This document shows, piece after piece, positions 1-64,000 of a stretch of DNA of 64,000 nucleotides. The stretch's first letter is position 1; the number at the start of each line of letters is the position of its first letter. The DNA is taken from assembly GCA_903813345.2 (NCBI GenBank), contig CAIIXF020000007.1, forward strand, positions 23,735,564 through 23,799,563, given 5' to 3'. The notes beneath the pieces are model-generated. The model was not told where the DNA came from. It searched no databases and saw only the letters and a program-made list of their open reading frames with translations. The stretch is from Owenia fusiformis (Eukaryota > Annelida > Polychaeta > Sabellida > Oweniidae). A program made the position numbers and the translations under genes.

Positions 1-3000
1 TAAATATCTACATTTTTTAGCTTTATTAAATTCTATATAATTTTTTTACATTTAAAATATATTGCTATTACAGTTTTAAATATTGCACCTAAATTACTGT
101 AAAATCGGCACTAAAATGGCCACCATTTTTAAATGAGCGGCCATTTTGAAAAAACTGACCCGATCCCTTGGTCGTACATGTAGTAGTATGATTTATGGTC
201 ATTTCCACTTAATTTTGACGTTGTAATGTTTCCAACATTCATTGAGGTTTAAAAAGACCTTCAAAAGGCTAATAAAGATTTCACTTAAACCTCATTAAAA
301 GGCAATATAGACGATAAGTAAATCATTTTCGTATCATTTTTTGCTTATGGTCGTAAAAGTATTATACTTCTTTAAAGAGGTGAGGAGGATATACTGTACA
401 AGACCAACTTAGAGCCAACATAATGTATTGGTAACACCTTGTTCTGCTGGAAGTGCATGATTCATGATATTTACAAGGCCAAAACTAGGGATCGAAGAAA
501 AACCAAAGTGAATTTCGCATCAACTGATAATACCAACATGCAACATAAAAATTGGACTGTGTCATTTTAAATTGAACAAAAGCAAAATCAAACTATTGGA
601 AAGAGATCTGATAATTTCAACATCAAAAATGGTTTGTCATTTTGAATGTTAATCTCATTGAGATTCGCAAATGTGATTCGCAACATCTACTGATACTAAT
701 CATGATATTTTGGCCAAATTTTAATGATATTGGAACTGGTAGATAAAGATGATACCACTCAAAATCATGCAAACACATACTTGACCCACAAAAACAGTTA
801 TAAAAATACAATCTGAAATAACCTTGTTATACAAAAAACATTAAAACCAACACATGAAATGCTTAAGTAGATATTTCCTCTGAAACCACAAATCTTGTTT
901 TGGATAATTACGCACAACAATAAATACATGAGCAATTAACAGAAAGTCGAGCCAACAATTCCGGAAAAACTATGTCACCTAACCCAGAAGTAAACTTTCT
1001 ACTGTTTATTTGATAATATTGAATTTTCATAAACAATTCTTGTCAACAACTGTGACACAGAATAAGGTGATTATGGCGTGATTTAAGTTCCACGAAAACA
1101 ATCACAGTCATTCTTAATTTGTTGTAATAATTTCTACCCTGTTAATTCAATGACCGTCCTCTGATTGACATCATGACAGGATGCGCTAAAAGTTGAGTAA
1201 AGTTGACACAGTCTAGACTGATTATGACAATTTTAAACTTTTCTAAAGTGTAATCTGATTTTTGATTTATTTGATTTGAGAATGTTTATAAATCTTCGTT
1301 ATTGGTTTATCAAAAATCACCTGCATGAGAGGATGTTAATATTTTCTTGTTGGTTTTGATTATTTGATTTCTGTCTATATAGCCGCAAGCAAAGGTCTCA
1401 AATAAAGTAAGATTGTGATGCTCGTGAGAATGCCTCAGTTAAAAACAATTTGTCAAAGTGACATACAATTTGGTCAAGAGTTCATATGGTTGAGTCAAAA
1501 ACGATGATGTATATGTTGTCACGTTATTTAGCAACCAAATTCCATGACTTTTTATGAGGAGAGAACTACATTGTACAGTACAAAAAGTATGAATATGTTA
1601 GAAAAATGGATGTTTGAAGAATTTTGTCAATTGTATCTAAAATGTCGCATTTAGCAAAACCTATTTTCAATATTAATGACAAAAAATCTGTATACAAATT
1701 AGTGTGTAGACAACAGATGAGTTCATATCTAATAAAAACTTGAATTAATGTAATTTCAATATCAGTTACAAAATGTTGGTATATTCTTGGCAACCTCCAA
1801 TAAATAATAAATTCCCAGAAGAAAAAAAATGATCCAGAGAGCCAAAAGTCTATAATATAATACATGTAGACTACAAACATTAAATATTGACCCTTATACA
1901 CTAGCACCCTCTATAGATTATAGCAGCAACTAAATATATTCATGATAAAAACTAATTTTTGAAAACTTGCCTTGGAAATAAAACTCATGAGTCGAGAGCA
2001 TTAAAAGTTAACATTTAAATTGATTAACTAGGATGAGAGACAATTCATTATATTTTTCATTAAAAAATTGAGTTGATTTCTATTTTACCATGAACTTGTA
2101 CCACCTTCTTCTTTGGAAGAAGGAAGGAACTTAGTGGATGATGTCCGGAACCCTGCGTTCTGAGGATGACGATTCAATACCATGATCAATTCTATAAGTA
2201 TTTAAGACGATAGTTCAAAGTCACTTATTTTCTTTTCATCAATATTCTCAAAAATCAATTATAGTATTATATTTATACCACAAACCACACCAGATACCTG
2301 ACTGGCTGGCTGTTTTCACTTCCTGCTAACCGACCACATTATTGTCCATTTCACCAACATGTAAAAACAAAATCACAAAAATCAGGTTATCTCCACTAGA
2401 TCATCATGACATTTGTGAATTTTTTATGACAGATCATACAAGATTTATGTTCTCCTTATCTAAATTTAGTGACAGAAAGTTTATGAGACATATGGCGATT
2501 TGAAAGATTAACATAGCAATGTCCAAGAATCCAAGTGAGATTTATGCATTCAGTCAGTGAAGATGACGTTAGGTTTACTTTAGTAATCTTTCCAAGTATC
2601 AACCGGTCTGAGATATTTCCTTGAAAGATTTAAGAATTTCCTGGTCTCTCATGAAGTTATTCTCAAGTCATCTTCCATTTTCTATAAAAATACAGATTAG
2701 CAAATATAAAAAATCTTAGAGCAGTATGTAAAAAACCACTGGCTACTAAATGGCTGCACTAAGAATGCAATGATTTAGGTAGCCCAATACCAGCTAGAAC
2801 ATGGTATAAGAACCAGAACCTCAGTATTTTTACAAAGCATGTTGAGCAAGAATGTTTTTGTACTTGAGAACCTAAGCAACTAATACAGCTAAATCAAATC
2901 TCTTGGATTCTCAGGTGTAGAGTATGATTCGTGCAACTTCTGGAGGTCTGGCTTGTTTCATCGTGAATATACCCTGCTGGTATAAACCTCTATAGAAATC

Positions 3001-4657
3001 ACCTCATACGTTCTAAATAATATCAGACCATGGTTAATCAGGAACCGGAAACAGTTTATAATCCCAAGGTACCTTTGGTAAGTGAGTACCATTATGTCAG
3101 GATACCTTAATCATGGTTACAATGATATCACAGTACCAAAATGTGTACCAAAGATGTGATTTATCACGACGTACAAGATGATGGAACATGCATGTTTGAT
3201 TGAATAACCAAGTTTTTTAACAATATGTTATGCTTGATTGATTTTCTCTAGAACAAGATATCTTGCTTGAATTGTTAAGCTCTAGAGCAGAGTTCTCAAT
3301 CTGTTTTTGCTCTTGAACAGGCTGTTAAAGTGAATGATCTTGCGGTATATAACAGAATGTCTTGCTTGACAAATCTTGCTCTAAATAATACAGAATGTTT
3401 TTCTTTTTAACCCTTTCAAATCTACAATATCATACAGTGAGACCCACCTCACCAATTTGACTATATACAGTTTTGACAGACAAATGGTCTAGTAATGGCC
3501 ACCACCACAGAGCAGGCCAATGCAACCTGAAATAAATAGCCAAATTACAAGCAGTAACTTTTCTTCAACACACCATTTGGTGTAAAACCATGAAACAGTT
3601 AGTTGAAATATCATAGCTGGTTCTGTATGAGGGGTGTCCCCATAATTGCCTAAACTACTAAAACTGGTGAGTTAAAGCCAAGTATAATATGGATAAACTA
3701 CCTCTCCTCTGTGAGTCAACATGATTAGAATAACCATTAATTATTTTAATTGCTTTTTGGTTCTCATTTGCTTCATATTTGACAATTTTAAAGAAGTATG
3801 CACAGATGAAATTGTGAGCTTTAGGAATGCCATGAAATATGGATGTCTGGTTTTGCTCACATACCAAAATCTAAAATTCAGCAGATAAGGCATTTGGAAT
3901 AATATCATAATTCTCAATAAGTTGAATTCAATCATTTTCATAAACAGAAAAAGATCCTCATATACATTTGGTTTTGAATTGACCCTCCTAATCTAATAGT
4001 CGCTCAATCATAGGTGTGGGTTTGCATTATATTGAATGGAGGGAGAGTTGGATATACATGGTATAAGGTAACAACTCATTAATAATGATAGTCTTGCATC
4101 AAGCCCCTATCATCCATCACCTATTCTAAAAATGGCACCATTCGTAGGCTTAAATGGCGATCCCTTATACTCATTTTTAAATGTGATGTTTTGAAAACAA
4201 AAAAGGCTGATTTCTCCAAAACAAAATTAAAAATCTCAAAATCCCTCAAACAGTTTGGACACCCACCCTTCAGCCACCAGCTGTCCATACCAAACCCATC
4301 ATAATATACCACCAAATAAAAATTGTGCACCAAGTCAGAAGCATGACAATTTCCTAATTGAATTTTACTACTCTCACCTATTTAAATGTTTAATTATTTG
4401 TCACTTTCAACATTTCCAAGCTTCAAGGTTCAAACCAAAGGCTGTTGATGGTGTGAGTTACATATCATTATATCTTAAAATTCAAAATATTTTTTGGTAA
4501 TATAGTTTGATGAATTTCAAAATATCAAAATTAAAATGATAAAAGTATATTACACTTATGTGAGCAAGTAATATAAGGAATGGAGACTGTATAAACAGAG
4601 GTACACTGACAAACAGGACATAGAGAAACACAATGCTCTTGTAATTGCATTGATGTT
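1..4657. other. No gene seen
   Basis: AT-rich, with stops in all frames at short intervals. The only notable local structure is a near-palindrome (ccttcttctttggaagaagg at 2104-2123) that resembles heat-shock-element spacing but has no gene beside it. Confidence 0.5.
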
Positions 4658-4666
4658 ATTAATACT

Positions 4667-5309
4667 TTTTTTTTTTAACATATTATTTATTTCCTTCATA
4701 ATCAAAAAATACACAAAATATCTACTACCAATCGCCATAGGCATTCTAGGTAGTTTAAATTACAATAGAGGATTAATTACAGTAATCATAGATGGTTTAT
4801 TGGTAATGTGAGAGTTTGGGAGGGAGGGGGGGGGGTTGTCACAAGATACAAATGAGAAAAACATTAATTTGATGGAAACTTATAACAGGCCTGTACAAAT
4901 TGCATCACTATATCTATCAGGATTTTCTGAGAATCAATAGTGAGTTCATTTTCATAAATTAAGTATTTGACCTGTTCTGTATTACTAGAAATAAGTTGAG
5001 TATCAAACAATAAATTTTGTTCACGAAGTGCAGTCATCATTTTATTACGTTCATGGGTATGGCGAGGGCAGGTTAGAATGAAATGCTTTGTGTCTTCAGT
5101 AGAGCCGCAGAGGCATTTGTTGTCAATTATTCCAGTAAAATTATGAGTAAAGAAATGGTCTTTAAGGGCAAAATCAACTCGAAGCCTATTTAGCAGTTTT
5201 TCGTTGGTTCTACTTAAATTTAGTTTTGTAGTTGGTATAAAGTTTGAAATAGGGATAAATATCTGTTTAATAGAGCTTTTGAATCTAGAAATGGTTTGAA
5301 TTTCACGAA
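4667..5309 (-). mobile_element. 5'-truncated LINE, reverse-transcriptase C-terminus and 3' UTR
   Basis: On the minus strand about 5309-4870 is open and encodes a LINE ORF2-type tail: NRLRVDFALKDHFFTHNFTG, then a Cys/His motif CLCGSTEDTKHFILTCPRH typical of the end of LINE reverse transcriptases. A 3' UTR and an A-tract follow. The copy is flanked by ATTAATACT at 4658-4666 and 5310-5318, a target duplication, so it is a complete insertion event truncated at its 5' end. No full-length ORF is present here. Confidence 0.9.
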
Positions 5310-5559
5310 ATTAATACTCAGACATTAACATAGTAATAGAAACTGTTCATTTCAAGGAAAACATTCAACAAGCTGCTATAATTTATCATTTACCTAAAAT
5401 CAAATTAATAATGTATAAAAAATTCTAAAATATTCTTTTTCATGACATAGGGATTGATCAACAGATGCCATTTTTACATTCTCTGAAATACCCTCAAAGC
5501 AAATATACATGTTTGAAAAATGTTAGTAGGTGTAATACAGAAATAACATGGCTTATTAA

Positions 5560-6318
5560 GGTGCTATGGAAGTTAACAGGAAATGACAAAACAGGAAGTG
5601 ACAATTTTTTTTGCATTTTTAGATATTTTTTGAATAAAGATAACACAGTTCTGGTTTGACCTCCAGTCAATTTAAATATTTCCACATATCATTTACATGA
5701 CCAGGATCACAATGTGCATGGTCAGAATGACCCTAAACATGATGAAATAACCTTTTTAGCCCTTTGAAAGTGTGACTGAAAAAAAGCTATAAGTAGGAGC
5801 GTAGGGAAGGTCACTGAACAGAATCTTTTGAAATTTTCAGAAAATGTGCCCAATATATTGCTCTAAATGATACAATCTTTGAAAATTTGATATCATTCAT
5901 AGAAAAAGAAAAAAAAATGAAATAACTGATTTGAAAAGTGATCTATTTTCCTTTTTATGACCGCCATTTTTGTTTAAGACAATTTTCTAAAATTTCAAAG
6001 ATTGTACTAGTTAGAGCATTATATTGGGCACATTTTCTGAAAAATTCAAAAGATTCTGTTCAGTGACTATCCCTACGCTCCTACTTTTAGCTTTTTTTTC
6101 AGTCACACTTTCAAAGGGCTAAAAAGGATATTTCATCATGTTTAGGGTCATTCTGACCATGCACATTGTGATCCTGGTCATGTAAATGATATGTGGAAAT
6201 AGTTAAATTGACTGGAGGTCAAACCAGAACTCTGTTATCTTTATTCAAAAAATATCTAAAAATGCAAAAAAAATTGTCACTTCCTGTTTTGTCATTTCCT
6301 GTTAACTTCCATAGCACC
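5560..6318. mobile_element. TTAA-flanked long foldback element
   Basis: Two arms of about 320 bp are near-perfect inverted copies around a centre near 5940 (ggtgctatggaagttaac on the left, gttaacttccatagcacc on the right). The ends abut TTAA at 5556-5559 and 6319-6322, the target used by piggyBac and Kolobok elements. No transposase frame; the small open frames inside are arm shadows. Confidence 0.85.
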
Positions 6319-6386
6319 TTAAATGGCATCAACATCCTGATCTAATTATGCATACATGGGTGGAACATATATAGAACAAGGTAGTG

Positions 6387-6516
6387 GCATGCAAAATGTC
6401 ACCACCATTTGTTACAGACGCCAAAAAAACGATTGACAACTAGTTGATCACCAAACACTGTCACAAAAAACTGACACCATTACAATATGTCACCAATTTT
6501 TGGTGGTGACATAAAA
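6387..6516. repeat. Dispersed ATGTCACCACC family, copy 1
   Basis: Shares gcaaaatgtcaccacc, atttgttacaga and ggtggtgacataaaa with the copy at 57776. The ends (gtcaccacc/ggtggtgac) are complementary, so this is probably a small MITE. Confidence 0.65.
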
Positions 6517-7172
6517 ATTCTAATGTTGATTTCCCTTCATGTTACATATACTGTACATATATACTGCAAATTTCAATGTTTCAATGTTTGTGTCATTTCC
6601 AGCATTTCGATTGATTTGCCTTTGAATATAAAATTACATTTCACTGTATGCACCTGCTTCACTGTTTCAAGCATTTCAATCACATGACCAATTCAGGAAG
6701 AAATGGGCAAAATGATTGAAAAGAAAAATGAACATGATAGTTTCTCGTTTCAAGCATTTCACCTAGGCTTTTTAACCTGTCAATCACTTCAACCAGTCAG
6801 GTCATTTCGCCTACCAGCGGCCAGTGTATACACTCCTTTACATTCACAAAAATGGAAATAATTTTACAACACAGGTGAGCATGTCTTGTTTGCTACTAAA
6901 ATTAAAATAAAAAATACCGTTTTAGTTCTTGGTATTTGTCAAGTATACAGCTGTACAAAGCCACAATTTCATCATATTGTATATATTTATAGCATCAATT
7001 GCTTACTTGAATATTCTGTTATTTATTCAGATAGTGGTGGGATTAACAGTACATCCTGGTGATTCGATATCATCGCAGTCAAGAATATAACATCAACTAG
7101 CAGCACAAAGGAAAAGATGTTTCATTATTGTAAGTGTCACTTTTATATGTTACTTGCAATTTTTAGTATTTA

Positions 7173-8021
7173 CACCCTATGCAGACAGAGCCTGTGGGAA
7201 ATATTGGGTGCGGAGCAAATGAGCGGAGGGTGCGGAGCTAACGGTCATTTTTGAATTTAAATTTGGGATATTTCTGAAACTAAGCCGTTTTGGGACTTCA
7301 AATATACCAAGATATGTGTATTTGACACCAAATATCAATACAATTGTGAAAATAGTAGCACAATTCATTCTATAGCGACGCAGTGTGCCTTAAACCTTTC
7401 CCAGACCTATATATTTTGAAATTATCCTTTTAATACTGAGTCCCCGGCATTCATGAAAAATGGTGTTCAAGGTACACTATCTATACAAATTATTTTCCAT
7501 CTTGGAAGCCAGGCAGTATCTGTGTGATTTTATAAAAATTCGGAAATGTTTTTCAGATATGAGCCCCTCTAAATATTGGGTGCGGAGGAGCTCCATAAAC
7601 GTACCTCCGCACCCAATATTTAGAGGGGGCTCATATCTGAAGAACATTTCTGAATTTTTATAAAATCACACAGATACTGCCTGGCTTCCAAGATGCAAAA
7701 ATAATTTGCACGGGTAGTGTATCTTGAACACCATTTTTTATGAATGCTGGGGACGCAGTATTAAAAGGATAGTCTCAAAATATATAGGTCTGGGAAATGT
7801 TTAAGACATAATGCGTCGCTATAAAATGAATTGCACTACTATTTTCACAATTTTATTGATATTTGGTGTCAAATACACATATCTTGGTATATTTGAAGTC
7901 CCAAAACGGCTTAGTTTCAGAAATATCCCAATTTTAAATTCAAAAATGACCGTTAGCTCCGCACCCTCCGCTCATTTGCGCCGCACCCAATATTTCCCAC
8001 AGGCTCTGTCTGCATAGGGTG
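7173..8021. mobile_element. Long foldback element with ATTTA target duplication
   Basis: Arms of about 410 bp are inverted copies (caccctatgcagacagag on the left, ctctgtctgcatagggtg on the right) with a short centre near 7590. ATTTA flanks it at 7168-7172 and 8022-8026. The 5-bp duplication and CAC ends fit Transib-like elements, but no transposase is present, so the class is open. It ends about 340 bp before the receptor start codon. Confidence 0.85.
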
Positions 8022-8359
8022 ATTTAGTAGACGACAAAACCTAAAATTCAAAACATATTTTAGGTAATCAGGAGATGATGTTGGTTTCAGGTTATACATG
8101 AATGATTCTGCCACAGAAATCCTTGAGCTGATCCATATCAATACCCTGAGCACAAAGTTTGATTCTAAAGTAACCTATGAATAGTTCAGACAATTTCACA
8201 GTTCTACAGCCCTGACTCCAGTTAGCCGTCACAGCCCGGATTATAAACTGACATCACAGTCCAGATCATAAATCAATTTTAAAGGCAATAATAAAAATAT
8301 TCTTATTCATATAAGGCACCTAACAAGGCAGTGTAAAAAATACTATAATCAAGTATGGA

Positions 8360-11300
8360 ATGAATCCATTTTACTATATAAGACTAAAGACTTACAAAAA
8401 TACTGAAATGTGGCGAGGATTCTTAACATTCTTCTTTCTGTGCTCAATAGAGGTCTCTGAATCTGAGATATCCTCCACACATGTGCCTTCAATGCCCAAT
8501 CGTACCTTGACAACACAGGATGGTCACTTAACCTGGGTACCAACAAGCAACGGAAGTGTGATAATGTTGGCCAAAAATGTTCAAACAGATACTACCAAGT
8601 CCGTTACTTTCTTGCCACTAATCACCTTCAACAATAGCCACACAAGATATAAAGTGACAAAGAACTATTATAGTACAATGGTAAATATCAAAACACAAAG
8701 TAGAGGACACAACTTTGATGATGTGACATTAAGCTCAAATGGTGTGCCAACAAGAAATGGAAATACAACAATGAATACGGTGACACAAAGTACAACACAT
8801 AATACTAGTGATCTAACACGAAGCTCAAATGCTGTGCCAACAAGAAATGGAAATACAACAATGAATACGGTGACACAAAGTACAACACATAATACTAGTG
8901 ATCTAACATTTAGCTCAAATGCTGTGCCAACAAGAAATGGAAATACAACAATGAATACGGTGACACAAAGTACAACACATAATACTAGTGATCTAACACA
9001 AAGCTCAAATGGTGTGACATCAAGAAATAGAAATACAACAATGAATACGGTGACACAAAGTACAACACATAATACTAGTGATCTAACATTTAGCTCAAAT
9101 GCTGTGCCAACAAGAAATGGAAATACAACAATGAATACGGTGACACAAAGTACAACACATAATACTAGTGATCTAACACAAAGCTCAAATGGTGTGACAT
9201 CAAGAAATAGAAATACAACAATGAATACGGTGACACAAAGTACAACACATAATACTAGTGATCTAACACAAAGCTCAAATGGTGTGACATCAAGAAATAG
9301 AAATACAACAACAATAGATAATGTAAAATATAACAATGGTACAATTAGAAATATGGCAACATCGTACAACAGGAGTACAACTGAATATATGGTAACATAC
9401 AGCAGGAGTACAACTGAATATATGGTAACATACAACAGGAGTACAACTGAATATATGGTAACATATAACAGGAGTACAACTGAATATACTGTCACGCAAA
9501 GTTCAACAGTAAGGAGTTCAAAAGGTGGTGGTGTGATGAAGAAAAGACGGTTCCCATACCCACGTATCAAATTCCCATTGCGAGGATTCTCTAATTTGAA
9601 TACATGTATCAAACTGAACAGGCTCACTGCTCATTGTTGGTGGCCATATAGGGTATGGCCATTTAAAAGCACCCCATTGAAAAAATGCATTGGGATAGGA
9701 TCTCATTCTGTTGCATGTGATGTAACCGCAAACAACAGTAATGGGGTAACTACAGTGAAAACTGTCATAGTTGCACCTCAAGTAATGTTCAAGCCATTCA
9801 AAAACACAACATGTACATATCTAAATAATGCAACCGTTCATTGCACAAAAAGAAAGAAATCCAAATATAAGACATCACTAAACATACCTAGCTACTGGCC
9901 ATTTGATTTTCCAAGACCTCACTCATGTAAATTACTCAATAACTACACTTTGACATGTCATGCACCCATCACAACTTACTTCAACAACTGGCCATTTCCA
10001 TTTCCCGTACCAACTTTCTGCATGGATTTAAACCATGAAACAAAGTTTTGTCCTATTCACTTAAACTCAACAGTGAAAACGGTATTGTTGGATTGGGAGT
10101 TCCCATTTCCTTATTCTCTCCCTTGTATTCTAATGAACAACAATACATATTACTGCAAGGGTATGTCAAGGGGAAAGCTTACAATTGTCTCATTTAAGTG
10201 GCCATTCAGCTTTCAAGCCTCGTTATGCACACTTCAGAATCTCCATAAACATTATTTCTGTTGTCCTCCATTCAACAAAAACCTTAATATGTTTAATCTA
10301 TTGCCTAAGAAAGGCACAGAGGTAACATTTGTTATAGAATTCTGGGTGTCTCTGTTTGTATGTATTATTGGCCTCATGGGTAGCATTCTTTCCTTCATGG
10401 TTCTAAAAATGCGTAAGAACAACTCGAGCGTAGTGTACCTGAAGGCGCTGGCAATTAATGATGGTCTCTCATGCATCTGGTACCTCATATTTGATGCATA
10501 TCTGATTGTTTACAATTATAGCTCATGGATAACTAATCGTGAGAGTAATTCCATACATCAAATCCCACAAGTTGCTTCAACCTGGTTATTTCCTATACGG
10601 TCATCCCTAATTGCTATATCCATCTGGTTGGTTGTCTTTTTGTCATGTGATAGATACCAAATTGTGGCCAGCCCTCTAAAGGCTAAAAGGTGTTGCACTG
10701 TACGTAATGCAATGATTAAAACACTTGTTATCGTTGTCACATGCTTCTTGTGCCATATTCCACAACTGTTTTCTGGAAGAGCTGTCCCATCTGTCAACAG
10801 TTGCACCAATGATATGTGGATAAAACATGAATTCACAGATATGGGTAACTCAGATGCCTTTCAGATTGGGTACATGATAGTTTTTCAGGGGCTCATGAGA
10901 GGTTTTATCCCATTCGTGATAGTTGCAATAATGAATGGGCGAATCATCATGAAAGTTCGGCAAGCGACAAAACGTCGTTTAGACTTGTCAAATACAGATC
11001 CTGACAGAAAAAGTACAGATGACAAACTGATGAGACTCCTCGTAGCAATAGCAATCTTGTTTCTCATTTTGATTTTACCATGGCTTGGCTATATAACATA
11101 CTCAGCCATATTTATTATATTTAAGAATGATGGAAGGCTATTCACCATCTTTCCATTCTTAAAACAAGGAAGGATACCTATAACAATAACAAATGTCCCT
11201 GCAGTCACAAATTCTTCATATTATTTAGCTGCTACAGCAATGCTTTGTATTCGTCTTAATGGAGCGCTAAATTTTTTCGTCTATATATTAGTAAGCAGTG

Positions 11301-11479
11301 AATTTCAAATGAACTTCAAGAAATTGGTGTCTTGTTCTAAGGGAACAATGCGGCATCATCAAAACCGTTTTGAGATGACAGCAACTACGAGTGTAAGGAG
11401 GTTTCACAAGACAGCATCAAAGTTCAAGAAACCTGTCTCTTTAGCAAGTAGAAATGACATTGTGACAACCAAGGTCTAA
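8360..11479 (+). CDS. Orphan rhodopsin-like GPCR with repeat-rich ectodomain, intronless
   Basis: Single open frame of 1039 codons. The first ATG is at 8360, but Met17 (8408) directly precedes a signal-peptide-like stretch (MWRGFLTFFFLCSIEV) and is probably the real start. Ectodomain in order: Ser/Thr/Asn-rich stalk with seven 30-residue repeats (about residues 119-317); four 11-residue NRSTTEYMVTY-type repeats (about 335-378); a Trp/Pro/Cys region (about 394-636) with seven short C-x9-C (last C-x10-C) repeats led by WPF/FP. A seven-helix domain follows from about residue 655: TM1 GLMGSILS, TM2 LKALAIND, TM3 end CDRY (763-766), TM6 LILPWLGY, TM7 LNGALNFFVY (968-975), then a short basic tail. 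Asp2.50 and DRY are present; Asn1.50, CWxP and the Pro of NPxxY are altered. The seven-helix part looks like invertebrate peptide receptors of the FMRFamide/myosuppressin type (inference); ligand unknown. An adhesion GPCR is unlikely because I see no GPS cleavage motif. Confidence 0.9.
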   Translation: MNPFYYIRLKTYKNTEMWRGFLTFFFLCSIEVSESEISSTHVPSMPNRTLTTQDGHLTWVPTSNGSVIMLAKNVQTDTTKSVTFLPLITFNNSHTRYKVTKNYYSTMVNIKTQSRGHNFDDVTLSSNGVPTRNGNTTMNTVTQSTTHNTSDLTRSSNAVPTRNGNTTMNTVTQSTTHNTSDLTFSSNAVPTRNGNTTMNTVTQSTTHNTSDLTQSSNGVTSRNRNTTMNTVTQSTTHNTSDLTFSSNAVPTRNGNTTMNTVTQSTTHNTSDLTQSSNGVTSRNRNTTMNTVTQSTTHNTSDLTQSSNGVTSRNRNTTTIDNVKYNNGTIRNMATSYNRSTTEYMVTYSRSTTEYMVTYNRSTTEYMVTYNRSTTEYTVTQSSTVRSSKGGGVMKKRRFPYPRIKFPLRGFSNLNTCIKLNRLTAHCWWPYRVWPFKSTPLKKCIGIGSHSVACDVTANNSNGVTTVKTVIVAPQVMFKPFKNTTCTYLNNATVHCTKRKKSKYKTSLNIPSYWPFDFPRPHSCKLLNNYTLTCHAPITTYFNNWPFPFPVPTFCMDLNHETKFCPIHLNSTVKTVLLDWEFPFPYSLPCILMNNNTYYCKGMSRGKLTIVSFKWPFSFQASLCTLQNLHKHYFCCPPFNKNLNMFNLLPKKGTEVTFVIEFWVSLFVCIIGLMGSILSFMVLKMRKNNSSVVYLKALAINDGLSCIWYLIFDAYLIVYNYSSWITNRESNSIHQIPQVASTWLFPIRSSLIAISIWLVVFLSCDRYQIVASPLKAKRCCTVRNAMIKTLVIVVTCFLCHIPQLFSGRAVPSVNSCTNDMWIKHEFTDMGNSDAFQIGYMIVFQGLMRGFIPFVIVAIMNGRIIMKVRQATKRRLDLSNTDPDRKSTDDKLMRLLVAIAILFLILILPWLGYITYSAIFIIFKNDGRLFTIFPFLKQGRIPITITNVPAVTNSSYYLAATAMLCIRLNGALNFFVYILVSSEFQMNFKKLVSCSKGTMRHHQNRFEMTATTSVRRFHKTASKFKKPVSLASRNDIVTTKV
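8716..9310 (+). repeat. 90-bp coding tandem repeat, 7 units (receptor stalk)
   Basis: The marker agctcaaat recurs at 8732, 8822, 8912, 9002, 9092, 9182 and 9272, exactly 90 bp apart. Each unit encodes 30 residues containing THNTSDLT and NTTMNTVTQST. Two variants exist (PTRNGN and TSRNRN); units 4, 6 and 7 carry the second. The stalk is rich in Thr/Ser and in N-x-T/S sequons, so a glycosylated mucin-like spacer is likely. Confidence 0.95.
9363..9494 (+). repeat. 33-bp coding tandem repeat, 4 units (receptor stalk)
   Basis: Four near-identical copies begin at about 9369, 9402, 9435 and 9468 and encode NRSTTEYMVTY-like 11-residue units. Each carries an N-x-S/T or S-x-S/T site. The unit is a multiple of three, so copy-number change keeps the receptor frame. 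Confidence 0.92.
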
Positions 11480-14400
11480 CTCTAGATATCCTGAGCCATA
11501 CCCTAAGATTCAAAAGAATTGTAAATGGAATTGATAAAAGTCTCTAAACCATTTTACTCCCTAGGATTTTTTTCTCAGTTTGGTAAAATTCTTGTGTGCA
11601 AATATTTGTTGCTCGCTTTGCTCATATCAAAAAAGTGGTATTTGCATCGTCTGTAATATTTCTTCTGAAAAATGGCAGTAATTTTGAATTTAAGAAAACT
11701 CGTTCTTAAAGAGAGTCCTTTGCTAGGAAGTCATCAGCACATAATATGACAACTGGTATTTGAGTTATCAAAAGTTATAAATTTTTGGAAAAGTGGTAGC
11801 CATTTTGAAAAGAGCAGCTGTACTAAAACTTCCTTCATGAACAGAGGTTACATTCTCATAGAACATTACCCTATTAAAGACCAAATCTAATAACTGTATT
11901 TAAGAAATCAAAATACTAATAAAATAAAATTTATCATATATCTGTCAACTGGAATTTCAGTTATTGCTGATTATTACAAGTATAGACAACTATAAATTCT
12001 TTGACAGAGGATCTGTACCCATGCATAAGGCATCAGTCTATTCAATATGAAATTGTCATAAAAGTGTTAGAAATAAATAAATAAAATAAATAAATAAAAA
12101 ATGTATTGTAATTCAGAGAATAAATGTATAATTATGTAAAAATGTAAAATTAAAAAAGGGTATAATATCCTTGAGAGGAAGAAATGATAATGTGAGTTGA
12201 AGGGCTTAATGCAAGATTACAATATTTCTTAAAATTGGGGGAATTTGTGGCTTGATGCAGTAATAAGTTTCAATTTTTCAAACCTGCCGGCATGCCTGAA
12301 TCAAGTAAACAGTATGAAGTTGGTGTAAAAATAACAACACCATGTCTGTGTGAAGCAGCCCTTCATGTTTCATTTGGATGAAGACCCATCTTCTATCTGT
12401 CATCACTGGCGAGAGAACATCTTGATGAACCTTCTAACTTTTCTGTTTGGCCACGTTCAGATTTCACACAAATTCTCTAAAGTTTGAATGAAATACTGAG
12501 TTTGCATTTTTAGGTTTTGGATTGTTGCATACAATAGTCTAAAGACTATTTCTCCTTTTCCTGTTAATTCCATACATTTTTAGTCTATTGTTAGGACTGC
12601 TAACTCAAGATATTTCTCTCAAGGGAATTCTGAGCATTTTCAGACACAGGCTCTCACAAAATATTCTAACTTATCTTTGGTAAGTCCCCCAATTTCAGCT
12701 ATAAAGAATATAGTAGTTTTGCATCAAGCCTTTGATGCATCATCTATATCCCTCCCTCACTTTTGGAGAAGGTATATATGTCAAGGAGGATGTTATGTTA
12801 TGCAAGAAATATACTTATCGCTTCATAATGCCTTAATAAATAAAATATGCAGAACACTCATTTTGGAATATTTTGCAGATTGGACATAATATGATTTTTG
12901 AAAATGTTTTTAATGATACAGAATTCTAGCATCACAAATTATTTTTCCCAGAAGATGTTATTCTTCGTTTTTCCAAGTTGCTTCTCCAATAATTTGATTA
13001 CCATTATTAGTCCATTACCAAGTTAGTCTTGCATAGAGTCAGGTCAATTAAGACACCAGACATTATACAAGACTACAATGTATATTACATAAGTACTATA
13101 GAAAGTCTTGCTCCCAACAAGAATGTTTGCCAGGATCATAAACTAGCAGTGATATACCTTGGACAAGATACCCTATCAGAGACATGACACCGCAGTCATG
13201 TTTAAAATTGAAAATAGAGCAGAATAATTGGATTCTGCGAGAGATAACAAACAGAGACATGTGCTCAATACTTCAAGTAATAGAGAAATGCAAGCAAACC
13301 AGATATCTAATTCAGCAGTAGGGAGAAACAGAGGGAAATTGGCATGAACATGGAGATATTTCCTATATGGGATCCCAATGTTTTTCACAGTTGTAAGTCT
13401 ATGTCCAGAATGGAGAGCTGTTAGCAATCATGTTCCTCTGATTCTTACAGCTTCTTTAATGTAAATATTGACCTTTGAAGTCCAGAAAGTCGTAAGCCCC
13501 TCTGGTTTGACTCTGGAAAGACTATAAACTTTACAACTAAAATTCATCACTTTAAACAACTGTTTTATATCATGCAGGTGCATGTTTTATTCAGAATTAC
13601 TGAATTATAATAAAGAATCATATTGCGATTCATTATTATTAAATTACACGTCTATTTCGTTAAGTCCTTCTTTTCTCATAGAAATATACATCGTCGTTTA
13701 TATAACCAACAAAAAGCAAAAACATAAATGAGTTGTCTGATTCTTCCCCACATGAAAAATGCCTATTAATTCAATTGTTACATTAACCTGTTAACGACCT
13801 CATTGAACGCTTAATGCACCAGTTTCATGCTGCCCAGATCAAAATTCTTGTGGCTAGCCGGCTTGTTTTTTTAGCTAACCATTGAGTGTGATGTCGGGAT
13901 GACATACAAGGAACTTACCTCTGTGATAGATCTACTGATGATAGACATCTACTGCTAGAGTCTAAACAGATTGCAAATGTTACTAGAAAGGATATTTGCA
14001 ATATGTCGTGATTTCCTCAACTGAGTTTAGAATTTTAAGTTTAGCCACTCTGACTAAGAAATAACCAAAAACGACAAAATTAAATTTCTTGTCATATGGC
14101 ACAATCTCAGGGGTGCAAATAGATTTTGAATAGGGTGCAATGGTCAATGGGGTGCATGCACCACCTAGATTCTTCATGATGGGAAGATCACTGATATGGT
14201 TCATCCCAGTATATTCCAGGATTAAGTATATTCCAGGATTTAGTATATTCTAAGATTTAGTATATTTCAGGATTACAATGTTACAGAAAGAAGCCAGTTG
14301 GTTGTGATATATTCATAGAGGATGTAATTATCTACTAAACACATAGCAAAACATCCTAAGTGCTAATAAAAACAATTCATAAGATTTACACTAACAAGAA

Positions 14401-15009
14401 TTCTTATGATATATCATAAGCCCGACTCAATTGATAATTCTCTACCTATATTTTGAAATATGAACAGTTCCAGATGTACTTTAAAGGCATCATCCAGTTA
14501 AAGTCATGTAACCACACTCTTCTTGACTTTCCTACATTTCGTGATCAAGTACTTGAAGTGAAAACCCAACCTGCCATGGAATTTTCGAATTGTGTCTGCA
14601 AAACTTAATCCAGTTAATCCAGTCAATGTAAATTCCAAGAATACACATGTCCAGTAACCATGGCAATTTTTTTTCTTGATAAGTGTAAGAAGAATGCTGG
14701 ATACCAGTCACAAAAGAGTAGTACCATTCGGTGGTCTTACATGATGGATTCTTTATACCGATTCCTTCATTTACAAGTTACCAACAATTAGGCAAGAAGT
14801 ATTCAATTAAAACTTTTATCAACTTCCATTATTTTTGTGATATTTTTATGGTCATTTTTGAAAAAATTGGTCAATTTATAAAGAACATGAAAGAGCCTGT
14901 CTTGTACTGTGTTAACATTTTTGTATAAATGAATTGTTTATGATTTTTTGGTGTTTCCCTTTATAAATAGCCCATAGATAGAATTTCACAGAGGCTCAAA
15001 ATATATGAA
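11480..15009. other. No gene seen downstream of the receptor
   Basis: Contains an (AAAT)n tract near 12068-12098 and a short tatattccagga(tt) tandem run at 14208-14272. No exon-like frame. Confidence 0.5.
11918..11923 (+). promoter_or_regulatory. Candidate polyadenylation signal of the receptor gene
   Basis: AATAAA about 440 bp after the receptor stop codon, in a very AT-rich stretch. Other AATAAA-like strings are nearby, so the choice is uncertain. Confidence 0.3.
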
Positions 15010-15264
15010 TACAGTAAAACCTACCAGTGATCAAGATTTAGATTGCAACATGTGTAAAACATTCAGTGGAAACACCTCTCATTAAAAAAATCACATTTAA
15101 ATAATTTACCCATATGTCCAGACTACACCAGACACCTCCAAAGTAAAACAAGCCTTAACCTATAACTCATTCAATATAAAATGAACCACTAAAAATGGAA
15201 TGCCTCCCAAGTGGAAAACTACTACAGATACCAAAGGTGTTCCTTTTATACAGGTTTCACTGTA
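15010..15264. mobile_element. mariner-like MITE (TACAGTAAAACCT ends), copy 1
   Basis: Left tacagtaaaacct and right aggtttcactgta are inverted copies ending in TA, as in Tc1/mariner-type non-autonomous elements. The interior has aacacctc-type runs and no coding frame. Confidence 0.7.
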
Positions 15265-17717
15265 TGCTAAAAATCTGCAAAGTACTTTACATATCTAAAG
15301 ATAGAATAAAAAGATCTTGTTCACAAACACAAACATTTTGATTACCCTGTTGATCAAAGTCAACACCAACAACAAGTCACAAAGAACAAGATCATTTGTC
15401 AGGTCTTCTACAGTTCTACATTTCCTTCATTCTTCAAGCAAGCCCTTCCAGCCAGCTAATTACTCTAAACTTATAGCTTTGTTTGTTATTGGGGTCATTT
15501 GAGGAGTAAATGGGAATAGTTCAACAGTGTTAAGCTTACTTTGGTGCCATAATTTATATAAGAATCGCTATATTTTGTTTCACATGGTACAACACTACAC
15601 TTACCATTTGCATTAACCTTCAAAATATAACTTTGCAGCACATAACACTTGTAAGGATGACTGAAATAAGTCATGAAAGAAACCAAATAAATAAATGTAT
15701 TGAATGTAGCGCTATTTCTTTTAATTATAACACAAATTATTTAATTTCTGTCAGAGATTAGAAAATAGCCAGTTTACTAATAAACAGCTAGGAATTGTAA
15801 AGAGGTACTAATGCAAATATATATGTACCAAAATTCTGTCATGATATATAGATGGAGGAAATGACCAATTACATTAGATCGAGGCCATTAGTTTCAATGA
15901 ACCATCAGTTTCAGGTGAGTTCTACCAAAAAATACAAAGCAGCAAAAAACGTCCTACTAACTATAAAAATGATTCAGGTGAAGCTCTCTTTTAAGAAGCC
16001 AGAAATAGATTATTATGAAGCCCAGAGCTTCATGGATGAAAGCATTAACTTATCCTACTGCAATTCTGATTGGGTAGTTGACTTTTGATTCACCCAATCT
16101 GATTGGTTAAGACTAAATCAAGGAATTATGTCTTTTTTAAACTGTGTAGATGAACCTTTTTATTTAATGCTCGGAGCGAGATCTATTTCAAATAGTACGC
16201 TCCTCCAAGTACTAACAAGTACTAAAAGAGCAGAAACCACTGATGATTGCCCTGGGTATAGTAAGCTATGAAAACTTGGGAAATTATGGCCAATGAGGAA
16301 TTCTGAATAGGAAATCGTAAACTAATTGCCAGCAGTTGTTCTTGTCTAGACTCAGACCAAAAACAATTTCTCCTCAGACTCTTCATTCACACCTTTCCAG
16401 ATTTTTATGTTCAAAGCTGAAATGCATTAGAGTAAGATTCGACTGTTTCCCGTCTAACTACTGGAAGTATGTGGCTATGTGCCTACCTGATAACAGAACA
16501 GATCTTTTATTCTATTTCATTTACAAAAATGGCCAGATTATGAAACACATGAACATGTTTGAATTCTTTTATCAAAATCAGAATAGGCCACACATTATTT
16601 TGAATGGCATCCAAGCATACTATAATCAACTTCTGGAAATGTGACATGACGTCATATTGCCATGAAAATATTCACAAATAGAAACGTTTTATAGTTGTAG
16701 GATAAAAATGTGATAGAACAGAAGTCATGGTGAGTTTATGCATGTATTTTAAGTGCATATAAAAATGTGTTCCTCTTTTAACATATACAACTGGTATACT
16801 TCGACCCTTCTCCCCTTTTAAACACCTTTTTTTTAAAATGGCCCTTCATAAAATATGGGCCTTTATAAAAAATAACCTCAAAATAAGTCCAAATTTCTGG
16901 ACAACGACAAAGAGCCACAAATGTTTGAAAATAAAATTTCAGAAATACTGGAAAAAATTATATGATGACATAAAGTGCTGACCATGTTTATTTTCTGTAC
17001 GATTGTATTTGTAAAATAAATCTATTGATTAAAAAAACTTTCTTGTCTTCTTCATCAATATCCAGGTTAGCCTGTGAGTACTATATTTGCAGCATCAACA
17101 TACCACATCAATGTATCTGCTATCTGACCCCCAAAGAAGATCTCTGCTCAGCAGAATGTATAACTAGACATTAATCTCAGTTTTATCATAATACACTTGA
17201 AACAAATCCCTGCCATACCACAGAACACTATATTCCTGATAAAGTGGTATCAATACAAATGAAAATGTCATAATTAGGCATTAATGATATGATACCACTT
17301 CCCGTAAACAGATGAAGTATCTTAAGTATACTCATATATGACAACAATGTCATATCGCTTACTGAAATACTTGTCTCTCTGTCAATTACGGATGATAACA
17401 ATCAACTTCACTCTTATCTTGGTTTTATACACTGACAACTACTGAAATTCTAAATTGAATATTCAGAGATAAAGATGCTACTTAGGACCAAAAACGTGTC
17501 ATCTCCATTAAATGCAAAACAGAAAGGTGTGATAATATCACAATGCCAAAAACCAGTTTATATGAAATGAATAATGGGACTATTTTGAATCAGACCATAG
17601 AACAGATTTATAGATGGCATAATATTCAAGTCAAATCGACACAACTGTGTTCATTTACTTTTTAGCATTAGCAGTATCATGAATTAGAGAAGTGTTTCAC
17701 TATATGATATACAAATA
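15265..17717. other. No gene seen
   Basis: The longest open frame (16336-16644, +) lacks an ATG at its start, and the base composition is like the flanks. No repeat family recognised. Confidence 0.45.
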
Positions 17718-17920
17718 AAGCTAGCCGTACACCGATGGGACATTGTCCGACTTTGTCCCTTTGTCCGTTTTGACCCAACTTGTCCACCCTTGTCCCCAGA
17801 CATCATGTGACAATGTCCCACATTGTCCAATTTTGGGGACAAAATAAAGGGACAAAATGTTCCATGAAAATATTTTACTCAATAAATTCCTTGATGTCCC
17901 ATTGGTATACGGCTAGCTTA
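17718..17920. mobile_element. Foldback MITE (AAGCTAGCCGTA ends)
   Basis: Left aagctagccgtacaccgatg and right cattggtatacggctagctt are inverted copies. The interior is a run of ttgtcc(c) words and their complements (ggacaa). No coding frame. Confidence 0.75.
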
Positions 17921-18496
17921 TAAGTGTTATGAAGCATATCATATGGTAAGGCCAACAAGAATTCATGATAAAATGAACAAGAAGCTCAGTTTCATCAAAG
18001 AACGGATACTACTAAACAACGGATTAACATGCAAAATGCCAGCACCTGCCATTTGTACTGGATGCCGAACACTAGCCATCAAATACCAACCGCCAGAGTC
18101 GATGAACTTCAACATTCATAGTCAACAAATCAAATATTTTCCAATACGGCCTCTTTAACACTTTCTATTATGATAGCTTTTTTATGTTGAATATGAACCC
18201 AAGAATGTTTTAACATGTTCTCCTCATGGCCAAGGAACTGACACTTATAAATAAATAAACTATCAGTCAAAATTGTCAAGTTATGTTTTTATCTCAGGTT
18301 TTATAATCCAAATAAAATGTTAATGGTTGATTGGGGTTTCTAGGCAATTAAGACCACCCATTAATTCAACACAAGGTGATATTATCTGTATATTAAGTAC
18401 TTTTGTAAGTATCTAGACCTGTTCGAGGCACTGCCAAATACAATCAAAATATATCATACATCCTACAACTATCTTTATAATTTGTCGATTCTATGA

Positions 18497-18691
18497 AACG
18501 ATGGGAGTCAGGCCTCTGATGTCGCTGACCTCATTACTGCTATGCGGTTCGCGATGTGGGAGTGGAGAAATAAATTCAGTAGAGGGGAACTGGTGGCTCA
18601 TAACTTCTTCGGGAAATATAGCCCTAAAAAGATAGCTTTAGACTTTTTGAAAAAGTACCTCAGTTCCACAAATCACACATCATTAAAATAA
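18497..18691 (+). other. Unassigned GC-richer open stretch, possible terminal exon or fossil
   Basis: Between stops at 18494 and 18689 one frame is open and protein-like, including DVADLITAMRFAMWEWRNKF and FGKYSPKKIALDFLKKYL. It is clearly GC-richer than its surroundings. A plausible acceptor (gggagtcag, after 18511) precedes it, so it could be a last exon ending at TAA 18691. A second frame is also open for 44 codons, which weakens the case. I found no partner exon and do not recognise the sequence. Confidence 0.25.
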
Positions 18692-19922
18692 CAGTATTAT
18701 TTCCAAGATATTCCTCTTTGTAAAACATTCTATAAATAAACAACCACAAACAATTGGATGACTTCACTGATGCCATTTTAGCCAGTGCTGATGGAGGAAA
18801 ATATCAGGAAATGTCTGGTTGGTATTTCCTTCCTCTTGGGTCATATCATATCACCATACCTGATCATGTGTATCATCACACTGCACACTTTTCTTTATTG
18901 CTTTTGCATGACCCATGGAGGCTTGCTAAACCTAACACAGTGAGGCCCTCCCAGATAATTCTACAACACAGCTTCACTACGACTACATGTATATAGCTGT
19001 CTATGACTGTATACCAAGTGCAATATGCCCAAATATACTGGCTTCCATTATTATAATCCATTCATACCTTCATAACCCAATTTGGATTTCATGAATGCCA
19101 ATTTTAATCAAACTCTACTTTGACTAAAAAAAGTATATTTTTCAGGGAAAGATGCTTCAAACATGTTCTGTGTTTTGGGGTAGAAGGGGGTGTGGGGTTC
19201 GAATGACTGGCTAGGGGCATACCTTGATGGATCTGGGTGATAATGCTAAGACAGATAGCAGATTTTATATGTTTGTTGAACATACAGAAAAAGCACAAAA
19301 GGCAACATTGGAAGAACCAAAGAAGCTTCAGCTAACTGTATCTGACTGATAAAAATAAACCATCAAAACCAGAGAAAAATGCAATGGGATAGGGGAGCTA
19401 AATACACAGTGTTTAACAGTAAAAATATAAAATAATAGCAATCAACATCAAGAGGTTATCAAAACCACTTGATGTAAAGTAACCAAAGTTTCCAAAATGG
19501 CAGTGAACTTGACAGTAGTCATGTTCTTGCTTGTGACTTTCACCAAAACCAGTTATAATTTCCATTAAAGCCAACTGAACTGACAGAACAAGATTATAGA
19601 CCAGGGATTTTAATACTAAACAGACCAAGTCTATATTTGATAACACACCCCTGAACATGGTCCTGTTAAACTTGAAATGAAGCAACAACAGAACCTCATA
19701 GCCAATATAAAAATGTCTGATATACAGTCCCTAGTTGTGCCAGGTATATCACTATGGGGCTTGATATTCCTTAAACTGAGTTGACCAGAATTCATGAATT
19801 GAACTAAACGATGGATGCACCCTCGATACCTGTGGTTGGTACCATAATTTGAAAAACACTGAATATCTTCTGAATGTTGGGAATGGGAGGTTCTAAACAT
19901 TGTTTCATTCCATATCAGATCA

Positions 19923-20087
19923 GACCCCCCTCCCAACCTCTCACATTACCAATAAACCATCTATGATTACTGTAATTAATCCTCTATTGTAATTTAAACT
20001 ACCTAGAATGCCTATGGCGATTGGTAGTAGATATTTTGTGTATTTTTTGATTATGAAGGAAATAAATAATATGTTAAAAAAAAGTAA
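19923..20087 (+). mobile_element. Short 5'-truncated copy of the same LINE 3' end
   Basis: Matches the 3' UTR of the 4667-5309 element in opposite orientation (shared attaccaataaaccatct and ctatggcgattggtagta), ends in an A-rich tail, and is flanked by ATATCAGATCA at 19912-19922 and 20088-20098. Noncoding. Confidence 0.92.
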
Positions 20088-20098
20088 ATATCAGATCA

Positions 20099-21631
20099 TA
20101 GTTTTGGATATTTGGGGTTTGGTTTCCTTATAATTGGTTGTTCTTAATATTTCATTTTCTTGCTCTGATTTTAAACACATTTTGGTATTTTCCCAGTGGC
20201 ATATATTTCTACCAACAACATGGTCTATTAATGCTAGATTGTCTATATATGCAGTTTGTACCTAAACCTATGGCCTCATTAGTCCAGTTGAGATTGTCCA
20301 TACCCAGATAATATTTTGATGTTTCCAAGTGCTTTGATAACCTTAATAGTTAAAATACAGGTTGCCTTGTTAAACACAAACATTTCACTTGTCAATTTTA
20401 TAGCATCCTTCAGCTTGATAGTGCCATGAATTTCAACAATACCCATAAATCTAAGCAATTAAATTCTGCACAGTTCCACCATTGCCACTGTGTGCAACCA
20501 TGTAAGCCTTAGGATATCCTCCCTTCTAAAGTCAGCAGGACTTTTCAAGAGGGATATATACGAAGAATGGCATAATGACAGCATTTAACTGATATGATCT
20601 GTAGCTTGTTAGGTGAAAATGATAACTAAAATGGCATGCTATCTATCAGAGATGCATGACAAGATGAAGACAACATCAATGGCAACAATGAAAAAGACAG
20701 CGAGAGACCAAGTTTCATCATTCAGTCTAATAGTGTATGAAGTAATCTCTCGCAGAATTGCACAAAACATAAAGCAGTGATTCAGGAGTTATAATGAAGC
20801 TAAAAACTATGACATCAATGAAGGCAATAGGAACAGTGATAAAGAACATGATACACCATGGGCCAAATCATGGAATGCAATTGCAGACATACATACCACT
20901 TATGTATGTCCATATTTATAGCACTACCACTCCATAAAACATGGACAGAACATAACATAAATTGATCAGTAGCTATAGTAAAAGAAGCTGAACCATAGAA
21001 GGCTCTTGACATATCTTTCAGTATAATGGAAGGTGCTTGATAAATGCCTACTCTATTCCAGAAATTTCATGAGCACTTGAAACCACCACTGGGGAGGACT
21101 TAGGTGTAGACAGATTTGCTACAGAACTATCATGTTCAAATCTGGAAAATAAGACCTTCAGCTTTCAAAAGTCTCAATTTGAGTTGTGATACGGAATTCC
21201 AAAATAGCAACTCAGACAAGATTGATAAAGTCATTCATATTATATTACCATTTTGGGATAAATATGTACTAGGCAACAAAGCTTAAATCGAGGAAGGACG
21301 ATTCTCGGTTTGGAGAATGAAGTTCATCAATTTAAATGAGCATTATCCCTGCTTCCGACAAATTTGATTTTTACATAATATAGATTTGAATGTCTTCTTT
21401 TGAATAGTCATAATTTAATTTGGGTAATATTTCTAGATTTTTCGCAAAAAAACATTGGCGCAGTACACTGATGAACTTCTTTCCCCAAATCGAGATTTGT
21501 ATTTTATTGAATCGGTCTAATTGAGCGTTACCCCTGCTTCAGACCAATTTGTTATTTGTACATCTTGTAGATTTAAATGTCCTCTTTTGAATATTCATAG
21601 TTTAATTTGGGTAATATTTCTATATTTTTCA
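20099..21631. other. No gene seen
   Basis: AT-rich, no long frame. Two diverged direct copies of tttaatttgggtaatatttc (about 21415 and 21601) mark an old local duplication that includes attcatc/cctgcttc words. Confidence 0.45.
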
Positions 21632-21812
21632 TACAGTAGAACCTGTTGAAGTGGAACACCTTTAGTACCTTTAAAAAGTGTTCCATTTGGAAGGTGTTCC
21701 ACTTATAGAGGTTTATATAACACGAAGTCAGTTGGTCTTGGGACTCTCAAAGGTGTTCTACCAACAGAGATTTCTACTTCTACAGGTGTTCCTCTTAACA
21801 GATTTCACTGTA
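21632..21812. mobile_element. mariner-like MITE (TACAGTARAACCT ends), copy 2
   Basis: Left tacagtagaacctgtt, right aacagatttcactgta. The interior has several ggtgttcc/ggaacacc words in both orientations. Confidence 0.7.
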
Positions 21813-22106
21813 TTTATATTGATGTAATCCCTATCCAAATTATAAACCTCATGAGGAAAATTCTGGAGACGGTATAGACTAGTAGAAGAATATAGAATCA
21901 AATGATACATTATAATTTATTTTCACAGCTGAAAATGTAATTATTTTATTAAGAGCTTTTTCTTAAAGTTTCAGTGAAAAGTACTTGGTGTCATACTTTA
22001 CACAAGCCCTGGGCTATAAGAGCACTTTGTTTTCATGCCACTCTTCACACTTGCTATAATGCTACCCTTATCAATCCATTTTTACAACAACAATCTGATA
22101 TATTAA

Positions 22107-22799
22107 CCTTTAGCGTGCTGCCGGCGGACTCGTCCGCCGAAACTAAAATGTCTCTCACAACTGCCGGCGGACCCGTACGCCCGATTTCAAACTTTTAAAA
22201 ACTTTACTTTTTCGCGCCATTCGTATTGTCCAATTAGATTGCCCGATTTATTCAGTGCCTAACATGACTTCCTGTTGACCTAGAAATGCGATATTTCGAA
22301 AAATAATTCTCAATTCAACAATTTAAACAGTGTTTAAGTCGTTTTTAGTGAACGAATCGTACAAAATGGTGGACAAATACGATCACAACGAAAATGTGGA
22401 GGAAATGGATTACGATTTCGAGCTCTTTAGGCTCTTGGAAGCCGATAACGGTCATCGAAAATAGAAGCTAGAATATTTTCTGAATTGAAAAATTGAACAT
22501 TTGATCGCTGCAAATTCAGATTTGGATTCTGACCAGACGAAGAGGCGGAGCGGCGGATTCCGGAGGAGTATTCATGGTATATTTATGCCCAGTCGTGTTA
22601 ATGTACGAAAAAATTCATGAGAACATTTTTTTCATGAGCCAGGCCACTGTGTCTTCCCTTTGTGAAAATTTTATCCAGATTCATTCAGTAGTTATTGAGA
22701 TATTAATTATTTAGTCCAGGCATATCATTTTTTGCACTCTTTGAAAAATAAGCCAGTTGCGTGGGATATATTTGCTGAAATAAGGCAGCATGGTAAAGG
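22107..22799 (+). mobile_element. piggyBac-like internally deleted element
   Basis: Flanked by TTAA (22103-22106 and 22800-22803), with terminal inverted repeats CCTTTAgCgTGCTGCC and CCTTTAcCaTGCTGCC (14 of 16 match). Inside, a 32-codon frame from 22364 (MVDKYDHNENVEEMDYDFEL...) is acidic and resembles the start of a piggyBac-type transposase frame (inference); it stops early and the rest is noncoding. This looks like a non-autonomous deletion derivative. Confidence 0.82.
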
Positions 22800-22803
22800 T
22801 TAA

Positions 22804-24833
22804 TGAACAGTTTTTCGTAGAATCATTTTTTCAGATTTCAACTAAAATTTTGATTATTCTCTGGGATTTAACCAGAGAAAGCGAAGTGGTTAGGGAACAA
22901 TATATAAGAGACCAATCATGTACTTAGCGATGACCCTTCCCCTGACCCGAAATAGCTAAGCACTTGCAGTTAGGGATTTACAAGCTAGTTATTTGTATCA
23001 AATATGCCTTATGATAACATACAGTACTTGAAAATAAGCTACAAGTGTTTATAACTTTGGGCATTTCTAAGAATATTCTAAATACATTTGTTTTACTGTT
23101 TAACCATCCTTTCTCCAATTAGCTATGCTGTAAAAGAACATTTGCACCTAGCTTTTAGCATCCTTGGTCCAAGGGTATTTCATTTCTTTCCATAACTGCT
23201 ATAGCAGTGACAATCTTGAAGGATGAGCTTTGAGGGAAAGATTAAAAGCTATTGCTATCACAATGGCTAGTTCTGCTTCTGCTCATACCTGTCAATACAT
23301 GAGGGGGATAAAATGAGTGTGAAGCACCACATTCCCCTATGTTTTCTGAGTGAACCATGACTCAAGACCCCCCAGCGTTTGCTTCACTTGCATCCAGGTC
23401 ACTTGCATCTCCCACACTACCCCAATTTAATACTTCCAAGCGTGAGGTCAGCATGACCCCTTTTCCTTACTTATATTTTCTACAATGAGATAAGGTAGAA
23501 ATGAGATAAGGCAGAAAACTTGCAGAGGTGAGTGACCTCTTTGGTAAGTTAATAATGCCCTGGTTTGCCTTGGAAAATACTTGGAAGATACATTTTTATT
23601 GTTAGTTATATTATAGACAGGTATCCCTTACAGAGAGGGGTGATTAACATGTAAGACAATGGAACTTTGTACTTTTGAGAACTGTTCCATATAGAGAGTC
23701 CTATTGATTTCTACAGGAACCGCAGAAATGAACAAATATTATAACTCTGAGTTATAATTTCTACGTCTACCCTGCAGCCTGCAAAAAACGAATAGGTCGT
23801 ACGGAGACTGCAAGGAGACAGTTGTTTTACTACACTCGCCACAGAAATTCACTGATTTAACAAATCTACAGTCGACGTACAGCCGCCGTACGACAAATGT
23901 GACTGGGGTGTAAGAGAGGTGTTCCATCAGGCAGGTTATACTGTACCTTGGAAAATACTTAATAAAAGTAAATAAAGCACATAATACAACTGCGTTATTA
24001 AAATTTTCTGGAGTTCATGCGGAATTGGCCTTTTTCATCAACTGGGTGAATAAATATCTAGTTGGAGGAAAAGAGATAGGTTGGGAGACAGTAAAATGAA
24101 AAATTAAATCAATTAATTCTTACGACAAACATTAACATTTTGAACAAGTCCCTTAAAAGAATTGAAGTCTGTTGAAAACATATGGTAGACGGGCACTTAT
24201 TGCCCCCAAGGTATGTTTATCTCAGACACAACATTTATAGATCATATAGAAATGTTTTGTTTAGTGAGAGTCAGCATTCATGGTAATCACAGCCTTCAGA
24301 GATGTTCATAAATTGGTTATCACCGAAATGTCATAAAATATCAGTGTGTTCCCCAACAAGAGTTTTCAGCTAAGTGCAAATTTCTAGTTTAACATACTGA
24401 AAGTAAAAGATATCCAAAATCTGTTTTATTTTACCAAATTATCTTCTTGAATTTCTGAATTCTTAACAGGTTCTGGGGTGCAATATAATTTTTAGACTCT
24501 GAGTTGGATGCATTCAATGAAAGGAAGATTACTTTGAGCAGACATGTAGATGTATATAGGGATCATGGTGAGAGGTCTATTATTTTGTATTTTCTATTGT
24601 TACCAAAATGTGTTTAAGATACTTCACTCCTTGACTGTTCACCCTTTAGTCTAGGAGGTAAAACGTCTAAAGGGTAAACAATCTCAATATCAGACAACCA
24701 AGGGGTAGAACATCAAGAAAGTGTTTATTTATTATATATTCATAAACCAAAGTCAGTAAATGTTATATTGTCCAGGCAGCTTTGCACAGCTGGAAACCCA
24801 AATGCTGCTAAAATGAGGGACTCTGTATAATAG
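22804..24833. other. No gene seen; diverged MITE pieces
   Basis: Apart from the remnant at 23740-23945, only scattered words of the mariner-like family (for example gaactgttccatatagaga near 23680). No exon-like frame. Confidence 0.45.
23740..23945. mobile_element. Probable MITE remnant (CAAATGTGACTG end)
   Basis: cgtacgacaaatgtgactgg at about 23889-23908 matches the ends of the 29051 element, and aggtcgtacggagactgcaa is a partial inverted counterpart. The segment runs into caggttatactgtacc, like the mariner-type ends seen at 15264. Confidence 0.45.
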
Positions 24834-24943
24834 TACAATAACGTCATTTCAAAGGGCAATAAAGTGAAATATTGGACCAAGGGCCGCAGGCCCAAGGTCC
24901 AATATTTCACTATTTTGCCCTTTGAAATGACGTTACTATTATT
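24834..24943. repeat. Hairpin with GC-rich palindromic loop
   Basis: Arms acgtcatttcaaagggcaa / ttgccctttgaaatgacgt flank gaccaagggccgcaggccca, itself palindromic. A second pair of words (attattaccacc at 24940, ggtggtaataat at 25160) may mark a neighbouring element. Confidence 0.8.
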
Positions 24944-26247
24944 ACCACCGTCAATGCCCAGGGCTGAAATAGCAAATTTGAAATAGAAAATCTTACGCAC
25001 TGAACGATATCACTTTTCCCGGGAAACATAGCCGGATGGATAATGTCATTATTGCCCGACTAAAGTCATTAACGCCCGACACAATATTGCTCACGTCAAT
25101 ATAGCAATTTAAATGCCTTCTCAACTAGTACTAAAACCCCTAGAACAGGCCCTGCAAGGTGGTAATAATGGAATAATGTACCAACAGAAAGGCGTTTTTG
25201 TTTTGCTTTTAGAAGACCAAGTTTGAAGAAAAATGGTGCATTATAAGACTCACAATCCTTGATTTCAAATATCTGGTAGGTCTAAAACTGAAATTAATGT
25301 TTTTTCAACATGCATAGTTGGAACCACTTCATGGAAATACCATTGACAAATCATGAAATCACAGTATTATCTATAAGTTTTTTCTAGAATTCTGCTATTT
25401 TGTTATAATAATCTAATATATCGAATCATATCATAAGAATTATTCTTTTAAATTGAATTGAATTGATAATGTGTTCGAATATACAGGTTTTACTATATTA
25501 TAATTTTGAAGAATTTCATTTTGTGCTATTTAAAAAAACTATTACTTGCTTAGTCTCACACTGATTTCAACACAAACAATCAGAACCTTTAAGAGGCTGA
25601 TCAGTAGAATGTTCAGTTACACCAAAACATTTTTTCAGAACAATTATGCAGTCTGGACAATTAAAGTTACATAGTTACATATCAGAGGTTTTGTTTGATC
25701 TTGTCCTTATATGGTTACACCCTTTACAAAAGCCTAAATAACTTTGTTAGGATGGCGGACCTTTGAGGATTTAGGATTGTGATATCCGAAGTTTATACTC
25801 CTCTTGCCAGATAATACCTGAGATACAGAGCCATGAATAACCAAATGAAACACTCCTTTCATAAAGAGGGTCAGATATATCAAAACGGGATTTTAGAGGG
25901 TAATTTGGTCAATATTTAAATACTGTAGAGTACTTCAAAAGGTTTTTTAACACATTTACAAAATTGGTAAATCTGTGTTTTATGGCAAGAAAAAATGGAA
26001 AGGTAAAAAAGGAAGTACTTTAAATGACCATTATATATCTTAATCCAACTTTGATTGACGGTGCTTGATTTTTAAAAGCTATTATCTTTACTCTGTAAAC
26101 ATATATAAAACATTAAAAGATATGACCAATAAATAAGATTACATTTTTATGTTGTCTACTTCTGTTTCAAGTGTCCAGTTGAATTCAAAAGTGACAGATA
26201 ATAACATTTGTACTTATTATATGACACATAAAATATTTCAATGTATT
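24944..26247. other. No gene seen
   Basis: AT-rich. A possible small inverted-end segment runs from attattaccaccg (24940) to ggtggtaataat (about 25160), with gcccgac words repeated inside. Confidence 0.4.
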
Positions 26248-26603
26248 TCATACTTGAGTGGGTTTGGGGTAGATATCACCCGGGAATATATATCATATCT
26301 GAGGAGCGGGCAGGATATATTGTATATGTCCCGCTCTAGGCCAAATGCGGGCAGATATAATATATCCATCCCGCTCCCGGGAATTTTTTCAAAAGTTTAA
26401 AAAAGTTTAAACATTTTAAAAATTTAAATTTCAGAAGTTTAAAATTTTTCAAAAAAAGTTTAAATGTTACAATTCTATTGTATTGAGCTGAAGGAATATT
26501 ATGAAAATGTTAAATATAAATTGTGCTTTTACAGTATAGGCCTATTTTGTCATTTGAAAAAGGTGGTAAAGGTTATATCTACCCCAAACCCACTCAAGTA
26601 TGA
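26248..26603. mobile_element. Foldback element (TCATACTTGAGTGGG ends)
   Basis: tcatacttgagtgggtttgg (left) and ccaaacccactcaagtatga (right) are exact inverted copies for over 25 bp. The centre is GC-rich and palindromic (cccgggaat...attccgggag-like words). No frame. Confidence 0.85.
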
Positions 26604-26612
26604 GATACACCA

Positions 26613-26750
26613 GTTATGTACGGTCGGTTTTGGATACAGTGTTTATCCCGCAGGAAATATGTGTATCTACCTCGGTCCCTGCGGTCCCTCGTGAGATACA
26701 CATATTTCCCTTGGGATAAACCCTGTATCCAAAACCTCCCAGTACATAAC
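26613..26750. repeat. Hairpin with GC-rich loop, abutting the 26248 foldback
   Basis: Arms gttatgtac...ttttggatacagtgtt and aaccctgtatccaaaacc...gtacataac enclose the loop acctcggtccctgcggtccc. Related half-arms (atttccctcaggatata) occur near 31868 and 32346. Confidence 0.8.
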
Positions 26751-27027
26751 CCTTATTTATCTAGCCATATCTGATTTATATCTAAGTTAAATTTTTGTGT
26801 TGGCCTAAAGTATACATTTTATATTTATTGAAATTAATGATCCTTACATAAATGATATTTTATTTTTTCATTCAATTCTTATTAATTAGGATATTTCAAC
26901 ATTTCAATTGATTTCACATTTGATCGGATAACTCAAATCTTTTCTCTGCTATTTTGAATTTTCTATGGAATATGAAATAAAAAGTCACAAAATACTTATA
27001 TAACAATACTGAAATAAGTTAAAAAAT

Positions 27028-27237
27028 ACAGGGTGACCCAGAGGTAATATCAAATGTGTTGCCATTTCGATACTACTTGATCAATCATCTTTAAACATGT
27101 TTTTCAAGCAGTATTGAGTTATTACCTCAAGATTGAAGTTTGACTAGTTGATACACATCTGTACCAAGTTTCAAGAAGATTGGTCCAGTCATAATAAAAT
27201 GGCAACATCTTTGACATTATTTCTGAATCACCATGTA
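27028..27237. mobile_element. MITE with TACAGGGTGACCC ends, copy 1
   Basis: Left tacagggtgacccagag and right ttctgaatcaccatgta are imperfect inverted copies ending in TA. No coding frame. Confidence 0.65.
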
Positions 27238-28328
27238 GTATATATTAACTTGGGCCATGCTCAAATGCTATGCCAGCTAACACACCAGCGACAAGCCAAC
27301 TTTTAGAACATGCCCTCAAAATCGTATATGATAATTGTTATTAAATAGTTCTATTTCAAGTACATAGATCATAATTATTACACAATAGCTATGTAAGAGA
27401 GTATGTTATAAGTGGTTTGTTTGTACATATCAATCTTAAACCAGATTGCATTAGTGATTTTGTGGGGCATAGATTATGACATAAATATAAATCGGCTAGT
27501 ATCTATTTGTTTTATGCTGCTAATTCACCCAAGATAAACTGTCTGTTCAAAGGTACATCTTACTCAGACTATTCCATTATTACAAAGGGGGACATGGGCG
27601 CCAATTATAAATCACAGATTTTAATTTCTGTTGGTGAATCATACCACTGAGATATTAAACCTTTTAAATTAGCAATGTAATACATGTACATACAAAGTAT
27701 AAAATATTAGATTACCCAAATTCCTATTGCAAAACACTATTAAAACATCTACCTCTGAATTAGAAAAAAAATAAAAATAAAATTAAAACATCTATCTCTA
27801 AATTATAATGAAAATACATTGTAGTTTGCATATAAATGTATCATACAACATGAATATTAGAAAAAATCAATCTTTACACTTTTTAAAAAATAAGCTGATG
27901 GCATAAACGATGACCATTATGACACAGGTGTACCCATTTTTATATCAGGAATTCCATAGCAACAAATTGTGACCGCTAACATTTTGTGGATATATAATTT
28001 TTTTTAAGTGAATGGACATATTCAATGACCTTACATTTATTAATCATTATATTTTTGATAATACCAATTCATATATCTTTATATGGCATATATTGCTCTA
28101 TAAGCTGACCGATAAACATGAGGTCTATTAAGGTCTATTGATAAACAATTATGATTTAATTACATTACGCTTAACAAGGAGTCTTTAATCAAAAATATGA
28201 CATATTTAAGAGAGACCATCTCACCTTTCAACACCTCATACGTGCCAAACTGCGATATTAGCAATCAATTCAGAATTACTTGTGATTAAATCATTTAGAA
28301 ACATCCTTTTTACTGATGCAATATCATG

Positions 28329-28512
28329 AAGGCCCGTAGCCAGGGAGGGTTTGGGGGGTTCGGGTGAACCCTCCTGGCCAAAAGTTCTTTAAATATCATG
28401 CAATTTTTCACCATTCTGAGCATTTTTCATGTGATTTTGGGCAAGATTTGTCAAAGTAAACCCTCCTGGATTTTTTGGAGAAGTGAACGGGCAAAAGCTG
28501 GCTATGGGCCTG
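28329..28512. mobile_element. GGCCCGTAGCCAG-end MITE, copy 1
   Basis: Left end aaggcccgtagccagg and right end ctggctatgggcctg are inverted copies. Probable 5-bp duplication TCATG/TCGTG. The interior shares caccattctgagcattttt with other copies. Confidence 0.8.
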
Positions 28513-29050
28513 TCGTGTAAAAATGCAGAAAACTATAACTAGACAAATCTGAAAGACTTAATAAATAAATGAAAGAGAGTCAAACCTGACTTCAAAGCAT
28601 ATTTACTTTCAAAAAGAAAAGCTATTTTGATACGCCCCTCTACATTTATACAAAAATAAACAATTTTTAGTTGATTTTGTTTCAAATTACATATATTATG
28701 GAATGTGACATTTAATTGAGCTTATTGGTTTGTTATAAATTAATTTTACATTCTGTATCTGACCTTATCAAATCAAAGTATGTCCAAACTGATATACCAG
28801 TACAATAGTACATGGGTTAAGAGATAGCAAGTTTTCTGCTGGTGACAGATCAAGCCAATTAAACAGACAAACTGCCTAAAAATCTGTGTTTTTAGCTTTT
28901 TAACCATTTTGCTGCTTCTCATTATTTGAGAAATATGGCCCTTTCCAGAACACAAATCACTGTTTTAGAGAAACCATACTTTCACAAGTCTATTACTAAC
29001 ACATAGGGTTATCCAAAATGTTTCAGAAGTTATATACTTATCATAATATG

Positions 29051-29192
29051 CCTCAGTCACATTTGATCTACGGCAACCACACGGCAGCCATAGCTTCCCA
29101 AATTCGAGAGCAGTATGATGTACATTTTCTATATATCGATTTTGTGAAGCTACAGCCACTGTACGCCTGCCATAGAGCAAATGTGACTGAGG
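29051..29192. mobile_element. Short MITE (CCTCAGTCACATTTG ends)
   Basis: cctcagtcacatttg and caaatgtgactgagg are perfect 15-bp inverted ends. The interior is moderately GC-rich with no coding frame. Ends similar to 23893-23908. Confidence 0.75.
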
Positions 29193-29934
29193 GTTAAATC
29201 ATTTAATTTCATTATTTTGAAATCAGTCACAGAATATCTTCAAATATTGTAGTTCAATTTGTCAATTTTTGGATTGAAAGCTGCATTTTGTGAAGGAAGA
29301 CTAGACAAACACTTTGCATTCATTTGATTCCGCTTCTTAAAAGAGAGCTTCATCTTTATAACTAGACTTTATGTACAAGGTACTAGGGAATAAAATCTTG
29401 TTTCTTCATGTATTTCCAGAAGGATACTTCATTGTTACAAACATTAACTTGATAAGGTTAAACAATCTAATTTTCCACTTAATATCACCACTGATAACTA
29501 TCAAAGAGACTTCAAATGTTGAATAAATCTGAACTCTGAAGTAGAAAAAAGATAAACTGATCTGCATTTGACACTATTATAGAGCTATATCTATTTCATG
29601 AAATCTCCATGGATCAGGCTGTCTACATTCTGACTTTTAACATTTTGTTCTTCAAAGTCTATCTCATCTATGGGTCATGCAAAAATACCATAGACAATAT
29701 ACCCAGAAATAATCAGTGATACCCCTTTCCATGGGGTTTACAAGAAGCCAAGAGTCTGCTACTCAATGGAGCAGTTAAAGTCATGTCTACCAATAATTCA
29801 AACCTGCTTTCAGACAGAACAATTTGCAAGCTTTGATTAACCTATAAACCTTAGCCCTTACTCTACCAAGTGAACCAGATCATTTACATTGACAGACTTG
29901 ATTCTTTTTTTCCCCCGAAATGTAACATATTCTT

Positions 29935-30305
29935 TACCCTTTGCATTCGTTTGACTTCACTTCTTAAAAGAGAGCTTCGTCTTCACTCTTTCAAACTAAA
30001 ATAAACCTGTGAACTCACCGCGCCAATCAGTGTTCGTCGGCCAAATTTGACCGACGTTCTTTATATGGTCATTCCTTCTGACGTCATCGTTGAGCCCGGA
30101 ATTGACCAATGACATGCGCATATTTGATTAGAACGCATTTGGCGCATGTTTCTTCAAGCTCGCTGATTGGTGGAAGGTCAGCGCGTAGGTCAAAAGTGAT
30201 TTACCCAAACTGTCACCGGTACCCGTCGTGGGGGCGGGGCTACTAAACTGTAATATGGTCTCTACTAGGCAGAGTGTAGTTTAACTAGACTCTGCACGCA
30301 GGGTA
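29935..30305. mobile_element. MULE-type MITE, copy 1 (371 bp)
   Basis: Starts TACCCT and ends AGGGTA; 9-bp target duplication CATATTCTT at 29926-29934 and 30306-30314. Strong identity to the elements at 31916 and 43701. GC-richer than its surroundings, with a short internal palindrome (cggccaaatttgaccg) and no coding capacity. Confidence 0.95.
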
Positions 30306-30314
30306 CATATTCTT

Positions 30315-31906
30315 TTGCCAGCAGAAACAAACGTTTATACAAATTACCTCAAAGGAAACCTGAACTAAACAGCCCCAAGCCTAATTGAAAGTTTAAATAT
30401 AAAGAGATTGTTGATCAGATTTTTGCAATCTTGATTCACAAGCCTGTTCAGTTGTTCCAATTGTGTTATAACACCTTGGAAGTCGAAGGTGGATTTTTGC
30501 CTCATTTTTTAAATTTTTCGATTTCAAACATTCACAAATGCCAAAATATTCCCTGATCAACCTGCAACTTGATACATAAAACATTTTTTCCTTGGTAAAA
30601 TTTAGATTCTACATACTACCCTTTTGAATCTCTACCTGTGAGGCAAACTAACATCTGACTAAAAAATGATTTTACAGTGTCAATTTTACAGGTACAATCT
30701 TAACAGTCTCAAATGAAGTGCTAATAGGAGTCTAAATGTACCATGATTGTAAGGAACAGAAAATATGATGTCATGAAGTTCTGACTATAAATTCTGATAA
30801 GATGGCTAAATCAAAGAAATTGAAGATTAGGCATAATTGACTCATTAGCAAATTGCTATTTTTTCCAATTACATAAAATCAACAAATAACCTTGGTATAA
30901 CACTAGTAAGTGACTGTTCAAGTATTTCTGTACAATTCAAGGTTTTCACCTTAAATATTTGAGGAAATACAATTAGGAAAAAATGAAAAATGAGTCCAAA
31001 TGTTCTGTTTCTTATAATAGTTCTTAATTGTTCGTTTTGGGTTAAAGGTAAGTTCATGCATTTTATATTATACAAACAAGAACTACACTTCCAGTAAGCA
31101 TACAACACACAGGTTTTGCTTCACTTGTGGTCAAATTCAACACACAACACTAACGGTCTCCCAACACCTTCAAAGTAAAGGGCTGTGCCTCCTGAAATAT
31201 ATTACCACCCAGATAAGAATCAGGAAACACTGGACAGTAGTTCAGAAGAAAAGATAAAAGGTGAACCAACATGAGACAAGATCCCATAGGGAAAAGTGAT
31301 ATGATGAATGTTTTTAAAATAGTCTTAACTGGTGATTCTAATATGACTTTTCCATCTCTCTGACTTATCATCTCAAATTTGGTCCATTTTGCAAAAAGTT
31401 CTCTGATGATTAGACCAAAGTTTAGCCATGGTTCACAGCAGCCCAAAATGATAATACTGGACTCACTTATATGAAAACAAAATCCAGGAAAACACTAGTG
31501 CTCGCTTATAAATACTTTCTGAAGTTCCAACTCGTTTTTTCTACTCTGCAGGTGGTGTCAGGGGTGTTTAGATTTAGCAGTTAGCTTACAAGTTTGTACT
31601 GTGGAGATAAATAAACACTGGGACACTTTCAGTTAATCAATCCATCAAACCAGTAAAAACTATTATACTTTGTTATGTATACATGTTTCACCCCCCAGAA
31701 GGGTCATATACACTCCCTGCATTACATCATTTAATATGGGCCACCTCCACATTTTTCAATGATACTCGTGGGCTGAATTTTGAAGCTTTATAGGCTGTTC
31801 TCACATGTTTTTATAGTACCAAGAGATGCACTACTTTTTACGAGGTCCTAGGTAAGATATTCATATTTCCCTCAGGATATACCTTATATATAAACCTATA
31901 ACCCTC
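30315..31906. other. No gene seen between MULE copies 1 and 2
   Basis: The longest frame (31150-31446, -) has no codon or composition signal and no recognisable motif. No exon set could be assembled. Confidence 0.45.
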
Positions 31907-31915
31907 ATATATGAC

Positions 31916-32283
31916 TACCCTTTGCATTCGTTTGACTTCACTTCTTAAAAGAGAGCTTCGTCTTCACTCTTTCAAACTAAAATAAACCTGTGAACTCACC
32001 GCGCCAATCAGTGTTCGTCGGCCAAATTTGACCGACGTTCTATATATAGTCATTCCTTCTGACGTCATCCTTGAGCCCGGAATCGGCCAATGACATGCGC
32101 ATATTTAATTAGCACGCATTTAGCGTATGTTTCTTCAAGCTCGCTGATTACGTCAGCGCGTAGGTCAGAAGTGATTTATTTCCAAAACTGTCACTGGTAT
32201 CCATCGTGGGGGCGGGGCTACTAAACTGTAATATGGTTTATACTAGGCAGAGTGTAGTTTAACTAGACTCTGCGCGCAGGGTA
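31916..32283. mobile_element. MULE-type MITE, copy 2 (368 bp)
   Basis: Same family as the element at 29935, same orientation, flanked by the 9-bp duplication ATATATGAC at 31907-31915 and 32284-32292. Confidence 0.95.
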
Positions 32284-32974
32284 ATATATGACCTGATAAA
32301 ATTAGCACACTATTTGTTCTCTGGGCCCTTGATAAGATATCTATATTTCCCTCAGGATATAACCCACACACAAAACCTTCAATAGCATATACCGCCTGAT
32401 ATGTCAAACAGAATATTTATTCACCCAAGCCCTAGTACCCTAGTTCTTCTTGAAAATTAAAGTCCTACCAAAAATCTATTTGGATTACAATTCCACAAAA
32501 TGTTTATTTTTCTTGCCAACATCTCAGGTGCTTTAAGTATCATATCCTAAGTTATCTGAGGTAGGACATATTTTTCCCACTATACTTAAGGTACATTACA
32601 GGTACATGAAAGACTTCATAAGTGCACTACATTAACGATGATCAAATTAAGCGTTATTTGGAAAATGTTTATTGTATGTTTAGTGTTAAATAAAAGGCTG
32701 GGTGGATTAAATCCATATTTCTATTTTGGGATATTTACCAGATTTGTTGTAATACTACATTAGTTTTGATTGTTGTTTTTATCTGCATAATTGAGCTTGA
32801 GATAATATAACAGATATTTTCTGGCAAATCTTTACACACTCAGTTTATACACTCTGTATAAATGATTTGAAGACTGGTCAAAATGTTTTAGTCAAATTGA
32901 AAATATCTCACACCCGTCAGTGTGGTTATTCCCTGTACTATTTACAAATAGAGAATACAGATGCAGCAAAACTT

Positions 32975-33155
32975 GTAAATGTGTACACCTCTGTTATGTG
33001 AACATCTAGTTAATATGAATACCTTTTATGTGAATATTGCTCTTATATGAACACACTTGTAATATGAATTCTCTCTAATATGGACACCTTTCGAATATGA
33101 ACATCTCTCTTCTGTTAATATGAACACATCCCTAATACAAACACCTGGTAATGTG
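32975..33155. repeat. Degenerate short tandem repeat (aatatgaacacct)
   Basis: Roughly 22-26 bp imperfect units with variants of taatatgaacacctct recur about seven times. No coding frame. Confidence 0.65.
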
Positions 33156-33668
33156 AACACATTTCACAAGTCTCAGCACTTTTACTGCATATTTATGTAA
33201 TATCCTTTTGAAAGCCCCCCCCCCCTCTTGAAATACAACATACAGTAGTATGGTTATTCAATTATAAAGATTGTGGTCATTAACAAAATATTTGTGTATA
33301 ATATCAGGAGATTTAAATCAATCATATAATCAACAGACCAATGTATGTTTTCAGTACTTAGTATCTCCAGGGCAATCTAATCTTGAAATCTGTCTTATTT
33401 CAGTCGCAGCATCTACTAAAGCCATCATAAATGAAAGTGTTTTTTTAAGAATTTTTAAACAACAATGTTGGTGACTTGTAAATATTATTATGCAAGTGTT
33501 GACATTTTGTTTTTTAAACCAAGGGAGTAAACTTTTCCAAACTTGTCATTTGTACTGACTGCTACAGAAGCTAAATTAAGGTAGGCAGAATAGAATAAAT
33601 TGCAGACCCCTTTGTGCATGTGACCTGTCAATATACAAGCCAGAAAATCATTCTTCTTTGCCTTCCTT

Positions 33669-33810
33669 ATGCCTGGGTCACATATGCTCCGATCCATCGG
33701 CCGGCGCCCGGCTGATTGAGTGTTTTCTTCAATATTATATTCAATTTTGAACAAAATACTCAATCGGCCGGGCGCCGTAGCGAAAATTGGAGCAAATGTG
33801 ACCAAGGCAT
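33669..33810. mobile_element. Short foldback MITE (ATGCCTGGGTCACA ends)
   Basis: atgcctgggtcacatatgct and agcaaatgtgaccaaggcat are inverted, continuing into cggccggcgcccggc / cggccgggcgccg. The interior is AT-rich. Confidence 0.78.
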
Positions 33811-36256
33811 TACGAAAAAATCATTACCAAGCTAAATCACATTAACAATGGTTACCAGCTATGACATGAAATTTTTAAAGGTTTTTGAACCAGTTGTTCC
33901 TGCTGTCAACTCCATGCTGATAATTTAGATATCGGAAATTACCCTTAATAGCAAAATGCTAAAAACGAAACATGGTTTTCATTTGTTAACAAAGCCAGGA
34001 CATGGCTTACATGTGTAGTCTCACTGGGATATCACATGTATGTTATAGATCCCCATGGGGTTAACATCATTTGCGATTATAGATTCAATTAGAGATTCAC
34101 TGAGCCAATTTCCAAATAAATGCTGATAAAAATTTATCGAGCATGATGAACTGGTAAGTGTGAGAGATACACAGGTTTAATATAATGACAATTTTGAATT
34201 TCTCATCTGATGAATGATACAAATAAAGACCAATTTTCACACGCTTATTGGAAACAATGATGTTAAAACACTTCCAGTTCCATTAACCCTTTCCAGATCA
34301 TCTAACCTCTTTATGCCAGACTATTTATCAGTTCCAAAGAACAATAGTAATAAATTAAAATCAAGCAATATGGTTATAAGTGTCTACTTATATATACAAT
34401 CAAGACCTGATAACAGGTAATAAAAAAAAAGTTTGCTGGCTATCTGCATTTTGATTTCGGGTTTGACAAGCTCTTGAATAAATATTGCTTATGCACAACT
34501 AGTCTTGATCTGTAATATCAACTATTTACAGAGTGCATGTTATCCCCAAGCAATGCCTTAATTCGCAGACTTTTCACATTATTACAGTGTTCTTCTATTC
34601 AAGGATCAAGCTTTATCCCTTGTAGTGACTCTGGAGTACTCTCAATGATAATGTCATACTTATACATGACTTACCATGAAGCCTTAAAGCCCAACCAAAT
34701 CATTCCCTTGACTTTACAGTAATTTAACATTTAACAATTTTAAAATAGACTTCATATCGCATTTTAGTACTTAAAATAGGTAGAAAACAGATCTATGGTT
34801 TCAACCCATTTAAAACTAAGACATCCCAGTCCCAAAGGTAAGAGGTCACTTAGGTACTCACGAGGACTGCAAGGCAGTCAGTACACTGATACTTTCCCTG
34901 CCCATAAGAAAGTATGGGAGTTGATATGCATTAGAATTAGGACCTTTTACCATTTTACATGATAACTAATCAATTTGAGACTGTGCACAACCAAAAATGC
35001 AACAGAGTTGTTAGGGTGTCAAAACAATAAAAAAATTCCTTGATGTCAAATCAATTCCAGGCTAAGCACACAAACAATATATATGACAGTCTATCACTGT
35101 CTGTCCTAACATACAAATACTAGTCTACTACTGACAGTCTACTATTGTAAGAACAATCCTCAAAATAAGTATAGAATAACCCAAACTTTGAACATTGAGT
35201 ACCCTTTTGATAACATAACAGGTCCAAAAATATCTAAAATTCTTCAGAGATACAAAAATGATTTCAATCAAGAAATAAACGTTTCAATGTTTTGGAAGAG
35301 TAGAGACCTGTGTCTCAGTGAGAGACTATCTGCTTAAGGGGGTAAATATTGTTAATTAGGTGCATCACTTATCACATTTAGCCAATTAACCTCTTATCAA
35401 AGTGATCTAATATGTTTAATCAGATCTAATAATTAACCTGAATTTCTATGGATAAGACACAACCACATAACTGCAATAAATACCTGCATAGTTCCTATAG
35501 TTTACCTTTGGCTAGATGTATTAAATTCTTCGTTTAGCATCACTTTGAATTTGGTTCGAAGAAATGAAATTTGAGCTCTTTAAAAGAATAATTAAACTCA
35601 TATTTTTATCATTCTAGCATGGACTATGCAAGAATCATGGAATATTTGTCTATAGTTTATGCATGATTTTGAAAAACAGATATTTATTTACAATAGCCTT
35701 ATTTTTCCTGTAGGTAATTATCCTCCTTCCCATGGTCAAAACGCTCGAATCAAGCAGGGTGTTAAAATGATCGGAATAATGCAATCATCTCAGCATAATT
35801 AAACCATCCGTCATGTTGATTGTCTGGTAAGAAAATTCTGTGCAATCAACTCGCTTCTGAAATTCTGAATATGGTTATTTCTTTGAAACCAAAATTTCTG
35901 CTTTCATTTAATTAGTTTCTGGCAATGTTTCTATGTTCACAATCACAGGTTTAAAGCACCTTTCAAATGAGACTATTATAATGATATACTGCTATTGAAA
36001 TAATGAAATAACTATTTAAGAATTTATAATGAAATGTTACTAATTGGGTCATTAAAAATCTCAAATTTTGCATAAGCATATCATAGCTGTGAGGCAATTT
36101 CAACGAGTATTAAGTATCACAAGAAAGTCAAGAAAGTTCAAGATTCATGAGAATTGACCTGAAAAATAGATCATTTATGTTTCAAAGCATTTTTATTGAG
36201 AGTATAGGCATAGATAATGACATCAATCGTCTTAGAAACCAGTATTTTATGAATCC

Positions 36257-36270
36257 GTTGCCATGACAAC
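36257..36270. promoter_or_regulatory. X-box-like (RFX) motif
   Basis: gttgccatgacaac fits RYYNYYWTRRNRAC. It lies 1.4 kb from the similar site at 37709; no gene start is recognised nearby. Confidence 0.3.
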
Positions 36271-37284
36271 CTCATCAGCAAGGTGTTGAAGACGTGATGC
36301 ATAATCACAGATGTAGAAACGGTTTCTACATGATGTTTCGTGTGTGTCTATGAAGGGATGTTCAGCCTGTCGGAAATTATCCTGATAACAGACTAAAGAA
36401 AGTTGTTTCCAAGAATATGAACTTATACACTGAGTTCATGTACGAGTATTCCCTTCCCAGCTGCAGCTTCCACAAATCTCCCGTCCATCTACCCAAAGTT
36501 TGGAACTATTTCGCTGACAAATAATACAGCATCTTCAACATGTATTTTTAGAGAAAATATGTTTTCCAAAATACAAACAGAAATCTTTCAAAATTGATTT
36601 ATTCAGCTATCATGGTTTTGTTGCGCATGTCAACATAAGAGGTAAGATATGTTATTTTACTGAATTCTAATCTCATAGAAACAGGGGATGATTTGCGGTT
36701 AAAGCCACACTAGTCGGGTACCTGATCTATTCAGAAGTACTCTAACTACAATTATTATATTAAGCAGCCGAAATGTTTCCCAGTCCAGTTTTTGCTATTC
36801 TTGAATATCACCATCTTGAATTACCAAAGTATGAAGGTTTCATAATGTCCATTTTTCAAAATCTGGTGAGAACCAAAAGATATTTTGCCTTAGGGGTGAG
36901 GCCATAATGCCCCTATCTGAGAATACAAAATTTAAATGCCTTCTTAGTTCTGACTAACTGTGGCAACTTGCTGCAGGTCTTCTTAAACGGATTAGGAGAT
37001 AACTACATGATATGCTTGATAAAACTCCCTTATTGCTAATAAATGGTGGAACAAGTAGGTACATCTCCAGCTTATCTTAAAGGGGCCAATATTCTTAAGT
37101 TCTGGGCTCTGCTACTTCACTTTCTCAGTTGGTCAAATCTTAATACTTAACCTGCGAAGTGTCAATTGAAAGTTCTCCTATGTAAGCAATCACGAGTCTG
37201 GCACAACATAATAGATCAAAGTCTTCTATCAGTTCCTTGATAGTATGAAAACAGAAAGATGTGATGAGAAAAAGAATATGTTTT

Positions 37285-37432
37285 CAGTGTTCTCCACAGG
37301 ATTTTTCTCAAGTGGGTGCAAAATTTTCATTTTGACATTCGTACCAAAATTGGTCAAAATATGCCAGTTTTTCATATTTTTTGCCTCATTTTCAAGTGGG
37401 TGCAAATGGATTTTCAGGTGGGTGCAAGCCTG
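37285..37432. repeat. Dispersed CAAGTGGGTGCA family, copy 1
   Basis: cagtgttctccacaggattt at one end, then tcaagtgggtgcaaaatttt and tcaggtgggtgcaag. The same modules occur inverted at 61510-61695. Noncoding. Confidence 0.7.
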
Positions 37433-37708
37433 ATTTAAAAAATAAATGCTAAATTCTTGGAAGATAACATGAGAAAGGTTACATAGATTTAGGAAATTAA
37501 GCCAAAGTATGTAGGTCCAGATGTTTGGGCTTTCTGGGTCATCTAGAAAGTGAACCCATTGATACCCAAGATCAGGGCACAATAACTCATAGGAAAGTAG
37601 GTCGGTAAAAACTAAACTGTGATGAGGTCAGTATCAAGGAAGACAAATGACAACACAGGAGGTCATGCAGTGCATGATGGTAGTCCAGCTGTGGCTACCT
37701 CGGACTCA

Positions 37709-37722
37709 GTTGCCATGGTAAC
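37709..37722. promoter_or_regulatory. X-box-like (RFX) motif
   Basis: gttgccatggtaac fits the 14-bp X-box pattern RYYNYYWTRRNRAC and is nearly palindromic. RFX factors use such sites in promoters of ciliary genes; no start exon is identified beside it. Confidence 0.35.
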
Positions 37723-40700
37723 TTGAAGAATTCAGCTTACAAAAATAAAACAAAAATGATTTTATGAGTGCAAAAAGTATGGGCAACATTTGGTATGAAC
37801 AAAAAAAAGAAGAAGAACGTGAATCAAGTAAAAGTGTCAAGAATCATGTAAAATGAAGTAGCTAATACACATTGTTGGGTAATTTGATTAATCTACAACA
37901 TGCATTCAATACGTCAATTAACATTAGAAATGGCGTATCAATGCACTAATGCATACAGGTGCTTGAAACTATCCCTAATACACAACAAAAACATATTTCC
38001 ATATTCTAAGAGGGATTATGCAATACATCAATTGAAATTAATTGACAATATCCTTTTAATTGTCCTAATAGCATTACAAAATGTTATAATCAAACTCAGA
38101 GTACATGCTAATGCAGTTATTTCAGACATATGGATTTGTTTACAAACTCACAAATGACTTAATTCGTTTATTGTTTGTATTATTTACAGGTAAATTGAAT
38201 ACTCAGAACATAAGTGCAGTTGGTAATTATCACAGCCCATTCTCCATACTAGTATCCAAGGCAACTTGAAATACTAACAACTAAATAAAACAAACTTTTA
38301 GACCTGCCAAAGGCTAAACAATAAAGTGTTCCAAATAGTTAATGAAGTCAAAAAAGGTTTAAGAACTATTTAACAACCAAACCCCCAAGCAGAAAAATCT
38401 GTAATAAAATGTCTAAGATCTCTCCTTTATTCTGCTTTCTTAATCCTTCTACAGACAGATTTATTTATTTTCTAAACAGAACCATAACTAAGGGAAAAGA
38501 AAGAGTGACATTTTAAAAGAGTTGAAGAAAAATCCATGGAGTTCAAATATCAAGCCTTTGCTTTTATAGATGTGATTCTTAAAGAGAGAATCAGAGATAG
38601 CGAGCAGGCTAAACGAAAAATTGTTTCAATCTTAGAATATTTCTGGCTCATGTCATTCGTTGTCATGGCTATTTTCTAAAAATCACAAAAGTGCATACTT
38701 TATTCAAAGAAAACGAAAGATTTTTACAATAATGTATTATTTTTCTATAAGAATGGTTACCATTCTTATTATTTGGGAGAGTTTAAACATTTTTCACCCA
38801 TTTTTGCACTTTGAATCATTAATAACTTCACCTATTTATAACATATTGTTAATCTTTTGGGAGATATTGTATTTGATATTGTAAGGAATAGATTGGTAGG
38901 TCAATTATGCAAATTGCTTGTAATTTTGTCACCCCCAATAGATCTGATTCTGCCTTTAAGTTTTGTTTTTATTACTGGGTATATCAGGCATATCACCTAT
39001 CAATGGTTAGTTTATGGAAACGTGGTACATGGAGACACTTGTAGACGAGGGATAAGGTGACAAAGTATATAATAACAAACTATATGCTTTTTGATAAATG
39101 TAAATTTTGTTTTATGTGCCAATCAACTACTTTCAAATATCCATTATCATTTGCAGACATTGAAGCCCAACATATTATCGAAAATAAAGTGGTGGTTTTC
39201 GATTTCCTTTGATTATATTCGCATAAATTCAAGGAGGTCGAGAGATCCTTAAAAATGGTAAATATTCCTAAGCTAACAGGCATCTCTAGTCTCAAATTAA
39301 ATGTTATTATCAAACTCATTTATCCAAAAACCTATTATGTGTTATGACAATTTAATATTAATGTATTAGGCTATTATGTAGATGTTGCAATATATTACAA
39401 AGCCTTACAACATAGGGTGGTTAGTATAAGTATGTACCATGTTCTATCGTTAAATAAATCAAACTCATTTTTTTCAAAGTTCATCTGTGGACAATGAGGG
39501 CCCTTCATGAATCAAGTTAAGGTCTCGAAATATCACAGATTATAGCCTAACAGAACTCAAACCTGAACATCAGGGGAAAGGAGGGGCCTTTAAATTGTAA
39601 ATCATGCTGGACATCATTTTTCATACATTCCAAATTATAAACTACATGTATATATTTAGTCGAATCTAAATGCAAAAAATGAAAGAATATCTGCATTTTA
39701 AGCTGAGTAAATCAGAAATAATTTGGTTTAAATTAAAGAATGATTAAATTCAAGAAAACAAGTATGGGACAAAGGCATCTTAACTTATACGGGTGACCTT
39801 TCAAATATTCTGCCTACATTTTCTGAACAAATATTCTCAAAAATACTATAATATTTGTAGCTCAAGAGTTCACCTAGCTCTCTCATATTTCTTGTATTAG
39901 GGGAAGTGTTTCTGGTTATGTCGAAATGCTAAAGGTAGAAATATCTCAAAAATAATAGAGTGATTCATATATGTCTATTGCTTGAGTACATGCTCTGGCA
40001 ATTACAGACATTTAACCTTATTTTTTCTCTAAAAGAAACAATTATACCCTGGCATTTCTCTGTGTTAATATGCACAAACGTAACACTGTTTAAGACTACT
40101 TTGATACTTTGAAAATTGCATTTTTTAATCAGATTCCAAATGATAAACTTTTATTTTAAAGCAGAACCGAAGAATGACACCTCAGGCAACTGTTTCTCTC
40201 TTAATAATAGATCACTGTGATTAGCCATTCCTGGAAACTCCTGGAAACAGAATGTACAAGTCGAGTAGTGGCAGATATTGGACTTTTTCAACAACAACGG
40301 AATGTTTCAGTCTTGCTCTTGTCCAATTACTCTAATCTTGCCATTCCTTGCTGCATCTATATATCATTGGAAAGCTGAGAAATTTGGGGGAAATGACTAC
40401 ACTTACAAGAATACTACATGAGATTTTGTTTCCAAGATTTGACCTGAGCCATTAGAACTAAAGCCCTTACAAAAAATATCAGTACCATTGTCTTCTCTAT
40501 AATTTGAAAAACTAATAAAATAAAGACCACAATATTTTTCCAAGCATCAGCATATATTTATCATAAGAAGCTAAAAATTATTATATAATCTGGATATATT
40601 CTGAAATTAAGTCAAAATAGCAATGAAAGATGGAAACACAAATATAGAGTTTTAGTTTTGCTCTTGCGAAAAGCCAGGGACAAACTATTAGAAGTTCCAG

Positions 40701-41430
40701 AAAAGATAGGTTTGTGGTCAAAACTTCCTTCCATGACAGGATGGTTAACGCAGATTTCTATAAATAACTAACTATTTCCCATTTTTCCATATATTTCCTT
40801 CCGATCATCTGTTTTTCCAATTTTAACCATTATGGCACTGAAGTTAACAATGTAAGAACAGAAGTATGATTCTAGAAGTACAAGATATAGAATGTAGATT
40901 AATCTTATTGAAGAATCATCAGTTTCTAAAATTATAATTGCTTGATAAGCTATCAATGGCATTCCAAATTCCAGTAGAATATTTTAAATGCAAACTGTCT
41001 GGATTTGGGATATTCTGAATTATAAGACTCAGGATTAAGCCCTTTCAAAATGTTTCAATTTTTCTAAATTAGTTTTCTGGATTTTTTGCAAGGAACAAAC
41101 TAAAATTCTCATAAAATGTAAAATGTGAAATCTACTAGCTGTGCCATATATCCGGATCCTTAGAAATTTTCATATATGTGTGTACACATACTATTGATTG
41201 TTAGACTTCTGTTATATAAAAGGGAAAGGGGGAAGTATTATGAAACGGTTTGATGCTAAAACATGGAAGTTTCAACCAAGAATTTCAGGCCTTATTGCAA
41301 ACTTAGTCACAACAAACTCAAAATAGAATTGATTGAACTATTTCATTTTTCCATTTTTAAAAAGCTGTAACATTATTATATGTTCAGATTTCAAGATTGA
41401 AAAGGGTCTATTCAACGGGCAAATTGTGTA

Positions 41431-41626
41431 CTTGGCCATAGCCAGGTTTGAGGGAGGCAAAGAAACTGCTACACCAAAATTTTACAGAAAAATATGAATT
41501 CAGACATTTTTAAATTAAAACTTTTATATAAAATGAAGTCATGGTATAGTGTTATTACGGATTTAAATCAAATTTGCCCAACAATATATATACTTCGCCA
41601 ACTTTTAGATCCTGGTTATGGCCCTA
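41431..41626. mobile_element. GGCCCGTAGCCAG-end MITE, diverged copy
   Basis: Left cttggccatagccagg, right cctggttatggcccta; possible 5-bp duplication GTGTA/GTATA. The interior is more diverged than in the other copies. Confidence 0.6.
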
Positions 41627-42879
41627 GTATATTTACAGAGCTAAACATTGGTTCGCGTTACGTCAATTAATAGCTCAAAAGTATATCATGCGATGACGAT
41701 TTGACCAAGAGTTTGATGAAGTGGAACATCAAATATCTTACATAACAATTGTCTAAATACAAAACCATTGAATTTTGATGTCTGGTTGATCCAACAGGGC
41801 CAAGGCAGCCCCATCCCCCAGGCCCCATTTACGGTCAATCTAATACACATGTGTCAATTCACATTTTTCATACACACTTCCCACTATCCATGGGTATACA
41901 TTCTCACTTGATTAAAATAATCTAAGTTTAACATACCAGAGTAATCTTCTTGTTGCCCCTTTACCACACAGCAACAGAGCACAAGCAAAAATGCCCTGAA
42001 AAAGAAGTCATCACTTTCACTTTCAGTTCTGAACATTTTCAGCTTTCACTTTTCAAGTTTGAAACACACTAGATCTAATTTACGTTTATTGAAAGATCTG
42101 TGATCGTCGGAGACATTTCAGAGTGTGAAAAAGTGAAATAAATCATTACCTTGCGTGCATTGTGCGCTGATTGTCTGTAAATCACGTCCTATATCCAGAA
42201 ATAATCCAAACGGGTCTCAGGTGGAAATTGCAGCCCAGCACTTTTTTGACAATCAAAACATGTGGGCAAAACGGACGAGTCTACTTTTGTTTTGGTAAAG
42301 TTCAAGGGGTGGCAACTCACTGGACGAAATAGGAACATAGGCATTGTATTCCCGGGGATTTGTGTATTTTGCAAGATTGTAAAGCTATAAACAGTAAAGC
42401 CATAAACATATAATTTATAGATCCGACATATCAGTGTATAAATAAATGCATAGCCTATGTGGTGAGGGAACAGTAAGAGCACAATAAACTTATCATTTTC
42501 GATACAACAAAATAAATAAAGCATTTTAGATACAACCTGGTAGCTTATTACATCAAAATGAATAAAAAATGTTCATTGAACATGGACTAGTAATAAATAT
42601 TACAATATCATTGATGGGATCTAAGTGAGCCTGGTTTAAATAGTTAAAGAGGACATCATAGTTTCAATAAAGAAAACTATTTTCTGTAAGGTTTTGGCGA
42701 GGCACTTGCCTCCCCTGCCTCATGCTTTTTTATGCCCCAAACTTATAATTGCAATTGACAAAATCAATCTCTTTGCTGTAAAAATAGAATACCACATTTC
42801 ACTATTTTGAAATAATATTTCATGTTTCAAGACCTAATTCATGTTTTTTGGTTCAAAAATGTGCATCTATTTCAACTAA

Positions 42880-43086
42880 CAGGCCCGTCGCCAGGATTCA
42901 CCAAGGGGGGGTTCACTTTTTGAAAAATTCAAGGGGGGTTCACTTTTGAGACAATTTAGGTCCAAAAAATAGCCAAAATCACTTAAAAAGTGCTCAGAAT
43001 GGTGAAAAACTGCATGATTTTGAAAGATTTTTTGGTGGGGGGGGGGTCGCTCGAACACATCGATCCCTCCCCTAGCTACGGGCCTG
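42880..43086. mobile_element. GGCCCGTAGCCAG-end MITE, copy 2
   Basis: Left caggcccgtcgccagg, right cctagctacgggcctg; 5-bp duplication ACTAA at 42875-42879 and 43087-43091. Same interior motif (ctcagaatggtgaaaaactg). Confidence 0.88.
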
Positions 43087-43700
43087 ACTAATAAAGATTC
43101 AACATTCAGATATCTTATAAGTATTTATTGAATGACCCTCGTACACCTTCTGGGCATTGTTGAATACAGGTGAAACAATGATTGGTGCTAATAAGTCTAT
43201 TTACATAAGATGGACCAAACTGGAAGATATGTGTTAAAGCATGTGGAATGAACCTTGATTGGACATGTACTTTTTTATTTATAGTTATAGTGTTTCTTAG
43301 CATAATATAAACAGTCCATTACATTAATTGTGGGGGGTCCAGGTTAAAAGCATTATTACCCCCCCCCCCTCTCCATCTTTGTGTCATGTCATGTTGACAA
43401 ATATGGGGGCATATTGGCTGTGCTCTTTATACTAAATCTTATGAGATATGATGGGTTCATGTACATGATGAATAAAAGTAATAAACTAGTGGAAAGTGTT
43501 GCACAATATTTTTTGCTCAATTATCATTTATTCTAAATGTTAAATAAACATGGAGTATCTTTCTGCATTCCAAATGTTATTTCATACATATACGAGTAAT
43601 TTCAATTAAAATTGTTCTCGGGAAATAATCAATACCATTGTTATGAGTTCTCTCTCAATGATGTTGGCCCTGTAAATGTTGTGATAGTTTGACAATTGCT

Positions 43701-44076
43701 TATTCTTTGCATTAGTTTGACTTCACTTCTTAGAAGAGCTTCGTCTTCACTCTTTCAAATTAAAATAAACCTGTGAACTCACTGCGCCAATCAGTGTTCG
43801 TCGGCCAAATTTGACCGACGCTCTATATATGGGCATTCCTTCTGATGTCATCGTTGAGCCCGGAATTGACCAATGACATGCGCATTTTTAATTAGAACGC
43901 ATTTGGCGTATGTTTCTTCAAGCTTGCTGATTGGTGGAAGAAAGTTCAGCGCATGGGTCAAAAGTGATTTATTACCCAAACTGTCATCGGTACCCGTCAT
44001 GGGGGCGGGGCTACTAAACTGTAATATGGTCTCTACTAGGCAGAGTGTAGTTTAACTAGACTCTGCACGCAGGGTA
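43701..44076. mobile_element. MULE-type MITE, copy 3 (376 bp)
   Basis: Same family as 29935 and 31916 with a decayed left tip (TATTCT for TACCCT). 9-bp duplication ACAATTGCT at 43692-43700 and 44077-44085. Confidence 0.95.
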
Positions 44077-44085
44077 ACAATTGCT

Positions 44086-45770
44086 ATATGTATATTGGTA
44101 TTGATATGATAATTTTGCAATCAAAATCAAAAGAAAATAGACATACTGTAGGCACATAAGAAGCTAACTAATCCATAGACTAACTCCCTTGTCAAAATAA
44201 CATTGAGAATTGAAAGTGAAATTGGAACTGTGAAACGTTTTTTACCCTATGAACTGTTAAAATAGAATTTTACAAGTTGAGACTAATGACAATTGACAAT
44301 CCAATCCCCCATGACATTTGTTTGTCTTCTGGTCTTATCTGGCAACTGTCATGTTATGTTGTTGACTAAACCACCATGTGTTGGGCATTATTAATCAAAA
44401 AATCAAACACTCCTACAAGCGTAGATATGATGAGTGTATATTGGAAACTTGGGATTGGGAATCTGTCAGAATCTGAATGTGTCAAAAGGGTAATAATAGA
44501 AGCTTTTCCATATAGCTTTCAAATCTTGTAAAAGTCGTTTATAATGAGATTTTAGGAGATCTGCATTTTTAAACACGAAAGACGTAACGTTTTCTTCTAT
44601 TTGATGCCATATTTGAATTGTGTGTGTAATTTTCTATCAAATCAACTTTGATTTGCACTGTTATTTACCTTTAAAAATGGTCGGGCTAAATCCCCATTGA
44701 CACAATGTTGAAAAGCCTTTAAAAGTTCATTTACTCTTATAAGGATCACAATTTTAATGTGAAATCACAATTCACATGTCAATAAGAGCATACAGTAGTT
44801 ACCTTCCAATTGTGGTTTAAGCTGATCCAAATGGAATTATTTGTGAAATCATGGGCATGAAATAGAAAGCCCATGGTTAAATCAAGAAATTAAGTGACTC
44901 TTGCTATTAAGTTGCTATGTTATTTAGCCCTACCAATACCCATGATGCAATCTATTTTTCCATTTATATGGAAAAGGTTCAATAACCCAGATGCGAGTAG
45001 AAATAATCTTGATTTACGTCATTAAAAATTCAGTCAAAGTAATATCATATTTGAAATCTACATGTAAAATTACATCTAGAAATGTGGTTTTAAAAAGTGT
45101 TTATCAACTTTGAAAAATTAATTTTCTTTGAAAATGTGACTTCTAGCTCGGGAAGATTCCCCATAGACCCCATGCTATAAAATCACAAAAAATGAAATAT
45201 CTTTTCTTTTAGTGGACAGATAATATTTTGCTTTACTGGACATATTTTCATTAGTATAAGTATCAGACACATAAAGGTTATATGAAAATTGAGCCACTTA
45301 AATTGATAATAGTCAAGTTTAAGGGAACTTTCTTATATACCTGCCATGTTAATTGACCCGAATCAGCCACCTGGTGGTGAAACTGGTAACTACCTACTCG
45401 GATTTGGGTAATTGCAAGGATTGTTTGTGACTAAAAATATGGTAAATTGATGTAAGTCATAAAAATGAACTTTGCAGAAAATTAAATGAAAACTTTATTT
45501 ATAATTTTATCAAAGTAGCTATATGTCTGATACTCCCTTTAAATGCATGTCCATGTTAGTGGAGACAGCATACACTAGTGACATCTATTGATAGACAATA
45601 GTTTAAATAGTATATACACACGAGATGTAGAGAAGACCATGTAAATGTTGAACAGATAACAGGCCTCCTGGACTTCCATCAACGCGAACATCAAGTCTCA
45701 TTGAAAAATATTTCAATATCCTATTTTGATTGTAACCCCATTTTTACTACATTTAAGCTTTGAATTAAGG
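44086..45770. other. No gene seen
   Basis: AT-rich with frequent stops in all frames. No repeat family recognised. Confidence 0.45.
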
Positions 45771-45940
45771 TATGGCATTGGTCCCATATTTGGACATTTG
45801 GTATGGCATTGGTCCTACATTTTGACATTTGGTATGGCATTGGTCCCATAATTGGACATTTGGTATGGCATTGGTCCTATATTTGGACATTTGGTATGGC
45901 ATTGGTCCTATATTTGGACATTTGGTATGGCCTTCGGGCG
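45771..45940. repeat. 31-bp minisatellite, 5 copies plus partial
   Basis: tatggcattggtcc recurs at 45771, 45802, 45833, 45864 and 45895, then a diverged copy at 45926. Copies differ at two or three sites. The open frame across it on the minus strand is a by-product of the repeat. Confidence 0.95.
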
Positions 45941-46628
45941 TTATTTTGGTTGGTATGGGAACAGATTGAAATTTGACTGATTGGTATGGGAACATATTGA
46001 TATTTGAGGCCTCAGCCTAGGACCCCCGTCGAGTTTTATATACAGTGAACCCCCCGGGGGAATGCATTAGGATCATTGACAACTGTGCAGGTTTGCCTAC
46101 AGCGCAATGATGGCCAAACCTAAAGCATGTTATTCAAAGTGCTGTAAAATTGTGACTATAAGTCTGATGGTCATGAAATATAAAAGGATAGTAGGAAACT
46201 GAATGATGTACACATGTGTGAAATATCAGGAAGTAATGTTTTAAAATGACAAAGATATAAGGAAAATGCAAGGTTTCCGTTTTTACCACCCTGAATAACC
46301 TAAAATGTGTTATACAATAAAATGCACATGTATGACCTATCATGTGTTACACAATTTCTTTTTAAATTCATCTACAAGGAAGTACATATAACCTTTGGAG
46401 CCATTTTATTTTTTGCTTTTGATGTCAGTATTCATTATTTCCTCTGCCATCTTTTATGAACAAGGTACATGAACAATCCAATCAATGATCAATCCAAAAC
46501 CATGAATCAAAAGAGTGTGTTCTTAATATTTGGACAAAGTATGTTATGTTGATATAACTCACAATTATCTGATATCAACATCACGTTTGACCCGTTTAAC
46601 AGACTACAATTTTTTTCTCATGACTTTA

Positions 46629-47171
46629 TATAGGGTGACACAAAATAAATGAGGTGATCTTAGATGGAATCTTGTTTTTCTGTGTTAGAGTGTTCCATTC
46701 TGAACACATTGGTGTGTTTTTCTGTGTTAGAGTGTTCCATTCTGGACACATCGGTGCACTCTCAGAGCAATGACAACTTTGCAATTTAGAGGAATAACAT
46801 GTAAGATAGTAATATAGTCTGTCAATGTAAGATAGTCCTAAAATGTCAGATATTCTACTTTGTCCTTGCCATTATTTGAGTCATCTTTAGCCAAATCATA
46901 TGTTCTCACTAGAATTCATAGAATAACTTTATAAATTGTGAGCAATCAACTTAATTATTAAGAAGGATTAAACTTTTGTGTGGTTTTGACTTTTGAGTGA
47001 TTTGGCATGAAGGCATGCCTTGACAGAAAGCCTTATCCCTCTAAATCCCCAAATCAGAGATACTTTAAAACTATACAACTGTTTCATGCATTAAATACTC
47101 TATCTAAGTAAAAATTTGTGAAAAATTTATTCCAAAAATAGAGCGTTCCATTTTTTTGGTGTCACCCTGTA
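46629..47171. mobile_element. MITE with TACAGGGTGACAC ends, copy 2 (543 bp)
   Basis: Left tatagggtgacacaaaa, right ttttggtgtcaccctgta. Inside is a direct duplication of ttctgtgttagagtgttcca at about 46679 and 46718. No coding frame. Confidence 0.7.
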
Positions 47172-47639
47172 ATACATAAGTACATGAAGTAGAGAGGTTA
47201 TTTATCATCTTTTCAAGAATGACTTTACAAACATTTTAAAGTTAATAATAATCACGTTCATTTAGGCAGATCGGGTGACGTGTACTGCTCTAACTGAATA
47301 TAAAGAGCTGCACTATAACACTATATGACATAAATTATATGAGATTGACATACACTGTGGGATTTGTGTACTGTTTAGGACGGTTCCATTTAGCAAAGTA
47401 CCAAACACTGAATCATTAAAATTGACATGAGATGAAATAAAAAACACCAATATTTCAAGTAAAAACAAGAAACTATTGCACAACAACCAGCTACAATATT
47501 CTTAGACATTACAAGAGATCGAAATTGGATCGAAAATTTACCTTTTAAAATAGAAATAAAATTGTTGATTTAACTTGCTGGAATCAACGAGAAAAGAATA
47601 CAAAATACAAACAACCACCAGTGCCATCTATCATTCAAG

Positions 47640-50600
47640 ATGAGGAACATTCACATGGGTTTGATTGTTGGGGCGGTGTGCTGCATAGGACTTGTTGCGG
47701 GGATGCTAATTTGGCACTTTACAGACAATGTACACCAGAACAAAAAACTTGTCCCAGGTATTGTATTTTTTTTTTGTCTATGCTGGTGAGTAATACCCCT
47801 TGGATAACACATCTTTTGAGTTTTTAACTACATGTAGTTTGGATTGCTTTTACCTATTGCAAATACATGTATTATAATCAAATAATTTAATGGCTCAGGT
47901 GGAAAGTAACATTTTGGTAAAAAATTGCTATACCTGCACATGTTATTTTCTGGTATAAAATTAAATATGAAAGCATGTGTGTATTTCCTTGCTTTTTTCA
48001 GGAAAGTATCATTACATTGTCTACTTTTAGTAAACCTGGAAACAGGTCAATGGTACCTCCTGCGTTGTCTGGATACTTTGAAAGAAAATTTGGAAAAATA
48101 GAAAAATAGAAAATTCAAACGAATGTATTCCTAAAATCAATACATACATTTCAATAAGGAACATAATAAACTGCAGGTCCGCTCACTTATTATAAAGGAG
48201 CTCAGGCTAGAAACTTAATTCTAAGTGCAAAAAGGTGAACAGGGTGATAACCTTTCTTAGTAAATGATTTCATCATATAAATCTAATTTTTTTAATTTCA
48301 ATTATAAGAAAGTGATACATGTACTGTACACGTGATACTCACACTCACGGGATGTCATCGAAAAATTTGTTCAGCTTGGGGGAGTATGCTATTTTTCATA
48401 AAAACACTAAAAATACTTAAAAAATTTACCTACTCCAATGCAATGAGTATATCATTTGCGAATAACCTTCACTTCTATTTGAAGTCCAATAAAAGCAGTT
48501 TTGTATTTCACATTTGAAACTGCTCCCCCAAGCTGGACAAAAAAATTAAAGAATATTTTTTTATAAAAAAATTAAAAAGACCCAATACATATAGATCTTA
48601 TTAATACCTTCAGAGTTATACTGACAACATATATAAATATTATCATGTCACTATATCGTGCCATTAAAAGATTAAAAAAGATATGGGACATTTCAAAAGA
48701 ATGATAGGTTGGCGCCGTTTTCAATAGCTTTTACTCCTAGCATTATGTGACTTCAAATAGAAGTGAAAGTTATCTGCAAATGATATATTCATTCCATCGA
48801 GAGGTTAATATTCTTTGATATAACGAAATATATGAGAATTTGTGAAGTCTTTTTAGTATTTTAAAAATAGCATGCTCCCCCAAGCTGGACAAATTTTTCG
48901 ATGACAACTCATGACACTGTGACTCAGTCTTATAAAACACACTTTTATTATGTACTAAATGTGACTAGACGCAATCAAAGATCAATAAATATACCCTTTG
49001 AACTTCATAATGATAAAATGTTAAATGTCCTGACAGTAGGTCAAAGGGTAATAAAAAAGAGAACCGAATGTTTAAATAATTAATCTCATGCACACTCATT
49101 GTTAAGATTTAGGAAGATAACACAAGAATTATATCATATAATTTATGAGAGTTTACTTTGTAAACAAGGTTAATTAAGCTCAATCTCTCAATTATTTTGA
49201 TTTCCAGTTACTATGGCAACCATTACTTATCTAATATTTCTGTTATGCCAAATATTTTTCGATAGATTAATAAAGTATTCTATATACTGCAGATTCTATG
49301 AAAATTTCATTAGAATATATTGAAAAATAAAAAATTAGAGAGATATTATGAGAACTTTATGATATACCCTCGTATCTCCTACAGAATCGAAGAAATGTAA
49401 TGTATCAGTTTATTTCCTCAATGCATTGTGGCTGCTTCATTTTACTCAGGCATTGTTTCCTAAACTTTGCATTCCCGCTACAAAGTCATGCAAAGGTTTG
49501 GAAACAACACCTTAAATGGATTGATTCAGCACACAATGCACTGAGTCCAGGGCTTAAATCCTTAAACAGTAGTATAAACATGTTGACAATAACACCTTTA
49601 AAGTGGTACACTTTGGAGGTGCCAAAGGTGTTGCACTTCCACAGGTTGTACTGTATTGCCCAAGAGAAATGTTTACCCTTTGCTTCCATTTTTCCGAATT
49701 TTGTTAAAATTGGCTGGTCAAACTCAAAATTCTTGACAAAATTGGCAGGTCATGCCAGAAATTGAAGAATTCCAGCCTCCTCATTAATAAAGCCATCAAT
49801 GTGCAATATTTGTTGTTATTCTATAATAATACTGTTTCTCTGTAGTAGTGTTGTCCATCACCATATTTGACCATAAATTTTGTCACTGCAGCAAATGTTA
49901 AATGGTTACCAGAGAGGGAGCTGCGGGGTGTTTGGGTTGCTACGGTGAACAATATCGACTGGCCAGACACACAAGGAGATTCAACAGAAAACCAGAAGAA
50001 GCAGATGACCAATATCTTGGACCTGATGGTAGAACTGAACCTGAATGCCCTCTTCTTTCAGGTGAGTTAGGAAGATGCTCATTAGTGAAGTTTCTCTTCC
50101 TCTAATCCAAAGATGCCACAAAATCAAAATGTTCAATAACTTACACAATCAATAGACTTACTGACAGATATAAAATGTTCTGAAGTTTGAAAAAAGCTCA
50201 CCCACATATTGATCAAGCTTAAATAGTAATACTGGAAAATACAATTATGATATCTAAGTCACACATCAATCAGAAAGTCAATCGGAAACATGAAACTTGC
50301 CCATAGCCAGCTTTTACCAGGAGGGGGAGCTTTTTTCCAGGGGGGGGGGAGCTTTTTCACAATTTTAGCTAAAAATCATGCGAAAAATTCTCAGAATGGT
50401 GAAAAACTGCATGATTTTGAAAGAATTTCTGGCCAGGGGGAGCTTCTGCTCCCCTAGCTCCCCCTCTGGCTACGGGCCTGTGAAATGATTTGTTTGCATG
50501 CATGGACTTTGTCTTTTACAATCAACATACCAGTATGGTATATGGTATATTATGAGGTTATATAATGGTTCTTTCCGTATATCGTGTTTATACTCGAGTG

Positions 50601-52218
50601 AGTATATGATATATTCACAAGTGAGCGTAGCGAACGAGTGAATATATCATATTCTCACGAGAGTATAGAATGCACGATATACAAAATGAACCATTATATA
50701 ATCTTATTATGCCACTCTAAGTTCAATTACAGTTGATTCTAACACAATCATAACAACTAAAAATTCATTAGTTCATTATTCATTAGTTCCCAGAATGCAC
50801 TTCTACAGTGGTATACGCTGGAGTGTATACGGAGGAGTTGTATACGATGACGATATACCACTCTCCATTGTATATCGTTGTTATAGACCCATGTTATACA
50901 ACTGCAATTGGACTTAGAGTGGTATAATATGTTGTATATTGTTAGTATGTAATGATTCCAGATACGACCAGTTGGAGATGCCTTCTACAACTCCAACATT
51001 GAGCCATGGAGCAAGTATCTGACAGGAGAACAAGGAAAAGCACCCACACCCCCATATGATCCACTTGAGTTTGTTGTTGAAGAAGGACATAAACGAAACA
51101 TTCAAGTTCATGCTTGGTTTAACCCATACAGGGCAAATATGGCTAGCAATACAGAGGGATTGGCCCCGAATCATATGGCCCACAAGTTTCAGAATTACAC
51201 CTATCCATATGGTAAATACTTATGGATGGATCCTGGTGCCTCTGAAGTCACAGATCACCTGATTAATGTAGTAACTGATGTTCTCAATAGGTATGACATC
51301 GATGGAGTTCATATGGATGATTATTTCTATCCATATCCTGTTAGGAATGTGACATTCCCAGATAATGAAACTTATCAAAACTTTTTGAACACAACTGGAA
51401 GGAATATGACTCTTGAGGACTGGCGTCGCAGGAACATTGATCAGATGGTAGTGAGACTGTTCCATACCATACGCAACAACTATGACAATGTCACATTCTC
51501 GATTAGTCCTTTTGGTATATACAGGCCAGGTCATCCAGAGGGTATGCCAAATTCAATAAAAGGATTTGATCCATACTCCAATCTCTATGCAGATGCTAAG
51601 CGTTGGCTTCAGAGCGGTTGGGTTGATATCCTCATTCCTCAAATCTATTGGGAGATAAAACCACCAGATCAAAGTTATCCCGTTATCCTCGACTGGTGGC
51701 TTAAAGCTTCTAACGAAAGACGTGGCCGTCATGTGTATGCAGGAAATGCATTGTACAAACTAGTTCAGAACAATTGGAATGCCTCAGAAATCCTACAGCA
51801 GATTCAAGTTTCACGAGACGAGGCCACGAGTAAATTAAAAGGCTCATTGGGAAATGTACATTTCTCTTTCAAAAATCTGAAGCACAATCATAAAAACATC
51901 ACTAGTGCTCTAAAAGGTGGACCATACCGTGATATCTGTCTGCCTCCCACGTTGCCACATTTCCCAGACTCAGCACCGGCGCCACCTAGAGGTATCCACA
52001 TGATGACTAATCGTCAAATCATGTGGTCACATGACACGGCTGGCACAGTCAGATCCTGGACAGTTTATCAAAGAAAGGGAAACACATTTGTACTGTATGC
52101 TGTCCTCAACAGAGCTACAAATAGGATAGATGTGAAAGACCCTGGTATATATGCTGTGAAAGCTATGAATAAAATATCTGTTGAGAGTTCTGAAAGTTCT
52201 ATCGAGGTCAAACCATAA
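47640..52218 (+). CDS. Membrane-anchored GHL10 (DUF187) family glycoside hydrolase, 3 exons
   Basis: Exons 47640-47757, 49892-50061 and 50962-52218 join in phase (1545 nt, 514 aa); donors gtattg and gtgagt, acceptors ending cag. Exon 1 encodes a short basic start and a hydrophobic segment (GLIVGAVCCIGLVAGMLIW, about residues 7-25): a type II signal anchor. The GHL10 domain starts at ELRGVWVATVNNIDWP (from residue 49) and continues through FFQ/IRPVGDAFYNS, HAWFNPYRA, DGVHMDDYFYPYP (210-222), FSISPFGIYRPG and ILIPQIYWE (about 319-327). Acidic residues in the last motifs are those expected to line the active site of this TIM-barrel family. A C-terminal region of about 80 residues looks FN3-like. 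Eight N-x-S/T sequons support a lumenal or extracellular location. Bacterial relatives act on peptidoglycan-type glycans; the animal substrate is unknown. All three exons look intact. Confidence 0.93.
48352..48906. mobile_element. Foldback element in GHL10 intron 1
   Basis: atgtcatcgaaaaatttgtt...cagcttgggggag is repeated inverted at 48875-48906, and acttctatttgaagt blocks at about 48470 and 48755 pair as well. A third copy of gctcccccaagctgg is at about 48522. Arms are interrupted by indels. Confidence 0.78.
50296..50480. mobile_element. GGCCCGTAGCCAG-end MITE, copy 3, in GHL10 intron 2
   Basis: Left cttgcccatagccag, right ctggctacgggcctg; 5-bp duplication TGAAA at 50291-50295 and 50481-50485. 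Interior similar to the copy at 42880. Confidence 0.88.
50551..50937. repeat. Two adjacent hairpins in GHL10 intron 2
   Basis: Hairpin 1 (about 50555-50705): aggttatataatggttc pairs with gaaccattatataatct, with loop gtgagcgtagcgaacgagtg. Hairpin 2 (about 50706-50937): attatgccactctaagttca pairs with the complement gacttagagtggtataat. Both are noncoding. Confidence 0.78.
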
Positions 52219-52577
52219 GTTTAAAGGATTGGTATCGATATGGTGAAGTTTTCAACACACATGTTTCCCTTAAACCAGTCATCAAAAAATTCTGGAAATT
52301 TTACACATTGTCAATTTAATGGTCATCTGTTGAGTGGTAACAATATAATTTGAAATAGATATACATACTTTCACCTATACTTTTTCTATATTGTTTTAGA
52401 AAACACATCAGAAACTTCTTTTGTTCTTGGTATCATGTGTTCGGAATGAAATGACACATCTATTCAAACCTCATTGGAACAAAATGACATAAACACAATG
52501 TGTTAAGGTATCTCAATATTGTAATTATACAAAGGAAAGTTTGGTTGATTTAAAAAATGTATCTTGTTCGTTCATGA

Positions 52578-52583
52578 AATAAA
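52578..52583 (+). promoter_or_regulatory. Polyadenylation signal of the GHL10 gene
   Basis: AATAAA 360 bp after the stop codon, followed by a T/G-rich stretch (ttttgggggtttttg) of the kind found downstream of cleavage sites. Confidence 0.55.
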
Positions 52584-53398
52584 AGGTTTATTCTTAATTT
52601 CTATCTATTTTGGGGGTTTTTGTTTTAATTTTTTGAATACTTTTTGTTAAATCAACCAAAATTTCCTTTGTATTGTATAGACTAACTATAATATTGAGTG
52701 GACTAAGAAAGTGTTGTATATGCTATTTTGTTCCAACAAGATTTGAAAGATATTTTATTTCATTCTCAAGAATTGGTAGAAAGGAAGAAAAAAACAATTG
52801 CACTAAAAAACAAAAAATGTAAACAAAAAAAAAACAATTATATAAAGTATATACATAAATAATGTTTGCATTAAATAGTTGTCAATCAGTCAACATTACA
52901 TAAAGGACTGTTCACCATATCCATACCTATCCGTTATGAAAACTATCAATATTTTAAATCTTTTATCAATTTTAGAATCTTTTTCATGACTATGTCATTC
53001 CTTAACTTGTCTATAAATTTTCTGTAAATCAAAAAAGTTCATAAACTTTCATAAAATATCACATTATGTGGATTTTACAAATGTGGATTTAAGTTAATGT
53101 ATATTCCAAGCAATGTTGTCATGGTCTCACTGACATATCATACATTTATAGTAATTTGTTGTAATCATGTAAAAATATCAAACACAAATATGAGCAATAA
53201 AATATTATTTATAATTTATAAATTTTATAGTATTTCAAATTAATAACATTTTAAACAATACATATATACAATATATGAAGTACTACTCAAAATAATATTG
53301 TCCATAATACAATCACCATAATAAATAAATTGATCAAAATAAATTGATGATATCATAATCAACTGATTGATTAAAGATAATATCAATAATTTCATTGA
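52584..53398. other. Intergenic region between convergent genes
   Basis: Very AT-rich spacer between the GHL10 polyadenylation signal and the stop codon of the minus-strand coiled-coil gene. It should hold the latter's 3' UTR; I could not choose one polyadenylation signal among the AT-rich candidates. Confidence 0.5.
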
Positions 53399-56300
53399 TT
53401 AGTATTCAGAGGGATCATCCCTGTAAGTAAATCCAAATGTTGGTAGTGATTCTTCCAATGGTTTTACATGTTCCACATAGTCATAAGCGGTTGCCTTAGC
53501 AACAGGTAGCGGTTGCTTACACATCTTTTGGAGTCGCCTGTAAAACAAAATTGAAAATATGTCGCATAACTGTCAGTTACTAGTTTATAGATGGATGGGT
53601 CTTGTATTAAATGTTCAGTTGCCCAATGTTTTCTTTTAATTCTCTCTCATAAAGGACGAGGGGGGCTAGAAGATACAAGTCTTCAAGTATAAGACTCCTC
53701 AAAGCAAAATATTTCATTCGAAAACTGCATTTTTAATACCCACATGTTTGAAGATATTAGAATTTTACAGGTAGACTCTCCTCAGTAAAATCTGTTAAGG
53801 GTGAATGATACTAAACCTAACCAATTTTGATTAGCGTTTAACAGTTCTTACTCAAAATTGAAAAATGCTAAAGTTAATAAAGGAACTGAATTCAACTGAT
53901 TCATGTTCAGATTTTTTCAAAAGAATTAATTTATATGCTTCAGAAGAGGCTTTAAAAAGACCATATCTTGATTTACCTGATTGCTTGAACTCTGGCTTGA
54001 TTCACGTCAAGATCAAGTAGGCGGGACACTTCATGTAACTTCCTCTGTCCAACTGGACTGAGTGGTAAAGGAGAGGGTGACTAAAATACAGAATATACAA
54101 GGAGCAATAAAAAAAATGGTGAGCCATACATACATACAGGTTGGTCTATTATAAATCAATACATACAGGTTGGTGCACTTTAGAAAAACACAAAGTGGGT
54201 GGTCCACTAGACAGAAATAAACATAGGGTGGTCCACTATAGCAAGAAAAATACATAGAGGGTGGTCCAGTTTAGAACATTACAAACTGGGTGGCCCACTA
54301 GACAACAATACATACATAAATAAGGTGATCTTTTCTTGATTAATACATACAGGACTGTCCACTATAGCCAGAACAATACACATAGGGCGGTCCAGTTTAA
54401 AACAGTGCATACAGAGTGGTTCATTTTCAACACACATATATATATAAAATAACATTAAGATGTTGATACCAAAAGGTATCCATTGGAATATAAACTATGG
54501 AAATATAAATATAAATTTTTGATAGGAAACTATATTAACAAACAGGAAATTTTTGAAAATTCAAACAAGACAAAGATTTTTATACTTCAAAATTCAAATT
54601 CACTGACCTTCCAGTAAGGTCCCCTATCCCCCAGAAGAGGCATCCCAGTCCCCACAAGAGCTTGGGGCATTGGATCAACAGGGGGCAGCACAAGATCCCC
54701 TGGGTAACCTGGTGACCTTGCCATTAACGGTGGACTCCCGGTGTCAACTAAATCAGTCTGTTTGATTGGTTGAATCAATAGCAGGCCAGTTTCACTAACC
54801 ACATCACTAAACCTGAAAACGACAAAAAAAAGAGAATTGAGCAGTCAATCTTGGGTTCTTCGTGATCAAGAGTAAAACTCTAATAAATAACTTGCTTCAT
54901 TGAATGTTATTTTAAAGACTTAAAACTGTTTTAAAGGAAATTCGTTGGCATTTCTGTAACTTTCTTGTTATTCCTTGTATACTTGCTTGAATCTCATAAA
55001 ATTATTACGCTGTCACAATTAGGAAAAAAATTCTTGATTCACACATCTTTACTTACAATTTACACATTCGTTCAAACAAGTGACATCTTTCTTCCTTCAG
55101 TTCTGTCAACCTTTCCTCCCATTTTTTGTTGTTTCTGTGAAGTCTACGATTTATGACGTGGAGGAAGCTACGGAGCTCTGCACTCTGCTGAGGAGGTAAC
55201 TCTGCATTCTTCAGGTTTGTTTGAAGCTTAACTGGAAAGAGTAAAATAAGGTTTCGAGAACTTTTTGAAATTGTTTCATTTTTAGAATTTTTTTAGAAAA
55301 AGTTCGAGAAAAGTGCACTGAAATACCGAAAGCTAATGCACTAAAATATCGAACAGAACAAATTAATAAGAGTACGCTGGTACATCCGGGAACATAGTAA
55401 CGGTGAAATGAAAGTAAAGTAATTTTTTTTTGATTAATGGTTCATTTCGACTAGCTCAAACTAGCTTAAAGCGAAAGAATATCAGAAAACATTTGAAAAT
55501 GAAATAAGACATGAAAAAAGGTAAGCAATTTGCATCAAAATAAGATAAGAAAGGGCGATTTTTAGCAAATTAAATTTTTTTAAAAACATCGATGTTTTGT
55601 TTCAGACATCGATGCATCGCCAGAACCAGCTTTGGCGATGTATCGATTAATCGCGACAACACTAATATGTGGATGTGATATTTACATTCATTACCAGGGA
55701 GATTGACTCATTTTTGCACTTTAAATCTTCAATTACTAAATTTGAGATGGTTAATCCTAAGAAATACCTTTTTCAGCTTTGAACTTCCTAAATGCAATGT
55801 ATCGTTCAAAAAGATGACGTAACTTTAACTCTGGTATAGAAATTGCCTTCTTGATCAAATCAACAGTTAACTGCAACATAAAACATTATATACATGTACA
55901 AGTATATTAAAGATATACAATACATTTACATGTACATTGATAAAGTATATTGTACTTTAATGTTTGGGTCTCTGATAACACATTAAACTGATAAGACTAA
56001 ATTTATTTCGTTTTATGTATGGAAAGTAATAAGCTGTAATTTGTAATCTAATAGAGTGTAAAAATTCATCATTTAAAGGCAGTTGCACACTTTCATGAAG
56101 ACATTTTATTCCAACATAATTTGAACATAACATACATGAACTATGCTACTATATTGTGTAAATTTGCTATTTCTTAATTAATATATGGTACCTGTAATCA
56201 TGCAAATTCTCATCATACCTTGAAAGACCATGTATGGATCACTCGCCCAGTCTTATACAAACCTTTTGATTGAACTCCTAATGCAAATCAAGTCATATTG

Positions 56301-59300
56301 TGTAGCTAACATCAAAAACAATACTGTAAAGATCGTTTGATAATTTGTTTCAGAAACAGTTAGTCATGAAACAGTTACTGGGTGTCTATGGACCCTCTTA
56401 CCCAAATATATTTAAATACATTTTAATAGGACATGTATCTGAATTAATAATAGATCATGTGATATTTAGATATTTTATAACTAACCTCAGGGAAATGATG
56501 CTATATTTTATGACTAACCTCATATAGATCACATGATATTTTATGACTAACCTCATATTGATCATGTTATATTTTATGACTAACCTCATATAGATCATGT
56601 GATATTTTAAGACTGACCTCATATAAATCATGTGATATTTTGTGACTAACCTCATATTGATCATGTTATATTTTATGACTGAACTCATATAGTTCATGTG
56701 ATATTTTATGACTAACCTCATACAGATTGTGTGTTATTTTATGACTAACCTCATATAGATCATGTGATATTTTATGACTAACCTCATATAGGTCATGGGA
56801 TATTTTATGACTAACCTCATATAGATCATGTGATATTTCATGACTGACCTCATATAGATCATGTGATATTCTATGACTAACCTCATACAGATCGTGTGAT
56901 ATTTTGTTCTGAGTGAAAGCCTGCTCTACAACATGAAGGTTCTTTCTCTGGTCCTCCAAGCTCAGCACAAAGTCCCTCTCATTCTCTGCTTTCCTACGCC
57001 GAGCCTCTAATTGCATCTATCAAGCAAGTTAAAACATTTTTAGGGGAATACATTGGTCAACTAAATAGGCGAAAAATGGGTCAACAATTGTTTGATGACA
57101 CTTTAGTTATATCTAATAAACAAGCAGGTCAAGGTCAACAGTGAAAGTGTGATGAACAATGAGGTATACTCTAAAGAACAAACTCATAGGTGAACATTAA
57201 ATTCTATGACGGACCTCTTCATAGTTTCTTTGCATATTAAAATAACATGATGTCCAAGGTCTGTAATGAATTTTTCAGCAGTAAACTAAGAATCAACTAA
57301 ATGTCTTGAAGTACTGATCATCTATGTACAGTATAATAGAAATATATACCTGTGTTACAACAATACGTTGGTCATCCAAAGATCTTGCCATTTCTTTCTT
57401 CATTTGAACAACAGATTTCACAGCCTTGTCTTTCTTCTTGATGAGTCCTGTATAATCCATTTGTAATTGTGCCAGTTGTCGCTCCACCGCACCATATTGC
57501 CCCCACAGGGATTTGTAGCGCACGTTTAAGTCATTGTATTTCTTATTCTGATAAATATAATAGTATAATAGAACTCATATTGTGGAAGGATGCAATATCA
57601 TGGATAGTGGTCAAATGTTGGGAGTTGTTGAAAAACAAAGTTAATCTAATACAAAATGTATATGACAAAGCATTAACAAGGCAATGTGTCACCCCCTGGT
57701 TACAATTACAAAAGTGTAACAATTTGTTACATATGCTGACCATTGATGTTGATGTGGACACACTAGTCACAAACAAGGCATTCACATGCAAAATGTCACA
57801 ACCTGCAATTTGTTACAGAAGCTGAATGGCAACCACCAAACGCTGAACACCAACTGCCGCCCAAAAAAAGTTGGAGACGATAACAATATGTCATCACTTG
57901 CTTGTAGTGGTGACATAAAAACCAGCTTACCTCCATCTTGGTGATATCTTTCAAATCTTGCTCTGTATTAGCCAGCTTTTCTTTAACATTTCTGAGTTTA
58001 TCTATGAGGTCATTGTTCTCTTTCCTCACTCTCGTGACAATCTCCATCTGAGCCTTCAAACACAATCAAATATTTTAGGATTTTTCTTTTCGATTTGTAT
58101 TTCAATGGTGCCATACCTAATTATCCTAATAAATAAAGTTCAGTTGGAATATGTTCTTCTTCCGGGTCATAACTCAAGTACTAGTGGACAAAATCAAATG
58201 ACTAATTTTACCTACCTGTAGATCCTTAGTAGCAAAGCTTTTAGAAAGCTGTTCATCTTTAATCTCTAGACTGTTGTTCATGAGTGTCTGGGACAGTTTA
58301 GACTCCAATGATACCAACACTGAAATACAATGACAACAAAAATAAAATACAATGACATCAGCATTGAAATACAATGACACCAACACTGAAAAACAATGAC
58401 ACCAACAAGACAACACTGAAATACAATGACACCAACACTGAAATACAAGAGCAAGGCCAATCTAAAATATTCTTTTTCAAGTAATTTGAACAAATGATTA
58501 GAATCCATTCCTTTGACTCTTCAAAATCTCAAAAAATTGAAATGACATCATCATAATGTCTGCTATAATTGTATTTGATTTCTATTTTGAAAACTGGCTT
58601 TTAGTCAACCCCACATTAAGATTACATGTGCACATACTTCCATGTAAATAACACACTGACATTAGCCTTCTTGTAAATAACACACTGACATTAGCCTTCT
58701 TGTAAATAACACACTGACATTAGCCTTCTTGTAAATAACACACTGACATTAGCCTTCTTGTAAACAACACACTGACATTAGCCTTCTTGTAAATAACACA
58801 CGGACATTAGCCTTCTTGTAAATAACACACTGACATTAGCCTTCTTGTAAATAACACACTGACATTAGCCTTCTTGTAAATAACACACTGACATTAGCCT
58901 TCTTGTAAATAACACACTGACATTAGCCTTCTTGTAAATAACACACTGACATTAGCCTTCTTGTAAATAACACACTGACATTAGCCTTCTTGTATATAAA
59001 GGTTGAATATTCATGACATTCAAGGTTTAATATTTTAAACAGGTATACATGCAATATGACATGCAAGGTTATCATCAAAAAGTAGATGATAGGTTAAGAA
59101 TTAAAGTGCCCAAGTTGAAAAGGCCAAGGTAAATAAATAATTTAAAAATAAACATCACTGTGCATCTTTTTAACAATACATAAAAAATCTTGCAGCAATG
59201 AATGTTTTACTGGCAAGAAGGCATGTTTTACAATACTTTTTTTAGTCTTACTAGCTTTGTGAGAAATTAAGGAAATAACAGGCTTCATTCCTCATCTTTT

Positions 59301-62300
59301 TACAAATGCGAAATGTTAAACTAAGAGACAAATTTCAAGGAGGAGACACTTTAATTAAAATTTTCAATACGGCATCTTATTTGAACACAGATTTGTTGCA
59401 ATAATTATGTTATGAATTAAAATCAATGATAAGCATTTTATTGGAATTAATGAGAGAAATTGTCATCAAAATTCATCAAATTTATTTAAAAAGTAATATC
59501 AAGTCTATGTGATAACAGGGCTTTCATTAGGATCACTGGCAATAGAAAAGTAAAACAACAAAAATAGCAAGTAAAATTATTGCAAATTGAAGTGTGGGAA
59601 CAATAATTGCAAACCCAAATCAATTTTGATAAAAACATTAGAAAAAAATACTTGTTGCCAATTGTAAAATTGTAACTTAATTTCAAACTGCTCATTCAAG
59701 ATGATCCTTAAGCATAGCTAGCCATCATTTAGATGTAACTTACATTCAACAGCATCTCCTGCCATATTGCACAGCATCTGACGTGTGTCTGTTGATGTCT
59801 TTCCAGAGTGAAAACAACAAATATTGAAGTATGAGACACCAAGCGGTGAAAATAAAAGAAGTAAAAGAATATAGAAGTATGAGATGCACCAAGAGGGATA
59901 TTAAAAGAAAATACATAGAACATAGAAGCGTGAGGCATTAAAACAGAGAAGAAGAATGGAACAAAAGCTCTAAATATGCCATATTTCTGCCACAATCCAC
60001 ATGAGAAAAAGTTCTACATTTCTATTGTCAATAACCAGTCTGTATCAAAATTGGTTAATTTCTCTGATAGTGTTGGACTTTTGGAAATATATCTTTAAGG
60101 GTATGTATGTCCTCTGAAAATGGTTTTTACTTTCTAGTCAATGGAAGATTATGTGTAGAATTTAGTGTGAATCACAATATTATGCAATGGCACAAAACAT
60201 CCTATTCAAAATATAAAACTTCAAGTGGATTGTTACAAATAAAAGCCAAACAAAGAAATAAACATCTCGAGAAAGGGTGAACTAAAAAATGCAACACTCT
60301 AATTTTGAAAAACAGAAAACTAAGGTAAATTATTTCAAAATTAGAGGGTTACATTTTGTTGGGGTCAGCCTGTATCGACCAAAATGATCATACCTTTTCA
60401 TCTGTTATCAAGTTTTCTAACTGTCTCACTTCAAATGCACCAGCTGGCATGTTCTCCCGCTCCAAGATAGAGGCTAGAGATTCCTTGAATCTAAAGTATA
60501 GGTTATTTATTTATTTAGAATAATAAGTGAATATAACACTGAGGATAGACTATAGGAAACCCCAGAGCTCAATATAAATATTGGCTAAGGTAAGCCTAGA
60601 AGAATGACTTTTGAATTAATGTGATAATAGACTTTCTAAATTGGGTTGGATATATGTTGGATAGTAAGTGTGATAGTAGTGAGATATATAATTGCTCCTT
60701 AGCTTGACAGGTTCATACATGAGTAGACAATACCCAACCCACTCCTGCTTCACTCCTCATTCTATAGATGGCACTCACCTATTAATAGCTCTCAAAAGAT
60801 GGAGACTCTCTTTGTGTATGCTGACAAGGGTCTCCTGATGGCTGGACTCAACTTTACGCAAACTGGCCTCATGTCTACAACAATAACAACAATATGATGC
60901 TTATATAGGCTAATACGTAAAAGATTACATACGTGTCCTGTACATAGGGATTTGAAACGCTTTCTGAAAATGAATTATAAAAAAATAGTTAACCAGGCCC
61001 CTGGTCCCTTAAAATAATTGGAAAATAATTGACAAAAAATATCTGGTGAAAATCGTATAGAAGGGAATTTGATATGCTTTCTCAAAATGAATTTTAGAAA
61101 AAAAAATTAACCAGGCCTGGTCCCTTTAAATAATACTTTAAATATAAAGAGACAAAAAATATCTAGTGAAAATCATTGAGAACGGAATTTGGTACGCTTT
61201 CTCAAAATGAATTTTAGAAAAAAAATAGTAAAAAATAGTTACATAGGGATTTGATATGCTTTCTGAAAATGAATTATAAAAAAAAAATTTAACCAGGAGC
61301 CTGGTCCCTTTAAATAATGCTAAATAATAGACAAAAAAATCTAGCAAAAATCATAGAGATGGGAAGTATAATACAGGTATACCTCTGTTTTTCCTTAGCT
61401 ATGTGATCATTCAGTGTGGCTAGTTCACCCTCATGCTCCTTACAAAGTTTAGTTACAACTCTCTTCAGTTCTTTTGACTTTTCCTGAAAATACATTATGA
61501 AATCTAAGCAGTGATCTCCCTAGCATTAAAGCAAGTGGGCGCAGCACCCACCTGAGATTTTGGCTTTCACCCACCTGAAAATCAATTTACACCCACTTGA
61601 AAATGAAAATGGGCATATTTTGACCAATTTCGGTCTAAATTGTGAAAAATGGAATTTTGCACCCACTTGGGAACAATTCCTATGGAGAACACTGATAAGT
61701 GTGAGATACTTCATATCATATAACATTAGTTCACTTAACTTAAACATTTTTTACTTCAAGTCCTTCAACTATTCTTGGTGACACTACATCATTAAAAAAA
61801 AAAAAATAGGGCCAACTCTATTTTGTTGAGATTTCCGCAACACTGTCACTGTCAAGCTTACAATACTACAGTAGTATAATTGGTCAAAACTGAGTCACAT
61901 GTCATGAAAGATCTGCCGATATTCATTGATCATCCTTATCAAATTAGACACCATGGGACTATCTAGGCATATTCACTGCTCCAGTAAAAAATATTTTTAT
62001 AATATCACAATTACCTTATCAACACCAGCAGAGCTTGACTTCCGCTTTGGTGACAGAGATTCCTTATTCCCATCATGGAGTTGCTTTTCTAAGTATTCAA
62101 TCTTTTCATCCCTACAATTAAGTTCTGTGTTGAGATGAGCAATCTGTACCTCAAGTTTATCATTTTCAGCTTGAAGAGATTTGAATTTGTTGTTGAGTTG
62201 CTGCTCATCTAACAGTTTCTTCTTCTCGGCTTGTTTCATTTCTTGCATCTCCATATGGGCTTGAAGCTTTGCCATCCTTTCTGTAAAGAATTCCAGATTT

Positions 62301-63945
62301 AGTTTTATCATAAGAGACATGATTTCTCGCTAATATACATTCTGAGCACTTTCAAGTGATTTGGGGCCAAAGTTATCAAATGTGAACCCCTGGGATTTTG
62401 TGACCCCCTCCCCCCCAGCAATAGCTGGCTATGGGCCTGATAGTGTCAAGCTGTTGCCAAATATGACTGCAGCTGATTGGCCTGTCCTGGTGCAAATATT
62501 CATGGGACCCAAAGAAAATTCACACTGACAACATTGTGAGATATATTCTGTTGGGGCAATGTATGAGGTGATGTTCAACATTTTTTATATTTATTTTTTA
62601 TTGCATCTTTCTTACACAAAACATTGTACATAATATACATACAGATCCAATCCATTTACATTGAATATTCAATAATATTATTACACATTTATATTTAACA
62701 ATTATACATTTTTACGCTTTTGAGACCATCTCCATTCAGAGTATTTAATTTGACTTAATTTAGAAGGGTACCATTTGAAAATACAAAACATGCAATAAGA
62801 TAACCTTTCAATCATATTGGGCCGGCAATATTTTAATGTTCAACATTAACACAACAACAGTGAAAGTCATATCTGGGATAAATGCATAAGTTAAAAGCCC
62901 AGGGTGCAAAATTCGAAAGATAGAATGAAAACATTATTACCAGAAGAGCCAGTTTCAACAATGATGTGGGTCTAATAATGTTGTAAGCCTACCTGCATTT
63001 GACAATATTGGCAACTAATGTTTAGCAATAATGCAGATATTACAACATTTGACACACTGGAACCACTTTTTAGGTTTAAAGGTTTTTATTATCATGTTAA
63101 CCAAAACCATGTTACAAACAGAGCAAGGGTCGAATCAATGCATTATTGGCCCTGGTAATCAAGAATTAATATAAATGATTAAGTTGCAAAGAAAACCACT
63201 TGTTGGTGATGAATTTAATGTGGATATGCAGGGCTCTCACTAGGCTTTTAGACTGTGGCGCAGCACCACAGTCTATTTAGCTCCCACCACACTCTATTGG
63301 CAAATATTGATTGTTCCCACAGTCTAAACTTGACTGAATACACACTAATAGCATGTAAAAGGATAAAATATAACATAAATATGATTTATCATGATTGAAT
63401 GGTTATGCTTAAGATGTGTCCACCACACCCTAAATATTTTCTAATGAGATCCCTGATATGATGGTTGTGATACCTTGCTCATGTTTCAAATCTTGTTTCA
63501 TCTGAATTGCATCTTCAGTACATCTCTGTACCTGGGATTTGTATTCCTCAATCTCTTCCTTCAGGTTCATTACTACAGGGTGGTCACTCAACGATGCCTT
63601 ACTGGACACCCTGTAGCAAATGTTAAAGTTGAATTTTAGTACCATTTAGGAATAAGGCTCATAAGGGGTATGACAATTAGATCTTGCGGTAATTAACTGT
63701 TAAGAGAACTGGGGTTTGATCAAATCAAAATATCCTGAAGTTTTAGATCTTTTCTCAAGATGCTGACTCTTTGGACAAAGGATTTGTTTCACAATTGAAA
63801 TAATCATTTACCCCCCCCTACCAAAATTAAAAACAGTTGAAAACAAGGCATTAACATGACAAAATGTCACCACCTAAAACAATTTGGTCAATTTAAAACA
63901 AGTTGGAAAATACCTTTTGACCTTAAGAAGGTTTGATTTGAACTT
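53399..63945 (-). CDS. Multi-exon coiled-coil protein, C-terminal 689 residues (5' end off window)
   Basis: Exons in transcript order: 63945-63914 (5' edge uncertain), 63610-63474, 62280-62015, 61483-61383, 60874-60779, 60490-60394, 59798-59744, 58319-58216, 58053-57931, 57547-57350, 57016-56882, 55870-55768, 55231-55057, 54812-54608, 54080-53977, 53537-53399. All junctions are GT-AG and all phases agree (2070 nt including TAA). The product is mostly charged heptad-like coiled coil (for example MAKLQAHMEMQEMKQAEKK, RVRKENNDLIDKLRNVKEKL), then a denser segment (IPELKLRHLFERYIAFRKF, ELRSFLHVINRRLHRNNKKW), a Pro-rich linker (LVLPPVDPMPQALVG, SPSPLPLSPVG) and a C-terminus ending FTYRDDPSEY. There is no signal peptide or TM segment, so it is cytoplasmic. 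A ciliary or centrosomal scaffold is my guess from architecture only; I do not recognise the family. One donor and one acceptor are embedded in tandem arrays (separate entries). Confidence 0.9.
54120..54425. repeat. Degenerate tandem repeat (ggtggtccacta) in coiled-coil gene intron
   Basis: Imperfect units of roughly 30-40 bp built on tacatacagg(g)tggtccacta and ta(g)aacaatacat. It lies just upstream of the acceptor of exon 53977-54080 and does not copy that acceptor. Confidence 0.75.
56480..56908 (-). repeat. 33-bp tandem array copying an exon end and its splice donor, 13 units
   Basis: Thirteen units of exactly 33 bp start at 56480 + 33n. The last (56876-56908) is the 3' end of coding exon 56882-57016 plus its donor. 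Read on the minus strand, units carry KISHDLYE|GTTAGT or GTCAGT. From the true donor the frame stays open through six further 11-residue units (VSHKISHDLYE type) before a stop; five of these keep a GT donor at the same place and the sixth has lost it. Confidence 0.95.
57776..57920. repeat. Dispersed ATGTCACCACC family, copy 2, in coiled-coil gene intron
   Basis: aaggcattcacatgcaaaatgtc at the start and gtagtggtgacataaaa at the end match the copy at 6387. Related pieces are at 18022-18105 (cggattaacatgcaaaatgc) and 63845-63880 (aaggcattaacatgac). Confidence 0.65.
58305..58450 (-). repeat. About 22-bp degenerate repeat copying a splice acceptor
   Basis: Core accaacactgaaatacaat recurs from the exon edge (exon 58216-58319) into the upstream intron. 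On the minus strand it reads TATTTCAG|TGTTGGTGTCATTG, so at least three extra copies of the acceptor with the first exon bases lie within about 130 bp. Confidence 0.8.
58636..58998. repeat. 29-bp minisatellite, about 12.5 copies, in coiled-coil gene intron
   Basis: Unit attagccttcttgtaaata acacactgac recurs every 29 bp (gtaaata at 58643, final variant gtatata at 58991, 12 steps). The units are almost identical (single changes such as cgg for ctg), so the array is recent or homogenised. It lies in the intron between exons 59744-59798 and 58216-58319. Confidence 0.96.
60268..60373. repeat. Short inverted repeat in coiled-coil gene intron
   Basis: gggtgaactaaaaaatgcaa pairs with ttacattttgttggggtcag. 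Ends resemble the TACAGGGTGAC elements at 27028 and 46629. Confidence 0.5.
60945..61375. repeat. Degenerate tandem duplication in coiled-coil gene intron
   Basis: Blocks sharing gctttctgaaaatgaatt and ccaggcc(cc)tggtccctt recur at about 60957, 61076, 61196 and 61256, with spacings of about 120, 120 and 60 bp. All lie within the intron between exons 61383-61483 and 60779-60874. Confidence 0.75.
61510..61695. repeat. Dispersed CAAGTGGGTGCA family, copy 2, in coiled-coil gene intron
   Basis: Inverted relative to the copy at 37285: cacccacctgaaaatcaatt, then acccacttgaaaatgaaaat and tatggagaacactgat. A more diverged relative with ggcgcagcaccaca starts near 63230. Confidence 0.7.
62335..62440. 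mobile_element. GGCCCGTAGCCAG-end MITE, right-hand fragment
   Basis: Ends agctggctatgggcctga and shares attctgagcactttcaagtg with the family interior. The left end is missing. Lies in a coiled-coil gene intron. Confidence 0.6.
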
Positions 63946-64000
63946 CTTAGAACATGTAGATGATTTTGAAAAAAAAATTCGTCAATTTGAAGCACTTCTT

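Follow-up and report, generated by a model that had tools for sequence, protein, structure and literature searches.

The window, that is, the whole stretch of 64,000 nucleotides of the Owenia fusiformis genome analysed here, carries on its minus strand a gene with a FAM186A/B-type domain, one exon of which ends inside a 33-bp tandem array (Table 1). When its exons are joined, residues 150-291 of the product match the Pfam entry PF20865 (FAM186A/B, C-terminal) with 61.4 bits, compared to a curated cut-off of 37. A structure search for solved relatives of the FAM186-domain protein found none (best E 0.3), and a search of the genome for paralogues by Pfam family gave 0 matches, with the control likewise finding nothing. 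Close to this gene lies a 29-bp array of 12.3 copies (window 58643-58999, 98% match). Elsewhere in the window we find a 90-bp array of 6.5 copies (8731-9311, 94% match), whose period is a multiple of three, and a 420-residue open frame on the plus strand (50956-52218) with a Glycosyl hydrolase-like 10 domain (GHL10, E 2.6e-56).

Table 1. Exons of the FAM186-domain gene and units of the 33-bp array over the end of exon D, in window coordinates. Slashes mark splice junctions; Y is T or C.
Feature	Position	Strand	Basis or remark
Coding exon C (NKKYNDLNVRYKS...VVTQ/)	57350..57547	minus	open frame, acceptor and donor
Coding exon D, ending ...EQAFTQNKISHDLYE/ (...KISHDLYE/) at the first donor, then GTTAGT	56882..57016	minus	open frame; FAM186A/B C-terminal Pfam match starts here
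33-bp tandem array, 13.2 copies	56469..56905	minus	TRF, score 650
Unit 0: final 24 nt of exon D and 9 nt of intron, with the putative true donor after 56882	56873..56905	minus	unit slicing; Pfam ranges adjoin at the junction, no insertion
Units 1-5: GAG/GTYAGT donors intact after 56849, 56816, 56783, 56750 and 56717; frame open	56708..56872	minus	
Unit 6: frame open, donor lost (GAG/TTCAGT)	56675..56707	minus	
In-frame TAA of unit 7	56666..56668	minus	
Units 7-12: six more intact GAG/GTYAGT donors, all beyond the in-frame stop	56477..56674	minus	
Coding exon E (LTVDLIKKAISIPELKLRHLFERYIAFRKFKAEK)	55768..55870	minus	acceptor TTGCAG/ directly before 55870; Pfam match continues
Coding exon F, with more of the FAM186A/B C-terminal match	55057..55231	minus	

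A preliminary description of this DNA had reported a 33-bp unit over the end of a coding exon and its donor, repeated 13 times, and both TRF (86% matches, no indels) and the slicing of the array into units agree with it, with GAG/GTYAGT (GAG/GTTAGT or GAG/GTCAGT) intact in 12 of the 13 units. It had also been right that the frame stays open for six units beyond 56882 while five donors are kept and that, exon E beginning at 55870 in the same phase, splicing at units 1-5 would add 11, 22, 33, 44 or 55 residues without a frameshift, as it had been about the loss of the next donor and the stop soon after. The usable part was further said to be bounded, which holds for the readable part, ending at the TAA, but not for the ladder itself, which continues with intact donors through units 7-12. 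The computed pairing of the window donors with U1 (-6.8 kcal/mol for the GTT and -6.6 kcal/mol for the GTC version) is within the values computed for six further donors of this gene (-5.7 to -12.0 kcal/mol), so that the copies look like competent decoys, and the broken donor of unit 6 reaches -2.6 kcal/mol. A DNA search of the genome with the array, which leaves out simple repeats and very common words, gave one other match only (67%, G000:C10) and no second copy in this one assembly. Such a match, a ~30-bp array on the acceptor side of an EGF exon, was judged to be an unrelated AT-rich array and rejected as a relative; being the single one, it also led to the rejection of a dispersed repeat family.

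In regard to where exon D ends, the FAM186A-B_C profile offers a measure. The stretch that ends with exon D reaches on its own, weakly (13.2 bits), profile position 32, the exons after D start at position 36, and three residues cover the three positions in between, so that the join from the first donor fits without any insertion. The score of this join, 61.5 bits, falls to 51.4 when 11 residues are added and likewise to 51.4 with 55, whereas removal of the last 8 residues of exon D lowers it to 44.7. Judged by these profile scores, the first donor is the best-fitting exon end among the forms tested, and one KISHDLYE copy is part of the predicted FAM186 domain. The form lengthened by 55 residues, however, shows two profile stretches, the better of which begins at the last repeat copy, and the profile alone thus cannot tell which of the copies ends the exon.

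Arrays of the same kind were looked for in the rest of the genome. Three AGGTNAGT motifs spaced 14-42 bp gave 827 genome matches versus 614 for the reversed motif, which is a rough control, and matches do not equal independent arrays; single AGGTNAGT motifs were rarer than the reversed form (55,305 vs. 87,842). By period, triple arrays amounted to 398 vs. 67 reversed at 37-42, where a few large arrays fill most of the matches listed, 124 vs. 225 at 30-36, and 30 vs. 88 at 24-28. The 49 donor-motif arrays examined were those listed at periods 24-28 and 30-36 plus some others, the listing holding about 100 of the 398 matches at periods 37-42 and covering the first 14 Mb of C1 for periods 14-23 and 29. 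Left out were a simple repeat at C1:12832068, the matches at C2:3554440, C2:34843849 and C3:4645241, and further copies of the families at C2:6.42-6.44 Mb and C8:35.93 Mb. The 49 are partly dependent (L013 is a sister copy of L014, and L005 and L008 share near-identical flanks), and the irregular period of L011 (29-30) was entered as 29. In the first of these two families, a 32-bp donor-motif array recurs at at least four places within 23 kb (G000:C2:6418497-6441275), a recurrence that looks like the duplication of a larger block.

By eye, and with neither annotation nor a blind control, 25 of the 49 arrays, the window array included, were judged to start at an exon end; the signs used were an open reading frame, an acceptor upstream of it and overlap of the exon with the first unit. 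We make no claim of exon ends being favoured by arrays, or of donors attracting them. Protein support for the exon itself, or for an adjacent one in that gene, was obtained for nine of these 25 exon-seeded arrays. Apart from the window, they comprise L032 (PX), L033 (PP2A B56) and L036 (TMEM120) with Pfam support, L015 (GNPDA), L018 (SMC4), L027 (SRP72) and again L033 with support from solved structures, an RRM protein (L047), and a TCP-1 family chaperonin (L046), recognised through the upstream exon of a gene whose following exon bears the array. For the remainder, 16 arrays, the call is based on open frames, some of which are short (L022, L026 and L053), and one of these 16, L048, gave a weak P450 match below the cut-off (E 0.003). 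In the Pfam searches, nine of the first ten peptides had no match up to E 0.1, including that of GNPDA, later matched by structure, and five of the second ten had none, with a single weak one for L035. The SMC4 peptide, the tenth of the first set, had only two weak Pfam matches below cut-offs (EzrA, RdgC) and was identified by the solved-structure search, whereas the Pfam matches of the SRP72 peptide were all weak, two of the three being TPR. Altogether, comparable donor arrays seem to be present in numerous further genes of the animal.

The next exon could be located in four conserved genes, those of GNPDA, PP2A-B56, SMC4 and SRP72, all of which carry arrays that are out of frame (L015, L018, L027, and L033 with L037-L040). 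In all four, the join from the first donor aligns without gaps to solved relatives. On the other hand, the stretches read hold another 28 AGGTNAGT donors (at least eight for GNPDA, where the array reaches the end of the piece, 4 for PP2A, 13 for SMC4 and 3 for SRP72), and splicing at any of these would leave one or more stop codons in the retained part. By this reading of the frames, only the first of the donors read can give the conserved protein and, provided that the four genes are functional, splicing would have to take the most upstream one of numerous similar donors nearly always.

For the window, we propose that a 33-bp piece straddling the 3′ border of exon D, donor included, was duplicated in tandem and gave rise to a minisatellite within the FAM186A/B-domain gene. 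The first, upstream copy would still set the end of exon D, the later ones would act as intronic decoy donors of similar strength, rarely or never used and with no selected role, and the array would be tolerated since the exon is left whole by its first copy. It appears quite probable that the first donor dominates, the ladder being incidental.

The preliminary description had instead considered a length-tunable linker, in which several of the first six donors would be used and yield helical isoforms longer by multiples of 11 residues, varying between individuals. Besides the unit length (33 = 3 x 11), the frame open through unit 6 and the intact donors 1-5, this possibility is favoured by a prediction from the single sequence of exon D plus four complete extra units and on to one residue short of the unit 5 donor, which gives one helix over residues 2-98 of 99 (mean pLDDT 95.4, pTM 0.54); being uninterrupted, such a helix suggests that the protein could tolerate longer forms. 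In units 0-6, moreover, changes tend to be synonymous (8/14, p = 0.002-0.014 by mutation model, a value made too small by the shared ancestry of the units), compared with 6/18 in units 7-12, the difference between early and late units not being significant (p = 0.28). Another 33-bp ladder, likewise in frame, sits at a likely exon end (L003, G000:C1:5412371-5412880), with 15 units (SPNAHSFDTEV) that are open throughout and 12 intact GAG or AAG/GTGAGT donors. However, in-frame ladders are not enriched among exon-seeded arrays: the period is divisible by three in 4 of 25 (window, L003, L010 and L032), below one third (p = 0.046 one-sided, 0.088 two-sided), as against 10 of 24 among the other arrays (Fisher p = 0.06), or 4/22 vs. 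6/19 within the listed periods (p = 0.47), and of extra donors usable before a stop L010 has none and L032 one. Together with an insert that lands within the FAM186 domain, at a cost of about 10 bits, and with the stops behind all later donors read in the four conserved genes, this leaves the linker unsupported and makes it unlikely. A constitutive coding repeat, in which the unit 5 donor, after 56717, would mark the true end of exon D and the protein would always contain six KISHDLYE-type repeats, draws on the good donor of that unit, on the frame open to unit 6 and on the last repeat copy, which suits the start of the Pfam match too. Nevertheless, the insertion-free continuation of the profile from the first donor and the same loss of bits with 11 or 55 additional residues render it highly improbable.

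The same description had alternatively spoken of a splicing-noise trap, which comes nearer to our reading than the linker does as far as decoys are concerned, but a selected trap is not needed. In 17 exon-seeded arrays, intact donors made up 137 of 189 units, and in 12 others 71 of 111 (p = 0.24), a comparison over 29 of the 49 arrays, with periods of 30-36, every one of which except the window had been found through three neighbouring intact donors, and made with a rough unit finder (14 units, 11 intact, for the window array vs. 13 and 12 by slicing). With intactness so similar in both groups and no significant extra retention at exon ends, there is no sign of decoys being either maintained or purged. 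A stricter version would be a poison-donor device, the six donors beyond the TAA sending mis-spliced transcripts to decay and thereby tuning expression. All six are intact although three of units 7-12 carry stops, and their donor columns hold 0/48 changes vs. 17/144 elsewhere. Over the whole window array, off-consensus cells are likewise fewer at eight donor positions (1/104, position +3 set apart with 3 changes in 13 units) than in the other 24 columns (28/312, p = 0.002, again too small because units of common ancestry do not provide independent cells), which speaks against decoys with no selected role. Yet these counts are small, the units share their ancestry, and such conservation is absent across the arrays tested, where donor columns of exon-seeded arrays are 9.5% deviant vs. 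5.4% for other columns. The selection tests on the window array gave a mixed picture that the wider survey did not reproduce, and the poison-donor device is hardly credible.

Minisatellite-like tandem duplications of exon-intron boundaries are known from lancelets, where they occur in Adh3, the globins BflGb6 and BflGb9 and troponin C (PMC3087553, PMC3902484), with similar repeats in PGBD5 (PMC3902484). The globin paper calls them mirages and describes regular splicing as apparently undisturbed and their length as variable (PMC3087553), and the PGBD5 paper states that those of Adh and troponin C give no aberrant mRNAs (PMC3902484). As in lancelets, the tandem units of the window array straddle a coding-exon edge with its splice site, and the splice signals are kept in copies, 12 of 13 units here and many, not all, in the source. 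Its 33 bp fall in the range of Adh3 mirage units (10-72 bp), whereas globin units measure 150-160 bp according to the same texts. Lancelet mirages were there reported locus by locus, with splicing stated to be normal (by RT-PCR for the globins), while the present array was read as DNA sequence and similar ones are many. Mirages have been described from lancelets; our array lies in a window of 32-36% G+C, in a genome assembled in 12 long contigs. No genome-wide account of mirages, or of any outside lancelets under that name, was found in the partial literature searched. The array is thus best read as a member of a little-known class, that of junction-spanning minisatellites with decoy donors, a kind already known, and arrays such as these suggest that mirages are not peculiar to lancelets.

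A human minisatellite, that of IFI6 (6-16), is said to supply multiple splice donors, as reported by Turri, Cuin and Porter in 1995. Two downstream repeat units of IFI6 serve as donors (PMC4526556). The resemblance lies in tandem units that bear donors at an exon end and thereby give several possible exon ends, and frame and donor sequence at units 1-5 would permit the same multiple use; this precedent speaks against a dominant first donor. The difference is that in IFI6 the downstream units are used in mRNA, whereas the FAM186-gene array has been read in DNA. Tandem 5′ splice sites in general act as alternative sites that give highly similar isoforms (PMC2423196), and there too donors compete at one exon end, but in our case 13 whole units, exon sequence included, have been copied.

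How the spliceosome picks one of several equal donors is usually investigated in engineered constructs. This genome holds a set of naturally occurring series, the exon end having been copied along with its donor, and some of them lie in conserved genes where a working protein would come only from the first donor. Exon-seeded ladders might amount to a widespread natural experiment, with donors that are locally near-identical and differ in their order, and with the most upstream one bound to win in conserved genes, and the two open in-frame ladders (window and L003) might leak graded longer proteins differing between individuals; taken as a whole, this is a speculative and rather doubtful extension.

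A last observation concerns the acceptor side. In the ~30-bp array at the EGF exon mentioned above (L001, 2495-2859, G000:C10; EGF Pfam E 3e-6), ACAG is found in the real copy only; at the same place, the copies detected upstream show ACAC or something close to it and lack AG. Most of these upstream copies would also meet a TGA at once on read-in, a codon lacking in the copy that adjoins the exon. This one locus suggests that acceptor-side copies may need to be dead, whereas donor-side copies may stay intact.
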